A DNA stretch of 64,000 nucleotides from Kitasatospora cinereorecta (GTDB lineage: Bacteria > Actinomycetota > Actinomycetes > Streptomycetales > Streptomycetaceae). Location: assembly GCF_024172095.1 (NCBI RefSeq), contig NZ_JAMZDX010000003.1, positions 1,256,001-1,320,000 of the forward strand. Reading direction: 5' to 3'. A model generated the notes under the pieces. It ran no database searches, had not been told where the DNA came from, and saw only the letters and a program-made list of their open reading frames with translations. Shown here in pieces: positions 1 through 64,000 of the stretch. Position 1 is the stretch's first letter, and each line of letters begins with the position of its first letter. The position numbers and the translations under genes are program-made.

Positions 1-33
1 AGTGCCCTGGGCCGGTTTGGCAGGATCTCCGGT

Positions 34-735
34 ATGACGCAACCCGAATCAGTGAATGCGGCGGCCGGACCGGGCCGCGAACTGCCGGACGTCTCCGGCT
101 TGGTGGTCGGTGTCCTCGGCGGCACGGGCGACCAAGGCCGCGGCCTGGCGTACCGGTTCGCTCTGGCCGGTCAGCAGGTGGTGATCGGTTCCCGCAGCGC
201 CGAGCGCGCGGCGGAGGTGGCCGGCGAGATCGGCCTGGGCGTGCGCGGCGCCGACAACGCCGCCTGTGCCCGGGAGAGCGACGTCGTGATCGTCGCGGTG
301 CCGTGGGAGGGCCACGCGGCGACGCTCACCGCACTGCGCGAGGACCTCGCCGGCAAGATCGTGGTGGACTGCGTCAACCCGCTCGGCTTCGACAAGCAGG
401 GCGCGTACGCGCTGCAGGTCGAGGAAGGCAGCGCCGCCCAGCAGGCGGCCGCCCTGCTGCCCGACTCGCGGGTGACCGCCGCCTTCCACCACCTCTCGGC
501 GGTGCTGCTGCAGGACGCCGGGATCGACCGGATCGACACCGACGTGTTGGTGCTGGGCGAGGAGCGGGCCGCCACCGACATCGTCCAGGCACTCGCCGAG
601 CGGATCCCCGGCATGCGCGGGATCTTCGCCGGGCGGCTGCGCAACGCCCACCAGGTCGAGGCGCTGGTGGCGAACCTGATCTCGGTCAACCGCCGCTACA
701 AGGCGCACGCCGGCCTGCGGATCACCGACGTCTGA
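34..735 (+). CDS. npdG: NADPH-dependent F420 reductase (F420H2:NADP oxidoreductase)
   Basis: This 233-residue cytoplasmic enzyme transfers hydride between reduced cofactor F420 and NADP+, linking the F420 pool used by actinobacterial reductases to NADPH. A short flexible N-terminus of about 20 residues precedes a Rossmann dinucleotide fold. The glycine motif GVLGGTGDQGRG and the following VIGSRSAERA stretch, typical of NADP-binding members, are clear. The helical C-terminal part (NAHQVEALVANLISVNRRYK) matches the family, and length is normal for it. It stands alone, followed by a strong hairpin terminator. A start further inside the flexible N-terminus cannot be excluded. Function is inferred from family resemblance; confidence is high. 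Confidence 0.88.
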   Translation: MTQPESVNAAAGPGRELPDVSGLVVGVLGGTGDQGRGLAYRFALAGQQVVIGSRSAERAAEVAGEIGLGVRGADNAACARESDVVIVAVPWEGHAATLTALREDLAGKIVVDCVNPLGFDKQGAYALQVEEGSAAQQAAALLPDSRVTAAFHHLSAVLLQDAGIDRIDTDVLVLGEERAATDIVQALAERIPGMRGIFAGRLRNAHQVEALVANLISVNRRYKAHAGLRITDV

Positions 736-740
736 CACCC

Positions 741-781
741 GCCGACCGGCCCCCCTGGACAGACCGCGGGGGCCGGTCGGC
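741..781 (+). terminator. Intrinsic terminator of the F420 reductase gene
   Basis: A perfect 14-bp GC-rich inverted repeat (741-754 with 768-781, 13-nt loop) begins six bases after the stop codon of the upstream gene. There is no U tract, as is usual in streptomycetes. Confidence 0.75.
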
Positions 782-822
782 GACAATGGGTCGGTACGCA
801 CCCGCCCCTAGGAGCTCAGACC

Positions 823-1008
823 ATGCCCCGCAACGCCCTGTATGCCTCGATCGTCCTCGTGCTCGCGGTGACCGCCGCAGTGGTCTCCTTCATCGAGGGC
901 AACTGGCTCGGCGTGGTGTGGGTGCTGATGGCGGGCGTCGCGAGCAACATCGCCTGGTTCTACATCCGCAAGGACCGGATCGAGCGCGCCCGCGCCGAGC
1001 AGAACTAG
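823..1008 (+). CDS. Small two-helix membrane protein, unknown function
   Basis: This is a 61-residue protein with two hydrophobic segments (about residues 6-23 and 28-47) and a charged, basic C-terminal tail (RKDRIERARAEQN). Membrane location is inferred from composition; no named family is recognised. The ATG is preceded by an AGGAG-like stretch (AGGAGCTCAGACC). It is convergent with the M50 protease gene, with about 40 bp between the stop codons. Coding bias (GC-rich third positions) supports a real gene. Confidence 0.7.
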   Translation: MPRNALYASIVLVLAVTAAVVSFIEGNWLGVVWVLMAGVASNIAWFYIRKDRIERARAEQN

Positions 1009-1049
1009 CCCGGAACTAGCCCCGAACGAGCCCGCTCCCCGGCGCGGGG

Positions 1050-1859
1050 TCACTTCCAGAACATGAAGAGGTCGTGGCCGACCGCGGTGTAGAAGGCGTC
1101 GACGCCGAAGAGGCTCATCACGCCGGACGCGGCCTTGATCAGCCAGGCGCCCGCCTGGGTCTGCCAGATCACCACGAACAGCGCCAGCATGCCGTACGGC
1201 GCGAACGGCTCGACCGCGCGCCGGGTCTTGTACGACAGCCACGGCTCGACGATGCCGTATCCGTCCAGGCCGGGGACCGGGAGCAGGTTCAGGATCGCAG
1301 CGGTGACCTGGAGGAAGCCCAGGAAGGCCAGGGCGGCGGGCAACGGCGAGATGCCCTGGTCGACCCCGCCGAGCACGGCCGTCACATCGGGGTTGTCGAA
1401 CCAGCCGCTGCCCGCCAGCGCCAGCAGCACCGCGCCGAACACGACGTTGACCAGCGGGCCGGCCGCCGAGATCAGGCTGTGCTTGACCCGGCTCTGGATC
1501 CGGTGGCGCTCGATGAAGACCGCGCCGCCGGGCAGGCCGATGCCGCCCAGCATGATGAAGATCACGGGCAGGATCACGCTGAGCAGCGCGTGGGTGTACT
1601 TGAACGGGTTGAGGGTCAGGTAGCCCTTGGCGCCGATGGTGATGTCGCCGCCGTGCAGCGCCGTCCTGGCGTGCGCGTACTCGTGCAGGCTGAGCGAGAC
1701 CACCCAGCCGGCGACCACGAAGAGGAAGACGCCGAAGCGCGCGTTGCCGTAGCCGTTGGCCACCGCCCAGCCCGAGGTGCCGAGGACGGCCAGCAGCACC
1801 CAGAAGACCGGGCTGATCCGGTTCTCCTCGCTGCGGCTGCGAGTGGTCGCGAAGGTCAT
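1050..1859 (-). CDS. Site-2-protease family (M50) membrane zinc metalloprotease
   Basis: This 269-residue integral membrane protein is related to the site-2 protease/RseP class, which cuts substrates within the membrane. Several hydrophobic helices are visible. The zinc motif HEYAH (HExxH) lies in a helix near residue 60, and the second conserved motif NLLPVPGLDGYG carries the Asp ligand near residue 200. The ATG at 1859 was chosen because a GGAG ribosome site lies nine bases upstream; the open frame continues to 1928 but gives an uncharacteristic N-terminus. No PDZ domain is seen, which places it with the short rhomboid-adjacent M50 type. The physiological substrate is unknown. Confidence 0.85.
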   Translation of the reverse strand: MTFATTRSRSEENRISPVFWVLLAVLGTSGWAVANGYGNARFGVFLFVVAGWVVSLSLHEYAHARTALHGGDITIGAKGYLTLNPFKYTHALLSVILPVIFIMLGGIGLPGGAVFIERHRIQSRVKHSLISAAGPLVNVVFGAVLLALAGSGWFDNPDVTAVLGGVDQGISPLPAALAFLGFLQVTAAILNLLPVPGLDGYGIVEPWLSYKTRRAVEPFAPYGMLALFVVIWQTQAGAWLIKAASGVMSLFGVDAFYTAVGHDLFMFWK

Positions 1860-2080
1860 GGCGGGTGGGCTCCGGGGCTGGTGGACGAGGTCTGACCGAT
1901 CATGCCGGGCCGGGTGGCCGCCGGACAACCGGTCCCGGGTGAACGTACGGCACGGGCGGGGTGTTCCGGGCCGGGCGGCTCGGCCGGCCGATCGGCCCCC
2001 GCGGGCGGGTGAAGGCGAGCGCGGTCGGGCATCCGGATATGTGTGCGCCCGGGGGCCGTGGTCTCCACCAGAATGGTCGG

Positions 2081-5000
2081 GTGCACTACGGCATCCTCGG
2101 TACCACCACGGCCCATCACGACGACGGCAGCCCCGTCCCGCTCGGCGGGGCGCGGCTGCGCGCCCTGCTGGCCGCGCTGGTGCTCCGCCAGGGCCGGCCG
2201 GTGCCGGCCGACCTGCTGGTGGACGAGGTGTGGGACGCCGAGCCGCCGCAGGACGCGCTCGCCGCGCTGCAGACCCTGGTCGGCCGCCTGCGGCGGACGG
2301 TCGGGCGGGACGAGATCGGCTCGGGACCGGCCGGCTACTGGCTGACCGGCGGCCGGACCGACGTCGGTGAGTTCCAGCGGCTGACCGGGGAGGGCCGCGG
2401 GGCGCTGGAGTGCGGCGACCCCGAGCAGGCGGTGGCCCGGCTGGACGAGGCGCTGGCGCTGTGGCGCGGCCCCGCGCTGGCCGACCTGCCGGACCGGCAC
2501 GCCCCGGCGACCCGCCTGGAGGCGCAGCGGGACGAGGCCCGGCGCCACCGGATCACCGCCGAGCTGGCCCTCGGCCGCGCCGCCGCGGCGGCGGTCGAGC
2601 TCGCCGAGCTGTGCGATCTGCGCCCGCTCGACGAGCAGTTGCAGGCGCTGCTGATCCGCGCCCTGCGCGACAGCGGCCGTTCCGCCGAGGCGCTGCAGCG
2701 GTACGAGACCGTCCGGCGACTGCTGGCCGACGCCCTGGGCACCGACCCCGGGGTCGAACTCCAGACACTGCACCGCGAGTTGCTGAACCCGCCGACGGAA
2801 CCGGCCCGGGAGGCCCGGGAGGCCCGCGAGCGCGCGGTCGGAACCGCCGCCGCCGTCGTAACCGCACCCGCCGTTGTAACCGCACCCGCAGTCAACGACC
2901 ACCACGACCACCACGACCACCACGACCACCACACCCGCCCCGACCACCCCACCGACCACCCCGCCGAGCGGCCCAGCGGCAACCTGCGGCCCCGGCTGAC
3001 CAGCTTCGTCGGCCGCGACGCCGACCTGGCCGCGGTCCGGGCGGCCCTGGCCGCCGGCCGGCTGACCACGCTCACCGGGCCGGGCGGCTCCGGGAAGACG
3101 CGGCTCTCGCTGGAGGCGGGTCGGCTGGCGCAGAGCGGCGCCGACCGGCCGGACAGTGACCGCCCGGACAGTGACCGCCCGGACAGTGGCTGGCCGGACG
3201 GTGCGTGGCCGGACGGCGTCTGGCAGGCGGAACTCGCGCCGCTGGAGGACCCGGCGGCGGTCCCCGGCGCGGTGGTCTCCGCGCTCGGGCTGCGCGAGAC
3301 GGTGCTGCACACCGGCAGCGCGGTGGCCGAGGCGATCGAGACCCGGGACGATCCGGTGCGCCGCCTGGTCGAGTACTGCGCGCGGCGCCGGATGCTGCTG
3401 GTGCTGGACAACTGCGAGCACGTGATCCAGGCCGCGGCCGACCTGGTGGACCGGCTGCTGGCCGAGTGCCCGGGGCTGACCGTGCTGGCCACCAGCCGTG
3501 AGCCGCTGGGCGTGCCGGGCGAGACGGTGCTGCCGGTCGAGCCGCTGCCGGACCCGGCCGCGCTGCGGCTGCTGGCCGAGCGCGGCGCCGCCGCCCGGCC
3601 CGGCTTCCGGGTGGACGACGACCCGGAGGCGTGCGCCGAGATCTGCCGCCGTCTGGACGGTCTGCCGCTGGCCATCGAGCTGGCCGCCGCCCGGCTGCGC
3701 GGCCTGACTCCGCGCCAGCTCGCCGACCGGTTGGACGGCCGGTTCGCCCTGCTCACCGCCGGTTCCCGGACTCTGTTGCCGCGTCAGCAGACTCTGCGCG
3801 CGGTGGTCGACTGGAGCTGGGACCTGCTCGGCAAGCGCGAGCGCGCGGTGCTGCGCCGGCTGTCGGTGTTCGCCGGCGGCTGCACCCTGGAGGACGCCGA
3901 GCAGGTGGTCGCGGACGGCACCGAGGTGCCCGGCGAGGAGGTCGCCGACCTGCTGCTCTCGCTGGTCGACAAGTCGCTGCTGGTCGCCGACCTGGGCGGG
4001 CAGTCGCGGTACTGGATGCTGGAGACCATCCACGAGTACGCGACCGAGCGGCTCGCCGAGGCGCTCGAACCCGAGGTGGCGCTGCGTCACATCCGGCACT
4101 ACCGGGAGCTGGTCCGGCAGGCCCAGCTGCGGCTGCACGGTCCCGGGCAGCTGGCCGAGCTGGGCCGGCTGGAGCGCGAGCAGGACAACATCCGGGCCGC
4201 GCTGCGCCGCGCGGTCGACCTGGCCGAGGAGCAGGAGGCGCTGGTCCTGGCGCTGGCGATGTCCGACTACTGGGCGCTGCGGGACTACCGGACCGAGGCC
4301 CGCGGCTGGTACGACGCGATCGCCGAGCTCGGCCCCGACCCGTACGCGGACGGCGCGCCGGCGCCCGAGCCGCTGGCCGACAACCCGCTGGACGCGCCGC
4401 CGCCGATGCGTCCGGCGATGCTCCAGGAGGCCCGCCGCCAGGTGCGGCTGTACCGGCTGATCTCGATGTTCACCGGGAACATGGCGATGCTGAACGACAC
4501 CGGCGCCCTCGACACGGCGGGCCGGATCATGCGGACGTACGGTCCCGAGCTGCCGCAGTCGTACCGGGCCCCGGTGCTGATGCGGATCTTCGCGACGTTC
4601 CTGAGCGGCGAGATGGACGGGATGCGGGCGGTCGTGGACGACGCGGTGGCCGGTGCCCGGCGCCACGGGCGGGACGGGGACCTGGCGTTCATCCTGCAGT
4701 TGCGCTCCCGGCTGCTCAACGACTTCGTCGGCGCGCTCGACCAGGCCATCGCGGACTGCGAGGAGGCGATGGACCTGTTCACCCGGCTCGGCGACCGCTG
4801 GGGTCTGTCCGAGACGCTCTCCGCGCAGGCCGAGAACCTGGCGAAGAAGGGCGAGAGCGCGCGGGCCGCGGCGGCGTACCGGGAGGCGATCGAGATCGCC
4901 ACCGAGCTCGGCGCCCACCAGGAGGTCCCGATGGCGCAGGTCCGGCTCGGCGAGACGCTCTTCGAGCTCGACCAGGAGACCGGGGAGCGGATGGTCCGCG

Positions 5001-5593
5001 AGGCGCTGGAGGCGCTCGACTCCACTCACCACCAGTCCGACGGCGCCCGGATGTACGGCCGACTGGTGCTGTGCAACCTGCACGTGCAGCGCGGCGAGTA
5101 CGCCGAGGGGCTGCACCAGCTCGATCTGCTGGAGCAGGACGAGCAGGCCTTCGGGCCGGTCATCCCCGGGGTCTTCGTGGGGATCGTCACCTGTGTCCGG
5201 GCCTGGGCAGTGGCCCGGTCCGGCCACCCGGAGGAGGGGCTGCGGCTGCTGCGCGAGGGCCGCCGGAAGATGACCTCGATCCAGGGCCGGGCGACCCTGT
5301 TCGCCGAGCACATGGCGGTGATGCTGCTGACCCCGGCGGCCGCCGTGCTCGCCGAGGCGGCCACCGCCCTGGACGCCCCGGGCGCCGCCCGCCGGTCGGC
5401 CGAACTGCTCGGCGCCCACGAGCAGCTGAACGGCCTGGACGGTTCCTTCATGGAGCGCCAGGAGCGGGACCGGTGCGTCCGCACGGTCCGCGCGCTGCTC
5501 GGCGACGAGGCGTACGGGACGGCGTACGAGCAGGGCCGCCGCCTCACCCTGAAGGAGGCGGTGGCCCTGCTGGACGACCCGTCGGCCTACTGA
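2081..5593 (+). CDS. Large BTAD-domain (AfsR/SARP-like) transcriptional regulator with NB-ARC ATPase and TPR region
   Basis: This is a roughly 1170-residue regulator. From the N-terminus it has an OmpR-type winged helix (about residues 1-75), a bacterial transcriptional activation (BTAD) domain (about 80-235), a repeat-rich linker, an NB-ARC/AAA ATPase with Walker A GPGGSGKT and Walker B LLVLDNCEH, and a long TPR-like C-terminus. No LuxR helix-turn-helix is seen at the end. GTG 2081 fits the family start (VHYGILG); an upstream ATG at 1961 in the same frame gives 40 extra residues without homology. Such proteins activate genes by binding direct heptamer repeats. The linker holds three separate tandem repeats, including an Asp-His-His run. 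It is convergent with the ABC exporter at 5646-7432, a plausible target. Confidence 0.87.
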   Translation: MHYGILGTTTAHHDDGSPVPLGGARLRALLAALVLRQGRPVPADLLVDEVWDAEPPQDALAALQTLVGRLRRTVGRDEIGSGPAGYWLTGGRTDVGEFQRLTGEGRGALECGDPEQAVARLDEALALWRGPALADLPDRHAPATRLEAQRDEARRHRITAELALGRAAAAAVELAELCDLRPLDEQLQALLIRALRDSGRSAEALQRYETVRRLLADALGTDPGVELQTLHRELLNPPTEPAREAREARERAVGTAAAVVTAPAVVTAPAVNDHHDHHDHHDHHTRPDHPTDHPAERPSGNLRPRLTSFVGRDADLAAVRAALAAGRLTTLTGPGGSGKTRLSLEAGRLAQSGADRPDSDRPDSDRPDSGWPDGAWPDGVWQAELAPLEDPAAVPGAVVSALGLRETVLHTGSAVAEAIETRDDPVRRLVEYCARRRMLLVLDNCEHVIQAAADLVDRLLAECPGLTVLATSREPLGVPGETVLPVEPLPDPAALRLLAERGAAARPGFRVDDDPEACAEICRRLDGLPLAIELAAARLRGLTPRQLADRLDGRFALLTAGSRTLLPRQQTLRAVVDWSWDLLGKRERAVLRRLSVFAGGCTLEDAEQVVADGTEVPGEEVADLLLSLVDKSLLVADLGGQSRYWMLETIHEYATERLAEALEPEVALRHIRHYRELVRQAQLRLHGPGQLAELGRLEREQDNIRAALRRAVDLAEEQEALVLALAMSDYWALRDYRTEARGWYDAIAELGPDPYADGAPAPEPLADNPLDAPPPMRPAMLQEARRQVRLYRLISMFTGNMAMLNDTGALDTAGRIMRTYGPELPQSYRAPVLMRIFATFLSGEMDGMRAVVDDAVAGARRHGRDGDLAFILQLRSRLLNDFVGALDQAIADCEEAMDLFTRLGDRWGLSETLSAQAENLAKKGESARAAAAYREAIEIATELGAHQEVPMAQVRLGETLFELDQETGERMVREALEALDSTHHQSDGARMYGRLVLCNLHVQRGEYAEGLHQLDLLEQDEQAFGPVIPGVFVGIVTCVRAWAVARSGHPEEGLRLLREGRRKMTSIQGRATLFAEHMAVMLLTPAAAVLAEAATALDAPGAARRSAELLGAHEQLNGLDGSFMERQERDRCVRTVRALLGDEAYGTAYEQGRRLTLKEAVALLDDPSAY
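2894..2931 (+). repeat. Four tandem 9-bp units encoding Asp-His-His in the BTAD regulator linker
   Basis: The unit GACCACCAC is repeated four times in frame, giving DHHDHHDHHDHH. It follows a duplicated 18-bp unit (about 2850-2888) encoding VVTAPA twice. Confidence 0.85.
3143..3217 (+). repeat. Five 15-bp tandem units in the ATPase part of the BTAD regulator
   Basis: The units follow the pattern GACCGCCCGGACAGT and encode DRPDS three times, then GWPDG and AWPDG. They sit just after the Walker A helix, where other NB-ARC proteins have a short loop, so they probably extend a surface loop. Confidence 0.8.
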
Positions 5594-5613
5594 TCGCCGG
5601 TCGGGTCGGCCCA

Positions 5614-5630
5614 CCTGACCGCCGGTCAGG
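5614..5630. terminator. Small hairpin between convergent genes
   Basis: A 7-bp stem (CCTGACC/GGTCAGG) with a 3-base loop lies between the stop codons of the BTAD regulator and the ABC permease. It may serve as a bidirectional terminator. It is short, so support is modest. Confidence 0.4.
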
Positions 5631-5645
5631 CCTGCCCACGGGAGT

Positions 5646-6442
5646 TCACGTCCGCTTGCGGAAGCGGGCGACCGCGAGCGGGGCGAAGACCGCGGTGACC
5701 GCGACCGACCAGATCAGCACCACGGTGACCGAGTGGGCCAGCGGCCCGCCGTTGATCAGGCTGCGGCAGGCGTCGGCCAGTGCGGACAGCGGGTTGTACT
5801 TGGTGAACGCCTGCAGCCAGCCGGGCATCGTGGTGGTCGGCGCGAAGATCGAGCTGCCGAACTGCAGCGGCATGATCACCAGCATCGACACTCCCTGGAC
5901 CGCCTGGGCGCTGCGCAGCGACATGCCGAGCAGCATCGAGATCCACACCATCGACATGCCGAACAGCAGCGACAGGCCGACGGCGGCGAGCAGTTCGAGC
6001 GGGCCGGTCTTGATCTCCAGCCCGAGCACCATCGAGAAGCCGATCAGGATGGTGAAGGAGACCAGGCCGCGGCAGGTCTCGGCGGCGATCTTGGACAGCA
6101 GGACGGCCGAGCGGCCGATCGGCAGGGTGCGGAAGCGATCCATCACGCCGGTCTGGAAGTCGCTGTTCAGGCCGGTGCCGACGGCCATCGCGAGGTTGAG
6201 GCCAGTGGTGCCGAGCAGGCCCGGGATCATGTACTGGATGTACTCCTGCTGGCTTCCGGCGACCGCGCCGCCGAACACGTAGACGAACAGCAGCGTGAAG
6301 ATGATCGGGATCAGCAGCGCGTCGAGCATCGACTCGGGGTCGGCCTTGATGCGCATCAGGTTGCGCCGGGTCAGCGCGCCGAGGTGGCGCAGATTCGAGC
6401 GGAACCCGATCCGGGTGTCGTGCTGGTCGAGGACGGCGGTGG

Positions 6443-6446
<4 letters not shown>
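5646..6446 (-). CDS. ABC-2 type exporter permease, DrrB family
   Basis: This 266-residue membrane subunit belongs to a DrrAB-type drug/antibiotic exporter. About six hydrophobic segments are visible. The N-terminal cytoplasmic part (ALTRRNLMRIKADPESM) and the motif GVMDRFRTLPIGR are typical of daunorubicin-resistance-type permeases. The ATG overlaps the stop of the ATPase gene by four bases (ATGA at 6443-6446), so translation is coupled. It pairs with the ATPase immediately upstream. The substrate cannot be read from sequence; no biosynthetic cluster is adjacent. Confidence 0.87.
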
Positions 6447-7432
<986 letters not shown>

Positions 7433-7438
7433 GCCGCA

Positions 7439-7495
7439 AGACTGTCCGGGCCCGCTGTCACACCGCTGTCAGCCCGCTGTCACCCCACTGACAGC
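7439..7495 (-). promoter_or_regulatory. Promoter of the drrAB-like operon with three TGACAGC heptamers at 11-bp spacing
   Basis: Plus-strand GCTGTCA occurs at 7454, 7465 and 7476, exactly one helical turn apart, with one copy in opposite orientation at 7489-7495. In the direction of drrA the last TGACAGC is followed by 8 bp and then a -10-like ACAGTCT (7445-7439) just before the ATG. This is the layout known for SARP-family activator sites. The repeats are seen directly; the binding protein is inferred. Confidence 0.65.
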
Positions 7496-7500
7496 AACCA

Positions 7501-7556
7501 CAGGGGCTCGTGGGGCACGCCCGGCCTTCGGCCGGGAAGTGCCCCACGAGCCCCTG
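7501..7556 (-). terminator. Strong intrinsic terminator of panB with nested hairpin
   Basis: A perfect 18-bp inverted repeat (7501-7518 with 7539-7556) encloses a second small hairpin (CCCGGCC, TTC, GGCCGGG). It begins nine bases after the panB stop and separates panB from the exporter operon. Confidence 0.85.
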
Positions 7557-7565
7557 GTGGAGCCC

Positions 7566-8432
7566 CTACTTGAAGGTGTGCTCCGGCGCCGGGAAGGTCC
7601 CCGCGCTGACGTCGGCCGCGAACTCGCGGGCCGCGTCACCGAGCACGCTCCGCAGGTTGGCGTACTGCTTCACGAACTTCGGCACCCGCCCCGCCGTCAT
7701 CCCGGCGAAGTCGGTCCACACCAGGACCTGGGCGTCGGTGCCGGCGCCCGCGCCGATGCCGACGGTCGGGACGGCCAGCTGCTCGGTGACCTGGGCGGCC
7801 AGCTCGGCCGGCACGGCCTCCAGCACCACCGAGAACGCCCCGGCCTGCTGCACCGCCTTGGCGTCCCGCAGCAGCTGGTGCGCGGCCTCGTCGCCGCGGC
7901 CCTGCACGGGGTACCCGCCGAAGGCGTGCACCGACTGCGGGGTGAGGCCGATGTGCGCCATCACCGGGATGCCGGCCTCGACCAGCAGCTCGATCGAGCG
8001 GGCGCTGCGCTCGCCGCCCTCCAGCTTGACCGCGCCGACCCCGGCCTCCTTCATCAGCCGGGCGGCGTTGTGCATGGCCTGCGCGGGCGACTCCTGGTAC
8101 GAGCCGAACGGCATGTCGCCGACGATCAGGGCGCGCTTGGTGCCGCGGACGACGGCGGCGGAGAGCATCACCATCTGATCCATGGTCACCGGCACGGTGG
8201 TCTCGTAGCCGAGGTGGCAGTTGCCGGCCGAGTCGCCGACCAGCAGCACGGGGATGCCGGCCTCGTCGAACACGCCGGCGGTGAGGGCGTCGTACGCGGT
8301 GAGCATGGCCCACCGCTCGCCGGCCTGCTTGGCCTTCGCGAGGTCGCGCACCGTCACCCGGCGGTTGGTGATGCCGCCGTAGAGGACGGCGCCCTCGGGC
8401 GCCTGGGCAGGCTGAAGCGGAGAAGCGTTCAT
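7566..8432 (-). CDS. panB: 3-methyl-2-oxobutanoate hydroxymethyltransferase
   Basis: PanB uses 5,10-methylene-tetrahydrofolate to hydroxymethylate alpha-ketoisovalerate, giving ketopantoate, the first committed step of pantothenate and CoA synthesis. It is cytoplasmic and needs Mg2+. The sequence shows the family motifs: [20 protein letters not shown], the metal-binding VGDSAGN, KLEGGER and [17 protein letters not shown] 8432 was chosen because AGGAG lies eight bases upstream; the frame stays open to 8495. The resulting 288 residues match the normal size. It is divergent from the MFS exporter and has its own terminator. Confidence 0.95.
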
Positions 8433-8580
8433 CGAACAGACTCCTGATGGTTGTCGTCTCGTGGCGCCGTACGGCGTCCCCGGATCAGGTCCCATGCTTG
8501 CACGCCGAGCGCCCGGCGCAAAGACCGGTGCCGGTCACGTCCGGTTCGGTTCCTGCCGCGGCCTCTTTACCGTGAATTTG

Positions 8581-8619
8581 CGATACGGTCCCGTCTCGTA
8601 TCGAAAATCGCGCTACGCT
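8581..8619 (+). promoter_or_regulatory. Palindromic operator and leaderless promoter of the MFS exporter gene
   Basis: A perfect 7-bp inverted repeat CGATACG/CGTATCG (8581-8587, 8597-8603, 9-bp spacer) precedes a -10 box TACGCT (8614-8619). The ATG of the exporter follows seven bases later with no ribosome site, implying a leaderless mRNA. The palindrome has the size of a TetR operator, and a TetR gene lies directly downstream of the exporter. Confidence 0.6.
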
Positions 8620-8626
8620 GATCCGC

Positions 8627-10228
8627 ATGACCACCTCCGCGCCCCCGGCGCCGTCACGCGTGCCCGAAGCCGTACACCGCCGCCGATGGGCGATCCTGGG
8701 CACGTTGGTGCTCGCCCTGCTCGTCGTCGTCCTCGACAACTCGATCCTGAACGTCGCGATGAAGACCATCGCCACCCCCGCCCCGGTCGGCCTCGGCGCC
8801 AGCCAGAGCGACCTGGAGTGGGCGATCAACTCGTACACGCTGGTCTTCGCCGGACTGCTGTTCACCGCCGGTCTGCTGGGCGACCGCTTCGGCCGGAAGT
8901 GGACCCTGCTCGGCGGCATGCTGGTCTTCGGCCTCGGCTCGCTGCTCTCGGCCCTCGCGGCCAGCCCCGGCGAGCTGATCGGTTACCGGGCGGTGATGGG
9001 CCTCGGCGGCGCGTTCGTGATGCCCGCCACGCTGGCGATCATCATGAACGTCTTCGAGCGGCACGAGCAGCCCAAGGCGATCGGCATCTGGGCCGGCGCG
9101 GTGGGCCTGGCCATCGCCATCGGCCCGATCACCGGCGGTCTGCTGATCGAGCACTTCTGGTGGGGCTCGGTCTTCCTGGTCAACGTGCCGATCGTGGCGG
9201 TCGCCCTGGTCGCGATGTTCCTGCTGGTGCCCGACTCCAAGGACCCCAACCCGGGCCGGCTCGACCCGGTCGGCGTGCTGCTGTCCATCGTCGGCCTGGT
9301 GGCGCTGATCTACGGCATCATCAAGGGCGGCGAGCTGGCCGACTTCCTGAACGCCGGGGCGTGGGTGCCGATCCTGGTCGGCGTGCTGGCCCTGGTCGCC
9401 TTCGTGGTCTTCGAGAAGCGCACCAGCCACCCCGCGCTGGACATCACCTGGTTCCGCAACAAGGTGTTCTCGGCTTCCATCGGCGTGGTCGGCGTGGTCT
9501 TCTTCGCGCTGATGGGCGTCTCCTTCTTCGGCGTCTTCTACACCCAGAGCGTGCGCGGCTACAGCGCCCTGCAGGCCGGTGAGCTGATGCTGCCGCTGGC
9601 CGTCGCCCAGCTGCTGTTCGCCCCGCGCGCCCGGCTGGTGGTCGACCGCTTCGGCGTCCGGGTCACCTGCGCCGGCGGCATGGCGCTGATCGTGGTCGGC
9701 TTCCTCGGGTACGTCTTCCTCGGCGCGACCACCCCGATCTGGGTGCTGGTGGTGCTCGGCTTCGTGATGGGCGCCGGCATGGCCCACGTGATGCCGCCGG
9801 TCACCGTGGCCATCATGGGTTCGCTGCCGCGCGAGAAGGCCGGCGCCGGCTCCGCGCTGAACAACACCTTCCGCCAGGTCGGCGGCTCGCTCGGGGTCGC
9901 CGTGCTCGGCGCGGTGCTCTCCACCGTCTACCGCGACGGCGTCTCCGACCACCTCGCCCAGCTGCCGCCCGCCCTCCGCGAGAAGGCCGGCGAGTCGCTG
10001 GAGGCCACCATGGCCATCGCCGAGAAGACCCACAGCGCCGCGCTGATCGCGCCCGCCAAGGACTCCTTCCTGCACGCCATGCACGTGGTCGCCGGGATCT
10101 CCGCCGGGGTCACCCTGGTCGGCGCCCTGCTGGCCCTCCTGCTGCTGCCCGGCAAGGTGCCCGCCGCCCCCGGCGGCCCCGGCGCGCCGCGAAAGGCCGA
10201 GCCCGAGTCCAGCCCGGCCAAGGTCTGA
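8627..10228 (+). CDS. MFS multidrug exporter, DHA2 (EmrB/QacA-like, 14-helix) family
   Basis: This 533-residue inner-membrane antiporter probably expels drugs in exchange for protons. It shows a first helix [15 protein letters not shown] (DHA2 motif D1), motif [14 protein letters not shown] between helices 2 and 3, and motif C-like [10 protein letters not shown]. The length suits 14 helices. A small-residue-rich hydrophilic tail ends the protein. It is followed 52 bp later by a TetR regulator in the same direction, a common drug-efflux pair, and its promoter carries a TetR-sized palindrome. The substrate is unknown. Confidence 0.92.
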
Positions 10229-10280
10229 GCCCCCGGCCAGGTCGGTCCGGCAGGCCAAGATCCGATCGAGGGAGCGCGCG

Positions 10281-10970
10281 GTGGACAATGGCGTCATGAA
10301 GACCGAGCTCCCGGCCCCGGCGGCCGGCTCCACCGACGCGCCCGACGGCCCCGCACCGGAGCAGTGCGCTCCGCGGCGGGGCCGTCCGCGCAGCGAGGCC
10401 GCCGAGCAGGCGATCTTCGCCGCGGTGGAGCAGCTGATGGAGGACGGGGGCAGCCTGCCCGAGCTCTCCATCGAGCGGATCGCCGCCGCCGCCGGGGTCG
10501 GCAAGGCGACCATCTACCGGCGCTGGCCCAACAAGGAGGCCCTGCTGGTCGACGTGGTCGCCCGGCTGGAGGAGCCGCTGCCGGTGATGGCCGGGCCCAG
10601 CTACCGCGACGACCTCATCCAGATGATCGAGTACATGCGGCGGCGCGGCCTGATCAAGCGTTCCCGCTGGGTGGTCAAGTCCGCCCTCGGCCAGATGGGC
10701 GCCTGGCCGGAGCTGAAGAACGCCTACCACGAGCGGGTGGTCAAGCCGCGCCGCGAACTGGCCCGGCAGATCGTCCGGCGCGGTGTCGAGGCGGGCGAGC
10801 TGCGCTCGGACCTCGACGAGGAACTGCTCTGCGAGCTGCTGCTCGGCCCGATCCTGCTGCGCACCGTGCTGTGGGACGAGGCGCCGCTGGACGAGCCGGA
10901 CCTCGCCCTGCGGATGGTCGACGCCGTCCTGGAGGGCATCGGCACCGCGCCCCGCACCGAAGCGCGCTGA
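10281..10970 (+). CDS. TetR/AcrR family regulator, probable repressor of the upstream MFS exporter
   Basis: This 229-residue protein has a disordered N-terminus of about 35 residues, a TetR helix-turn-helix (SIERIAAAAGVGKATIYRRWPNKEALLVDVV, about residues 70-100) and a helical ligand/dimer domain. The GTG start at 10281 is favoured because GAGGGAG lies six bases upstream; an internal ATG at 10296 is the alternative. It sits just behind the MFS gene and probably shares its transcript, giving feedback control through the palindrome at 8581-8603 (inference). Confidence 0.88.
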   Translation: MDNGVMKTELPAPAAGSTDAPDGPAPEQCAPRRGRPRSEAAEQAIFAAVEQLMEDGGSLPELSIERIAAAAGVGKATIYRRWPNKEALLVDVVARLEEPLPVMAGPSYRDDLIQMIEYMRRRGLIKRSRWVVKSALGQMGAWPELKNAYHERVVKPRRELARQIVRRGVEAGELRSDLDEELLCELLLGPILLRTVLWDEAPLDEPDLALRMVDAVLEGIGTAPRTEAR

Positions 10971-11058
10971 GCCCGCACACCCGGCGCACACCCACCCCCC
11001 GGGCCGACGCGCGCCGCGGTGGTGCGCCGACGCCCGTTCCGTGCCGCCGCGAGCTGCA

Positions 11059-11072
11059 GTGACGCATCTCAC
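11059..11072. promoter_or_regulatory. Crp-type palindrome GTGA-N6-TCAC
   Basis: GTGACGCATCTCAC matches the half-sites of cyclic-AMP receptor protein boxes. It lies about 55 bp upstream of a possible -10 (TAGGCT, about 11125-11130) for the gene at 11204. Evidence is motif only. Confidence 0.4.
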
Positions 11073-11203
11073 GACCGTGGACTCGCCGGAACCCGCCGTC
11101 GGTACGGGCACGTCTGTCCCGTCATAGGCTGAGCCGAGAATCCGACCAATTCGATCGGAATCGGCCACGGCCGGACAGCACAGGACGGCGCGGAGGAGTG
11201 GGC

Positions 11204-12217
11204 ATGGTGCAGGCGGACAGTCCGGCGGCAGCGGCGGACGGTGCGCAACCTCCCACCCCGGCCCGCGGGCTCGCCCGGCTCGCCCGGCTCGGGCTGAGCT
11301 GGCGGCGCGGCTGGATCATCGCCGCGCTCGCGCTGCTGGTCGCGGTCCTGCTCGCCTTCCACGCCGAGCTGCCCAACGGCTTCGGCAACCTCGGCAGCCT
11401 GCTGGAGACCTTCCTGCCCTGGCTCGGCCTGGCCGTCCCGGTGCTGCTGGCGCTCGGGGTGTGGCGGCGTTCGGCCACCGCCCTGGTCGCCGTACTGCTG
11501 CCGACGCTGCTGTGGTTCAACATGTTCGGCGGCCTGCTGACCGACAAGAGCAGCGGCAAGGGCGACTTCACCGTCCTCACCCACAACGTCGCGGCGGCCA
11601 ACACCGACCCGGCCGGCACGGTGAAGCTGCTCAACGCCTCCGGCGCCCAGATCGTCGCGCTGGAGGAGCTGGCCGGCAGCGCCGTCCCCACCTACGCCAA
11701 CGGCCTGGCCGCCAAGTACCCGCACCACGTGGTCGAGGGCACGGTCGGCCTCTGGTCGACCTACCCCATCGAGGACGTCGCGGTGGTCGACATCAGGATC
11801 GGTTGGACCCGCGCCTTCCGGGCCCACGTCACCACCCCCAAGGGCCCGCTCGCCGTGTACGTGGCCCACCTGCCCTCGGTCCGGCTCAAGTTCGACAGCG
11901 GCTTCACCGCGGGGCGCCGCGACGTCAGCGCCCAGGCGCTCGGCGACGCCATCGAGGCCGAGCCGGTGAAGAAGGTGCTGCTGCTGGGCGACCTCAACGG
12001 CACCATGAACGACCGCAGCCTCGCCCCGATCACCTCCCAGATGCGCTCCGCCCAGGGCGCCGCCGGCGACGGCTTCGGCTTCTCCTGGCCGGCCGGCTTC
12101 CCGATGGCCCGGATCGACCAGATCCTCAGCAAGGGCGGCCTCACCCCGACCGACTCCCGGGTGCTGGACGCCGACGGCAGCGACCACCGCGCCGTCGCCG
12201 CCGACTACCGCTACTGA
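11204..12217 (+). CDS. Membrane-anchored endonuclease/exonuclease/phosphatase (EEP) family protein
   Basis: This 337-residue protein has an N-terminal region with three hydrophobic helices (about residues 38-118) followed by an EEP hydrolase domain. Catalytic landmarks are THNVAAANTD (metal/Asn), ALEELA (Glu), GDLNGTMND (Asp/Asn) and the terminal SDHRAV (Asp-His). It probably hydrolyses a phosphodiester or phospholipid outside the cell, as related actinobacterial proteins are thought to; the substrate is not evident. ATG 11204 was taken because GGAGGAG (11192-11198) is five bases upstream; GTG 11198 overlaps that site. A Crp-like palindrome lies upstream. Confidence 0.83.
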   Translation: MVQADSPAAAADGAQPPTPARGLARLARLGLSWRRGWIIAALALLVAVLLAFHAELPNGFGNLGSLLETFLPWLGLAVPVLLALGVWRRSATALVAVLLPTLLWFNMFGGLLTDKSSGKGDFTVLTHNVAAANTDPAGTVKLLNASGAQIVALEELAGSAVPTYANGLAAKYPHHVVEGTVGLWSTYPIEDVAVVDIRIGWTRAFRAHVTTPKGPLAVYVAHLPSVRLKFDSGFTAGRRDVSAQALGDAIEAEPVKKVLLLGDLNGTMNDRSLAPITSQMRSAQGAAGDGFGFSWPAGFPMARIDQILSKGGLTPTDSRVLDADGSDHRAVAADYRY

Positions 12218-12328
12218 CCCGGTGCCGACCCGCCGGCGCGCCCTCGCCGCCGACCCGCCGCCGCTGACACCCATCGGCCCCGGCCGGGTGTCTCCGCGTC
12301 AGGGCCCGCCCGGGCTACGCTCCGTCGC

Positions 12329-12898
12329 ATGGACGCCGAGGACGTGAACCGGGCGGTCGACTGGCTGACCCGGCTGCTGGAACCGTACGCCGACACCGAC
12401 TGGACCCGGCCCGCGCTCGGGCTGGAGTGGAGCTGCCGGGAGACCGTCGCCCATGTCGCCCACGACCTGACCGCGTACGCGGGACAGCTGGCCGGCGCGG
12501 TGCAGGACGGCTACCTGCCCTGTGACCTGACCGTCCGTACGGACGCCACGCCGCGCGATCTGCTGCGCGTGGTGACCGCGGCGGCCGGTCTGCTGCGCGC
12601 GGTGCTCACCACCGCGCCGCCGGACGCCCGGGCCTGGCACTGGGGCCCGTGCGACCCGGGCGGCTTCGCGGCGATGGGCTGCGCGGAGGTGCTGCTGCAC
12701 GGCTACGACCTGGCCGGCGGGCTCGGCGCCGCCTGGACGCCGCCCGCCGGGATGTGCGCGGCCGTGCTGGGCCGCCTCTTCCCGGACGCGCCCGCGGGGG
12801 AGCCGGAGGCCGTACTGCTGTGGTGCACCGGCCGCGGCGAGCTGCCGGGCCGCCCGCGCCGCACCGGCTGGGTCTGGAAGGCCGCCCTGCCGGCCTGA
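12329..12898 (+). CDS. DinB-like / mycothiol-dependent maleylpyruvate isomerase N-terminal domain protein
   Basis: This 189-residue cytoplasmic protein resembles the metal-binding four-helix DinB/YfiT fold of mycothiol-dependent enzymes. The N-terminal helix DVNRAVDWLTRLLEP and the motifs WSCRETVAHVAHDL and GCAEVLLHGYDLAGGLG carry the spaced histidines expected for a three-His metal site. The reaction is unknown; thiol transfer with mycothiol is the usual family role. No ribosome site is visible before the ATG, and the gene appears monocistronic, convergent with a methyltransferase gene. Confidence 0.75.
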   Translation: MDAEDVNRAVDWLTRLLEPYADTDWTRPALGLEWSCRETVAHVAHDLTAYAGQLAGAVQDGYLPCDLTVRTDATPRDLLRVVTAAAGLLRAVLTTAPPDARAWHWGPCDPGGFAAMGCAEVLLHGYDLAGGLGAAWTPPAGMCAAVLGRLFPDAPAGEPEAVLLWCTGRGELPGRPRRTGWVWKAALPA

Positions 12899-12938
12899 CC
12901 CGGTCGCCCGGCTGCCCGGCCGCCGCACCGGTGGGGGA

Positions 12939-13727
12939 TCAGGCGCGGCTGCCGACCACCACCGTGGCGTCGAACTCCTCGCAGACCAGCACCCGGGGCG
13001 CGAGCCCGGCGGCGGCGAAGTCGGCCGCGGTGTGCGGGGCCTGGCGTTCGCTGGTCTCGATCAGCAGGTGCCCGCCCGGGGCGAGCCAGCCGGGCGCGCC
13101 GGCGGTCACCCGGCGCTGGACCGCCAGGCCGTCCGCGCCGCCGTCCAGCGCCACCAGCGGCTCGTGGTCCCTGGCTTCGGGCGGCAGCAGCCCGATCTCG
13201 CCGGTCGGCACGTACGGCGCGTTGGCGACCAGCACGTCCACCCGGCCGCGCAGCCCCGCGGGCAGCGGCTCGTACAGGTCGCCCAGGAAGACCCGGCCGC
13301 CCGCCGCCGCGACATTGCGGCGGGCGCAGCGGACCGAGGCGGGATGGACGTCGGCCGCGTACAGCTCGACCGGGCCGACGGCCGCCGCGACGGCGGCGCC
13401 GAGCGCGCCGGAGCCGCAGCAGAGGTCGAGCACCACCGCGCCGGGCCGGGCCAGCGCGGCGGCCTGCCCGGCGAGGAACTCGGAGCGCCGACGCGGGACG
13501 AACACACCCGGGTCGACGGAGATCCGCAGCCCGCGGAACTCGGCCCAGCCCACCACCTGTTCGAGCGGGAATCCGGCGGCGCGCCGGTCGACCAGGGCGG
13601 TCAGTTCGGCGGGCGTACCGGCGGCGGAGATCAGCAGGCGCGCCTCGTCCTCGGCGAAGACGCAGCCGACCGAGCGGAGCCTGCGGGTGACGGTGGAGAG
13701 CAGTGGAACGGAGGAGTCCAAAGACAC
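12939..13727 (-). CDS. PrmC/HemK-like SAM-dependent protein-glutamine N5-methyltransferase
   Basis: This protein of about 262 residues has a small N-terminal helical domain and a Rossmann methyltransferase domain: motif I VLDLCCGSGALG, VELYAADVHP, and a catalytic NAPY in place of the usual NPPY. Family members methylate the GGQ glutamine of release factors, though the NAPY variant marks a paralogue whose substrate may differ. The start is uncertain: GTG 13727 gives the family-like beginning VSLDSSVPLL, but there is no good ribosome site and the frame stays open to 13904. The 250 bp between here and nadE hold nothing else recognisable. Confidence 0.8.
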   Translation of the reverse strand: MSLDSSVPLLSTVTRRLRSVGCVFAEDEARLLISAAGTPAELTALVDRRAAGFPLEQVVGWAEFRGLRISVDPGVFVPRRRSEFLAGQAAALARPGAVVLDLCCGSGALGAAVAAAVGPVELYAADVHPASVRCARRNVAAAGGRVFLGDLYEPLPAGLRGRVDVLVANAPYVPTGEIGLLPPEARDHEPLVALDGGADGLAVQRRVTAGAPGWLAPGGHLLIETSERQAPHTAADFAAAGLAPRVLVCEEFDATVVVGSRA

Positions 13728-13976
13728 GGCGGGAGAGCCTTTCGGGAAGACCACTGGGGCTCCCGCGCCCCGCTCACGCCGATTCGGCGGCGGGGTCGTC
13801 GAGGGGGAGCACCCGACCTGACACAGCGGTGATCGGTCCCACCTCCTCGGTTCGGTCGCGCTCCGCGCGACGCCTGCCGCGGCAACCACCACGGCCGCGC
13901 CCACCCTACCCGACCCACCCTGGGGCGGCTCTCCGGTTTCCGGTCCGGCGAGCCGCCGCAGGGCGAGGGCCTCGGG

Positions 13977-15731
13977 TCAGCCGCGGCGCCAGCGGTTGGT
14001 GATCGGCAGCCGGCGGTCGCGGCCGAAGCCCTTGGCGGAGATCTTCGTGCCCGGCGGGTACTGCCGGCGCTTGTACTCGGCGGTGTCGACGAGGCGGACG
14101 ATCCGGTCCACCACCTCCGGGGCGAAGCCCGCCGCGACGATCGCGTCCCGGCCCTGGTCGCCCTCGACGTACAGGTCGAGCACGGTGTCCAGCAGGTCGT
14201 ACTCGGGCAGCGAGTCGGTGTCCTTCTGATCCGGCCGCAGCTCGGCGGACGGCGGCTTGAGGATGGTGTTCTCCGGGATCGGAGGCACCTCGCCGCGCGC
14301 CTCGGCCACCTCGTTGCGCCAGGTCGCGAGCCGGAAGATCAGCGACTTGTAGACGTCCTTGATCGGCCCGAACGCGCCGACCGAGTCGCCGTACAGGGTG
14401 GAGTAGCCCACCGCCAGCTCGCTCTTGTTGCCCGGCGCGAGCACGATGTGCCCCTCCTGGTTGGAGATCGCCATCAGCAGGGTGCCGCGCAGCCGCGACT
14501 GCAGGTTCTCCTCGGCCAGCCCGGAGAGCTCGGTGGCGCCCATGTAGGCGTCGAACATCGGGGCGATGGAGACCGTGCGGAAGTTCAGGCCGGTCCGGCG
14601 GGCCAGCTCGGCGGCGTCGTCACGGGAGTGCTGCGAGGAGTACTGCGAGGGCATCGACACGCAGTACACGTTCTCGGCGCCGAGCGCGTCGACCGAGATC
14701 GCCGCGACCAGCGCCGAGTCGATGCCGCCGGACAGGCCGATCAGCACCGAGCGGAAGCCGTTCTTGCGGACGTACGCCCGGGTGCCCTCCACCAGCGCCT
14801 GGTAGATCTCGGCCTCGTCGTCCAGCCGCGGCGCGACCACCGCGGGCAGCGGCTCGGCCGGGGCGGGCAGCGCCTCGCCGCCCAGCTCGGTGCGGACCAG
14901 CCGCAGCCCGTCGCTGAGCAGCAGCCCGTCCACGTGGTTGCTGCTCGCCTCCGGCAGGTCCAGGTCGACCACCAGCAGGGTCTCCTCGAACTGCGGCGCC
15001 CGGGCCAGCACCTCGCCCTCGGCGGAGACCACCACCGAGTCGCCGTCGAAGACCAGCTCGTCCTGGCCGCCCACCATGTTCAGGTACGCCAGCGGGCAGC
15101 CCGCCTCGGCGGCCCGGCGGCGCACCAGCTCCAGCCGCACGTCGTCCTTGTTGCGCTCGTACGGCGAACCGTTGACCACCAGCAGCAGCCCGGCGCCGAC
15201 CTCGCCGGCCGCGGTGGCCCGGCCGCCCTCCTGCCAGATGTCCTCGCAGATCGCCAGCGCCACGTCCACGCCGTTCAGGCGCACCACCGCGAGCTGGTCG
15301 CCCGGGACGAACCAGCGGTACTCGTCGAAGACGCCGTAGTTCGGCAGGAAGTGCTTGGCGAAGCGGGTCACCACCTCGCCCCGGTACAGCACCGCCGCGC
15401 AGTTCTGCGGGGAGCCGGCCGGGCGGTGGGTGCGGTGCGACTCGCTCTCCGAGCGGCCGAGGTAGCCGAGCACCACCGGCAGCTCGCCCAGCCCCTCGGC
15501 GGCCAGCCGGGCGGCCAGCTCGACCAGGGCGGTGCGGGACGCCTCGACGAAGGAACTGCGCAGGGCGAGGTCCTCGACCGGGTACCCGGTCAGGGCCATC
15601 TCGGGGAACGCGACCAGCTGGGCACCGGCCTCGGCGGCCTTCTTGGTCCAGCGCACCACCTCATCGCTGTTGCGGGCGATGTCACCGACCCAGGGGTCGA
15701 TCTGGCTCAGGGCGAGACGGAGATTGGGCAT
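13977..15731 (-). CDS. nadE: Glutamine-hydrolysing NAD+ synthase
   Basis: This 584-residue two-domain enzyme makes NAD+ from nicotinic acid adenine dinucleotide with ATP, taking ammonia from glutamine. The N-terminal nitrilase/amidase domain has the Glu-Lys-Cys triad (FPEMALTGYP, RFAKHFLPNYGVFDEYRWF, LAICEDIW). The C-terminal synthetase domain has the P-loop GLSGGIDSALVAA and the conserved NKSELAVGYSTLYGD and KPPSAELRP. Length is normal for the glutamine-dependent form. The ATG lies seven bases after a good -10, so it is probably leaderless. It is divergent from a glutamine-synthetase-like gene. Confidence 0.96.
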   Translation of the reverse strand: MPNLRLALSQIDPWVGDIARNSDEVVRWTKKAAEAGAQLVAFPEMALTGYPVEDLALRSSFVEASRTALVELAARLAAEGLGELPVVLGYLGRSESESHRTHRPAGSPQNCAAVLYRGEVVTRFAKHFLPNYGVFDEYRWFVPGDQLAVVRLNGVDVALAICEDIWQEGGRATAAGEVGAGLLLVVNGSPYERNKDDVRLELVRRRAAEAGCPLAYLNMVGGQDELVFDGDSVVVSAEGEVLARAPQFEETLLVVDLDLPEASSNHVDGLLLSDGLRLVRTELGGEALPAPAEPLPAVVAPRLDDEAEIYQALVEGTRAYVRKNGFRSVLIGLSGGIDSALVAAISVDALGAENVYCVSMPSQYSSQHSRDDAAELARRTGLNFRTVSIAPMFDAYMGATELSGLAEENLQSRLRGTLLMAISNQEGHIVLAPGNKSELAVGYSTLYGDSVGAFGPIKDVYKSLIFRLATWRNEVAEARGEVPPIPENTILKPPSAELRPDQKDTDSLPEYDLLDTVLDLYVEGDQGRDAIVAAGFAPEVVDRIVRLVDTAEYKRRQYPPGTKISAKGFGRDRRLPITNRWRRG

Positions 15732-15738
15732 GCCCCAG

Positions 15739-15744
15739 AGTGTA
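15739..15744 (-). promoter_or_regulatory. -10 box of the leaderless nadE promoter
   Basis: On the minus strand TACACT is followed by seven bases and the nadE ATG, placing the transcription start at or next to the start codon. Confidence 0.55.
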
Positions 15745-15920
15745 ATCGTCTAACTGACGTTATGTCCTCCGGGGGTGGGTTGCCCCCGCTTCGGCGTGGT
15801 CCGCCGCCCGGACGGCCGGGGGTCGGCAAGCGGACGAAGATCCGCCATGATGGGACCAGCCGCTTCCGGCGCGCTTCCGGGCGTAACACGGACGTAAAGA
15901 GCAGAGGTGAGACTGTCCCC

Positions 15921-17282
15921 ATGGGCAAGCAGCAGGAGTTCGTGCTTCGCACGCTCGAGGAGCGTGACATCCGTTTTGTCCGGCTGTGGTTCACCGACGT
16001 GCTCGGGTTCCTGAAGTCCGTGGCAGTCGCTCCGGCGGAGCTGGAACAGGCCTTCGAGGAGGGCATCGGCTTCGACGGCTCGGCCATCGAGGGCTTCGCC
16101 CGGGTCTACGAGTCCGACATGATCGCCAAGCCGGACCCCACCACCTTCCAGATACTGCCGTGGCGCTCCGAGACCCCGGGCACCGCGCGCATGTTCTGCG
16201 ACATCCTCATGCCCGACGGCTCCCCCTCCTACGCGGACCCGCGCTTCGTCCTCAAGCGCACCCTGGAGAAGGCCTCCGAGCAGGGCTTCACCTTCTACAC
16301 CCACCCGGAGATCGAGTTCTTCCTGCTGAAGAACCTCCCCGGTGACGGCACCGCCCCCATCCCCGCCGACCAGTCCGGCTACTTCGACCACACCCCGCGC
16401 GGCGTCGGCCACGACTTCCGTCGCCAGGCCATCACCATGCTCGAATCCATGGGCATCTCGGTCGAGTTCTCCCACCACGAAGGCGCCCCCGGCCAGCAGG
16501 AGATCGACCTGCGCTACGCCGACGCGCTCTCCACCGCCGACAACATCATGACCTTCCGCCTGGTCATGAAGGAGGTCGCGCTGGAGCAGGGCGTCCACGC
16601 CAGCTTCATGCCCAAGCCCTTCTCCGGATTCCCCGGCTCCGGCATGCACACCCACGTCTCCCTCTTCGAGGGCGACCGCAACGCCTTTCACGAGTCCGGC
16701 GCCGAGTACCAGCTCTCCAAGGTCGGCCGCTCCTTCATCGCCGGCCTGCTCAAGTACGCCGCCGAGACCGCCGCCGTCACCAACCAGTGGGTCAACTCCT
16801 ACAAGCGCATCTGGGGCGGCTCCCAGCGCACCGCCGGCGCCGGCGGCGAGGCTCCCTCGTACATCTGCTGGGGCCACAACAACCGCTCCGCCCTGATCCG
16901 CGTCCCCATGTACAAGCCCGGCAAGCAGGGCTCCACCCGGGTCGAGGTCCGCTCCCTCGACACCGGCTGCAACCCCTACCTCGCCTACGCCGTCGTCCTC
17001 GCCTCCGGCCTCAAGGGCATCGAGGACGGCCTTGAACTCCCCGCCGGCGCCGACGACGACGTCTGGGCGCTCTCCGACGCCGAACGCCGCGCCCTTGGCA
17101 TCCAGCCCATGCCGCAGAACCTCGGCGAGGCCATCGACCTCATGCAGCGCAGCGAACTCGTCGCCGAGACGCTGGGCGAGCACGTCTTCGACTTCTTCCT
17201 GCGCAACAAGCGCCAGGAGTGGGAGGAGTACCGCTCCGAGGTCACCCCGTTCGAGCTGCGCAAGAACCTCCAGGTGCTGTAG
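15921..17282 (+). CDS. Glutamine synthetase-like enzyme, probable gamma-glutamylpolyamine synthetase (GlnA2-type)
   Basis: This 453-residue type I glutamine synthetase fold protein contains the beta-Grasp N-terminus (FTDVLGFLKSVAV), the metal-site motif PEIEFFLL, the glycine loop FPGSGMHTHVS and the ATP-binding NSYKRI. Unlike true GlnA it lacks the NLY/KDLY adenylylation motif near the C-terminus, so GlnE should not modify it. Its position beside nadE matches the Streptomyces coelicolor gene SCO2241, whose product has been reported to glutamylate polyamines; that assignment is by recalled synteny, not measured here. ATG 15921 follows an AGAGGTGAG ribosome site. A strong terminator follows. 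Confidence 0.85.
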   Translation: MGKQQEFVLRTLEERDIRFVRLWFTDVLGFLKSVAVAPAELEQAFEEGIGFDGSAIEGFARVYESDMIAKPDPTTFQILPWRSETPGTARMFCDILMPDGSPSYADPRFVLKRTLEKASEQGFTFYTHPEIEFFLLKNLPGDGTAPIPADQSGYFDHTPRGVGHDFRRQAITMLESMGISVEFSHHEGAPGQQEIDLRYADALSTADNIMTFRLVMKEVALEQGVHASFMPKPFSGFPGSGMHTHVSLFEGDRNAFHESGAEYQLSKVGRSFIAGLLKYAAETAAVTNQWVNSYKRIWGGSQRTAGAGGEAPSYICWGHNNRSALIRVPMYKPGKQGSTRVEVRSLDTGCNPYLAYAVVLASGLKGIEDGLELPAGADDDVWALSDAERRALGIQPMPQNLGEAIDLMQRSELVAETLGEHVFDFFLRNKRQEWEEYRSEVTPFELRKNLQVL

Positions 17283-17311
17283 CCCCGGCTGAGCGGCTCG
17301 TCGTACACGGG

Positions 17312-17356
17312 GAAGGCCCCGGACCAGTGGATCGTCATCACTGGTCCGGGGCCTTC
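17312..17356 (+). terminator. Intrinsic terminator after the glutamine synthetase-like gene
   Basis: An 18-bp perfect inverted repeat (17312-17329 with 17339-17356, 9-nt loop) lies 30 bp after the stop codon and ends in CTT. Confidence 0.88.
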
Positions 17357-17419
17357 TGTCGCACGCGATCGGCTCTGATTGAACGTCAGCCCCTGCCGGG
17401 CGGTAGGACAGTGTGACTA

Positions 17420-18382
17420 GTGGTGGCCGGGCGTGTGGCGGCTTGCAGGGGGTCGGGGCGGGCGCTGAAGTGGCTGCATGATCGGTACGCGGCTGCGCGA
17501 GCGGGAACTGGTTTCGGACGTCGTGGGCGCGGCCGGGTGAGCGGGCGGCGGGGGCGGCGTCCGGAGTCGTGGTGGGGTCGGTGGCGGCCCGGATCGCGAG
17601 GAGGTGCGCCGCGGGCGGGGCGGCGCGGATGGGTGTCGGTGGCGATGGGGGTGACCGGCGAACTGGTCTTCACCCTCGGCCTGGTGCTGGTGCTGTTCGT
17701 CGGCTACTCGCTGTGGTGGACCGACCTGTTGGCGGACCGGCGGGCCGACCGGGCTGGGCAGGAGCTGCGCGGCTCCTGGTCGGTGACGGCCCCGCCGACC
17801 CCGTCGGCGAGCCCCGCGCCCTCGGCCGCGCCGGTGCCGCCGGCCTCGCCTTCGCCCTCGCCGTCCCCGCCGCCGGAGTACCGGACCGGTGACGACGTGG
17901 GCTTCCTGCACGTGCCGGCCATGGGCAGCGACTACCAGGTGCTGATCCGGATGGGAGCGGCGGAGGAGATCATCGACGAGGGCGTCGCGGGCGTGTACAC
18001 CGAGCCGTACCGGGCGGCGATGCCGTGGGACGCGGAGGGGAACTTCGCGCTGGCGGCCCACCGGGACGGGCACGGCGCCAAGTTCCACGACCTCGACGTG
18101 CTCAAGCCGGGGGACGCGCTGGTGGTGGAGACCCGCGGCACCTGGTACGTGTACCGGGTGGACGGCGTGCTGCCGCAGACCTCCAAGTACAACATCGGGG
18201 TGATCGCGCCGGTCCCGGCCGGCTCGCCGTACCAGGGACCGGGCCGGTACATCACCCTGACGACGTGTACGCCGGTCTACACCTCGCGCTACCGGATGGC
18301 GGTCTGGGGCAGCCTGGTGCGGACCGAGCCGGTGGACGCCAACCGGACGCCGCCGGCCGAGCTGACCAGCGGGCACGCGTAG
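17420..18382 (+). CDS. Class E sortase (membrane-bound transpeptidase)
   Basis: This sortase cleaves secreted proteins at an LAxTG-type motif and joins them to the cell wall. After an N-terminal basic region and one membrane helix (ELVFTLGLVLVLFVGYSLWW) comes a Pro/Ser/Ala-rich linker and then the catalytic domain. The active-site His is in LAAHRDG, the Cys in LTTCTPVYTSRYRM with the catalytic Arg a few residues later. The GTG at 17420 has a TAGGA site about 11 bases upstream, but several later GTG/ATG codons before the membrane helix are possible, so the first 75 residues are uncertain. It converges on a small gene encoding an LAATG peptide. Confidence 0.87.
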   Translation: MVAGRVAACRGSGRALKWLHDRYAAARAGTGFGRRGRGRVSGRRGRRPESWWGRWRPGSRGGAPRAGRRGWVSVAMGVTGELVFTLGLVLVLFVGYSLWWTDLLADRRADRAGQELRGSWSVTAPPTPSASPAPSAAPVPPASPSPSPSPPPEYRTGDDVGFLHVPAMGSDYQVLIRMGAAEEIIDEGVAGVYTEPYRAAMPWDAEGNFALAAHRDGHGAKFHDLDVLKPGDALVVETRGTWYVYRVDGVLPQTSKYNIGVIAPVPAGSPYQGPGRYITLTTCTPVYTSRYRMAVWGSLVRTEPVDANRTPPAELTSGHA

Positions 18383-18414
18383 GCGGCCGTCGGGCAGGTC
18401 GGCCCTCGGGCCGG

Positions 18415-18573
18415 TCAGCCGTCGGAGCCGCGCCGACGGGCCACCCGGATCAGCAGCGCGCCGCCGACCAGCATCGCCACGGCCAGGACGACCAGCAGGA
18501 CGACGTGGCCTCCGGTGGCGGCCAGCGCATCGCCGCCTGCTGCGGCGGCGCCGGGAACGGACGGACGGTACAT
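18415..18573 (-). CDS. 52-residue membrane peptide with LAATG sortase motif
   Basis: A short gene encodes an 18-residue Gly/Ala-rich N-terminus, the motif LAATG (residues 17-21), one hydrophobic helix (about 24-43) and a basic tail RVARRRGSDG. This is exactly the tripartite sorting signal of class E sortase substrates, yet there is no signal peptide or passenger domain. A near-ideal ribosome site, GTGGAGG, lies six bases before the ATG, which argues it is a real gene. Positive charges at the C-terminus predict an N-out, C-in topology, so the short N-terminus would face the sortase. Its stop codon is 33 bp from that of the sortase gene. It may be a microprotein substrate, a sortase modulator, or the relic of a larger surface protein. 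Confidence 0.68.
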   Translation of the reverse strand: MYRPSVPGAAAAGGDALAATGGHVVLLVVLAVAMLVGGALLIRVARRRGSDG

Positions 18574-18790
18574 GCGCGGCCTCCACCGGGGACGTGGGCG
18601 ACGGGTGCCGCCGGTACGGAGGATCCACCGCGGCACCGGCCGGTTGTCGCGCCGGGAAGCCGCACCACCCCAATGGGTCCGGCCGATCACCCGGGTGCGT
18701 GAGTGCGGGGGAGTCGCGGCGACGTCGTACCCCGGCGCGGCCCGGGACGGGCACGTAGGCTTCGAACAGGCGACGGAGCTGAAGGGGGAG

Positions 18791-21700
18791 ATGGCAGTGG
18801 AGGAGCGGGCCGGGAGCCGGACGAGCCGGCCGGAGATCAGACTGGTCCGCCGCGGCTTCACCGACCCCGACCAGGCGGTACGGCGGCTGGCCGAACCCGC
18901 GCTGCAGGGGCTGGCTGCCGACCCGGTGCTACTGGACGCGCTCGGTGCCACCGCCGACCCCGACCTCGCGCTGCTCGGCCTGACCCGGCTGCTGGAGGCG
19001 CTCGACCCGCACGAGCGGCACACCCTGCGCGACACCCTCACCGCCTCCAAGCCGCTGCGCGACCGGCTGCTCGGGGTGCTCGGCGCCTCCGCGGCGCTCG
19101 GCGACCACTTGGCCCGCCATCCGCGCGACTGGCACGCCCTGGTCACCTTCGAGCTGCGCGACATGCACCCCGGCCGGGCCGACTTCCTCGGCGAGCTGTC
19201 CCGCCGGGTGTGGGCGGCCGCCGAGCCCGGCGGGGACGCCGTACCGCGTCGCGCGGACGCGCTGCGGCTGGCCTACCGCCGCTGCCTGCTGGCGATCGCC
19301 GCCCGCGACCTGTCCGGCACCACCGACCTGGCCCAGACCGCGGCCGAGCTGGCCGACCTGGCCGGTGCCACCCTGCAGACCGCGCTGGACATCGCCGCCG
19401 ACGAGGACCCCGAGGCGGCCGTCGCCTGCCGGCTGGCGATCATCGGCATGGGCAAGTGCGGCGGCCGGGAGCTCAACTACGTCTCCGACGTGGACGTGAT
19501 CTTCGTCGCCGAGCCGTGCGAGGGCGTCGAGGAGCAGCGCGCGACCCAGGCCGCCACCCGGCTCGCCGCCCGCACCATGCGGCTCTGCTCGGACACCACC
19601 GGCGAGGGCGCCATCTGGCCGGTCGACGCCAACCTGCGCCCCGAGGGCCGCAACGGGCCGCTGGTCCGCACCCTGGCCAGCCACCTCGCCTACTACCAGC
19701 GCTGGGCCAAGACGTGGGAGTTCCAGGCGCTGCTGAAGGCCCGGCCGGTGGCCGGCGACGCCGACCTCGGGGCCGCGTACACCGAGGCGATCGCCCCCCT
19801 GGTGTGGCAGGCCGCCGCGCGGGAGAACTTCGTCCCGGACGTGCAGCAGATGCGCCGCCGGGTGGTGGACGCCATCCCCGTCACCGAACTGGACCGCCAG
19901 CTGAAGCTCGGCCCCGGGGGCTTGCGGGACGTCGAGTTCTCCGTCCAGCTGCTCCAGCTGGTGCACGGCCGCACCGACGAGGCGCTGCGCAGCGCCAACA
20001 CCCTGGAGGCGCTGGCCGCGCTCAGCGCCGGCGGCTACGTCGGCCGGGCCGACGCCGCCTCGCTCGACGCCGCCTACCGCTTCCTGCGCACCCTGGAGCA
20101 CCGGATCCAGCTGCACCGGCTGCGCCGCACCCACCTGATGCCCACCGACCAGGCCGACCAGCGCCGCCTCGCCCGCTCACTGGCCACCCGGATCAACGAC
20201 GACACCCGGGACGACCCGGTCGCCGCGCTGCACCGGGAGTGGAAGCGCCACGCGGTGGAGGTGCGGCGCCTGCACGAGCGGCTGTTCTACCGTCCGCTGC
20301 TGGACGCCGTCGCGGTGCTGCCCGTCGCCGAACTGGAGGTGGCGGAGACCGGGGCCGCCGGGCTGAGCACCGAGGCCGCCCGGGAGCGGCTGGCGGCGCT
20401 CGGCTACGCCGACCCGGCCGCCGCGCTGCGTCACATCTCCGCGCTCGCCTCCGGGGTGAGCCGCAAGGCGGCGATCCAGCGCACCCTGCTGCCGGTCATG
20501 CTCGGCTGGTTCGCCGACTCGGCCGACCCCGACGCCGGACTGCTCAACTTCCGGCAGGTCTCCGACGCGCTCGGCCGCACCCCCTGGTACCTGCGGCTGC
20601 TGCGCGACGAGGGCGCCGCCGCCGAGCAGCTCGCCCGGGTGCTGTCGGCCGGCCGGCTGGCCCCCGACCTGCTGCTGCGGGCCCCCGAGGCGGTCGCCAT
20701 GCTCGGCGACCCGCAGGGACTGGTGCCGCGCGGCCGGGCCGCCCTGGAACAGGAGATCCTGGCCGCCGTCGGCCGGGCCCCCACCGCCGCCGCCGGGGTG
20801 GCGGCCGCCCGCTCGGTCCGCCGCAGGGAGCTGTTCCGCACCAGCGCCGCCGACCTGCTCGGCCGCCTCGCCGACGACCCCGCCGAGGCCCTGGAGACCG
20901 CTGCGGAGGCGCTCACCGCCCTCAACACCGCCACCCTCCAGGGCGCCCTGCGCGCCTCGATCGCCGGCTGGGAGGACCGCAACGGCGAGCTGCCGACCCG
21001 CCTCGCGGTGATCGCCATGGGCCGCTTCGGCGGCCACGAACTCGGCTACGGCTCCGACGCCGACGTGATGTTCGTCCACGAGCCGCTGCTCGGCATGCTC
21101 GACGAGGACGCCGCCAAGGCCGCCCACGCCGTCATCCACGACCTGCGCGCCCTGCTCTCCGCCCCCTCGACCGAACCGCCGCTGCTGGTCGACGCCGACC
21201 TGCGGCCCGAGGGCCGGCAGGGCCCGCTGGTGCGCACCCTCGCCTCGTACGCCGCCTACTACCGCCGCTGGTCGCACGCCTGGGAGAGCCAGGCCCTGCT
21301 GCGCGCCGAGCCGGTGGCCGGGGACGCCGAGCTGGGGGAGCGGTTCCGGGCCCTGATCGACCCGCTGCGCTACCCGGGCACCGGCGTGCCCGAACGCGAC
21401 CTGGTGGAGATCCGCCGGATCAAGGCCCGGATCGAGGCCGAACGGCTGCCCCGCGGCGCCGACCCCACCACCCACACCAAGATCGGCCGCGGCGGACTGG
21501 CCGACGTCGAATGGACGGTGCAGCTCCTGCAGCTGCAGCACGGCCACCTGGTGCCCGCCCTGCGCACCACCCGGACCCGCCAGGCGCTGACCGCCGCCGC
21601 CGACGCCGGGCTGCTCGCCCGGGAGGACGCGGAGGTGCTGGACGCGGCGTGGGTGCTGGCCTCGCGGGTGCGGAGCGCCGTGATGCTGGTCCGCGGCCGC

Positions 21701-21856
21701 CCCGGGGACAGCTTCCCCGGCGAGGCCCGCGAGCTCGCCGGCGTTGCCCGCTACCTCGGTTACGGCGCCGGGCACACGGGGGAACTGGTCGACGACTACC
21801 GCCGCACGACGCGGCGGGCGAGGAAGGTCGTCGAGCGACTCTTCTACGGGTACTGA
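18791..21856 (+). CDS. glnE: Bifunctional glutamine synthetase adenylyltransferase/deadenylylase
   Basis: This protein of about 1021 residues adds AMP to, or removes it from, the regulatory tyrosine of GlnA, lowering or restoring its activity according to nitrogen status. Two homologous nucleotidyltransferase halves are clear: the first with GMGKCGGRELNYVSDVDVIF (about residues 218-237), the second with AMGRFGGHELGYGSDADVMF (about 743-762). Each carries the G-G...DxD metal site, and helical regulatory domains separate them. ATG 18791 directly abuts a GGGGGAG site; GTG 18797 has better spacing and may be the true start. The target GlnA is encoded at 60545-61957. Confidence 0.95.
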   Translation: MAVEERAGSRTSRPEIRLVRRGFTDPDQAVRRLAEPALQGLAADPVLLDALGATADPDLALLGLTRLLEALDPHERHTLRDTLTASKPLRDRLLGVLGASAALGDHLARHPRDWHALVTFELRDMHPGRADFLGELSRRVWAAAEPGGDAVPRRADALRLAYRRCLLAIAARDLSGTTDLAQTAAELADLAGATLQTALDIAADEDPEAAVACRLAIIGMGKCGGRELNYVSDVDVIFVAEPCEGVEEQRATQAATRLAARTMRLCSDTTGEGAIWPVDANLRPEGRNGPLVRTLASHLAYYQRWAKTWEFQALLKARPVAGDADLGAAYTEAIAPLVWQAAARENFVPDVQQMRRRVVDAIPVTELDRQLKLGPGGLRDVEFSVQLLQLVHGRTDEALRSANTLEALAALSAGGYVGRADAASLDAAYRFLRTLEHRIQLHRLRRTHLMPTDQADQRRLARSLATRINDDTRDDPVAALHREWKRHAVEVRRLHERLFYRPLLDAVAVLPVAELEVAETGAAGLSTEAARERLAALGYADPAAALRHISALASGVSRKAAIQRTLLPVMLGWFADSADPDAGLLNFRQVSDALGRTPWYLRLLRDEGAAAEQLARVLSAGRLAPDLLLRAPEAVAMLGDPQGLVPRGRAALEQEILAAVGRAPTAAAGVAAARSVRRRELFRTSAADLLGRLADDPAEALETAAEALTALNTATLQGALRASIAGWEDRNGELPTRLAVIAMGRFGGHELGYGSDADVMFVHEPLLGMLDEDAAKAAHAVIHDLRALLSAPSTEPPLLVDADLRPEGRQGPLVRTLASYAAYYRRWSHAWESQALLRAEPVAGDAELGERFRALIDPLRYPGTGVPERDLVEIRRIKARIEAERLPRGADPTTHTKIGRGGLADVEWTVQLLQLQHGHLVPALRTTRTRQALTAAADAGLLAREDAEVLDAAWVLASRVRSAVMLVRGRPGDSFPGEARELAGVARYLGYGAGHTGELVDDYRRTTRRARKVVERLFYGY

Positions 21857-21923
21857 CGTCAGGACGGGTCACCCGGTGGGTGGGACCGACCGAGGGATGC
21901 GTGTCCGCAGACCGTAGGTGGCT

Positions 21924-21945
21924 GGGCGCGCAGTTCCCCGCGCCC
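21924..21945 (-). terminator. Hairpin of a dispersed Streptomyces-type repeat at the end of the PAP2 gene
   Basis: A 7-bp stem (GGGCGCG/CGCGCCC) with loop CAGTTCCC ends at the base before the PAP2 stop codon. I recall this GCGCAGTTCCCCGCGCCCC element as very frequent between genes in Streptomyces genomes. It probably acts as a terminator here. Confidence 0.55.
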
Positions 21946-22899
21946 CTATCGGGACGCTTCCACGACCGTCCAGTGCTCCGGCACCGTGAGGTGCTGCTCC
22001 GGCTTCCCCCCGGTAACGCGCGGGAGCTGGTACGCCCACACGTGGTAGAACAGCCGGGCGGCTATGAACCCGACCGCGAGGCAGGCCGCTCCGCCGACCG
22101 CGTCCAGCCAGAAGTGGTTCGCGGTGGAGATGATCACCACCAGGGTGGCCGCCGGGTACGCCAGCCCGAGCGCCCGGACCCAGGTCCGCTGCGCCAGGAA
22201 GAAGATCGTCAACCCGCACCACAGCGACCAGCCGATGTGCATCGACGGCATCGCCGCGTACTGGTTGGAGACGTGCGCGGCTGCCCCGGAGGCCATCGAG
22301 CCCCAGGTGCGATGGACGGTGACGGTGTCGATGAAGTTGCCGCCGGTCATCAGCCGGGGCGGGGCGAGCGGGAAGGAGTAGAACCCGACCAGCGCGATGC
22401 CGGTGGTGACGAAGAGCACGGTGCGGCAGGCGGCGTACCGCCCGGGGTGTCTGCGGTAGAGCCAGACCAGGACGCCGATGGTCACGATGAAGTGCAGCGT
22501 CGCGTAGTAGTAGTTCATCCCCACGATGAGCCAGCCGAACGAGTTCACGGTGTGGTTGACCGCACGCTCGACGTTCACGCCGAGGGTCTGCTCGAAGCTC
22601 CACACCCAGCTCGCGTGGTGCTGGGCGATCACGGCCTGCTCGGGGACGGCGTTGCGGATCAGCGAGTAGATCCAGTAGCTGATGCCGATCAGGGCGAGCT
22701 CGAAGACCAGGTGCGGACGGGCCGGGGTGCGCCGCTGCTCGCGGATGCGGCTGCGGACGGCAGCCGCGGGCGACTGGGCGGCACGGGTGGCTCCGTCCGG
22801 CATCCGGCTCGTGTGGGCCTGGCCTGAGACGGAACCGTCGGTGGGCACACGGTCGGCGCGGTCGGCGCCCGGTGCGTGGATCTCGGTCGGTTCCCCCAT
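21946..22899 (-). CDS. PAP2-superfamily membrane protein (inositol phosphorylceramide synthase-like phosphatase/transferase)
   Basis: This protein of about 317 residues has a disordered N-terminus and about six membrane helices. The acid-phosphatase-type motifs are PLAPPRLM, PSMHIGWSLW (catalytic His) and STANHFWLDAVGG (His-Asp). These define the PAP2 branch related to inositol phosphorylceramide synthases, enzymes acting on lipid phosphates at the outer face of the membrane. ATG 22899 is preceded by a -10-like CAGACT and no ribosome site (leaderless). The frame stays open to another ATG at 23019, giving 40 unconserved residues. The lipid substrate is not evident. Confidence 0.8.
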   Translation of the reverse strand: MGEPTEIHAPGADRADRVPTDGSVSGQAHTSRMPDGATRAAQSPAAAVRSRIREQRRTPARPHLVFELALIGISYWIYSLIRNAVPEQAVIAQHHASWVWSFEQTLGVNVERAVNHTVNSFGWLIVGMNYYYATLHFIVTIGVLVWLYRRHPGRYAACRTVLFVTTGIALVGFYSFPLAPPRLMTGGNFIDTVTVHRTWGSMASGAAAHVSNQYAAMPSMHIGWSLWCGLTIFFLAQRTWVRALGLAYPAATLVVIISTANHFWLDAVGGAACLAVGFIAARLFYHVWAYQLPRVTGGKPEQHLTVPEHWTVVEASR

Positions 22900-23070
22900 A
22901 GCGGAGAAGTCTGCCAGACGTCCCGTGGCCGTCCGATCATCCTGTGGTCGGGGATTCTTCACCGACTGTCCCCCTACGGGGGTAGGGGTCGGTCGACTCT
23001 CGGGGCGCATGAGGTCCATTGTTGCGCGCGGGTAACGGAGGGTCGAACCGGGGTCCCCGGTGACGAGAAA

Positions 23071-23099
23071 GCCCGCCGGCTGTCAGGTGTCCGGCGGGC
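23071..23099. terminator. Isolated terminator-like hairpin between divergent genes
   Basis: A perfect 9-bp stem GCCCGCCGG/CCGGCGGGC with an 11-nt loop is followed on the plus strand by TCTCTCTCTC. No gene ends just before it on either strand. Confidence 0.55.
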
Positions 23100-23128
23100 G
23101 TCTCTCTCTCGTACAGGACTCTGCGGCC

Positions 23129-23204
23129 TTGACAACGGTTGGGTCAAGACCTCGATTGCAACATTTTCAGCATCTTGCTGAAACATCTTGCAGCGCGCTA
23201 GGTT
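23129..23204 (+). promoter_or_regulatory. Promoter and composite operator of the amylopullulanase gene
   Basis: A 19-bp palindrome TTTCAGCATCTTGCTGAAA (23165-23183) is flanked by TTGCAAC (23156) and CTTGCAG (23187). A -35 TTGCTG (23176) lies 17 bp before a -10 TAGGTT (23199-23204), so the palindrome covers the -35; TTGACA at 23129 is another possible -35. TTGCAG-type repeats are known in Streptomyces alpha-amylase promoters bound by the LacI-family maltose repressor (MalR/Reg1). The same elements precede the alpha-amylase at 34568. Confidence 0.7.
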
Positions 23205-23265
23205 CCACGCCACTCACGTTCGCCGAGCTCATGCACGCCGAGCCCGCCCCAAGGGAGAGCCAGAC

Positions 23266-26200
23266 GTGGCCGAAGTCCAGCCCCGCCACCCACGGAGCAC
23301 GACCCCCCACCGCAGACCAGGCAGAGCGGCCGTGCTGCTCGCCGCCTCGCTGGTCGCCGCCACTCTCGGATCCACGCCGCTGGCCGCGGCCGCCGCCCCG
23401 CCCGCGCCCCCCTCGGACGCCGCGCTGGCCGCCACCGCCGCCCGCCACGACCTGACCCGGGAGCAGTTCTACTTCGTCCTTCCCGACCGCTTCGCCAACG
23501 GAAACCCGGGCAACGACACCGGTGGGATCACCGGCGGCCGGATGGACAACGGTCTCGACCCCACCGACAAGGGCTTCTACCACGGTGGCGACCTGCAGGG
23601 CCTGATCGACAAGCTGGACTACATCCAGGGCCTGGGCACCACCGCGATCTGGATGGCGCCGATCTTCAAGAACCGCCCCGTGCAGGGCACCGGCGCGGAC
23701 GCCTCGGCCGGCTACCACGGCTACTGGATCACCGACTTCACCCAGGTCGACCCGCACTTCGGCACCAACGCGCAGCTCAAGGAGCTGATCGCCAAGGCGC
23801 ACGCCAAGGGCATCAAGGTCTTCTTCGACGTCATCACCAACCACACCGCCGACGTCATCGACTTCGCCGAGCAGAAGTACGACTACCGCTCCGCCGGCGC
23901 GTACCCGACCCTGGACACCGACGGCAACCCGGTGGACGAGACCGCCGTCGCCGACGCGGGTGGCGCCTGGCCGAAGACCACCGCGGACTCCTTCCCGTAC
24001 ACCCCGCAGTTCCGCTCGGCCGCCGACGCCACCGCCAAGACCCCGTCCTGGCTGAACGACCCGTCGCTCTACCACAACCGCGGCAACTCGACCTTCGCCG
24101 GCGAGTCCGCCACCGAGGGCGACTTCTCCGGGCTGGACGACCTGGACACCCAGAACCCCAAGGTGGTCCAGGGCTTCGAGCGGATCTACCAGACCTGGGT
24201 GGCCGAGACCGGCGTCGACGGCTTCCGGATCGACACCGTCAAGCACGTCAACATGGCCTTCTGGCAGCAGTGGGCGCCGGCCCTGAAGCAGTTCGCGGCC
24301 GAGCACGGCAACAAGAAGTTCTTCATGTTCGGCGAGGTCTACTCGGGCGACCCGGCGATCACCTCGCCCTACGTCACCCAGGGCAAGCTGCAGGCCACCC
24401 TGGACTTCGCCTTCCAGCAGGCGGCCCGCAGCTTCGCCTCGCAGAACGGCTCGGCCAAGGCACTCGCCGACGTCTACGGCCAGGACTACCGCTACACCAC
24501 CGCCGACACCGACGCCTACGAGCTGCCGACCTTCCTCGGCAACCACGACATGGGCCGCTTCGGCAGCTTCCTGCAGAGCGACAACCCGGGCGCCTCCCAG
24601 CAGACCCTGCTGGCCAAGGACCGGCTGGCGAACGAGCTGCAGTTCCTCACCCGCGGCCAGCCGGTGGTCTACTACGGCGACGAGCAGGGCTTCACCGGCG
24701 CGGGCGGCGACAAGGACGCCCGGCAGGACATGTTCGCCTCGAGGACGCCTTCGTACACCAGCGACAACGTGATCGGCGGCACCCCCGGCTCCGCCGACCG
24801 CTACGGCACCGCCGGCGCGCTCTACCAGGGCATATCCGGGCTGGCCAAGCTGCGCAAGGACCACCCGGCGCTGGCCGACGGCGCCCAGATCGAGCGATAC
24901 GCGGCGGACGGGCCGGGCGTCTACGCCTTCTCCCGGATCGACGCCAAGCAGCAGGTCGAGTACCTGGTCGCGGTCAACAACGCCACCGAGGCCAAGACCG
25001 TCACGCTGGACACCTTCTCGGCCGGCATGAGCTTCGACCGGGTCTACCCGCAGGCGGGGGCGAAGGTCACCAGCGGCGCCGACCGCAAGGTGACGGTCAC
25101 CGTGCCGCCGCTGTCCTCGGTGGTGTTCAAGGCCGCCGGCAAGCTCGCCAAGCCCGCGGCCGGCCCGCAGCTGACGCTGGCCGCACCCGCCGACGGCTCG
25201 TACGGCACCGTCACCGTCGGCGCCCAGGTGCCCGGCGGCGGCTTCGACCGGGTGACCTTCGCCGCGCAGATCGGCAACGGGCCCTGGCAGACCCTGGGCA
25301 CCGCCGACAACGGGACGTACAAGGTCACCCAGGACCTCGGCAAGGTCGCGGCCGGCACCGTGGTCCACTACAAGGCGGTGGTCCAGGACTCCGCCGGCCG
25401 CCTCGCCTCCGCCACCGGCTCCTTCACCACCGGCGCCCCCACCCCGGCCCCCGCGCCCAGCGCCACCTCGCGCCCCTACGCGGTGGTGCACTACCAGCGC
25501 CGGAGCGGCGACTACGACGGCTGGAACCTGTACGCCTGGGGCGACCTGGCGGACGGCGAGTCCACCACCTGGCCGGCCGGCCACGGCTTCACCGGACGCG
25601 ACGCCTACGGCGCCTTCGCGTACGTGAAGCTCAAGAACGGCGCCGCCGACCTCGGCTTCGTCGTGGAGAACAACGGCACCAAGGACGTCGACTCCGACCG
25701 CCACATCGACGTCTCCGCGACCGGCGAGATCTGGATCAAGGAGGGCGACCCCACCGTCCACACCAGCAACCCGGACGGCGCGGTGCCGGTGCCCGACGGC
25801 AAGGCGGTCATCCACTACCACCGGGCCGACGGGAACTACGACGGCTGGGGCCTGCACGACTGGACCGGCGCCGCCACCCCCACCGACTGGGGCAGCCCGC
25901 TGATGCCCGCCCGCAAGGACGCCTTCGGCGCGGTCTTCGAGGTGCCGCTGGCCGCCGGGGCCACCAGCCTCAGCTACATCATCCACAACGGCAACGACAA
26001 GGACCTGCCGCAGGACCAGCAGCTGAACTTCGCCGCCAGCGGCCGCGAGGTGTGGATCCTCGGCGGCCAGGAGGGCTACCTGCTGCCGCAGGCCTCCGGC
26101 GCCGCCTCGCAGCTCGACCTCGGCTCGGCCCGCGCCCAGTGGATCGACGCCACCACCGTGGTGGTGCCGCCCACCTACGGCGCCGCCGACGCCGCGCTCG

Positions 26201-28803
26201 CCTCCGGCACCAGCGCCCAGCTGATCTACGACCCCGCGGGCACCCTCACCGCCGACAAGGGCGTGCTCTCGGGCCCCGGCCACTGGATCCGGCTCAACCC
26301 GGCCGCCGGCCTCAGCGCCGCGCAGAAGGCGAAGTTCCCGCACCTGGCGGGCTACCGCGCCTTCACCGTGGACAAGCGCGACGCCGGCCGGATCACCGCC
26401 GCGCTGCGCAGCCAGCTGGTCTTCGCCGAGCACCTGCCGAACGGCGCCGCGCTGGCCGCCACCGGGGTGCAGACCCCCGGCGTGCTCGACGACCTGTACG
26501 CGGCCAAGGCCGCCGGGGCCCAGCTCGGCCCGGTCTACCGCACCGACCACGACGGCTGGCCCTGGTGGGGCGACCACCGGAAGGTCACCCTCTCGCTCTG
26601 GGCGCCGACCGCCACCGACGTCTCGGTCCAGCTCTTCGACCGGGCCACCGGCGGCACCCCGAAGACCGTCCCGCTGAAGCGCGACGACGCCACCGGCGTC
26701 TGGTCGCTGACCCGGGACGCGGGGGACCTGGACGGCAAGTACTACCTGTACCAGGTCAAGGTGTGGGCGCCGAGCGTCCAGCAGATGGTCACCAACACCG
26801 TCACCGACCCGTACTCGGTCGCGCTGTCCACCGACTCGAAGCGGAGCCTGGTCGCCGACCTCGCGAGCGGCGCCACCAAGCCCAAGGGCTGGGACCAGCA
26901 CAGGAGCCCGGACGCGATCCCGGCCGCCAAGCAGCAGATCCAGGAGCTGCACGTCCGCGACTTCTCCTCGGCCGACACCACGGTGCCCGAGGCCGAGCGC
27001 GGCACCTACAAGGCGTTCACCGAGTCCAAGTCGGCCGGCATGCAGCACCTGCGCGACCTGGCCAAGGCCGGCGTCACCACCATCCACCTGCTGCCGACCT
27101 TCGACATCGCCACCATCCGGGAGAACCGGGCCGAGCAGAAGCTGCCCGCCTGCGACCTGGCCTCGCTCGCCGCCGACAGCGACAAGCAGCAGGAGTGCGT
27201 GGCCGCGGTGCAGGCCGACGACGCCTTCAACTGGGGCTACGACCCGCTGCACTACAACGTGCCGGAGGGCTCGTACGCCACCGACCCGAACGGGACGGCC
27301 CGCACGGTGCAGTTCCGCGAGATGGTGCAGGCGATGCACGAGGCCGGCCTGCGGGTGGTCCTCGACGTCGTCTACAACCACACCGCGGCCGCCGGGCAGG
27401 ACGACCACTCGGTGCTGGACAAGGTGGTGCCCGGCTACTACCAGCGGCTCAGCGACACCGGCAAGGTCACCACCGACAGCTGCTGCGCCGACACCGCGCC
27501 CGAGCACGCCATGATGAACAAGCTGGTGGTCGACTCGGTGGTCACCTGGGCCCGGCAGTACCGGGTCGACGGCTTCCGCTTCGACCTGATGGGCATCGAC
27601 CCCAAGTCGACCATGCTGGACGTGCAGTCCGCGCTGCGCGGCCTGACCAGGGAGCGGGACGGCGTCGACGGGAAGAACATCTTCCTCTACGGCGAGGGCT
27701 GGAACTTCGGCGTGGTGGCGAACGACGCCCGCTTCGTCCAGGCCACCCAGACCAACATGGCCGGAACCGGCATCGCCACCTTCAACGACCGGGTGAGGGA
27801 CGCGGCGCGCGGCGGCAACTTCATGCTCTCCTCCGCCCCGCAGCAGGGTTTCGCCTCGGGCCTGTACACCGACCCCAACGGCTCGGCCGACAACGGCACC
27901 CCGGAGCAGCAGAAGGCCCGGCTGCTGCACCAGATGGACCAGATCAAGGTCGGTCTGAGCGGCAACCTGGCGGGCTACTCCTTCACCGACTCCGCCGGGA
28001 AGGCGGTGAGCGGCAAGGAGGTCGACTACAACGGCTCCCCGACCGGCTACGCCGCCCAGCCCGGCGAGGCGGTGGAGTACGTCGACGCCCACGACAACGC
28101 GGACCTGTTCGACGCGCTGGCGTACAAGCTGCCGACCGCCACCCCGGCCGCCGACCGGGCCCGGATGCAGGCCCTCGGCCTGTCGCTCACCGCGCTCAGC
28201 CAGGGCCCGGGCTTCGCCCAGGCCGGCAGCGACCTGCTGCGCTCCAAGTCGCTGGACGCCAACTCCTTCGACTCGGGCGACTGGTTCAACTCCATCCACT
28301 GGGACTGCACCCAGGGCAACGGCTGGGGCCACGGCCTGCCGATGGCCCGGGACAACCAGTCGATGTGGCCGGCCGCCAAGCAGCTGCTGGCCGACCCCCG
28401 GCTGACCGTGGGCTGCAACGACATCTCCGCCTCCAGCGCGATCTACCAGCAGTTCCTGCGGATCCGGCAGTCCTCGCCGCTGTTCGCGCTGTCCAGCGCG
28501 GCCGAGGTGCAGCGCCGGCTGTCCTTCCCGCTCTCCGGCACCGCGGGGGAGAACCCGGGTGTGATCACCATGCACCTGGACGGGACCGGGCTGAAGGGCG
28601 CTCAGAAGTCGCTCACCGTGGTCTTCAACGCCACGCCGACCACGCAGAGCCAGACGGTGGCGGGCCTGCGGGGGAGTGCCCAGGCGCTCCACCCGGTCCA
28701 GGCCGGCGGCGTGGACCCGGTGGTGAAGCAGGCGGGATTCGATCCGGCCACCGGGACATTTACCGTACCGGCTCGGACGGTGGCGGTTTTCGTATCGAAC
28801 TGA
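23266..28803 (+). CDS. Secreted bifunctional alpha-amylase/pullulanase (amylopullulanase)
   Basis: This 1845-residue exoenzyme degrades starch and pullulan. After a signal peptide (basic start, hydrophobic core, ASA-like AAAAAP cleavage region near residue 45) comes a GH13 alpha-amylase with nucleophile Asp in [12 protein letters not shown] (about 320), acid Glu in MFGEVY (about 355) and Asp in FLGNHDMGRF (about 426). A linker follows, then two pullulanase-type CBM41 modules (about 740 and 845, both with YDGW). A CBM48 and a GH13 pullulanase/dextrinase domain complete it, with Asp in RVDGFRFDLMG (about 1441), Glu in YGEGWNFG (about 1477) and Asp in DAHDNADLF (about 1609). GTG 23266 has AAGGGAG eight bases upstream. 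The promoter holds a maltose-repressor-type operator. Confidence 0.93.
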   Translation: MAEVQPRHPRSTTPHRRPGRAAVLLAASLVAATLGSTPLAAAAAPPAPPSDAALAATAARHDLTREQFYFVLPDRFANGNPGNDTGGITGGRMDNGLDPTDKGFYHGGDLQGLIDKLDYIQGLGTTAIWMAPIFKNRPVQGTGADASAGYHGYWITDFTQVDPHFGTNAQLKELIAKAHAKGIKVFFDVITNHTADVIDFAEQKYDYRSAGAYPTLDTDGNPVDETAVADAGGAWPKTTADSFPYTPQFRSAADATAKTPSWLNDPSLYHNRGNSTFAGESATEGDFSGLDDLDTQNPKVVQGFERIYQTWVAETGVDGFRIDTVKHVNMAFWQQWAPALKQFAAEHGNKKFFMFGEVYSGDPAITSPYVTQGKLQATLDFAFQQAARSFASQNGSAKALADVYGQDYRYTTADTDAYELPTFLGNHDMGRFGSFLQSDNPGASQQTLLAKDRLANELQFLTRGQPVVYYGDEQGFTGAGGDKDARQDMFASRTPSYTSDNVIGGTPGSADRYGTAGALYQGISGLAKLRKDHPALADGAQIERYAADGPGVYAFSRIDAKQQVEYLVAVNNATEAKTVTLDTFSAGMSFDRVYPQAGAKVTSGADRKVTVTVPPLSSVVFKAAGKLAKPAAGPQLTLAAPADGSYGTVTVGAQVPGGGFDRVTFAAQIGNGPWQTLGTADNGTYKVTQDLGKVAAGTVVHYKAVVQDSAGRLASATGSFTTGAPTPAPAPSATSRPYAVVHYQRRSGDYDGWNLYAWGDLADGESTTWPAGHGFTGRDAYGAFAYVKLKNGAADLGFVVENNGTKDVDSDRHIDVSATGEIWIKEGDPTVHTSNPDGAVPVPDGKAVIHYHRADGNYDGWGLHDWTGAATPTDWGSPLMPARKDAFGAVFEVPLAAGATSLSYIIHNGNDKDLPQDQQLNFAASGREVWILGGQEGYLLPQASGAASQLDLGSARAQWIDATTVVVPPTYGAADAALASGTSAQLIYDPAGTLTADKGVLSGPGHWIRLNPAAGLSAAQKAKFPHLAGYRAFTVDKRDAGRITAALRSQLVFAEHLPNGAALAATGVQTPGVLDDLYAAKAAGAQLGPVYRTDHDGWPWWGDHRKVTLSLWAPTATDVSVQLFDRATGGTPKTVPLKRDDATGVWSLTRDAGDLDGKYYLYQVKVWAPSVQQMVTNTVTDPYSVALSTDSKRSLVADLASGATKPKGWDQHRSPDAIPAAKQQIQELHVRDFSSADTTVPEAERGTYKAFTESKSAGMQHLRDLAKAGVTTIHLLPTFDIATIRENRAEQKLPACDLASLAADSDKQQECVAAVQADDAFNWGYDPLHYNVPEGSYATDPNGTARTVQFREMVQAMHEAGLRVVLDVVYNHTAAAGQDDHSVLDKVVPGYYQRLSDTGKVTTDSCCADTAPEHAMMNKLVVDSVVTWARQYRVDGFRFDLMGIDPKSTMLDVQSALRGLTRERDGVDGKNIFLYGEGWNFGVVANDARFVQATQTNMAGTGIATFNDRVRDAARGGNFMLSSAPQQGFASGLYTDPNGSADNGTPEQQKARLLHQMDQIKVGLSGNLAGYSFTDSAGKAVSGKEVDYNGSPTGYAAQPGEAVEYVDAHDNADLFDALAYKLPTATPAADRARMQALGLSLTALSQGPGFAQAGSDLLRSKSLDANSFDSGDWFNSIHWDCTQGNGWGHGLPMARDNQSMWPAAKQLLADPRLTVGCNDISASSAIYQQFLRIRQSSPLFALSSAAEVQRRLSFPLSGTAGENPGVITMHLDGTGLKGAQKSLTVVFNATPTTQSQTVAGLRGSAQALHPVQAGGVDPVVKQAGFDPATGTFTVPARTVAVFVSN

Positions 28804-28841
28804 CCGTTCTCCCAAGGGTTTAACAGAATTCCCAAGTGTTT

Positions 28842-28874
28842 AGAGGGGCTCCGTCCGAGCGGCGGAGCCCCTCT
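28842..28874 (+). terminator. Intrinsic terminator of the amylopullulanase gene
   Basis: A 12-bp perfect stem (AGAGGGGCTCCG/CGGAGCCCCTCT) with a 9-nt loop lies 39 bp after the stop codon. Just before it, TCCCAAGNGTTTA occurs twice, at 28810 and 28830, exactly 20 bp apart. Confidence 0.85.
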
Positions 28875-29008
28875 CGCATGTGGCTGGAAAGCATCGGTGG
28901 TGGCTGGTACGCGGTGACATGTATGGGCCGGGCGACGCTGTCGCGGCGGCGGGTGCGCGGGGTCGACGAGCAGAACGATCCCCCTGTGGCGAGCTCAAAC
29001 ATCCCGTC

Positions 29009-29078
29009 ATGGCACGGTGTTGGGACTGATGTGCCACGGTCATTAATCAGTCAATCAGTGGCATGCATCTGTCATTAA
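29009..29078 (+). promoter_or_regulatory. Repeat-rich control region upstream of the M4 protease
   Basis: GTCATTAA occurs at 29039-29046 and 29071-29078 (32 bp apart), ATCAGT twice in tandem around 29046-29059, and TGGCAC/GTGCCA inverted pairs surround them. Local AT content is far above the genome norm. These look like protein-binding sites; the factor is unknown. Confidence 0.45.
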
Positions 29079-29287
29079 CAGAGTGTTTGCTGCCACGATT
29101 CCCCCGGCTGCGGATGAGTAGGGTCCCCCACCCCCGGTGTGCGGCTTCGCCAGCGCCCCCGGCTCTGCACCGCGTCAGATTGCACCGCACCCCGCCGTGA
29201 CCAGCGGCAGGGCCCCCGCTGCGCCGCAACCGCGGCCAGATTCTCGCCACCGCTGTGACCCCGCAGCGGTCGTATGAGGAGTCCGCT

Positions 29288-31621
29288 TTGTCTCGCTACT
29301 CGCACGCTCGAGTGAGCATGGCCGCCCTGGCCGCAACCACCGCGCTGCTGGTGACCGGCATTCCGGTGATGGCCCAGGCCGCTCCGAGCGCCCCGTCCGC
29401 CGTCGCCGCCCAGGTTGCCGGCTCCAAGGCCCAGCTGCTCGCCGTCGCCGGCGACCAGGCCCCCGCGTTCGCCCAGTCCCTCGGCCTGACCGGCCAGGAG
29501 AAGCTGGTCGCCAAGGACGTCGTCCGCGACGCGGACGGGACCCAGCACTTCCGCTACGAGCGCACCTTCGCGGGTCTCCCCGTCCTCGGCGGCGACATGG
29601 TCGTCCACCAGGCCGCGAACGGCACCACCAAGGGCGTCGACAAGGCCACCGAGGCCTCGCTGAGCGGCGTCTCCACCACCCCGAAGCTGGCCGCCCCGAA
29701 GGCCCAGGCCGCCGCGCTGGCCGCCGAGTCCGGCTCGGCCCTGGAGACCGCCCCGCGCCTGGTCGTGTGGGCCGCCACCGGCACCCCGCGGCTGGCGTAC
29801 GAGACCGTGGTCAGCGGCAAGGAGGCGGACGGCACCCCGAGCAAGCTGCACGTCGTCACCGACGCCAACACCGGCGAGGTGATCCAGAAGTTCGAGGGCA
29901 TCAACACCGGCACCGGCACCGGCGTCTTCGTCGGCAACGTCACCATCGGCACCACGCTGTCGGGTTCGACGTACCAGATGAAGGACACCACCCGCGGTGG
30001 GATGTACACCACCGACATGAACAACGGGACGTCCGGCAACGGCACCCTGTTCAGCAAGTCCACCGACACCTGGGGCAACGGCTCGGCCTCCAACCGGGAG
30101 TCGGCCGCCGTCGACGCGCACTTCGGCGTCTCGAAGACCTGGGACTTCTACAAGAACACCTTCGGCCGCAGCGGCATCCGCAACGACGGTGTCGGCGCCT
30201 ACAGCCGGGTCCACTACGACAGCAACTACACCAACGCGTTCTGGGACGACTCCTGCTTCTGCATGACCTACGGTGACGGGTCGGGCAACACCCACCCGCT
30301 GACCGAGCTGGACGTCGCCGGCCACGAGATGACCCACGGTGTCACCGCGGCCACCGCCAACCTGAACTACTCGGGTGAGTCCGGCGGCCTGAACGAGTCC
30401 ACCTCGGACGTGTTCGGCACCATGGTCGAGTTCTACGCCAACATCCCGTCCGACAACCCGGACTACCTCATCGGCGAGCTCATCGACCTCAACGGCGACG
30501 GCACCCCGCTGCGCTACATGGACCAGCCGTCCAAGGATGGCTCCTCGGCCGACTACTGGTCCTCGACGGTCGGCAACAAGGACGTCCACTACTCCTCGGG
30601 CGTCGGCAACCACTTCTTCTACCTGCTCTCCGAGGGCAGCGGCGCCAAGGTCGTCAACGGTGTGAGCTACAACTCGCCGACCCAGGGCAACATCGCGGTC
30701 ACCGGCATCGGCCGGGACAAGGCCGCAGCGATCTGGTACCGGGCGCTCACCACGTACTGGACCTCCACCACCAACTACGCCAACGCCCGCACCGGCATGC
30801 TGAGCGCCGCGACCGACCTGTACGGCGCCAACTCGGCCGAGTACAACGCGGTCGCCACCGCCTGGGCCGCCGTCAACGTCGGCTCGGTGCCGACCAACAC
30901 CCCGAGCGTCACCAACCCGGGCAACCAGACCACCAAGGTCAACACCGCGGCCAGCCTGCAGATCAAGGCCAGCGGCGGCACCGGCGCGCTGACCTACTCG
31001 GCCACCGGCCTGCCGGCCGGCCTGTCGATCAACGCCTCGACCGGTCTGATCTCGGGCACCCCGACCGCCGTCGGCACCTCCTCGGTGACCGTCACGGCCA
31101 AGGACACCGCCAACAAGACCGGCTCCACCAGCTTCACCTGGACCGTCAACGACGGCAGCAGCACCTGCACCCCGGCGCAGCTGCTCGGCAACGCGGGCTT
31201 CGAGACCGGCACCGCCGCTCCGTGGACCACCACCAGCGGTGTGGTCGACAACTCGGCGTCCGAGGCGGCCCACGGTGGCTCCTGGAAGGCGTGGCTGAAC
31301 GGGTACGGCTCCGCCCACACCGACAGCGCCTCGCAGACCGTCACCATCCCGGCCAACTGCAAGGCCACCCTCAGCTACTGGCTGCACATCGACACGGCTG
31401 AGACCACCACCACCACGGCGTACGACAAGCTGACCGTGACCGTCAACGGCACCACGGTGGCCTCGTACTCGAACCTCAACAAGAACACCGGCTACGCCCA
31501 GAAGACCGTCGACCTGTCGGCCTACGCGGGCCAGACCGTGACCCTGAAGTTCAACGGTGTGGAGGACTCCTCCCTCCAGACCAGCTTCGTGATCGACGAC
31601 ACCGCGATCCAGACCAGCTGA
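29288..31621 (+). CDS. Secreted M4-family (thermolysin-like) metalloprotease with Ig-like and C-terminal beta domains
   Basis: This 777-residue extracellular zinc protease is made as a pre-pro-enzyme. Order: signal peptide (hydrophobic core MAALAATTALLVTGIPVMAQAA), FTP/PepSY propeptide (about 45-210), M4 catalytic domain with zinc motif HEMTH (His346) and the third ligand Glu in GGLNESTSD, then a putative Ig domain of the He_PIG type (LPAGLSINASTGLISGTP, about 545-620), and a C-terminal jelly-roll-like domain that may bind carbohydrate. The start is TTG 29288, six bases after GAGGAG (29276-29281); the longer frame from 29255 lacks a ribosome site. It lies between starch and nitrogen genes. 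Confidence 0.92.
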   Translation: MSRYSHARVSMAALAATTALLVTGIPVMAQAAPSAPSAVAAQVAGSKAQLLAVAGDQAPAFAQSLGLTGQEKLVAKDVVRDADGTQHFRYERTFAGLPVLGGDMVVHQAANGTTKGVDKATEASLSGVSTTPKLAAPKAQAAALAAESGSALETAPRLVVWAATGTPRLAYETVVSGKEADGTPSKLHVVTDANTGEVIQKFEGINTGTGTGVFVGNVTIGTTLSGSTYQMKDTTRGGMYTTDMNNGTSGNGTLFSKSTDTWGNGSASNRESAAVDAHFGVSKTWDFYKNTFGRSGIRNDGVGAYSRVHYDSNYTNAFWDDSCFCMTYGDGSGNTHPLTELDVAGHEMTHGVTAATANLNYSGESGGLNESTSDVFGTMVEFYANIPSDNPDYLIGELIDLNGDGTPLRYMDQPSKDGSSADYWSSTVGNKDVHYSSGVGNHFFYLLSEGSGAKVVNGVSYNSPTQGNIAVTGIGRDKAAAIWYRALTTYWTSTTNYANARTGMLSAATDLYGANSAEYNAVATAWAAVNVGSVPTNTPSVTNPGNQTTKVNTAASLQIKASGGTGALTYSATGLPAGLSINASTGLISGTPTAVGTSSVTVTAKDTANKTGSTSFTWTVNDGSSTCTPAQLLGNAGFETGTAAPWTTTSGVVDNSASEAAHGGSWKAWLNGYGSAHTDSASQTVTIPANCKATLSYWLHIDTAETTTTTAYDKLTVTVNGTTVASYSNLNKNTGYAQKTVDLSAYAGQTVTLKFNGVEDSSLQTSFVIDDTAIQTS

Positions 31622-31635
31622 CGGCAGTGAACTAG

Positions 31636-31672
31636 GCGGGGCCCGGCGGAGGAACCAACCGCCGGGCCCCGC
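31636..31672 (+). terminator. Intrinsic terminator of the M4 protease gene
   Basis: A 14-bp perfect GC stem (31636-31649 with 31659-31672, 9-nt loop) begins 14 bp after the stop codon. Confidence 0.85.
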
Positions 31673-31695
31673 TTCGCGTGCCGGGATTCCGCATG

Positions 31696-33436
<1,741 letters not shown>

Positions 33437-33446
33437 GCGCCCCGGG

Positions 33447-33761
33447 TCACGGCGGCGGGACGCCCCGCAGCCGGGCGGCCGGGCCGACGGGGCCGGTCGG
33501 CCCGGCCGGGCTCGCGACGGCCGGCGTGGCCGTCCGCGGCGGCCCCTGGCGGTCGGCAATCGCGGCGCCCGAGGCCAGCGCCAGGACGGTCAGCAGGAGG
33601 CCGGCGGTCCGCAGCCGCCGCTCCCGGCGCAGGCGCCGGCCGCGCACCCCGGCGGCGGCGACCATGGTGCGCACCGGTACGGGCAGGTGCTCGACGCTCT
33701 CCCCCAGCAGCTGGGCAAGGCGGTGCTCCGGCCCGGTCCGGGCGGTGGGCTCGTGGGTCAC
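33447..33761 (-). CDS. Small single-pass membrane protein coupled to a sigma factor gene
   Basis: This 104-residue protein has a basic cytoplasmic N-terminal half (RGRRLRRERRLR), one membrane helix (about residues 53-70, AGLLLTVLALASGAAIA) and a Pro/Gly-rich external tail. Its GTG overlaps the sigma factor stop by four bases (33758-33761), so the two are co-translated. Position and topology are those of an anti-sigma factor, but no zinc anti-sigma motif (HxxxCxxC) is present. Role in controlling the sigma factor is inferred from context only. Confidence 0.72.
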   Translation of the reverse strand: MTHEPTARTGPEHRLAQLLGESVEHLPVPVRTMVAAAGVRGRRLRRERRLRTAGLLLTVLALASGAAIADRQGPPRTATPAVASPAGPTGPVGPAARLRGVPPP

Positions 33762-34264
33762 GGGCGGAAGAGCAGTTCCCGGTCGTCACCGAGGATCTCG
33801 CGGAGCTTGGCCAGCGAACGGCTGTTGAGGCTCTTGACCGCGCCCTGGGAGATCTCCATCAGCTCGGCGACCTCCTCGATCGAGCGGTCCTCCAGGTAGC
33901 GCAGCACGACCACGGCCCGGTTGCGCGGCGGCAGCAGGCGCAGCGCGGCGGCCAGGGTCAGCCGCAGTTCGCTGCCGGCCGGCGCCTCGGGGGAGTCCGG
34001 CAGGTCGGCGGAGACGATCTCGCCGGAGCGGCGCAGCCGGCGCTGGGAGAGGTAGTAGCGCAGCAGCACCTTGCGGGCGTACGCGTCCAGGCCGGGTTCG
34101 TCCTGGCCGCGGCGCAGCCGGCCCCAGACGGAGAACATCTTGGCGAGCGTGGTCTGGACGAGGTCCTGCGCCTGGTGCCAGTCCCCGCACATGAGGTACG
34201 CGACCTGGAAGAGCCGGCGAGCCCGGGTGCTCGCGAACTCCTCGAAGTCGAGTGCCGTCTCCAT
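33758..34264 (-). CDS. SigE-family (ECF-like) RNA polymerase sigma factor
   Basis: This protein of about 168 residues has region 2 (FEEFASTRARRLFQVAYLMCGDWHQAQDLVQTTL) and region 4 (LRLLPPRNRAVVVLRYLEDRSIEEVAELMEISQGAVKSLNSRSLAKLRE), joined by a short linker. It directs RNA polymerase to a special promoter set. ATG 34264 was preferred because a G-rich site lies eight bases upstream; ATG 34303 in the same frame adds 13 residues. It is followed by a translationally coupled small membrane protein and is divergent from the alpha-amylase gene. Confidence 0.88.
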   Translation of the reverse strand: METALDFEEFASTRARRLFQVAYLMCGDWHQAQDLVQTTLAKMFSVWGRLRRGQDEPGLDAYARKVLLRYYLSQRRLRRSGEIVSADLPDSPEAPAGSELRLTLAAALRLLPPRNRAVVVLRYLEDRSIEEVAELMEISQGAVKSLNSRSLAKLREILGDDRELLFRP

Positions 34265-34381
34265 CCGCGGGCCCCCCGTGATCAAGTGCTGTTGTGCCGT
34301 CATTCGTACTACACGCGCCAGGGGCCGATCAGGTCGCACCCGAGTGCGAGCGGGCGGCCGCAACCGTTGCCGTTCCGAGCC

Positions 34382-34452
34382 TTGACGGCCGGTTCGGCGG
34401 ACCCTATGTTCGGCGCGTTGCAAGTTTCCTGAAAGTTTCAGTGTTCTTGCAG
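34382..34452 (+). promoter_or_regulatory. Promoter and maltose-repressor-type operator of the alpha-amylase gene
   Basis: A clear sigma-70-type promoter, TTGACG (34382-34387), 17 bp, TATGTT (34405-34410), is followed at the expected transcription start by TTGCAAG (34418), the palindrome CTGAAAGTTTCAG (34429-34441) and CTTGCAG (34446). A repressor bound there would cover the start site. The same three elements in the same order precede the amylopullulanase gene. Confidence 0.75.
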
Positions 34453-34567
34453 AAAGCGACCGGACGTACGTCGCGCTGACGGCCCCCCAGCCGTCGCGGC
34501 CCCCCACCCTGCCGCGTCGTCCGCGCGCCCCCACACGCGCGCGGGCGAGCCTTTCCCTGGAGACACC

Positions 34568-36601
34568 GTGGTCACCACCGCCCCCACCCGCCGACGCCTG
34601 GCCGCAGGCCTGACGGCGGCGGCCTCGCTGGCCCTCTCGCTCGGCGCCGGGTTCACGCTCGCGCCCACCGCCGAGGCCACCCCGCCGAGCACCAAGGACG
34701 TCACCGCGACCCTCTTCGAGTGGAAGTTCGACTCGGTCGCCAAGGCCTGCACCGACACCCTGGGCCCCAAGGGGTACGGCTTCGTCGAGGTCTCCCCGCC
34801 CCAGGAGCACATCCAGGGCAGCCAGTGGTGGACCTCGTACCAGCCGGTCAGCTACAAGATCGCCGGCCGGCTCGGGGACCGCACCTCCTTCCAGAACATG
34901 GTCACCACCTGCCACAACGCCGGTGTGAAGGTGATCGCCGACTCGGTGGTCAACCACATGAGCGCGGGCTCCGGCACCGGCACCGGCGGCACCGTCTACA
35001 CCAAGTACAACTACCCCGGCTACTACCAGGACCAGGACTTCCACTCCTGCCGGACGGCGATCAGCAACTACAGCGACCGCTCCAACGTGCAGAACTGCGA
35101 GCTGGTCAACCTCTCCGACCTGAACACCGGCTCCACGTACGTCCAGCAGACCATCGCCAACTACCTGAGCGACCTGCTCACCCTCGGCGTGGACGGCTTC
35201 CGGATCGACGCCGCCAAGCACATCGCGGCGAGCGACCTGGCCGGGATCAAGGCCAGGATGAGCAACCCCAACGCCTACTGGGTGCAGGAGGTCATCTACG
35301 GCGCCGGCGAGCCGATCCAGCCGTCCGAGTACACCGGCACCGGTGACGTGGACGAGTTCCGCTCCGGCACCTGGCTGAAGAGCGCCTTCAACGGCGGGCG
35401 GATATCCGACCTGTCCACCTGGGGCAACGGCCTGCTCGCCTCGAACCAGGCCCGCACCTTCGTCGACAACTGGGACACCGAGCGCAACGGCTCCACGCTG
35501 ACCTACAAAGACGGCAACAGCTACACCCTGGCCAACGTCTTCATGCTGGCCTACCCCTACGGCTCGCCCAACGTCTACTCCGGCTACGCCTTCACCGCCA
35601 ACGACGACGGCCCGCCGAACGGCGGCACGGTCAACGCCTGCTACCAGGACGGCTGGAACTGCGTGCACGCCTGGCCGCAGGTCGCCAACATGGTCGGCTT
35701 CCGCAACGCCGTCGCCGGCACCGGGCTGACCAACTGGTGGTCCAACGGCAACAACGCCATCGGCTTCGGCCGCGGCGACAAGGGCTACGTCGCGATCAAC
35801 CACGAGAGCGGCTCGATCACCCAGACCTTCCAGACCTCGCTGCCGGCCGGCACCTACTGCGACGTGGAGCACGGCGACCTCAGTGGCGCCAGCTGCACCG
35901 GCACCAGCTACACCGTCGGCGCGGACGGCAGGTTCACCGCGACCGTCGGCGCCGGTGACGCGGTCGCCCTGCACGTCGGCGCCAAGCTCGCCGGCGGGGG
36001 CGGCGGCGGCAACTCCGCCACCGTCTTCTACAGCACGGACAAGAACTGGTCGGCGTACGACCTGCACTACGCCCCGACCGGCGGCGCCTGGACCACCGCG
36101 CCGGGCGTCGCGATGGACGCCGCCTGCACCGGCTGGGTGAAGAAGACCGTCGCGCTCGGCACCGCCGCCGGCCTCGCCGCCACCTTCAACAACGGCTCCG
36201 GCACCTGGGACAACAACAGCGGCGCCAACTACGCGCTGGGCACCGGGAACGTGACCGTCAAGGACGGCGTGGTCGGCAGCGGCGACCCGTGCGCCTCGGT
36301 CCCGGCCGCCACCGGCGCCTCGTTCGCGGTCAACGCCACCACGACGGCCGGCCAGAACATCTACGTGGTCGGCGACGCCGCGGCGCTCGGCGGCTGGGAC
36401 ACCTCCAAGGCCCTGCTGCTCTCCTCGGCGAGCTACCCGGTCTGGAAGCTGGACGTCACCCTGGCGGCCGGCACCGCGATCCAGTACAAGTACCTCCGCA
36501 AGGACGCCTCCGGCACGGTCACCTGGGAGAGCGGCGCCAACCGCACCGCCACCGTCCCGGCGAGCGGCATGATCACCCTGAACGACACCTGGCGGCCCTG
36601 A
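34568..36601 (+). CDS. Secreted alpha-amylase (GH13) with CBM25 and CBM20 starch-binding modules
   Basis: This 677-residue extracellular endo-amylase has a twin-basic signal peptide ([23 protein letters not shown], cleavage near AEA-TPP). The GH13 core has the calcium-site region [11 protein letters not shown], nucleophile Asp in [12 protein letters not shown], acid Glu in WVQEVIYG and the third Asp in FVDNWDTER (animal/Streptomyces amylase type). After the C-domain and a Gly-rich linker comes a CBM25-like module ([23 protein letters not shown], about 485-570) and a CBM20 starch-binding domain (about 580-677, [23 protein letters not shown]). GTG 34568 has TGGAGA upstream. It shares a composite operator with the amylopullulanase. 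Confidence 0.95.
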
Positions 36602-36713
36602 CCACCGGGCCACAAGAGCCGAGGTCACGGTCCGGCCGGTCAAACCGCTCGAAGGGGTGGTGATCCGGCCGCGACCGGGCCGCGCCCACCCGCCCGGTGC
36701 CACCATCGGGCGG

Positions 36714-36935
36714 GTGAACGGCGCTTCCACCATTCTTGACATCGAACTCTGCGGCGGCCGCTGGGACGGGCACCGCAAGCGGGTCCGGGCCGGCGCCCCG
36801 CCGCCCGCGCTGCGGATGGTGCTGCGGATCGACCTCCCGGCCGCCGAGGCCGGCGAGTACTGGCCGACCACCAGCGTCTACCGGCTCGACGAGGACGGAC
36901 CGCGCCGCCGCTACCGCCACTCCCACGACGAGTAG
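36714..36935 (+). CDS. Conserved-type small protein, unknown function
   Basis: This 73-residue protein starts with a GTG giving the plausible beginning VNGASTILDIELCGGRWDGHRKRV; an upstream start at 36657 is possible but gives a low-complexity extension. It is predicted to be soluble and mostly beta (alternating LRIDLPAAEAGEYWPTTSVYRL) with a charged C-terminus. No named family recognised. It lies 112 bp after the alpha-amylase and converges on the SDR gene with about 21 bp between stops. Confidence 0.62.
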   Translation: MNGASTILDIELCGGRWDGHRKRVRAGAPPPALRMVLRIDLPAAEAGEYWPTTSVYRLDEDGPRRRYRHSHDE

Positions 36936-36956
36936 CCGCCCGGCCGGCCCCTCTGC

Positions 36957-37706
36957 TCAGCCGCGGCCGATGTACGGCATGGCGGTCGCCATCACGGTGG
37001 CGAACTGGACGTTGGCCTCCAGCGGCAGCTCGGCCATGTGCCGGACCGTACGGGCCACGTCCGCCACGTCCATGGTCGGCTCGGGCGCGATCCGGCCGTC
37101 CGCCTGCCGGACCCCGGCGCTCATCGCCGCCGTCATGTCGGTCGCCGCGTTGCCGATGTCGATCTGGCCGCAGGCGATCCGGTACGGCCGGCCCTCCAGC
37201 GACAGCGAGCGGGTCAGCCCGGTGACGGCGTGCTTGGTCGCGGTGTACGCGACGGAGTGCGGGCGCGGCACGTGGGCCGAGATCGAGCCGTTGTTGATGA
37301 TCCGGCCGCCCTGCGGGCGCTGCGCCTTCATCTGCCGGAACGCGGCCTGGGCGCACAGGAAGGCGCCGGTCAGGTTGAGGTCCACCACCGCTCGCCACTC
37401 CTGGTGGCCGAGGTCCTCCACCGGGGTCGGCGCGCCGAACATGCCGGCGTTGTTGAACAGCAGGTCCACCCGGCCGAACCGCTCCGCGGCCGCCTCGAAC
37501 AGGGCGCCGACCGCGGCCGGGTCGGTCACGTCGGTCGGCACCACCAGCGCCCGCTCGCCGCCACCGGCCGACTCGGCGGTCTCCCGCAGCGGCTCGGCCC
37601 GGCGGCCGGCCAGCACCAGCCGCCAGCCGGCGGCCGCCAGCTCCCGCGCGACCGCGCGCCCCACCCCGCTGCCGGCTCCGGTGATGACGGCGACCTGCTC
37701 GGACAC
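36957..37706 (-). CDS. Short-chain dehydrogenase/reductase (SDR family)
   Basis: This 249-residue classical SDR oxidoreductase has a cofactor motif TGAGSGVG near the start, NNAG, and catalytic Ser...Tyr-x3-Lys ([22 protein letters not shown]). An Arg pair after the second strand (AGRRAEPL) suggests NADP(H). The GTG at 37706 was chosen because GGGAG lies six bases upstream; the frame stays open to 37778. The substrate is unknown. A Crp-type palindrome lies 162 bp upstream. Confidence 0.87.
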
Positions 37707-38228
37707 GGCCCGCTCCCTCTGTTGTCCCCGGCGACGCTGATCCTCCCGATCATCGCCCAGCGGCCGCCGCCCCGTCACTGGTACGAGCGTCCAAGGCGCC
37801 CGGCGGACCGGCCCGGTCGGCTTGGCGGGTCGGCTCGGCGGGTCGGGGCCGCGGCGGGTGACGCGGTGTGACGGTCGTCACGGCCCCGGGTGCGGTGGCG
37901 GGCCCGGTCCCCGACGGCCGGGCGCTCAGTCCCGCCCGGGAGTCGACCCGCTGAGCCTCCGTCCGTTCCCGGCCGGATCGGGTGTCCGCCGTCCGGCGGG
38001 GTGGCACCCCCGCCGATCGACGGGTTCGGGCGGAGGGCTGCAACCGAGGGCGTCGTGCGGCCGTCATAGGATCACAGACGGCACGGCTCCTCCGCCCACG
38101 GAGGGCGCGCCGGCCTTTCCCGGGTGGCCGACAGTCAGGCGTCCGCCACCCGTTTCCGGCCCCGCCCGGCGGGGCCGGCCGCCCGGATCGCCCCGACCGG
38201 ACGTGACCACGCTCGGAGAGACCCCACC
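37707..38228. other. 522-bp intergenic region between divergent SDR and esterase genes
   Basis: It contains a Crp-type palindrome at 37868-37881 and a possible -10 TAGGAT near 38066-38071 for the esterase gene. I found no convincing coding sequence on either strand. Confidence 0.55.
37868..37881. promoter_or_regulatory. Crp-type palindrome GTGA-N6-TCAC
   Basis: GTGACGGTCGTCAC fits the streptomycete Crp consensus GTG-N6-GNCAC exactly. It lies between divergent genes, closer to the SDR gene. Confidence 0.45.
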
Positions 38229-39260
38229 GTGCAGCCGCTGCCCCGTACCCCCCGTACCCGCGCCGCCCTCGCCGGCGCCACCGTTCTCGCCCTGGCCTCG
38301 GCGCTGGCGGCGTGCGGCAGCGGCGGCTCCTCCGCCGGGGATGCCAAGGCGGCCATGGCCGCCGGCACCAGCGCCTCCGCCTCCGCCGCGCAGAGCAGCA
38401 GCGCCCCGCCGAAGCCGTCCAAGGTGCTGATGCCGACCGGGCCGGCCGCCGACCTGAAGAAGGTCCGCGACACCGCAGCCGGGCCGATCCTGCTGACCAC
38501 CGTGACCGGGGCCAAGTCGGGTGTCTCCGGGCAGGTCTGGGTGTGGCTGCCGCCGCAGTACAACGACCCCAAGTACAAGAACTACGGCTTCCCCGTGCTC
38601 ACCCTCTACGCGGGCGGGCAGAGCGCCGGCTACAACACCTGGACCGACAACCAGCTGCCCATCCAGGAGATCGACGCCAAGCTGGCCGGCGAGGGCAAGA
38701 CCCACCCGTTCATCATGATCATGCCGGTGCAGAACCTGAATTCCGCCGAGTCCAAGGCGCTGGAGTGCAGCGACATCCCCGGCCAGCCGAAGATCGGCAC
38801 CTGGATGGCCGAGGACATCCCCGACTTCGTCCGGGCCAACTTCCGTACCGTGAAGGGCCGCGACGGCTGGGCGCTGATGGGCGCCTCCTCCGGTGCGTTC
38901 TGCAGCGCCAAGCTGGCCCTGCAGCACCCGGACGTGTTCAAGGCCGCCGTCCCGATCGACGGCTACTGGAACCCGGACTCGCCGCTGTGGAAGGGCCACG
39001 AGCCCGAGCGGGTCGCCAACAGCCCCGAGACGCTCGCCGCCGCGGGCACCGCCGACGTCCGCCTGCTGGTCACCGCCGGCGGCGGCGACGCGTACGAGAC
39101 CAAGCTGGTGAAGGCCTGGGTCGCCAAGGTCAAGGCGCCCGCCACCGTCGAGTACTACGAGCTGCCCGGTGGCAAGCACCTCACCTCGGACTTCAAGAAG
39201 ACCATCCCGGACACCCTGCAGTGGCTCGGCAAGAACGTCGCCGGGCCCGAGAGCGACTGA
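38229..39260 (+). CDS. Lipoprotein esterase with alpha/beta-hydrolase fold (esterase D / antigen 85-like)
   Basis: This 343-residue exported lipoprotein has a signal peptide ending in the lipobox LAAC (Cys29), a Ser/Ala-rich tether (about 30-65), then an alpha/beta hydrolase. The nucleophile elbow is GASSGAFCSAKLAL. The acid is probably Asp in VTAGGGDAYETK and the base His in LPGGKHLTSD. This type acts on esters or lipids at the cell surface; the substrate is unknown. GTG 38229 follows GGAGAG by eight bases; the open frame back to 38124 lacks a site and would bury the signal peptide. Confidence 0.85.
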   Translation: MQPLPRTPRTRAALAGATVLALASALAACGSGGSSAGDAKAAMAAGTSASASAAQSSSAPPKPSKVLMPTGPAADLKKVRDTAAGPILLTTVTGAKSGVSGQVWVWLPPQYNDPKYKNYGFPVLTLYAGGQSAGYNTWTDNQLPIQEIDAKLAGEGKTHPFIMIMPVQNLNSAESKALECSDIPGQPKIGTWMAEDIPDFVRANFRTVKGRDGWALMGASSGAFCSAKLALQHPDVFKAAVPIDGYWNPDSPLWKGHEPERVANSPETLAAAGTADVRLLVTAGGGDAYETKLVKAWVAKVKAPATVEYYELPGGKHLTSDFKKTIPDTLQWLGKNVAGPESD

Positions 39261-39422
39261 CCGCCGGGGCCGCAGGGGCCCGCAAAACCCCTCTGACCTG
39301 CACGTCAATCGGACATTGATTCGACCCTGATGAGCTGTCGTCACCCTGGAGACCCGGAGCGGGGCCGCCGCCCGAGGCGGCCGCCCGGCCGGCCAGTCCT
39401 CGCCAGCCGTGAAGAGAGCATC

Positions 39423-40175
39423 ATGTCCCGCCACCTGCTGCCCGTCGGGCCCACGCACGTCCCCGCCCAGTCGGACGCGCGCCGCGCCGCGCCGACCCCA
39501 CCGACCACCGCCGGCCGGCCCGCGGTCGAGCCGATGCCCTTCGCCGGCCTGCGGCTGGTCCACGCCGCGCTCCGGCGCGACCTCGCCCGGCTGCCCCAGG
39601 CGCTGCGGCTGCTCCAGCCCGGTGACGAGATCGCCGCCGACGCCCTGCAGCGCCACTGGGACTTCATGACCGCCATGGTCACCTGCCACCACGAGCAGCA
39701 GGACTCCCGGCTCTGGCCGCTGCTGCGCCGCTTCGCCCCCGAGCTGCGCCTGCTGCTCAACTGGCTCGAGGCCGACCACCACAACCTCGACCACTCCTTC
39801 ACCCGGGTCACCACCCTGGTCCGGATCGCCACCCGCGACCCCGCCAGCAGCTGGTCGGTCGCCTACGCGGTCGAGGAGCTGGCCGCCCGGCTGGAGACCC
39901 ACCTGCGGATCGAGGAGCGCCAGCTGCTGCCCCGGATGGACGGAATCTTCCCGGCCGGCTCCCGGATCGGCACCCTGCCGGAGCTGCTCGACCTGCTCCG
40001 CGCCGCCGACGGCCCGGCCTCCGCCGACGCGCTGGTCTGGCTGCTGGAGGGCGTCGCCTCCGAGCAGATCGACCGGCTGCTCGCCGACTGCGACGACGAG
40101 ACCGCCCGGCACTGGCCGCACTGGCGCGACACCTACGCCCGCTGCACCGACCAGCTGTGGGGGCCGCAGCGCTGA
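39423..40175 (+). CDS. Hemerythrin-like domain protein
   Basis: This 250-residue cytoplasmic protein has a disordered Pro/Ala-rich N-terminus (about 1-38), a four-helix hemerythrin domain with metal-ligand candidates in LVHAALRRDL, HWDFMTAMVTCHHEQQD, EADHHNLDHSF and LETHLRIEERQLLPRMD, and a further helical C-terminus with WPHWRDTYARCTDQLW. Such domains carry a di-iron centre used in oxygen, nitric oxide or redox sensing. The ATG has a modest GAAGAGAG site. It ends in a terminator followed immediately by a truncated TetR gene in the same frame. Confidence 0.85.
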   Translation: MSRHLLPVGPTHVPAQSDARRAAPTPPTTAGRPAVEPMPFAGLRLVHAALRRDLARLPQALRLLQPGDEIAADALQRHWDFMTAMVTCHHEQQDSRLWPLLRRFAPELRLLLNWLEADHHNLDHSFTRVTTLVRIATRDPASSWSVAYAVEELAARLETHLRIEERQLLPRMDGIFPAGSRIGTLPELLDLLRAADGPASADALVWLLEGVASEQIDRLLADCDDETARHWPHWRDTYARCTDQLWGPQR

Positions 40176-40176
40176 C

Positions 40177-40202
40177 CCGCCCGGGCCCCCTCGCCCGGGC
40201 GG
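40177..40202 (+). terminator. Terminator of the hemerythrin gene, abutting the TetR remnant
   Basis: A 9-bp perfect stem (CCGCCCGGG/CCCGGGCGG) with an 8-nt loop starts two bases after the stop codon. Its right end is the exact point where TetR homology begins. Confidence 0.7.
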
Positions 40203-40772
40203 CTCACTCTCCTCCGCCGGATCGCCACCGAACTCGACGTCAAGGCCCCCGCGCTGTACTGGCACTTCGCCAACAAGCAGGCCCTGCTCGACGAGCTCGC
40301 CACCGAGATGCTCCGCCGCCTGATCGCCGACAGCGAGCCGCCCGGCGACGACACCCCCTGGCAGGAGCAGCTCGCCCTCACCTGCCGCACCCTGCGCCGC
40401 GCCCTGCTCGGCTACCGCGACGGGGCCAAGGTGTTCAGCGGCACCCGGCTGACCGACACCGGCCACGGCGAGCGGCTGGAGGGCCAGCTCCGGGCCTTCG
40501 TCCGGGCCGGCTTCGACCTGGCCGGCGCCGTCGAGGCGTACTTCACCGCCTACACCTTCACCGTCGGCTTCGTGATCGAGGAGCAGGCCGTCCAGCCGAT
40601 GCCCGGCGAGCGCAGCCCCGGCTACGACCCCACCGACCGGGCCGCCGCACTCGGCCCCGACCTGCCGCTCAGCGCCGCCGCCGGCCCCGGCCTGTTCACC
40701 GACTACGACCACCGCTTCGAGCGGGGCCTGGCCATCGTCACGGCCGGAGTGGAGGCCCTGCGCACGGCCTGA
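40203..40772 (+). pseudogene. 5'-truncated TetR-family regulator (tetracycline-repressor-like C-terminal domain)
   Basis: Translation from 40203 gives LTLLRRIATELDVKAPALYWHFANKQ, the recognition region of TetR-type repressors, followed by a full TetR_C ligand domain (AYTFTVGFVIEEQA, FTDYDHRFERGLAIV) ending at 40772. The first helix (about 20-25 residues) is missing. Upstream in frame are a hairpin and the hemerythrin stop codon, and no ATG, GTG or TTG occurs before ATG 40308, which lies beyond the DNA-binding domain. A protein from 40308 (154 residues) could be made but not bind DNA. I judge it a decayed gene produced by deletion or insertion at the hairpin. Confidence 0.75.
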
Positions 40773-40818
40773 CCCTGCGGCCCGACCCCGCGGCCCGACC
40801 CGTCCGGCCCGACCCGTC
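40765..40818 (+). repeat. Four tandem 13-14-bp units at the 3' end of the TetR remnant
   Basis: Units of the form CGGCCCGACCCSG/TC repeat four times, beginning within the last codons of the TetR remnant and ending before the DUF1152 gene. Confidence 0.65.
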
Positions 40819-40866
40819 CCCGGAAAGCCTGCCGCGGGCCGCCCGCAGCCTTGGTACGGTCCCCGG

Positions 40867-41829
40867 ATGCCCTCGCTCCTCCAGCCGCCGCTGCTCACCC
40901 GCCTGCTCGCCGCCGAACGGATCCTGATCGCCGGGGCCGGCGGCGGTTTCGACGTCTACGCCGGGCTGCCGATCGCGCTCGCCCTGCGCGAGGCGGGCAA
41001 GGAGGTCCACCTGGCCAACCTCTCCTTCAGTCACCTCCACGGCCTCGACGCCGAGGTCTGGCTGGAGCCGGAAGTGGCCCGCATCCGGCCCGACACCAGA
41101 TCCGCCGAGCCCTACTTCCCGGAGCGCACCCTCGCCCGGTGGCTGCGGCTGCACGGCATGCCGGACACCGTCTGGGCGTTCGCCTCGGTCGGGGTGCAGC
41201 CGCTGCGCGCGGCGTACCGGGCGCTCACCGCCCACCTGGGCATCGACGCGATCCTGCTGGTCGACGGCGGCACCGACATCCTGATGCGCGGCGACGAGGC
41301 GGGTCTCGGCACCCCCGAGGAGGACATGGCGAGCCTCGGCGCGGTGGCCGGCCTGACCGAGGTCCCCGAGCGCCTGGTCGCCTGCCTCGGCTACGGCGTC
41401 GACGCCTACCACGGCGTCAACCACACCCTGGTGCTGGAGAACCTGGCCGCGCTCGACCGGGCCGGCGGCTACCTCGGCGCGTTCTCCGTCCCGCGCGACT
41501 CCCGCGAGGGCGCGCTCTACCTGGACGCCGTCGAACACGCCAGGACCGCCTTCCCCGAGCACCCCTCCATCGTCCAGGGCTCCGTGGCCGCCGCCCTGCG
41601 CGGGGAGTTCGGCGACGTCCGGTTCACCGAGCGGACCCGGCACAGCGAACTCTTCGTCAACCCGCTGATGACGCTGTACTTCGCGGTCACCGTCGAGGCG
41701 CTGGCCGCCCGCCACCTCTACCTCGACCGGATCGAGCGGACCCACCTCACCCGCCAGATCTCCACCGCCGTCGAGGAGTTCCGCGACACCCTGCCGCGCC
41801 ACCGGCCGCCGCGGATGTTCCCGCACTGA
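40867..41829 (+). CDS. DUF1152 domain protein
   Basis: This 320-residue cytoplasmic protein starts with a glycine-rich Rossmann-like motif (RILIAGAGGGFDVYAGLPIALALREAGKEVHLANLSFS) that could bind a nucleotide. It continues through DAILLVDGGTDILMRGDEAGLGTPEEDM, a conserved acidic cluster, and RLVACLGYGVDAYHGVNHTLVLEN. These features are those of DUF1152, a family without an assigned reaction. The ATG follows a GGTACGGT -10-like stretch with no ribosome site. It converges on the DUF1697 gene. Confidence 0.8.
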   Translation: MPSLLQPPLLTRLLAAERILIAGAGGGFDVYAGLPIALALREAGKEVHLANLSFSHLHGLDAEVWLEPEVARIRPDTRSAEPYFPERTLARWLRLHGMPDTVWAFASVGVQPLRAAYRALTAHLGIDAILLVDGGTDILMRGDEAGLGTPEEDMASLGAVAGLTEVPERLVACLGYGVDAYHGVNHTLVLENLAALDRAGGYLGAFSVPRDSREGALYLDAVEHARTAFPEHPSIVQGSVAAALRGEFGDVRFTERTRHSELFVNPLMTLYFAVTVEALAARHLYLDRIERTHLTRQISTAVEEFRDTLPRHRPPRMFPH

Positions 41830-41857
41830 CCCCGAGGGGCCACCGGCCCGGGAGAGG

Positions 41858-42424
41858 TCAGGACTTCCTGGCGGCGGCGAGGATCTTCACCGTGGTGTGG
41901 AAGAACCGGGCCGTGGCGCGCCCGCGGTAGCCGGCCGGGAACGCGGTGGAGGGGTCGGTGCCCAGCCGTCCGCCCCGCAGGTGGACGACGACGAAGGCGG
42001 CGCCGGGGGTGGCGTCCAGGATGTCCCAGTCGCCCTTGGGCGAGTGGACCGGGAACTCGGTGCCCGCGGGCAGCGGCTCGGAGAGGAACAGCACGCACAG
42101 CCGCAGCTCCGGCGTCACCTCCACCCCGGCGAACGGATCGCGCTCGACGATCTCCGCCACCTCGGCCACGGTGCGCAGCATCACCGGGACGGGATAGCCG
42201 AGGGCCTCGGCCAGATGCGCCTCGATCCGGGCGGTGAGCGCCGCCCGGTCCAGCTCCCCGGTGCGGAAGAAGACATTGCCGCTCTGGATGTAGGTGCGCA
42301 CGTCCGTCAGCCCCAGCTCGGCGAAGAGCTCGCGCAACCGCTCCATCTTCACCGTCCGGCCGCCGACGTTGATCGCCCGCAGGAACGCGATGTAGGTGTC
42401 TGCCGTGTCTGCCGTGTCTGCCAT
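41858..42424 (-). CDS. DUF1697 domain protein
   Basis: This 188-residue cytoplasmic protein has the DUF1697 hallmarks YIAFLRAINVGGRTVKMERLRELF, VRTYIQSGNVFF and GRATARFFHTTVKIL. The function of the family is not established. The N-terminus contains an in-frame triplication of a 9-bp unit (MADTADTADT), so the exact start is a little uncertain. It is divergent from a flavin/PLP-oxidase-like gene, and the two start codons are preceded by mirror-image copies of the same 11-bp sequence. Confidence 0.82.
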   Translation of the reverse strand: MADTADTADTYIAFLRAINVGGRTVKMERLRELFAELGLTDVRTYIQSGNVFFRTGELDRAALTARIEAHLAEALGYPVPVMLRTVAEVAEIVERDPFAGVEVTPELRLCVLFLSEPLPAGTEFPVHSPKGDWDILDATPGAAFVVVHLRGGRLGTDPSTAFPAGYRGRATARFFHTTVKILAAARKS

Positions 42425-42429
42425 CCGGA

Positions 42430-42478
42430 CAGTCTGGCAGCGTCCACCGACGGATCGGCGGCGCCCACTGCCAGACTG
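42430..42478. promoter_or_regulatory. Symmetric divergent promoter region with 11-bp inverted repeat
   Basis: CAGTCTGGCAG (42430-42440) and its exact complement CTGCCAGACTG (42468-42478) each end five bases before a divergent start codon (42424 and 42484). Each arm holds a -10-like CAGACT placed for leaderless transcription. The pair could equally be one operator. Confidence 0.55.
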
Positions 42479-42483
42479 GCGCC

Positions 42484-42957
42484 ATGGCTACCTGGCAGGA
42501 CTTCGAACACGAGGCCCCCGATCTCGCCCCCGCCGTGCGGGCCAGGTTCGAGGCCAACCGGCACCACGTGCTCGCCACGCTGCGCCGCGGCGGCGCGCCC
42601 CGGGTGAGCGGCACCGAGGTGCGCTTCGTCGGTGCCGATCTGACCATCGGTTCGATGTACGGTGCGGTGAAGGCGCTCGACCTCCGACGGGACGGGCGCT
42701 ACGCACTGCACAGCAACCCGGGCGACGGGACGATGGCCGAGGGTGACGCCAAGGTGTCGGGGGTCGCGGTCGAGATCGTCGACCCGAGCGAGCTCGCCGC
42801 GTACGAGGGCGACCTCCCGGAGCCGCCGGGCGGCGAGTACCACGCCTTCCGGCTGGAACTCACCGAGGTCGTGCTGACCGAGGTCGAGGGCGGCGACCAC
42901 CTGCTGATCCGGTCCTGGCGGCCGGGCGAGCCGGTGAAGTCCGTGCAGCGCTACTGA
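42484..42957 (+). CDS. Pyridoxamine 5'-phosphate oxidase-like FMN-binding family protein
   Basis: This 157-residue split-barrel protein has the N-terminal helix (FEHEAPDLAPAVRARFEANRHHVLATLRRGGAPRVSGTEVRF) and a strand pattern of actinobacterial FMN/F420-binding pyridoxamine-oxidase-like proteins (LRRDGRYALHSNPGDG). The substrate and cofactor (FMN, F420 or heme) are unassigned. Start ATG 42484, apparently leaderless. It is followed 23 bp later by the deaminase gene in the same direction, which has its own AGGGGG site; co-transcription is likely. Confidence 0.82.
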   Translation: MATWQDFEHEAPDLAPAVRARFEANRHHVLATLRRGGAPRVSGTEVRFVGADLTIGSMYGAVKALDLRRDGRYALHSNPGDGTMAEGDAKVSGVAVEIVDPSELAAYEGDLPEPPGGEYHAFRLELTEVVLTEVEGGDHLLIRSWRPGEPVKSVQRY

Positions 42958-42980
42958 AGGGCACACGACGAGGGGGATGC

Positions 42981-43376
42981 ATGGAACCGGTCGACCTTGA
43001 GCTGGTCGAGGCCGCCACGGAGGTGGCGGCCACCCGCTGCCACGGCGACAACCACACCGTGGCGGCTGCCGCGCGCACCCGGGACGGACGGATCGTCACC
43101 GGTGTGAACGTCTACCACTTCACCGGCGGCCCGTGCGCCGAACTGGTGACCATCGGCGCCGCGGTCACCGAGGGCGCCCGCGAGCTGACCACCATGGTGG
43201 CGGTGGGCGACCGCGACCGCGGCGTCGTCCCGCCGTGCGGCCGCTGCCGGCAGGCGATGCTGGACCTCCACCCGGAGCTGACCGTGATCGTCCCCACCGC
43301 GCAGGGCCTGCGCGCCGTGCCGGTCGCCGAGCTGCTGCCGCACACCTACGTCTGGGCCGACCACCAGCTCGACTGA
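42981..43376 (+). CDS. Cytidine deaminase-fold enzyme, blasticidin-S-deaminase-like
   Basis: This 131-residue zinc hydrolase has the zinc/catalytic motif HFTGGPCAELV (Cys52, Glu54) and PPCGRCRQ (Cys86, Cys89). From memory, the stretches DGRIVTGVNVYHFTGGPCAELV, PPCGRCRQAMLDLHPELTVIV and ELLPHTYVW are closely like blasticidin S deaminase of Aspergillus terreus, so it may deaminate a cytosine nucleoside antibiotic rather than, or as well as, cytidine. Neighbouring genes give no antibiotic context. It ends in a strong terminator shared with the convergent ArsC-like gene. Confidence 0.85.
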   Translation: MEPVDLELVEAATEVAATRCHGDNHTVAAAARTRDGRIVTGVNVYHFTGGPCAELVTIGAAVTEGARELTTMVAVGDRDRGVVPPCGRCRQAMLDLHPELTVIVPTAQGLRAVPVAELLPHTYVWADHQLD

Positions 43377-43389
43377 CGCCCCGCCCCAC

Positions 43390-43419
43390 CCCGCCCCGCC
43401 GCAGCCGCGGCGGGGCGGG
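43390..43419. terminator. Bidirectional terminator between deaminase and ArsC-like genes
   Basis: A 13-bp perfect stem (43390-43402 with 43407-43419) closes on the tetraloop AGCC, midway between two convergent stop codons. Confidence 0.8.
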
Positions 43420-43425
43420 CTGCGG

Positions 43426-43791
43426 CTACGGCAGGGTCGGGACGATCGCCTTCAGCGCCTCCGGCGTACGCGCCACCACGGCGTGCCCGTCGTCGGCGGT
43501 GATGATCGGGCGCTGGATGAGGATCGGGTGCTCGGCCAGCGCGGTGATCCACCGCGAGCGGTCGGCCGGCTCGCGACTCCACTCCTTCATGCCGAGATCC
43601 TTGGCGGCCTGCTCGTCCAGACGGGTGATGTCCCAGGGCTCCAGCGAGAGCCGCTCCAGCACGTCCTCCAGCTCGACGGTGGACGGCGGCTCCTCCAGGT
43701 AGCGCCGGACGGTGTACTCGGCGCCGGCCGCGTCGAGCTCGCCGATCGCCGTCCGGCACTTGCTGCAACGCGGGTTGATCCAGATCTCCAT
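43426..43791 (-). CDS. ArsC/Spx-family thioredoxin-fold protein (arsenate reductase-like)
   Basis: This 121-residue cytoplasmic protein begins MEIWINPRCSKCRTA, an ArsC-type thioredoxin fold with a CxxC pair at residues 9 and 12. The later motifs are RRYLEEPPS, DLGMKEWS and ILIQRPIITADDGHAVVARTPEAL, with the Arg that contacts arsenate in ArsC (QRPI). It could reduce arsenate or act as a thiol-redox protein; no other ars genes are adjacent. ATG 43791 gives the family start; the open frame continues to 43932 without homology. Confidence 0.85.
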   Translation of the reverse strand: MEIWINPRCSKCRTAIGELDAAGAEYTVRRYLEEPPSTVELEDVLERLSLEPWDITRLDEQAAKDLGMKEWSREPADRSRWITALAEHPILIQRPIITADDGHAVVARTPEALKAIVPTLP

Positions 43792-43912
43792 GCCGTCAGG
43801 GTACTCACGCGCCGGGAACCCGCCGCCCGTACCCGTCCGTTGTACCCGCCGGTAACGCCGAACGGCGCCCACTGGCACCGACCACCTACCGACCCACCCG
43901 GGGGAGCGCGGC

Positions 43913-45136
43913 ATGGACGGAACGGCGATCATCGAACAGCTGATGACCCCCGAGGGCCGGGACGACCCGTACCCGCTCTACCGGGAGGCCCGCGCGATGG
44001 GCCCGGTGGTGCCGTGCGGCGAGTCCCTGCTGCTGGTCACCGGCTACCGGGAGGTCCACCGGACGCTGCGCCTGACCGGCTTCGGCGTCCCCGAGGCGGA
44101 GCAGCGCGAGCAGTGGGACGAGGGCTGGTCCCGGCACCGGTCCAGGGTCCTGCTCAGCCGCTCGATGCTGGAGCGCAACGCCCCCGACCACGGCCGGGCG
44201 CGCTCGCTGATCGCCTCGGTCTTCACCGCCCGCCGGGTCGCCGCGCTGGAGCCCGCCGTCACCGCCGCCGTGCACCGGCTGCTCGACGGGATGGCCGAGG
44301 CCGGCGCCGACGGCTCCCCGGTGGACTTCATGGACGCCTTCGCCTTCCGCCTGCCGGTCGGCGTGATCTGCGAACTGCTCGGCGTCCCGGAGGCCGACCG
44401 CCACCGCTTCCGGCCGTACGCCGCCGACCTCACCGCCGCCCTGGAACTGATCACCACCGCCGCCGAACTGGCCGCCGCCGACGAGGCCGCCGACGAACTC
44501 TCCGGCTACTTCGCCGAACTCGCCGCCCGCCGCCGCGCCCACCCCGAGGACGACCTGGTCAGCGCCCTGGTCCAGGTCGCCGCCGACGACCGCGACCGGC
44601 TCTCCGGCCAGGAACTGCTGGCCAACCTGGTGCTGCTGCTGGTCGCCGGCTTCGAGACCACCACCAACCTGCTCGGCAACGGACTCGCCCGGCTCTTCGA
44701 CCACCCCGAGGTGCGCACCGGCCTGCGCGCGGGCACGATCACCGCGGCCGGCTTCACCGAGGAGGTGCTGCGGCACGACTCGCCGGTCCAGCTCACCTCC
44801 CGGACCGCCCTCACCGACGGCCTGGAGATCGGCTCCATCCCCACGCCGTACGGCACCGGGGCGTTCCTGCTGCTGGGCGCCGCCAACCGCGACCCGGACC
44901 GCTACCGGGAGCCCGACCGCTTCGACCCCACCCGGGTGGACAGCCAGCCGCTCAGCTTCGGCGGCGGCCCGCACTACTGCCTCGGCGCCCAGCTGGCCCG
45001 CCTGGAGTCGCAGACCGCCGTCCCCGCCCTGCTCGACCGCTTCCCGGGGATCGCCCCGGCCGGGCGACCGGTCCGCCACGACCGGCTGGTCCTGCGCGGC
45101 TACCGCACCCTGCCGGTCACCCTGGGGCCGGCCTGA
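43913..45136 (+). CDS. Cytochrome P450
   Basis: This 407-residue soluble bacterial P450 monooxygenase has the I-helix motif LLLVAGFETTTN, the K-helix EEVLRHDSP, and the heme loop FGGGPHYCLGAQLAR with Cys356 as thiolate ligand. Substrate is unknown; no ferredoxin is adjacent, although a ferredoxin reductase is encoded 13 kb away. ATG 43913 is preceded by GGGGGAG six bases upstream. A hairpin follows at 45191-45214. Confidence 0.94.
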   Translation: MDGTAIIEQLMTPEGRDDPYPLYREARAMGPVVPCGESLLLVTGYREVHRTLRLTGFGVPEAEQREQWDEGWSRHRSRVLLSRSMLERNAPDHGRARSLIASVFTARRVAALEPAVTAAVHRLLDGMAEAGADGSPVDFMDAFAFRLPVGVICELLGVPEADRHRFRPYAADLTAALELITTAAELAAADEAADELSGYFAELAARRRAHPEDDLVSALVQVAADDRDRLSGQELLANLVLLLVAGFETTTNLLGNGLARLFDHPEVRTGLRAGTITAAGFTEEVLRHDSPVQLTSRTALTDGLEIGSIPTPYGTGAFLLLGAANRDPDRYREPDRFDPTRVDSQPLSFGGGPHYCLGAQLARLESQTAVPALLDRFPGIAPAGRPVRHDRLVLRGYRTLPVTLGPA

Positions 45137-45190
45137 CCGACCGGAGGCAGAACCTCCCGTTCCGCCCGGCCGGGCGGACCGAACGGGCCG

Positions 45191-45214
45191 AAGGTCCCGC
45201 GTCGTCGGGACCTT
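45191..45214 (+). terminator. Hairpin after the P450 gene
   Basis: A 9-bp stem (AAGGTCCCG/CGGGACCTT) with a 6-nt loop follows a larger imperfect inverted repeat that starts near 45157 (CCCGTTC/GAACGGG with a GC core). Confidence 0.65.
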
Positions 45215-45289
45215 GGTCGGCGCCTCGGCCTCCACCGCTTCGGGGACGATGGACCGAGCACCGTCCGCCGGTCCGCCGAGGAGGCCAGC

Positions 45290-46435
45290 TTGTCCGCGCC
45301 CGCGTCCGCGCCGCCGCTCGCGCCGCCCCGACCCCGGCCCACCCAGGAGGCGGCCGCCGCCCGCTGGCACTCCGCGATGGCCGACGGCCTGCGCGCCCCG
45401 TTCTGGGTCCGACTGCTGCCCTTCCTGCTGCTGGCGGCCGACCTGCTGCTGGACTTCGTGCTGCCCGCCACCACGGCGGCCGGCTTCCTGCTCACCGTGC
45501 TGCCCGTGGTGGTCGCGTTCAGCCGCGGCCCGCTGCCGGTGGCCGGTGCCACCGTCGCCACCATCGCCCTGCAGACGGCGCTCGCCGCCCGGGTCGGCCA
45601 CCTCACCGAGCAGCACCACCTGTGGGTCTACCTGGCCACCGCGCTGGCCGGCGCGATGGGAGCCGGTCTTGCCTGGCAGCGCCGCCGCCAGGCCCGCGAC
45701 CTGGTCCGGGTCCGCACCATCGCCGACACCCTGCAGCACACCGTGCTCCGCCCGGTGCCCGCCCGCACCGGCGGGCTGAGCCTCGCCGCCCTCTACCACC
45801 CCGCCGAGGCGGACGTGGCGGTCGGCGGCGACCTGTACGAGGTGTGCGAGACCCGCTTCGGCACCCGCATCCTGCTCGGCGACGTCCGCGGCAAGGGCCT
45901 GGACGCCGTCCGCACCGTGGCCGACGTGATCGGTGCCTTCCGGATCGCCGCCCACGAGACGCCCGACCTGGTCGAACTCGGCCACCAGCTCGACCGGCAG
46001 GTGCTGCGGGAGGCCGCCGAACGCGGCGACGAGGAACTCTTCGTCACCGCCGTCCTGGCCCAGCACGACCACCGCGCCCACCGGATCGACCTGGTCAACC
46101 GCGGCCACCTCGCACCCCTGCTGCTGGGCCCCGGCTCGGTCGCCACCGTGCCCTGCCCCGAACAGCTGCCGCTCGGCCTCGGCACGCTGGGCGCCGGCCC
46201 GGACGGGCCGACCAGCCTCCGGCTGCGCCCCGGCCAGACGCTGGTGCTGCACACCGACGGGGTCAGCGAGGCCCGCGACGCGTCCGGCGGTTTCTACCCG
46301 CTGCCGGGCCGGCTGGCCACCCTGGAGTCCACCGACCCGCGCACGGTGGTCGCCTTCCTGGACCGTGACATCCGCCGCCACGCCGGGCCGCTCGCCGACG
46401 ACATCGCCGTGCTCGCCCTCAGCCCGGTGGGCTGA
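45290..46435 (+). CDS. Membrane-bound SpoIIE/PP2C-type serine phosphatase
   Basis: This 381-residue protein has four hydrophobic segments (about residues 38-125) then a SpoIIE-type phosphatase domain (about 155-380). Metal-site motifs are AEADVAVGGDLYEV, LLGDVRGKGLDAV and the terminal DDIAVLAL. Such proteins dephosphorylate anti-sigma-factor antagonists in actinobacterial stress or development switches. The TTG start at 45290 is supported by GAGGAGG five bases upstream. No kinase or antagonist gene is adjacent, so the partner is elsewhere. Confidence 0.88.
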   Translation: MSAPASAPPLAPPRPRPTQEAAAARWHSAMADGLRAPFWVRLLPFLLLAADLLLDFVLPATTAAGFLLTVLPVVVAFSRGPLPVAGATVATIALQTALAARVGHLTEQHHLWVYLATALAGAMGAGLAWQRRRQARDLVRVRTIADTLQHTVLRPVPARTGGLSLAALYHPAEADVAVGGDLYEVCETRFGTRILLGDVRGKGLDAVRTVADVIGAFRIAAHETPDLVELGHQLDRQVLREAAERGDEELFVTAVLAQHDHRAHRIDLVNRGHLAPLLLGPGSVATVPCPEQLPLGLGTLGAGPDGPTSLRLRPGQTLVLHTDGVSEARDASGGFYPLPGRLATLESTDPRTVVAFLDRDIRRHAGPLADDIAVLALSPVG

Positions 46436-46492
46436 GGGCCCGGCGAGGTTCACGCTCTCGTACCGCGGCGGTTCACCGGGCACACTGGTGCG

Positions 46493-46684
46493 GTGTCGGA
46501 CGCCGCCCTGATCCCGCCCGTACCGCCTGCGCCGCGGTCCACCGTCCGCTGCCGTCGCTGCGGACGGCCGCTGCACGACCCGGAGTCCCGGCTGCTCAGG
46601 CTCGGCCCCGAGTGCCGCACCCCCGACCCCGACTCCGGCGCCCGCCCCGGCGAGCAGGACACCCTGCCGGGGCTGGAGCGCTGA
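46493..46684 (+). CDS. Small zinc-ribbon-like DUF6011-type protein
   Basis: This 63-residue protein has a Pro-rich start and a metal-binding motif CRRCGRPLHDPESRLLRLGPEC, which gives three cysteines in a DUF6011-like pattern. The GTG start has no ribosome site; a -10-like CACACT lies seven bases upstream, fitting leaderless expression. Function unknown. Confidence 0.68.
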   Translation: MSDAALIPPVPPAPRSTVRCRRCGRPLHDPESRLLRLGPECRTPDPDSGARPGEQDTLPGLER

Positions 46685-46699
46685 GGCCGGTGGGACGGG

Positions 46700-47017
46700 T
46701 CACTGCTCGCGCGGCAGCGTCCAGGCGTCGGAGTCGGCGGGCGGCGGCGGGGTCGCCCGCCACTCGCTGCGGTCGGCGTTCGGGTCCCAGTACGGCACCG
46801 GCTCGCCGTAGTAGAAGTCGTACGCCCAGTGCTCGGGCGACTCGTGGCAGGCGATGTCCGGGTACGGCGAGAAGGTCTGCCCCGCCCAGGCGTCGTTGAC
46901 GCGGGCCACCGCCTCGGCCCGGGAGATCCCGAACTTCTGCAGTTCGTCGGCGATCGCGGAGAAGAAGTCCTGCATCTCCTCGTCCGCGTCGAGGTTGAAC
47001 TCGCGTGCCCCGCTCAT
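46700..47017 (-). CDS. Candidate immunity protein of the adjacent Rhs toxin
   Basis: This 105-residue acidic soluble protein has a helical N-terminus (ADEEMQDFFSAIADELQKFGISRAEAVARVNDAW) and an aromatic-rich segment (EHWAYDFYYGEPVPYWDP). No family is recognised. Its ATG overlaps the stop of the Rhs gene by four bases (47014-47017), so it is co-translated directly after the toxin domain, the classical position of a polymorphic-toxin immunity gene. The role is inferred from position, size and acidity. Confidence 0.72.
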   Translation of the reverse strand: MSGAREFNLDADEEMQDFFSAIADELQKFGISRAEAVARVNDAWAGQTFSPYPDIACHESPEHWAYDFYYGEPVPYWDPNADRSEWRATPPPPADSDAWTLPREQ

Positions 47018-50000
47018 ACCCGTCCCTTGTACCCGTTGCTGATCAGGTCGATACCCGGCTGCTTGTAGAAGGCTATCTGGTGGCCCTTCAGCCGCATCGG
47101 CGTGCTGTTGTCGGCCGACCAGTCCCTCAGGTTCATCAGCATCTTGCCCTCGACGTTGTCGTAGTTGTGCATCTGACTGCCGTCGAGGTCGTTGCGGTGG
47201 TGCGCGATGAAGTTACTGGTGTCCTGGTGGCTGCTGAACCGGCGCCCGTTCAGCTCCTCCAGCTCCGAGCGGGAGACCTGGAAGTGCATCACGGCCGGGC
47301 CGCCGTTGACGTGCTGGCCCCGGCGGGTGCCCTGGCGTTCGGCCCACTGGGCGGCCTGGTCGTAGTCGTTGGTGAGGTAGAAGCCGCCGTGTCCGAAGTC
47401 CATCGGGCGCGGCCGGACCTGCGGATTGATGCCGTGCTGTTCGATGGCGGAGGCGCCGTTGCCGTTGGTGCCGTGGAACAGGTCGATCATGTCCGGGTCG
47501 AGACCCAGCGGGTCGGCGATCCGGCGCGGGTCGCCGACGTACGCGTACGGGTTGACGCCGCCGCCGAGCCCGATCGGGTCGGAGCTCAAGTAGCGGGCGG
47601 TGGCCGGGTCGTAGTACCGGAAGACGTTGTAGTGCAGGCCGGTCTCGTCGTCGAGGTACTGCCCGGGGAAGCGCAGCGGGCAGGCGATCTCCTCGACCGC
47701 GCCGGGCAGCGGCTCGCCCCACAGCGTGGTGCGCTGCTGCCAGTGCACCGCGCCGTGCTCGTCGACCAGTTCGGTGGGCGAGCCGACCAGGTCGGTGACG
47801 ATGGCGTGGAAGCGCCGGTCGATCTCGGCCTGCGGGGCGTCGGCGGCCGGCAGCAGCAGGTCGGTCTGGGCCAGCGGGCGCATGCCGCTCTGGGTCCACT
47901 CCCAGCCGGTGACCCGTCGGCCCGGCTGCCCGGCCCGGGTGACGACCTGCTCGACCAGCAGCTCGCCGTCCCAGGTGAAGACGGTCTCGGCGAGGACGGT
48001 GACACCGTCCGCCGCCAGGTGCTGCTTGCCCCGGCGCCGCCCGAACGGGTCGTAGCGGAAGCGGCAGAGCGAACCGTCGGGGAGGGCGACCGAGCCGAGC
48101 TGGTCGTGCGAGTCCCAGGTGTACTGCCAGCTCAGCTCGCCGCCGGAGAGCAGTCGCCGGGTCTGCTTCACCAGCCGGCCCTGGGCGTCGTACTCGTAGG
48201 AGGTCCGGCCGGCCCGCCGCAGTCGGCCGCCCTCCACCGCGAGCTCGCCGGTGGTGGTGCCGTCGGCGCCGGGCAGCTGGGACGCCACCACGTTGCCCAG
48301 CTGGTCGTAGGCGTACCGCTCCTGCCAGGTGGCGCCGGTCAGGGCGGTCACCCGGCCGCTGCCGTCCAGCTCGGCGGTCCGGGTGCCGAGCAGCTGGTCG
48401 GTGCTCTCGGTGAGCCGGCCGCCGGGGAGGAAGGCGTACTCCTGCCGGCCCAGCAGCCGGCCGGCCGCGCTGACCTGCTGGCCGGTGAGCCGGTCCAGGC
48501 CGTCGAAGCCGCGGTCGATCACGACCTGGCCGAACTCGCGGCGGACCTCCCGGCCCGCCCGGTCGTAGTGGAAGCGCAGCGCCCCGCCGGGGCCGGTCAG
48601 CGTCTCGGGCAGGCCGACCGCCGTGTACGTCCAGCGCGACTCGATGCCGTGCGGGGTGCGCCGGCCGGTCGGACGGCCGAGCAGGTCGTACGTGAACGCG
48701 GTGACCCCGCCCTCGCACTCCTCGGCGACCATCCGGCCCACCGCGTCGTAGCTGCGGCGGACGCCGGTGCGGCCGTCCCCGGCGGTGAGCACCCGGCCCG
48801 CGCCGTCGAAGGTGAAGGTGGTGACCCGGCCGTCCGCGTGCACCTCGGCGGTGCGGCCGCGGAGGTCACGGACGTACTCCACCCGCTGGCCGGCCGCGTT
48901 GGTGCGGGCGGTCAGCGAGCCCGTCAGGTCGCGCTCGTAGCGCAGCGTGCGGCCGGCGAAGTCGGTCTCCTCGACCACGCCGCCGACCGGGTCGTGCCGG
49001 TACGTCCAGCGGGCGCCGGCCGGGTTGGTGACGGCGGTCAGCCGCAGCTGGCCGTCGTACTCGAAGGTGTACCGGTCGCCGTCCGGGCCGGTCCGCGCGG
49101 TCAGCTTGCCGAACGCGCCGTACTCCGCGGTGGTCACCGCGCCGCTCGGGTCGCGGTGCGCGACCACCCGGCCCTCGGCGTCGTGGGTCCACTCGTGCCG
49201 CCCGCCGTCCGGGTCCTGCCGCCAGGCCGGACGCCCCTCCAGGGTCCAGCCGAAGGTGGTGGTGTTGCCGAGCGCGTCGGTGACGGCGGACGGGCGGCCG
49301 AAGCGGTCGCGCACGCAGTGGCTGACCGCACCGAGCGCATCGGTCAGCGAGACCGTCAGGCCGGCCGGGTCGAAGCCGACCAGGCTGGTGCCGCCGAGCG
49401 CGTCGGTGACGGAGGCGGGCCGGCCGTGCTCGTCGTAGGTGTAGGCGGTGCGGGCGCCGAGCGGGTCGACGGTCGCGGTGGTGTTGCCGTGCTCGTCGTA
49501 CTCGTACGCCCACTGGGCGCCGTCCATCGCGGTGAGCGCCGTCACCCGGTGCCCGCGGTCGTACGCGGCGCTGCTGGTGGTGCCGTCGGGCAGGGTGGAG
49601 ACGGCCAGGTTGCCGTGCTCGTCGTAGGTGAAGTTGCTGGTACGGCCCAGCGGGTCGGTGCGCGACAGCAGTTGGCCGTAGCGGTCCCACTCGAAGGTGG
49701 CGACCGCGCCGTGCGGAGAGGTCTCCCGCACGAGCCGGCCCCACTCGTCGAGCTGGTAGACGGTCCGGTTGCCGACCGCGTCGGTCATGGTGGTGACGCG
49801 CTGCTCGGCGTCGTAGGCGAAGAACGCGTCCAGGAAGCCGCCGTCGCCGCGGGTCTGCACGCAGCGGCCGGAGCGGTCGTAGACGTACCGGTAGCGGTAG
49901 CCGACCCGGTCGGTCCAGCTGGTGAGGCGGGCCGAACCGTCGTAGGTGAACTGCATCGCGAGGTCGGAGGAGTCGGTCACGGCGGAGAGCTGCCCGTTGC

Positions 50001-51216
50001 CGTCGTAGCCGTACCGCACCAGCGTGATCGGCTGCTCCTCGGACCCCGAGGCGTCCGCGGTGTCCGCTGCCGTGTCCGCCGCTGTGTCCGCGGTCGCCGG
50101 GTCGGCCGTCTCCGGGTCGGCCGTCTCCGGCACCGGCGCGGTGACGGCGGGCAGCAGCGTCAGGGCGCTGATCCGCTGGCCGGCGGTGGTCACGCCGATC
50201 CGGTAACCGCCGCTGTGGCACACCTCGGTGGGCACGCCGCCCGGCCCGTACCGGACCTCGATCCGGTTGCCGTTGCGGTCGGTGATCGCGCTCAGCGGCA
50301 GCTGCAGGGCGCCGGCCGCGCGGGTGTGCGGGCCGGGGCCGGTGGCGGGCTGCGCGAAGTGCCGGCTGATGCCGCTGCGCGGGTCGGTGATCCGCATGCC
50401 GCCGCCCGCGGTGCCGTCCCAGTGCAGCGGCCAGCGCGGCCCCTCCACCGGGTGGACCGCCGCACCGGGCTCCGGCACCGGGTAGACCAGCACCATGCCG
50501 TCGTCGGCGGCGAACAGCACGCCCTCGTCGTCGAGTTCCAGTCGCTGGTCCAGCGTGGAGGCCCAACTGGTGCCGAACCAGCCGCCGATCCGGTAGCCGG
50601 ACAGGTGGGTGCGGGCCAGCACCAGCGGCAGTGCGGCGTCCAGGCCGACGTCGGTCTGCCCGAACAGCACCTCGCCGGACGCGATGTCCACCGGGTCGCT
50701 CTTCGCCGGCTTGGCAACCAGCGGTCGGCCCTGCGGCTTGGGGTCGGTGCTGTTGAGCCGTACGTTCGGGCTCTTCGGGGGCGCGGGCTTCGGCGCCGCG
50801 GGCGTGGGCTTGCTCGGCCCGCTGTTGCCCGACACCACGCTGGCGAAGCTCTTGCCGCCCCACGGGTTGCTCGGCACGGTCTTCGGCTGCGCGGTGCCGC
50901 TGGTGATCGAGGTCAGGTTGCGGGCCACCGACTCCTCGTGGGTCCGATGGTTGGCGCTGGTCTTCTTCAGCCCGGTGCCGACGTCGTCCAGGTGCTTGCC
51001 CAGCGTCTGCTGCCCCTTGGTGAGGCTCTCCATCAGCTTCTCGACGCCGCCCTCGGCGGCCTGGGCCAGCCCGCCGCGGCCCTTGGTCCGGCCGAAGTGG
51101 CTCTTCGCCCGGCCGAGGTGGTTGTCACCCGAGGAGGTGAGCTTGGTGGAACCGACCTTGAAGTGCTCCGCCAGCTTGTCGGTCGCCTCGGCGCTGTGCT
51201 TGAAGCCCTCGCTCAT
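47014..51216 (-). CDS. Rhs-repeat polymorphic toxin with C-terminal DUF3990-like (ADP-ribosyltransferase-clan) domain
   Basis: This is a 1400-residue protein. N-terminus: a helical WXG/LXG-like region (about 1-110) and a Pro/Lys-rich linker. Then a DUF6531 domain (DPVDIASGEVLFGQTDVGLDAALPLVLARTHLSG, about 165-230) and some twenty RHS/YD repeats forming the usual shell. The Rhs core ends at NPYAYVGDP...ADPLGL (about 1225-1240). The last 159 residues are a distinct toxin: DLFHGTNGNG, DFGHGGFYLTNDYDQAAQWA, HNYDNVEGKMLMN and HQIAFYKQPGIDLI. These match the layout of DUF3990, placed in the ADP-ribosyltransferase clan. It overlaps both neighbours by 4 bp. Secretion by a type VII system is inferred from the N-terminus and the WXG100-like partner. 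Confidence 0.88.
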   Translation of the reverse strand: MSEGFKHSAEATDKLAEHFKVGSTKLTSSGDNHLGRAKSHFGRTKGRGGLAQAAEGGVEKLMESLTKGQQTLGKHLDDVGTGLKKTSANHRTHEESVARNLTSITSGTAQPKTVPSNPWGGKSFASVVSGNSGPSKPTPAAPKPAPPKSPNVRLNSTDPKPQGRPLVAKPAKSDPVDIASGEVLFGQTDVGLDAALPLVLARTHLSGYRIGGWFGTSWASTLDQRLELDDEGVLFAADDGMVLVYPVPEPGAAVHPVEGPRWPLHWDGTAGGGMRITDPRSGISRHFAQPATGPGPHTRAAGALQLPLSAITDRNGNRIEVRYGPGGVPTEVCHSGGYRIGVTTAGQRISALTLLPAVTAPVPETADPETADPATADTAADTAADTADASGSEEQPITLVRYGYDGNGQLSAVTDSSDLAMQFTYDGSARLTSWTDRVGYRYRYVYDRSGRCVQTRGDGGFLDAFFAYDAEQRVTTMTDAVGNRTVYQLDEWGRLVRETSPHGAVATFEWDRYGQLLSRTDPLGRTSNFTYDEHGNLAVSTLPDGTTSSAAYDRGHRVTALTAMDGAQWAYEYDEHGNTTATVDPLGARTAYTYDEHGRPASVTDALGGTSLVGFDPAGLTVSLTDALGAVSHCVRDRFGRPSAVTDALGNTTTFGWTLEGRPAWRQDPDGGRHEWTHDAEGRVVAHRDPSGAVTTAEYGAFGKLTARTGPDGDRYTFEYDGQLRLTAVTNPAGARWTYRHDPVGGVVEETDFAGRTLRYERDLTGSLTARTNAAGQRVEYVRDLRGRTAEVHADGRVTTFTFDGAGRVLTAGDGRTGVRRSYDAVGRMVAEECEGGVTAFTYDLLGRPTGRRTPHGIESRWTYTAVGLPETLTGPGGALRFHYDRAGREVRREFGQVVIDRGFDGLDRLTGQQVSAAGRLLGRQEYAFLPGGRLTESTDQLLGTRTAELDGSGRVTALTGATWQERYAYDQLGNVVASQLPGADGTTTGELAVEGGRLRRAGRTSYEYDAQGRLVKQTRRLLSGGELSWQYTWDSHDQLGSVALPDGSLCRFRYDPFGRRRGKQHLAADGVTVLAETVFTWDGELLVEQVVTRAGQPGRRVTGWEWTQSGMRPLAQTDLLLPAADAPQAEIDRRFHAIVTDLVGSPTELVDEHGAVHWQQRTTLWGEPLPGAVEEIACPLRFPGQYLDDETGLHYNVFRYYDPATARYLSSDPIGLGGGVNPYAYVGDPRRIADPLGLDPDMIDLFHGTNGNGASAIEQHGINPQVRPRPMDFGHGGFYLTNDYDQAAQWAERQGTRRGQHVNGGPAVMHFQVSRSELEELNGRRFSSHQDTSNFIAHHRNDLDGSQMHNYDNVEGKMLMNLRDWSADNSTPMRLKGHQIAFYKQPGIDLISNGYKGRV

Positions 51217-51908
51217 GCCTTCGCCTCCGCGCCGTGGTTGATGCCGAGCTGCCCCAGCGAACCGTCCACCCCGTCCTTCAACCCCTTCTCGCCGGCCTTG
51301 CCGACCTCACCCAGGTCCACACCATTGCCGATGCCCAGGGCTTGCTCGCCCAACTGCAGCACCAGATTGCCCGCCATGCTCTCCAGCGCGCTGACGATCG
51401 GGCCGGTGGCCACCGACATCAGCTGGTCGATGATCTGTTCCTCGGCCTCCTTGAGCAGCCGTTTCACGACCACCCGGGTCACCTGGGTGGCGCCCACCGC
51501 GCCCGCCTCCGACAGGCCGAAGGTGAACGGCGCCGCCGCCTGGGCGGCGATCACCTCGGCTGCCAGAATGCCGAGTTGGACGATCGCCGCGATCTTGGCT
51601 CCGGTGATCAGCACCGCGACCCCGTCCAACACCGTCCCCACCAGGCGACATCCCTCGGCGAGTTGGTGGATGTGGGTGCCGTTGACCTTCCCCCAGTGCG
51701 CCTGGAACGCCTCGACCGCGAGCCCGGCGTTCTCGCCGGCCATCTGCTCCACAGCCTGGGCCAGATCGGCCCGGTGGTCGTCGATCTCACTGGCGAACTC
51801 GCGGACGGCATTGGCCATCTCGCGGTAGTCGTCCTCGTCGACGTTGGGCCAGTCGATGCCGATCAGGTCGAGGACCCACACCAGCTCGTCGGGCAGGACG
51901 ACGCCCAT
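51213..51908 (-). CDS. WXG100-like protein (CpnT N-domain type), partner of the Rhs toxin
   Basis: This 231-residue helical protein begins with LPDELVWVLDLIGIDWPNVDEDDYREMANAVREFASEID and includes AFQAHWGKVNGTH. This resembles the WXG100-like domain found at the N-terminus of CpnT-type type VII secretion toxins. A Gly/Ala-rich amphipathic middle (AAIVQLGILAAEVIAAQAAAPFTFGLSEAGAVG) may insert in a membrane. The Rhs ATG overlaps its stop (51213-51216). It probably helps export or deliver the Rhs protein (inference). Confidence 0.78.
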   Translation of the reverse strand: MGVVLPDELVWVLDLIGIDWPNVDEDDYREMANAVREFASEIDDHRADLAQAVEQMAGENAGLAVEAFQAHWGKVNGTHIHQLAEGCRLVGTVLDGVAVLITGAKIAAIVQLGILAAEVIAAQAAAPFTFGLSEAGAVGATQVTRVVVKRLLKEAEEQIIDQLMSVATGPIVSALESMAGNLVLQLGEQALGIGNGVDLGEVGKAGEKGLKDGVDGSLGQLGINHGAEAKA

Positions 51909-52074
51909 TCACCACCCCCGGGAATATTGCTCTAGACCACGTCCGACCTTGACAATAGCCCATCAAAATGACGAACCGTCCGAACCGGGCTGTCGTCCGA
52001 GTCACAACCCGCTTTGGTGACGGGACCGGGTGACGGGACCGGGTGACGCGGGACCGGGCGCCGGGGCCGAGGCG

Positions 52075-53526
52075 CTATGCCGCCGCCGGGAGCGCCTGCC
52101 GCCGCGCCCGGATCAGAGCGGCGAGAGCGGCCGCGCGGCCCCCCTCGCGCTGGGCCTCCAACTCCGCCGCCAACCGCCCCAGCTGGGCCTCCACCTCGGC
52201 GGACTGCACGCCCGCGGCCTGCCGCAGGGCCTGCTCGCCCGCAGCGCAGGCGCCGTCCAGCAGGCCCCCGCGGATCCGTGCGGTGGCCAGCAGGCAGCCC
52301 ACCAGCACGCTGCGCACGGTGTCGTCCGGTCCGTAGTCGGGGAGCGCCAGCTCGGCAGCGCGCCGGGCCGCCTCGTGCTCGCCGAGGGCCAGTCGGCAGC
52401 GGATCTCGGCCTCGGCGAGTTCGCGCGGGTCGAACGGGTGCGGCGCCGCAGCCGGCTCGTCGGCCGGGTCCGGCTCCGTCGTCGTCGCCATCACCTCCGC
52501 CTCCGCCTCCGTTACCGCTTCCGCCGCCGCTGCTGCCCGGGCGAGCGCGAGGGCCCGGTCCGCGGCGGCGGCGTCGCGGAGCGTCGCGTACGCGCGCGCC
52601 TCGGCGGCGTGGGCGGCCGCGAGCGCCGGCCCCGGCTGGTGCCGGGTGCCGAGCACCGCCGCCCGCAGCAGGTCCAGCGCGGCCGGCTGGTCGGCCGGCG
52701 CAGTGTAGGAGGCGGCCAGGGCGACCAGGGCCCGCCCGCCCAGCATCCGGTCGCCCGCCCGGTGGGCGAGGAACAGGCCCAGCAGGCGGTAGCGGCGCCC
52801 GAGTCCAGGCAGCCCGGACTCCTGCGCGCACGATCCGGCGTGCAGCGCACCTTCGGCGGCGGCCCGGAACAGCGCACGGCCCACCTCGGCCGGGTAGCTC
52901 CCGGTGAGCAGTCGGCCCAGGTCGCTGAGCAGGTACTGCACCACCGGTCGATGGGCGGCCGCCCCGCCGTGCCGTCCGGCGATCAGCTCGAACGCCTGGA
53001 GGGTCGCCCGCAGCCGGTGCACGTCCGCCGCCGTCACCCCGGGCCCCGGACCGAGCCCGATCGCGGCCGGCAATTCCTCCGCCAGCAGCCAGTGCAGGGC
53101 GGGCCCGGACAGCGCGCCGATCGGCAGGTCGGCGCGGATCGCGTTCTCCTGCCCGAGGTCGCCCTCCCACAACCGGCGTGCGGCCGCGGCGAGTTCCTCG
53201 GGCCCGTCGATGAACCCGGTGTCCAGTAGCGGTCTGCTCGGCTCCCCGTCGACGGGCATGCCGATCTCCGCGGGCGTCACCACCCGGCCGAGCGCCAGCG
53301 ACAGCGTCTCGGCGATCAGCGCGGGTGGGACCGCCCGGCTCCGGCGCCCCTCCCGCCAGCGCTGCACGCTGGTGTGGGTGCAGCGGGCGTCGCTGCCGTA
53401 GCGGGCGGCCGTCTCGCGGATCGCCCGCGCGAGCTGCTTGTTCGACAGTCCGGCCTGCTCGATGAGCGCACTCAACTGCCGGTTGGGCGCACGCGTGACG
53501 GCGGGGCGCTCCTCGTCGCTGGTCAT
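52075..53526 (-). CDS. HTH regulator with TPR-like C-terminal region
   Basis: This 483-residue streptomycete-type regulator has an N-terminal helix-turn-helix (about 15-75: RQLSALIEQAGLSNKQLARAIRETAARYG...THTSVQRWREGRRSR) and a long Ala/Leu-rich alpha-solenoid resembling TPR repeats, interrupted by an acidic Pro-rich insert (about 350-380). It probably senses a peptide or small molecule through the solenoid. Target unknown. Its upstream region holds three GCAAAC copies and an inverted repeat, possibly an autoregulatory site shared with the divergent gene. Confidence 0.82.
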   Translation of the reverse strand: MTSDEERPAVTRAPNRQLSALIEQAGLSNKQLARAIRETAARYGSDARCTHTSVQRWREGRRSRAVPPALIAETLSLALGRVVTPAEIGMPVDGEPSRPLLDTGFIDGPEELAAAARRLWEGDLGQENAIRADLPIGALSGPALHWLLAEELPAAIGLGPGPGVTAADVHRLRATLQAFELIAGRHGGAAAHRPVVQYLLSDLGRLLTGSYPAEVGRALFRAAAEGALHAGSCAQESGLPGLGRRYRLLGLFLAHRAGDRMLGGRALVALAASYTAPADQPAALDLLRAAVLGTRHQPGPALAAAHAAEARAYATLRDAAAADRALALARAAAAAEAVTEAEAEVMATTTEPDPADEPAAAPHPFDPRELAEAEIRCRLALGEHEAARRAAELALPDYGPDDTVRSVLVGCLLATARIRGGLLDGACAAGEQALRQAAGVQSAEVEAQLGRLAAELEAQREGGRAAALAALIRARRQALPAAA

Positions 53527-53553
53527 ACGGCTGGACTGTAAGGGAAGTTGCCC

Positions 53554-53606
53554 GCAAACGAAGGCGAGTTGAGCAAACAATGGCCTCAACTGAACCTCCA
53601 GCAAAC
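53554..53606. promoter_or_regulatory. Repeat cluster between divergent genes: three GCAAAC and an AGTTGAG/CTCAACT palindrome
   Basis: GCAAAC lies at 53554, 53573 and 53601. The inverted repeat AGTTGAG (53567-53573) / CTCAACT (53585-53591) surrounds the middle copy. The cluster lies 28-80 bp upstream of the HTH regulator start and is a candidate binding site. Confidence 0.5.
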
Positions 53607-53731
53607 GGATGTGGTCGAGTGAACCCCCTGTGAGCCCTATTGCGGACGACGAGGTCTCTGGTTGTCTACTTCCGCGCAGAGCGACCGACCCCTGACTCCG
53701 CGTATCCGAACGGACGGTCTCGAAGGACAGG

Positions 53732-54679
53732 ATGGTCGTGGCTAAGTGGCTTGGGCGTGGCGCCTCGCAGTTGGACCCGCACCCCGCCCGGGACGACCGT
53801 CCGCTCCGCGCGGTCTGCGAGGACGCCACCATGGGCCGGTGGGACGGCCCGCGTGACCTGATCGCCTCCACCGGCCGCGACTGGGACCGCCGGGTGTTCC
53901 GCCTGCAGATCCTCGCCCGCAACGGCGTCCGGCTGCGCTGGGCCGAGGCGTGGGCCTCCGCCGAGCCGTACAACCCCGACGCGCTCGCCATGCTCGCCCA
54001 CGTCCAGGCACTGCGTGCGATCGTCGCCGCCGAACCGGACGACGCCGCCCTCGACGAGGCCTGGCGCACCTGCCTGGCGGCCGCCGAGGCCGCCCCCGCC
54101 GACCCCTCGCCCTGGCTCGTCATGATGGCCCTGGTCCGGACGCTCGCGCCGGACTGGAACACCCTCCTGGAGCTGTGGCACGAGGTCGCCCGGCGCGACC
54201 CGTTCAACCGGGAGAGCCACCACGAGGTGCTCGCGTACCTGATGCCGCGCAAGCACGGTTCGACCACGGTGATGTTCGACTGGGTGCGCGACCGGGTCCA
54301 GGGCGTGCCCGACGGCAGCCCGCTCGTGGTGCTGCTGCTCGTCGCCCAGGCCGAGCACTACCGCTACCGGCAGTCGCAACGCAGCGGCGTCGGCGTCGCC
54401 ATCCACCCCTGGATGGAGTGCCCCGACATCGACCGGGTGCTCGAGCGCTGGTGGCACCTGCGACCGGCCGTCCGGCACGCCAACTTCACGGACGACGCCA
54501 ACTACCTCGCGCACGCCCTCTCCTTCGCCGGCCGGCACCGCGAGGCGCACGCCGTCTTCGAGGAGATCGGCCCGTACGCCGCCAAGCTCCCCTGGGCGTA
54601 CTGCGGCGACGCCGAGCAGCTCTTCCAGACCCACCGGGAACGGGCCAGGAACGCCCCCCGCAGCCTGCGCCGCAGGTAG
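53732..54679 (+). CDS. Conserved-type protein with TPR-like helices, unknown function
   Basis: This 315-residue predicted soluble, mostly helical protein is rich in Trp and Arg. Segments such as RRVFRLQILARNGVRLRWAEAWASAEPYNPDALAMLAHVQALRA and WLVMMALVRTLAPDWNTLLELWHEVARRDPFNRESHHEVLAYL look like TPR-type helical pairs. No named domain recognised with confidence. The ATG sits four bases after AAGGACAGG; GTG 53738 is better spaced. It is divergent from the HTH/TPR regulator and may be under its control. Confidence 0.7.
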   Translation: MVVAKWLGRGASQLDPHPARDDRPLRAVCEDATMGRWDGPRDLIASTGRDWDRRVFRLQILARNGVRLRWAEAWASAEPYNPDALAMLAHVQALRAIVAAEPDDAALDEAWRTCLAAAEAAPADPSPWLVMMALVRTLAPDWNTLLELWHEVARRDPFNRESHHEVLAYLMPRKHGSTTVMFDWVRDRVQGVPDGSPLVVLLLVAQAEHYRYRQSQRSGVGVAIHPWMECPDIDRVLERWWHLRPAVRHANFTDDANYLAHALSFAGRHREAHAVFEEIGPYAAKLPWAYCGDAEQLFQTHRERARNAPRSLRRR

Positions 54680-54791
54680 CCGCGCTCCACCCCCTTCCGC
54701 AGGGCTTCGCTTTTTCATTGCTCCCCCCTTCCCGCTTTCCCCGCTTCCCCCGTCCACCGATCCGCGCTGCCCCCCGAGAGGACACCCGCTC

Positions 54792-56312
54792 ATGCCTCTG
54801 GAACCCGACCACCTGTCGGACGAGGAACGCCTCGCCCAGCTCGGCTACACCCAGGTCCTGGCCCGCCGGATGTCCGGCTTCTCCAACTTCGCCGTCTCCT
54901 TCACGATCATCTCGATCCTCTCCGGCTGCCTCACCCTCTACGGCTTCGGGCTGAACACCGGCGGCCCGGCCATGCTCACCTGGGGCTGGGTGCTGGTCGG
55001 CGCGATGACCCTGTTCGTCGGACTGGCGATGGCCGAGGTCTGCTCCTCCTACCCGACCTCGGCGGGCCTGTACTTCTGGGCGAAGGAGATGGCCCCCGCC
55101 AAGTCCGCCGCCGCCTGGGCCTGGTTCACCGGCTGGTTCAACGTCCTCGGCCAGGTCGCGGTGACCGCCGGCATCGACTTCGGCGCCGCCACCTTCCTCA
55201 ACGCCTACCTGGACCTGCAGTTCGGCTTCGGCGCGAGCCCCGAGCACACCATCGAACTGTTCGCCGGCATCCTGCTGCTGCACGGCGTGCTGAACACCTT
55301 CGGCGTCCGCCTGGTGGCGGTGCTCAACAGCGTCAGCGTGTGGTGGCACGTCGGCGGCGTCCTCATCATCGTCGGCCTGCTCGCGGTGGTCCCGTCCCAC
55401 CACCAGTCGGTGTCCTTCGTGTTCGGCCACTTCGTCAACAACACCGGCTTCAAGAGCGGCTTCTACGTCGGCCTGCTCAGCCTGCTCGTCGCCCAGTACA
55501 CCTTCACCGGCTACGACGCCTCCGCCCACATGACCGAGGAGACCAACGACGCGGCCGTCGCCGGACCGCGCGGCATCGTGCGCTCCATCTGGACCTCCTG
55601 GATCGCCGGCTTCGTCCTGATCGTCGGCCTCACCTTCGCCATCCAGGACTGGGACGGCACCCTCGCCACCTCGATCGGCGTGCCGCCCGCCCAGGTGTTC
55701 ATCGACGCGCTCGGCCAGGCCGGCGGCAAGGCGCTGCTGCTGATCGTCATCGGCGCCCAGCTGTTCTGCGGCATGGCCTCGGTCACCGCCAACTCCCGCA
55801 TGATCTACGCCTTCTCGCGGGACGGCGCACTGCCCTTCAGCAAGTTCTGGCACACCATCAACCCGGGCACCCGCACCCCCACCAACGCCGTCTGGCTGGC
55901 CGTCGTCGGCGCCCTCGCGCTCGGCCTGCCCTACCTGATCAACGCGACCGCGTACGCCGCCGTCACCTCGATCGCCACCATCGGCCTCTACATCGCCTAC
56001 GTCATCCCGACCTTCCTCCGCCTGCGCCAGGGCGACCGCTTCCAGCGCGGCCCGTGGCACCTCGGCGCGTGGAGCCGTCCGATCGGCGTCATCGCGGTGC
56101 TCTGGGTGGTCGTGATCACCGTCCTCTTCATGCTGCCCCAGCTCAGCCCGATCACCGCGACCAACTTCAACTACGCCCCCGTCGCTGTCGCCGTCGTCCT
56201 CGGCTTCGCGACCCTCTGGTGGCTGGTCTCCGCCCGCAAGTGGTTCCTCAACCGCTCCCACCCCCGCAACCTCGCCGACACCACCCCCCACCCCGTCCCC
56301 ACCCCCCGCTGA
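54792..56312 (+). CDS. APC-superfamily amino acid permease (GABA permease-like)
   Basis: This 506-residue membrane transporter has about twelve helices. Diagnostic are the entry motif GFSNFAVSFTIISILSGCLTLYGFGLNTGGP and the helix 6/7 region YTFTGYDASAHMTEETNDA, which match the amino-acid/GABA branch (GabP, Bat1). It likely imports amino acids or GABA by proton or cation symport. ATG 54792 follows a GAGAGGA site. It is followed by a strong terminator that in the ancestral order would also have served glnA. Confidence 0.9.
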   Translation: MPLEPDHLSDEERLAQLGYTQVLARRMSGFSNFAVSFTIISILSGCLTLYGFGLNTGGPAMLTWGWVLVGAMTLFVGLAMAEVCSSYPTSAGLYFWAKEMAPAKSAAAWAWFTGWFNVLGQVAVTAGIDFGAATFLNAYLDLQFGFGASPEHTIELFAGILLLHGVLNTFGVRLVAVLNSVSVWWHVGGVLIIVGLLAVVPSHHQSVSFVFGHFVNNTGFKSGFYVGLLSLLVAQYTFTGYDASAHMTEETNDAAVAGPRGIVRSIWTSWIAGFVLIVGLTFAIQDWDGTLATSIGVPPAQVFIDALGQAGGKALLLIVIGAQLFCGMASVTANSRMIYAFSRDGALPFSKFWHTINPGTRTPTNAVWLAVVGALALGLPYLINATAYAAVTSIATIGLYIAYVIPTFLRLRQGDRFQRGPWHLGAWSRPIGVIAVLWVVVITVLFMLPQLSPITATNFNYAPVAVAVVLGFATLWWLVSARKWFLNRSHPRNLADTTPHPVPTPR

Positions 56313-56336
56313 CCCGCCCGTCACACCAACGCGCTC

Positions 56337-56375
56337 GAGGCTCCGCCGCCCCTCTGGTCAGGGCGGCGGAGCCTC
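56337..56375. terminator. Strong terminator, probably the original glnA/permease bidirectional terminator
   Basis: A 15-bp perfect stem (56337-56351 with 56361-56375, 9-nt loop) lies 24 bp after the permease stop and 12 bp before the left copy of the glnA 3'-end repeat. Read on the minus strand it would end a transcript coming through that repeat. Confidence 0.82.
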
Positions 56376-56386
56376 GCGCGGTTGGT

Positions 56387-56423
56387 TCGGAGGCGCTCCT
56401 ACAGGTCGTAATTCTGATCGAAC
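56387..56423. repeat. Left direct repeat: diverged copy of the 3' end of glnA
   Basis: Bases 56387-56410 are identical to 60533-60556, which span the glnA stop codon and the bases just beyond. After seven unmatched bases, TCGAAC matches again in register. Read on the minus strand in the glnA frame it encodes a tail FDQNYDL-stop, against FELYYDL-stop in glnA. It marks the left border of an inserted segment. Confidence 0.8.
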
Positions 56424-56765
56424 AGTGCACACGCGGCGGCCTTGACGATGAGATGCGGCGAGAAGCGTCGAGCGAGCACCACGAAAGTCGAGCCGGCGGT
56501 TCACCGCCTGGGCTGCGCAGTGCTACTGATCGTGAACGCGGGTGGGAGGCGATGGGGTACGGGCTTCGGGCTGGGGCCAGCCGAACCTCGCTATTCCCCC
56601 CCGTCAAGGAGGAGATCTCGCACCGGTCACTGGGGCGAGGTGGGTCAGGTCGGTGGCCCCTTCAGCGGCTGCGCCACGGCGAGGCGGGCGGCGGTGTTGC
56701 TGCCCGCGTTCCCGGGCGCCTGCCCGCCTCCACGCGGACGCGGTCGTGGACGGTCGAAGTGCGCG
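56424..56765. other. Non-coding left flank of the inserted segment
   Basis: These 342 bases between the left repeat and the PucR gene show no convincing gene, hairpin or RNA on either strand. Confidence 0.5.
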
Positions 56766-57905
56766 TCAGCTGACCTGGAGACCCACCGCCAGGGTCAGTT
56801 CAAGGACCCGGTGCGGCGATGCGAGATCCGGAAACAGCTCCCGCAGTTGCGACATCCGGTACCGGACCGTCTGAGGGTGGACGAACAACTCTGCCGCCAC
56901 CTCTTCCCGCCTGCCCTGGTGCAGCAGCCAGGCCCGCAAGGTCTCCTCCAGCCGCCGCGCGGTCGCGGCAGGCAGGGTCCGCAATGGTGCGAGGGCTCGG
57001 GCGCGCAGGTCTGCGAACGCGTCCATGTCGGCGCTGAGCACCAGCTCGGGCAGGTGGTCCTCGGTGTCGCGAATCCCAGGGGAGAGGGCGCGCGCGCGTG
57101 CAGCTCGTGCGTACGAGGCGGACGCATGGGTCCAGGACCGGGCCGGGCCGACCACGGCGGTGCGGTCGGTCAGCTGCCGCAAGAGGTGTGGTCGGTCGGC
57201 GTCGGGGACGAGCAGCACACCGGTGGCGTCCGGCAGATCGTCGAGAACGAGGGTGTTCGGGTCGAGCGTGCGGTAGGCGGGCCGGGTCTGGGCGGCGGGC
57301 AGCAGGACGGCGGTCAGTGAAGCCGGGGGCTGCCACCCGGCTCGTTGCGCAGAGGCCAGCAGCACGTCCGGGCTCGCGTCGGCGAGGAGGTCGCGGGCCA
57401 GGTGTTCCAGGTGGCGCTCGTGGGCCCTGCCGCGTGCGGCCAGTTCGTCGGCGTGGCCCGCGGCGCTCGCGGCGGAGAGCTCGTCGATGTAGGCGAAGGT
57501 CAGCTCGGCGAACTTGGCGACCTCGGCGGCGGGCAGACCTGCGGGTACGGCACCCGCTGCCAGGCATCGCCAGGCCACGCGGGCGCCGACGCGGTAGGCG
57601 CTGAGCAGGGCGTCCATCGAACGGCCGTCGCGCACCTCGCCGCGGCCCAGCTCGTAGGCCGCGTCACCGCCGTCGCCACCCGTGGCTGTCCCGCTCGCGA
57701 GGTCCAGGTAGTGCCCCAGGGCGGTGCGGACGGCTCGGCGGATGGTGCCGCCCATCCGGCCCGAAAGGGCGTTGGCGTAGGGAGGGACCTCGTCGATGAT
57801 CGCCTCGACGACCTCGTCGGCGGTGGCCGGCAGCGCGGCCCGAAGCGCGGTGACCGTCGTCTCGTCCAGGACCAGCTCGCTGGCCCTCCGGATTGCATGG
57901 CGCAC
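56766..57905 (-). CDS. PucR/CdaR-type transcriptional regulator
   Basis: This regulator of about 379 residues has an N-terminal RsbR/GAF-like helical sensor region (about 10-160), a middle GGDEF-like domain and a C-terminal PucR helix-turn-helix (REEVAAELFVHPQTVRYRMSQLRELF, about 335-362). GTG 57905 is chosen because AGGGA lies about ten bases upstream; a TTG at 57926 is weaker. It is divergent, by 87 bp, from the reductase/desaturase pair. It probably controls that pair, an arrangement I recall from actinobacterial lipid desaturase loci. It belongs to the segment bounded by the glnA repeats. Confidence 0.85.
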   Translation of the reverse strand: MRHAIRRASELVLDETTVTALRAALPATADEVVEAIIDEVPPYANALSGRMGGTIRRAVRTALGHYLDLASGTATGGDGGDAAYELGRGEVRDGRSMDALLSAYRVGARVAWRCLAAGAVPAGLPAAEVAKFAELTFAYIDELSAASAAGHADELAARGRAHERHLEHLARDLLADASPDVLLASAQRAGWQPPASLTAVLLPAAQTRPAYRTLDPNTLVLDDLPDATGVLLVPDADRPHLLRQLTDRTAVVGPARSWTHASASYARAARARALSPGIRDTEDHLPELVLSADMDAFADLRARALAPLRTLPAATARRLEETLRAWLLHQGRREEVAAELFVHPQTVRYRMSQLRELFPDLASPHRVLELTLAVGLQVS

Positions 57906-57992
57906 GTTCTTGTTCCCTGCGAACAATTCATTCGACCAGATTCACGTCCTACGGTCAGGACTTTACGCCTTGAGGCGCAGCAAGCTGGAGTC

Positions 57993-59048
57993 ATGACGAG
58001 TGCAGCCCTGCGCAGCAGGGCGTGGAAACTGCTGGAGATGGTCACGACGCCGCTGCTGCCGTCGGACTACCTCGACCTGGTCAGCCCGCTGCGTGCGGGC
58101 GCCGACCTGCGTGGGCGCATCGAGGCCGTGCACCCCGAGACGGGTGACGCCGCGACCGTCGTGATCAGGCCGGGACGGGGCTGGCGCGGCCACACGGCCG
58201 GTCAGTACCTGCGGATCGGGGTCGACGTCGACGGGAGGCGCCTGTGGCGTGCCTACTCCATCACCTCGCCGACAGGCCGCCCGGACGGCCGCATCACGAT
58301 CACCGTGAAGGCGGTCCCGGACGGCAAGGTCAGCAACCACCTCGTCCACAGGGCGACACCGGGCACGCTGATCCAGCTCGACCAGCCGGCCGGTGACTTC
58401 GTGCTGCCGCAAGCCAAGCCCGCCAAGGTGCTCTACCTGACGGCCGGCAGCGGCATCACACCCGTGATGGGCATGCTGCGCGACAGCGAGGTCGACGACG
58501 CCGTCATGGTCCACTGCGCGCCACAGCCGCAAGACGTGATCTTCCGCAACGAGCTGCACGGCCTGGTCGCGGACAAGAAGCTGCGCCTCACCGAGGTGCA
58601 CACTGCCACGGCCGGCAGGCTCGACATCGCCCGTCTCGGCGAACTCGTGCCCGACTGGGCCGAGCGCGAGACCTGGGCCTGCGGGCCCGCGGGCCTGCTC
58701 GACGCCGCAGAGGAGCACTGGACCGAGCACGGCGTCCAGGAGCGCCTGCACACCGAACGGTTCCGCCCCCGCACCGTCGTCGCCGGCGACGGCGGCGCGG
58801 TCACGTTCAGCGCCACCGGCAGGACCGTCGATGCGGACGGCGCCACGCCGCTGCTGGACATCGGCGAGGAAGCCGGCGTGCTGATGCCCTCCGGGTGCCG
58901 CATGGGCATTTGCTTCGGCTGCGTCACGCCGCTCAAGGCGGGCGCCGTCCGCGACCTGCGCACCGGCGAGATCACCGAGGCCGAGCCGGGCGTCCTCATC
59001 CAGACCTGCGTGTCCGCCGCGGCGGGCCCCTGCGACATCGAACGGTAG
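57993..59048 (+). CDS. Ferredoxin reductase with C-terminal 2Fe-2S domain, electron donor to the desaturase
   Basis: This 351-residue flavoprotein has an FAD-binding domain (RAYSITSPTG, about 88-97), an NAD(P)-binding domain (LYLTAGSGITPVMGML, about 147-162; WACGPAGLLDAAE) and a plant-type 2Fe-2S domain (PSGCRMGICFGCVTPLKAGAV...QTCVS) whose four cysteines are all present. It passes electrons from NAD(P)H to the desaturase encoded seven bases downstream. The pair resembles the mycobacterial Rv3230c/DesA3 couple. A GGAG lies very close to the ATG. Confidence 0.9.
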   Translation: MTSAALRSRAWKLLEMVTTPLLPSDYLDLVSPLRAGADLRGRIEAVHPETGDAATVVIRPGRGWRGHTAGQYLRIGVDVDGRRLWRAYSITSPTGRPDGRITITVKAVPDGKVSNHLVHRATPGTLIQLDQPAGDFVLPQAKPAKVLYLTAGSGITPVMGMLRDSEVDDAVMVHCAPQPQDVIFRNELHGLVADKKLRLTEVHTATAGRLDIARLGELVPDWAERETWACGPAGLLDAAEEHWTEHGVQERLHTERFRPRTVVAGDGGAVTFSATGRTVDADGATPLLDIGEEAGVLMPSGCRMGICFGCVTPLKAGAVRDLRTGEITEAEPGVLIQTCVSAAAGPCDIER

Positions 59049-59055
59049 AAGCGCC

Positions 59056-60174
59056 TTGACCGCCATCGACCCCACTGCCCACCTGACCGCTGAGCAGATC
59101 GAGGAGCTCGGCCGCGAGCTGGACGTGATCCGCGACGAGGTGATCGCCGACCGCGGCGAGAAGGACGCCGCCTACATCCGCAAGGTCATCTCGGCGCAGC
59201 GCAAGCTCGAACTGGCCAGCAGGGGCGTGCTGTTGTTCTCGATCTTCCCGCCCGCGTGGCTGCTCGGCACCGCCGGCCTGTCCGTGGCGAAGATCATGGA
59301 CAACATGGAGATCGGCCACAACGTCCTGCACGGCCAGTGGGACTGGATGCGGGACCCGAAGATCCACTCCACCACCTGGGAGTGGGACCACGTCTCGCCG
59401 GCCGAGCAGTGGAAGCACTCGCACAACGAGCTGCACCACACGTACACCAACGTGATCGGCAAGGACAACGACCTCGGCTACGGCATCATGCGCGTCGACG
59501 AGGACCAGAAGTGGCACCCGCTCCACCTCGGCCAGCCGCTGTGGAACTTCGTCAACGCCTGCTTCTTCGAATACGGCATCGCGGCGTACGACCTCGAACT
59601 CGGCAAGAACCTGCAGAAGCGTCACCGCAGGAACCCGGAGTTCCGCGCGCGAGCCAAGGCCGTGGGCCGCAAGATCCGCAAGCAGGTGCTCAAGGACTAC
59701 GTGATCCACCCGCTGCTGTCGGGCCCGTCGTTCCTGACCACGCTCGCCGCCACGTTCACCGCGAACCTGGTCCGCAACATCTGGTCCCACTCGGTGATCA
59801 TGTGCGGGCACTTCCCCGAGGGCGTACGGGTCTTCGAGCGCCAGTCCGTCAAGGGCGAGACGCGCGGCCAGTGGTACCTGCGCCAGATGATGGGCTCGGC
59901 GAACATCAGCGGCAGCAGGGCCATGCACTTCATGACGGGCAACCTGTCCCACCAGATCGAGCACCACCTGTTCCCGGACCTGCCGAGCAACCGGTACGCC
60001 GACGTCGCGGTGAAGGTGCGCGCGCTGTTCGAGAAGTACGAGCTGGAGTACGTCACCGGGCCGCTGCCCAAGCAGGTGTTCTCCGCGTGGCGCAAGGTCG
60101 TCCGGCTTTCGCTGCCGAACAAGAAGCCCAAGGTCAAGACACCGGCCCGCGAGAAGGAGCTCGTCGCGGCCTGA
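59056..60174 (+). CDS. Membrane fatty-acyl desaturase, DesA3-like (probable acyl-CoA delta-9 desaturase)
   Basis: This 372-residue di-iron membrane desaturase has three His boxes: HNVLHGQWDW, HNELHH and HQIEHH, with two hydrophobic hairpins (about 55-85 and 225-250). It introduces a double bond in fatty acyl chains using O2 and electrons from the reductase just upstream. The start is TTG 59056; no ATG or GTG is available near. The basic C-terminal tail (NKKPKVKTPAREKELVAA) is typical. It lies within the segment bounded by glnA repeats and is not expected at this locus. Confidence 0.9.
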   Translation: MTAIDPTAHLTAEQIEELGRELDVIRDEVIADRGEKDAAYIRKVISAQRKLELASRGVLLFSIFPPAWLLGTAGLSVAKIMDNMEIGHNVLHGQWDWMRDPKIHSTTWEWDHVSPAEQWKHSHNELHHTYTNVIGKDNDLGYGIMRVDEDQKWHPLHLGQPLWNFVNACFFEYGIAAYDLELGKNLQKRHRRNPEFRARAKAVGRKIRKQVLKDYVIHPLLSGPSFLTTLAATFTANLVRNIWSHSVIMCGHFPEGVRVFERQSVKGETRGQWYLRQMMGSANISGSRAMHFMTGNLSHQIEHHLFPDLPSNRYADVAVKVRALFEKYELEYVTGPLPKQVFSAWRKVVRLSLPNKKPKVKTPAREKELVAA

Positions 60175-60465
60175 TTCCCGGTAGTGGTTCAGGTCCTTCG
60201 GCCGTACCGGCGGCACCGCCGGGCTCGGTGAGATTCGCTCCGGACGGTGGGCGACCGCGGTATCGGACGGCCACCGAGACATCGACCCGGGGGTCTTCTC
60301 CTCGGCGTCCTGCGCCTGTGGGGTCCTGGCCGCCGATGGCGGGTACGCGGTAGTGGCCTGGAATCCACGACAGGCACTACTCAGAACTCATGCCGAGATC
60401 GAACTCAGTGCACTCTCGGTTCACATCGCGAGTCCCAGAGCCTTGGGCGCGAGTTGGTCAGCCGG

Positions 60466-60504
60466 CGTTTCCGCAGGTCAGCGAGGTGCTGACCTGCGGA
60501 AACG
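60466..60504. terminator. 17-bp perfect inverted repeat downstream of glnA
   Basis: CGTTTCCGCAGGTCAGC (60466-60482) pairs with its exact complement at 60488-60504 across a 5-nt loop. It may now terminate glnA on the minus strand. Its left-arm sequence recurs at 60521-60534 as part of another palindrome. Confidence 0.65.
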
Positions 60505-60513
60505 GTGAGAGAT

Positions 60514-60535
60514 CGACCTGCGTTTCCGCAGGTCG
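60514..60535. repeat. Second palindrome sharing the GTTTCCGCAGGTC element
   Basis: CGACCTGCG and CGCAGGTCG form a 9-bp stem around TTTC. It overlaps the start of the right glnA-end repeat by three bases. Confidence 0.65.
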
Positions 60536-60569
60536 GAGGCGCTCCTACAGGTCGTAGTAGAGCTCGAAC
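60533..60569. repeat. Right direct repeat, overlapping the glnA stop codon
   Basis: It is the partner of 56387-56423: the first 24 bases are identical, then seven differ, then TCGAAC. It includes the last eight codons of glnA and 12 bp beyond. Confidence 0.8.
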
Positions 60570-61957
60570 TCGTACGGGTGGGGCCGCAGGGCCATGGGGG
60601 CGATCTCGTTGGTGCGCTTGAAGTCGATCCAGGTCTCGATCAGGTCGGGGGTGAAGACGCCGCCGGCGAGGAGGTACTCGTGGTCGGCCTCGAGGGCTTC
60701 GAGGACGGCGGGGAGGGAGGCGGGGACCTGGGGGACGGCGTCGTGCTCGTCGGGGGCCAGCTCGTAGAGGTCCTTGTCGACGGGCTCGAGCGGCTCGATC
60801 TTGTTCTTGATGCCGTCGAGGCCGGCCATCAGCATGGCGGAGAAGGCCAGGTACGGGTTGGAGGACGGGTCGGGCGCGCGGAACTCGATGCGCTTGGCCT
60901 TGGCGTTGGACCCGGTGATGGGGATGCGGATCGCGGCCGAGCGGTTGCGCTGCGAGTAGACCAGGTTGACCGGCGCCTCGAAGCCGGGCACCAGCCGGTG
61001 GTAGGAGTTGACCGACGGGTTGGTGAAGGCGAGCAGGGACGGCGCGTGCCGGAGCAGGCCGCCGATGTAGTACCGGGCGGTGTCGGAGAGCCCTGCGTAG
61101 CCCTGCTCGTCGTAGAAGAGCGGGGTGCCCTCGGTCCACAGGGACTGGTGGACGTGCATGCCGGAGCCGTTGTCGCCGAAGATCGGCTTGGGCATGAAGG
61201 TGGCGGTCTTGCCGTTCCGCCAGGCGACGTTCTTGATGATGTACTTGAACAGCATCAGGTCGTCGGCGGCGTGCAGCAGGGTGTTGAACTTGTAGTTGAT
61301 CTCGGCCTGGCCGGCGGTGCCGACCTCGTGGTGCTGGCGTTCGACCTGGAGCCCGGCGCGGGCGAGCTCCAGCGACATCTCGGCGCGGAGTTCGGCGAAG
61401 TGGTCGACCGGCGGGACGGGGAAGTAGCCGCCCTTGTACTTGACCTTGTAGCCGCGGACGTCGCCCTCGGTCGAGCCGCTGTTCCAGGCGCCGGCCTCGG
61501 AGTCGATGTGGTAGTACGAGGCGTTGGCGCTGGTGTCGAAGCGGACCGAGTCGAAGACGTAGAACTCGGCCTCGGGGCCGAAGTACGCGGTGTCGGCGAT
61601 GCCGGAGGAGGTGAGGTAGGCCTCGGCCTTCTTGGCGACGTTGCGCGGGTCGCGGCTGTACGCCTCGCCGGTGATCGGGTCCTGGATGAAGAAGTTGATG
61701 TTGAGGTGCTTCTCGCTGCGGAACGGGTCGAGGCGGGCGGTCTGGAGGTCCGGCACCAGCGCCATGTCGGACTCGTGGATCGCCTGGAACCCGCGGATCG
61801 AGGACCCGTCGAACATCAGGGTCTCGGCCGGGTCGAAGGTCTCCGCGGGCACCGCGAAGTGCTGCAGGACGCCGGGCAGGTCGCAGAAGCGGACATCGAC
61901 GAACTTGATGTCGTTGTCGGAGATGTACCGCTTCACCTCGTCGGCGTTGGTGAACAT
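60545..61957 (-). CDS. glnA: Glutamine synthetase type I (GSI-beta), adenylylatable
   Basis: GlnA makes glutamine from glutamate, ammonia and ATP, the main ammonium-assimilation step, as a cytoplasmic dodecamer. The 470 residues include the N-terminal [20 protein letters not shown], the Asp50-loop [10 protein letters not shown], metal-site EAEFYVFD, glycine loop [26 protein letters not shown], and RIEFRAPD. Tyr398 in [10 protein letters not shown] is the adenylylation site recognised by GlnE, encoded at 18791-21856. A GlnR box lies 48-85 bp upstream of the ATG. The original downstream DNA seems displaced by an insertion. Confidence 0.97.
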
Positions 61958-62004
61958 CCGTCCTCCTCATTGGCGTGTCAGGTGGCTCACGTTAGGGACG
62001 GGCC

Positions 62005-62042
62005 GTTTCCGGTCGGTGACTCCACCGTTTCCTGAATGTTAA
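62005..62042 (-). promoter_or_regulatory. GlnR binding box upstream of glnA
   Basis: On the minus strand the order is TTAAC-n6-GAAAC-n6-GTCAC-n6-GAAAC. It has two a-sites and two b-sites at the exact spacing of the streptomycete GlnR consensus GTnAC-n6-GAAAC, with one mismatch in the first a-site. GlnR is the OmpR-type regulator of nitrogen genes. Confidence 0.78.
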
Positions 62043-62216
62043 CCGGCCCGGCCGTACGGGCGGCAAAGGCGTACGGTTCCGGGCAAATCGCCACCCCTTC
62101 TGGCCCGGTGTTCGCCAAGTGGTCCAGACCACTTGGGGCAACGGTTCGGCGAGGATTCACCCCGACGGGGGGAGGGCTGGCGAAGATCGCGGGTAAGGCC
62201 CGGTTAGTGTGGATTC

Positions 62217-62684
62217 GTGGACACCAGAGAAGCGTTGGGATCGTGGATCGACGGCCCGAAGGCCGCCGCCGAGAAGATGGGCGCCGACTTCGGATACCGC
62301 GGCGAGCGCCTCGGCCTGCCCGAGGAGGGCCCGGGCTCGCTGGCCCGTCCCGGCCGCCGGCTGGGCGCGCTGTTCGTCGACGGCTGGCTGTGCAGCCTGG
62401 TCGCGTACGGGCTGATCTCGCACGGTGACCGGGCGGACGCCAATCTGTGGACGACGCCGCTGTTCTACGTGGTCACGGCGGTGTTCCTGGCCACCACCGG
62501 CACGACGATCGGCAAGCGCCTGTTCGGGATGCGGGTGGTACGGCTGGACGGCCGGCGCGCCTCCATCCCGCAGATCCTGCTGCGCACCCTGCTGCTCTGC
62601 CTGGTCGTCCCGGCCGCCGTCTGGGACCGCGACTCCCGCGGCCTGCACGACAAGGCGGTCGGCACGGTCGAGGTCCGGATGTAG
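62217..62684 (+). CDS. RDD-family membrane protein
   Basis: This 155-residue protein has three hydrophobic segments. The RDD pattern is seen as PGRRLGALFVDGWLCSLVAYGLI (Arg and Asp), TTIGKRLFGMRVVRLDGRRASIPQILLRTLL and the closing WDRDSRGLHDKAVGTVEV. Function of the family is mostly unknown, with transport roles proposed. GTG 62217 is preceded by TAGTGT six bases upstream and no ribosome site, so leaderless. Its place next to glnA is conserved in Streptomyces as I recall. Confidence 0.88.
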   Translation: MDTREALGSWIDGPKAAAEKMGADFGYRGERLGLPEEGPGSLARPGRRLGALFVDGWLCSLVAYGLISHGDRADANLWTTPLFYVVTAVFLATTGTTIGKRLFGMRVVRLDGRRASIPQILLRTLLLCLVVPAAVWDRDSRGLHDKAVGTVEVRM

Positions 62685-62726
62685 CTCCCACGGCACAACC
62701 GCGGCCCCCGGGCGCGGAAACGTCGA

Positions 62727-62761
62727 ACGGCCCCGCCGCGAGTGGATCGCGGCGGGGCCGT
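62727..62761. terminator. Bidirectional terminator between RDD and DUF4191 genes
   Basis: A 15-bp perfect stem (62727-62741 with 62747-62761) with a 5-nt loop lies between two convergent genes. Confidence 0.85.
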
Positions 62762-62825
62762 GGTGTCGGTGGGGGAGCGGCCGGTGGGGGACCGGCCACC
62801 CGGGGCGGATCACCGCCCGGTCGGG

Positions 62826-63515
62826 TCAGCGGAACTGGCCGCCCTTGGGCATCCGGGCACCCTTGGGCATCGGGCCCTTGGGGATCGGCGCCTTGGAGAG
62901 CAGGTCGCCCAGCGCGCGCAGGCGGTCGTTGGTCTCGGTGACCTGGGCCGCGCTGATGGCGCGCGGCAGGCGCATCAGGTGCACCTGCAGCTTCTTCAGC
63001 GGGATCTCGCCCTCGCCGTTGCCGACCATGATGTCGTGCACCGGGATGTCGCCGACGACCTTGGCCATCTTCTTCTTCTCGGAGGCCAGCAGCGGGCGGA
63101 CCCGGTTCGGGTTGCCCTCACCGATCAGCGCGATGCCGGCCCGGCCGACGGCGCGGTAGACCGCGTCCTGGTTGCGGGTGACGGCGACCGGGGTCGGGTT
63201 GGCGCTCCAGCCGCGGCGGATGTTGTTCAGCACGGCCGCGACGGCGCCCGGCTGGCCCTCCATCTGGCCGAAGGCGGCACGCTCGGCCCGGCGGCCGAAG
63301 ACGATCGCCATGGCCAGCACGGCCACGATGAGGCCCAGGATGCCCAGGTAGATCGGGTGATCGATCGCAAAGCCGATGGCGAGGAACACGCCGAAGGTCA
63401 GCAGGCCGACGCCGGCGATGATCAGGCCGATCTTGGTGTCGACCTTCTTGGTCATTTGGTACGCCAGGCGGATCTGCTTCAGTCGCCCGGGGTTCTCGGA
63501 TGTTTCCCTCGCCAT
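62826..63515 (-). CDS. DUF4191 integral membrane protein
   Basis: This protein of about 229 residues has the actinobacterial DUF4191 layout: short basic start (RETSENPGRLKQIRLAYQMTKKVD), two closely spaced membrane helices (about 27-70), and a cytoplasmic domain with YRAVGRAGIALIGEGNPNRVRPLLASEKKKMAKVVGDIPVHDIMVG. It ends in a Pro-Lys-Gly tail. Function unknown; it accompanies lipA and glnA in many actinobacteria. ATG 63515 gives the family-like start MARETSENPGRL; 63524 and 63542 are also in frame. Confidence 0.87.
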   Translation of the reverse strand: MARETSENPGRLKQIRLAYQMTKKVDTKIGLIIAGVGLLTFGVFLAIGFAIDHPIYLGILGLIVAVLAMAIVFGRRAERAAFGQMEGQPGAVAAVLNNIRRGWSANPTPVAVTRNQDAVYRAVGRAGIALIGEGNPNRVRPLLASEKKKMAKVVGDIPVHDIMVGNGEGEIPLKKLQVHLMRLPRAISAAQVTETNDRLRALGDLLSKAPIPKGPMPKGARMPKGGQFR

Positions 63516-63636
63516 AACGCTCATGGTACGTGGGGTGCCCATGGTTAATCCAAGGGCGGTGCCGCATCGTGACCCCGAAGTTTCCCTGAACCCGTCAGGT
63601 GCGGGGTCGGGGGCGGGGTCCGGGTCGGGCCGCCGT

Positions 63637-63670
63637 GAGGAACGCCTCAGGTCGCGAGGAACGCCTCAGG
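63637..63670. repeat. Two direct 15-bp repeats, each with an internal palindrome
   Basis: GAGGAACGCCTCAGG occurs at 63637 and 63656, 19 bp apart; each holds GAGG-AACG-CCTC. The second reaches into the last codons of the 50-residue gene. A very G-rich stretch (about 63603-63630) lies just before. Confidence 0.7.
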
Positions 63671-63818
63671 CCGAGCGCGAGCGCAGCGCCTCGCCGGCCT
63701 GCGCCCGGTCCTCGGCCCAGCGCCGGTTCTCGCAGACCGCCGCCCAGGCGTTGCGCCGGGCGCCGCGGATGAGGACGTTCTCGGCGTACTTCAGGGCGGA
63801 ACGGATTCCGGTGCGCAT
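63666..63818 (-). CDS. 50-residue basic protein, unknown function
   Basis: This short gene begins MRTGIRSALKYAENVLIRGARRNAWAAVC and continues as an amphipathic, Arg/Ala-rich helix with a single Cys. It is supported by an excellent AAGGAG ribosome site eight bases before the ATG. No family is recognised with certainty. It lies between DUF4191 and lipA on the same strand and may be co-transcribed with one of them. Confidence 0.62.
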   Translation of the reverse strand: MRTGIRSALKYAENVLIRGARRNAWAAVCENRRWAEDRAQAGEALRSRSA

Positions 63819-63906
63819 GACCACCACTCCTTGTGCCGGGTACCTTCCCGATCGTCCCCGGCCGGTGTTACCGGATGGTGACCTGACCATCAATACCGCA
63901 TGAAAC

Positions 63907-63934
63907 AAGGGCGGGCCCGGTCGGACCCGCCCTT
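63907..63934 (-). terminator. Terminator downstream of the lipA-like gene
   Basis: AAGGGCGGG and CCCGCCCTT form a 9-bp stem with a 10-nt loop, starting 18 bp after the stop codon of the gene at the window edge. Confidence 0.65.
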
Positions 63935-63951
63935 TCGGGAGAAACCGTTGC

Positions 63952-64000
63952 TCAGACCGCGGCCTGCGCGCGGCGCTCCAGCGCCTGCCGGTACAGCCGG
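63952..64000 (-). CDS. lipA: 3' end of a probable lipoyl synthase gene (cut by window edge)
   Basis: Only the last 15 codons are present, reading RLYRQALERRAQAAV then TGA. From memory the phrase RLYxQA near the C-terminus is typical of actinobacterial LipA, and lipA is the expected neighbour of DUF4191 and glnA. With so little sequence the assignment is tentative. Confidence 0.45.
   Translation of the reverse strand, partial: RLYRQALERRAQAAV

Follow-up and report, generated by a model that had tools for sequence, protein, structure and literature searches.

A 52-residue LAATG microprotein beside a class E sortase gene in Kitasatospora cinereorecta: an orphan relative of microproteins encoded next to GT2 polysaccharide synthases

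The microprotein gene and its surroundings

The window, a 64,000-nucleotide stretch of the Kitasatospora cinereorecta genome, contains a short gene in the interval between glnA and glnE (Table 1). Translation of the minus strand from 18573 to 18415 yields MYRPSVPGAAAAGGDALAATGGHVVLLVVLAVAMLVGGALLIRVARRRGSDG*, which begins with MYRP. The 52-residue product consists, in order, of an LAATG pentapeptide, a membrane helix with a best 17-residue mean hydropathy of 3.0, and an RRR tail. This succession of sorting pentapeptide, hydrophobic span and basic C-terminus is the one by which sortase substrates are generally recognized. A first-pass annotation of the DNA had described the peptide as essentially a sorting signal with a near-perfect ribosome site and with an N-terminus of about 20 residues that lacks a signal peptide, and this description holds. 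By inspection, no signal peptide is seen, since the 16 residues that precede LAATG contain no hydrophobic segment.

The ORF is a real, conserved gene and not a chance ORF. The window was scanned for short ORFs that combine LAxTG or LPxTG with a hydrophobic span and a basic tail. The 52-residue ORF was the single hit in the 64 kb, and 60 windows simulated with a first-order Markov model gave none, whether or not a Shine-Dalgarno sequence was required. Homologues were retrieved using the window protein as a single-sequence query, with E values of 5e-13 (genome G018), 1.4e-12 (G059), 1.4e-9 (G005) and 6.6e-9 (G004). The model for LPXTG-type sorting signals, TIGR01167, scores the protein at 13.8 bits (E 0.072), which is below its cut-off of 15.9 bits.

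Table 1. Features of the glnA-glnE interval and its edges in the window
Feature	Position	Strand	Basis and remarks
glnA, glutamine synthetase, 453 aa	15921..17282	+	other edge of the variable interval
Class E sortase ORF	17420..18382	+	GTG 17420 gives the longest ORF; the membrane segment and the catalytic part come after ATG 17645
52-aa LAATG microprotein	18418..18573	-	stop codon 18415-18417; ORF list, translation, homologues
LAATG motif, residues 17-21	18511..18525	-	translation; L, A, T and G invariant in the 14-member alignment
Shine-Dalgarno GGAGG, 6 nt 5' of ATG	18580..18584	-	sequence; GGAGG also before 8 type 1 homologues
glnE	18791..21856	+	likely start ATG 18791 (longest ORF from 18515); PF03710 309 bits; divergent neighbour, synteny anchor

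The gene that faces the microprotein encodes a class E sortase, as had been annotated, with a score of 225 bits against NF033747 (cut-off 160). The stop codons of the two genes are 32 bp apart and not 33 as first given, since 18382 is the last position of the sortase stop and 18415 the nearest position of the microprotein stop. The nearest solved structure is SrtE1 of S. coelicolor (5cuw; E 2e-40), and the window sortase retains the residues aligned with His251, Cys320, Arg329 and Tyr229 of that enzyme, the last of which lies in the beta3/beta4 loop. In the excerpted text of PMC5148588, which is the source of this numbering, Tyr229 is proposed to select Ala at P3 and LAxTG is described as the class E sortase signal. 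The four positions (His, Cys, Arg and the class E Tyr) are kept in all 14 aligned sortases, including that of locus L223, which is partial and covers them. In a sortase tree, one of the 11 inner branches is starred and the window sortase has no firm place, and so it is not claimed that particular sortase clades go with particular microprotein types. Elsewhere in the window, at 21946-23019 on the minus strand, lies a multi-spanning membrane ORF that by eye resembles PAP2-type phosphatases.

Microproteins and their partner genes in Kitasatospora

The glnA-glnE interval was surveyed in 70 Kitasatospora genomes, which were searched using the N-terminus of glnE as anchor. The anchor was obtained from 69 of these, the window's own genome included, and the sample comprises the window and 68 other intervals (69 in all). 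Four loci can only under-report, because the interval of L155 is just 802 bases long and L163, L171 and L189 show no glnA. A short ORF with the build of the microprotein is present in 18 of the 69 intervals: the window and 17 others, whose products are 34-54 residues long. The latter are of three types: type 1 (51-54 aa, LAATG) in L122-L129, type 2 (48 aa, LAATG) in L130 and L131, and type 3 (34 aa, MYGLAHTG...) in L147, L156, L158, L162, L167, L171 and L173. The L162 copy escaped the first filter and came to light with a type 3 profile. An eighth type 3 copy, L223, is found on another contig of genome G028, where it is accompanied by a GT2 gene, a GH16-like gene and a sortase gene.

A GT2 polysaccharide synthase gene is present in all 17 other microprotein intervals, and no interval has the GT2 gene without the microprotein (Fisher 3e-15, a value that ignores phylogeny). 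The two genes adjoin each other directly in 15 of the 17; in L122 and L123 an exosortase gene intervenes. Three divergent kinds of GT2 occur in the genus set, one per microprotein type, and the type 1 enzyme of L128 is recognized by NF053846, the XrtP-associated glycosyltransferase model (642 bits, cut-off 520). A GH16-like gene likewise accompanies all 17 microproteins, and L186 holds a GH16-like gene alone. Its protein has no Pfam match and no sequence-level PDB match. The GH16-like label comes from one predicted structure, that of the L130 protein (mean pLDDT 79), for which the best PDB matches found by Foldseek are laminarinases and other GH16 glucanases (E 4e-14). In addition, each of the eight type 1 intervals contains a wecB-like epimerase gene (72-100% identity by tblastn), the L128 copy of which matches TIGR00236 at 277 bits.

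The sortase is a less regular companion. It is found in 13 of the 69 intervals: together with a microprotein in seven (the window, L122, L147, L162, L167, L171 and L173), together with a long LAxTG protein in five (L132, L133, L152, L159 and L188), and with neither of these seen in L149. The first-pass annotation had linked the microprotein to the class E sortase, and this link stands at the level of the locus. A protein with a sorting signal is encoded in 12 of the 13 sortase intervals versus 19 of the 56 others (Fisher 1.4e-4, ignoring phylogeny; the 19 include some LPxTG proteins), a count from which low-complexity or helix-only pattern matches in L131, L157 (minus strand) and L163 were left out. 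The association of sortase with the microprotein alone is weaker (7/13 vs 11/56; p 0.03, again ignoring phylogeny). Direct adjacency is confined to the window within this survey: in none of the 17 other microprotein intervals does a sortase gene adjoin the microprotein gene. Conservation of the short frame in relatives that keep the sortase is mixed, with the microprotein kept in six of the 12 other sortase intervals and missing in six; conversely, a sortase is present in six of the 17 other microprotein intervals.

Two side observations concern the interval. Across L122-L189 it behaves as a hot spot, where polysaccharide cassettes of three kinds are found along with sortases and long LP/LAxTG proteins (for example in L157, L170, L175, L178 and L184). 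At L162:8302-9770, a type 3 cassette has a GT2 gene with an internal deletion and a motif changed from LAHTG to PAHTG, and the GT2 and microprotein genes seem to decay together.

Exosortase genes lie near the GT2 gene in ten distinct loci: L122, L123, L193, L194, L195, L197, L198, L255, L256 and L257. Two of these belong to the 69 genus intervals, and tblastn finds no exosortase in the 15 other GT2-bearing genus intervals or in the window interval. The exo_archaeo signature scores above cut-off in L122, L123, L193, L194, L195 and L197 and below it in L198, and the calls for L255-L257 rest on tblastn. None of the seven exosortases scored reaches the cut-off of XrtP, XrtR or XrtS. The genus copies, at L122:4410-5042 and L123:6911-7543, appear to be of the XrtP/XrtS kind and stand between the microprotein and GT2 genes; L122 also holds a class E sortase. 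At L198:9343-10272, beside an exosortase and a GT2 gene, is encoded a protein of the choice-of-anchor P family whose C-terminus is hydrophobic and basic; it is a candidate exosortase target.

The window copy shares with the GT2-linked MY..LAxTG group its length of no more than about 60 residues, the Tyr at position 2, the LAxTG motif, the helix and the basic tail. It departs from the group in that no GT2 gene lies between glnA and glnE (17283-18790). The stretch 18300-18900 shows no GT2, wecB or GH16-like traces; a GH16-like fragment at 18301-18363 was rejected because it is the end of the sortase gene read on the opposite strand. The genome itself has 17 GT2 domain matches, with 25-36% identity to the cassette GT2s. 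None of these 17 loci has a microprotein-like ORF within 1.5 kb, and no close GT2 relative was found in the genome, where the best match to the type 1 GT2 scores 33.7 bits. As a GT2 partner was found neither in the interval nor elsewhere in the genome, the window gene is called an orphan relative, one that was either retained together with a sortase or stayed behind next to it.

Relatives outside the genus and conserved features

A type 1 GT2 profile, run on a named genome collection, identified 26 loci (L191-L216). By pattern scan, nine of these contain the short ORF: two Kitasatospora loci and seven of the eight loci L193-L200, which belong to Streptomyces, Streptacidiphilus, Micromonospora and Plantactinospora. 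The exception is L195, in which the ORF was not found; in L194 the motif is LAAAG, and the L199 ORF starts at 7627. In L193 and L194 the short ORF is located about 2.5 kb from the GT2 gene, on the opposite strand. The pattern scan found no short ORF in the 16 distant GT2 relatives, L201-L216 (28-39% identity), the majority of which belong to Bipolaricaulota or to other uncultured bacteria or archaea; Frankia and Planotetraspora are also represented, and some of the loci are short contigs.

A profile of 14 microproteins was also run on 394 genomes of the class and gave a match at 1e-4 in 82. Tails of long LAxTG proteins were frequent among the matches; these were excluded for not being short and were used as a control. 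The 29 loci fetched (L246-L274) comprise 16 short ORFs and 13 tails of long ORFs. A GT2 gene lies within 1.5 kb of all 16 short LAxTG ORFs versus none of the 13 long LAxTG proteins, although the class-level matches are not independent of the GT2 link because the search model was built from GT2-linked members. Ten further matches, from the profile or from a search with the NF058583 model (see below), were taken later (L275-L284). Four of them, L275-L278, are short ORFs that also stand beside a GT2 gene, which brings the count to 20 of the 20 short, signal-peptide-less LAxTG ORFs examined; the L276 ORF is known only as a 58-aa frame. No GT2 gene is found beside L279-L284. Of these, L279 represents a longer tail, L283 begins at the edge of a contig, and in L280 and L284 a short LAxTG ORF could not be clearly discerned. 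Of the 29 fetched loci, 16 of them short, L254 alone has a sortase match within 1.5 kb. There, the GT2, microprotein and class E sortase genes follow one another in that order on one strand, a further instance of the class E link at locus level; the 131-aa piece of the sortase that was scored gives 134.7 bits, whereas the cut-off, set for the whole protein, is 160. A small variant group begins with MPY (L253, L261, L271 and L277) or MSY (L278), which places the Tyr at residue 3, and has the motifs LAATG and LAITG. The GT2 proteins of this group are of one kind, NodC-like and below the NodC model cut-off where scored (L253, L261 and L271).

The closest existing model is NF058583, LAXTG_small_WW. 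It matches residues 1-48 of the 52-residue window protein over model positions 1-49 of 54, with 31.8 bits and an E value of 8.1e-8, and the score stays below the cut-off of 65. This match indicates that a related small LAXTG protein has been described by NCBI curators. The relatives L038, L045 and L059, found with the model, also lie beside GT2 genes (read from the frames; the L038 GT2 was later used as a query), a link that the name and description of the model do not state. There is no GT2 gene within 1.5 kb of L047, a 72-aa LAHTG frame that does not start with MY, or of L022, which has no LAxTG. No match above the NF058583 cut-off was obtained in 150 genomes of the family or in 396 of the phylum. 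A literature search of titles and abstract openings found, among the matches listed, no report of such microproteins or of the GT2 link.

Conservation within the family is concentrated in a few residues. In an alignment of 14 diverse members, the only invariant columns are Tyr-2 and the L, A, T and G of LAxTG; the helix and linker diverge widely while LAxTG is kept. A Tyr at residue 2 or 3 is present in all 44 short ORFs gathered, a count that is not independent because this start helped to select the set. Of the 44, 42 have LAxTG (LAFTG in L249), L194 has LAAAG and L162 has PAHTG. In all 44, the net charge is -1 to +1 up to the motif Gly and +2 to +7 in the last 14 residues. The dN/dS values are 0-0.43 for type 3 (median 0.11 of 21 pairs), 0.16 for type 2 and 0-0.15 for type 1a, and because of these low values the family is considered to be under purifying selection. 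For type 1b together with the window copy, the range is 0.36-0.94. Pairs of the window copy with its nearest homologues give 0.36-0.73, so selection on this copy by itself is not proven.

Proposed function and alternatives

As a rule, a sortase substrate is an exported protein with a signal peptide and a domain that is displayed. The proposed family instead consists of signal-peptide-less microproteins of 34-59 residues, each made up of Met-Tyr, a Gly/Ala-rich linker, LAxTG, one membrane helix and a basic tail. The helix would insert with the short, near-neutral N-tail outside and the basic tail inside, a topology to which the charge pattern points; the same pattern, with the order of motif, helix and tail, agrees with the earlier annotation of an N-out sortase substrate. 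A class E sortase would then cut between Thr and Gly and link the N-terminal peptide, which in the window is MYRPSVPGAAAAGGDALAAT, to the cell wall. The family would work with the membrane GT2 polysaccharide synthases encoded beside its genes, and the wall-bound peptide would most likely serve the synthase-made polymer as an anchor, acceptor or assembly factor. On balance, we lean towards this reading of an N-out, sortase E-cut and GT2-linked microprotein, in which the window copy is an orphan that survives with its class E sortase. A more specific version, in which the microprotein would act as a peptide adaptor between the polysaccharide and peptidoglycan, with the glycan perhaps on Tyr-2 and the Thr end joined to the wall by the class E sortase, is a long shot. 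If it were true, a sortase would anchor a capsule-like polymer via a peptide of as few as seven residues (MYGLAHT, type 3).

The first alternative to weigh applies to the window copy alone. It is quite possible, if short of probable, that this copy is a relict without present function, left over when its polysaccharide cassette was lost. The GT2, wecB and GH16-like genes are absent from the interval, where no remnants were found, and a search of the genome revealed no close GT2 relative; the order of sortase (plus strand) and microprotein (minus strand) is, judged from gene order, what would be left of an inverted L122 cassette stripped of its other genes, and the deleted GT2 and PAHTG motif of L162 show that such decay occurs. 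Against this, the start codon, Shine-Dalgarno sequence, frame, LAATG motif, helix and basic tail of the window copy are all intact, and it scores as high as the GT2-bearing members with a model that includes it. We regard as unlikely an IcaD/PgaD-like role, in which the microprotein would be a small membrane-bound part of the GT2 synthase, or its regulator, and LAxTG would be of secondary importance. PgaD/IcaD subunits are small membrane proteins encoded next to GT2 PNAG synthases, which the microproteins resemble in their constant GT2 neighbourhood, very short size and single helix. To our knowledge, however, these subunits carry no sorting motif, and both the retention of LAxTG amid diverging helices and linkers and the existence of the window copy without a GT2 neighbour speak against such a role.

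Processing might also be due to an XrtP/XrtR/XrtS-kind exosortase and not to sortase E. The exosortase genes near GT2 in ten loci favour this idea, and in those loci the exosortase may be the enzyme that actually does the processing. As the principal enzyme an exosortase is nevertheless rather improbable, since the same motif is found in the 15 other GT2-bearing genus intervals and the window interval, where tblastn detects no exosortase; LAxTG is, in the excerpt of PMC5148588, a class E signal; and L198 encodes an exosortase target candidate of its own. The convergent arrangement in the window, with the sortase gene so close, had led to the suggestion that the microprotein is a pseudosubstrate or inhibitor that controls its neighbour. 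This is now very improbable, as GT2 and not sortase adjacency is conserved, and most of the other microprotein intervals have no sortase. It is scarcely credible that the ORF arose by chance or is the broken tail of a longer LAxTG protein. The frame is indeed open upstream, as a 249-aa ORF from the ATG at 19164, but the homologues start at the same MY and have similar lengths, the family is under purifying selection, and the simulated windows yielded no such ORF.

Like the Streptomyces class E substrates, for example the chaplins ChpA, ChpB and ChpC treated in the excerpt of PMC5148588, the microproteins have LAxTG followed by a membrane span and a basic tail. They differ in having neither a signal peptide nor a folded domain; the motif is preceded by 16 residues in the window protein and by just three in the shortest, type 3 members. 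The seven candidate sortase substrates of Actinoplanes missouriensis that are listed in the excerpt of PMC13251363 are all 219-762 aa long, and the short class is therefore missing from that list. The closest working parallel is the PEP-CTERM/exosortase (EpsH) system, in which, according to the excerpted text of PMC1569441, C-terminal sorting tags are likewise tied to exopolysaccharide loci; the match of the type 1 GT2 to the XrtP-associated glycosyltransferase model is a further point in common. This analogy is limited by the LAxTG motif, the Gram-positive host and the lack of an exosortase in most of the loci surveyed, and also by the signal peptide that, in the same excerpt, PEP-CTERM proteins generally have and the microproteins do not.

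The family spans several actinomycete families with only Met-Tyr, a linker and a sorting tag, and its association with several divergent polysaccharide synthases suggests that sortases serve cell-surface polymers and not only proteins. Very short sortase substrates of another kind were observed at L281:1872-2177 and L282:1872-2174; these proteins of about 85 residues have no GT2 neighbour and carry both a signal peptide and an LADTG motif.
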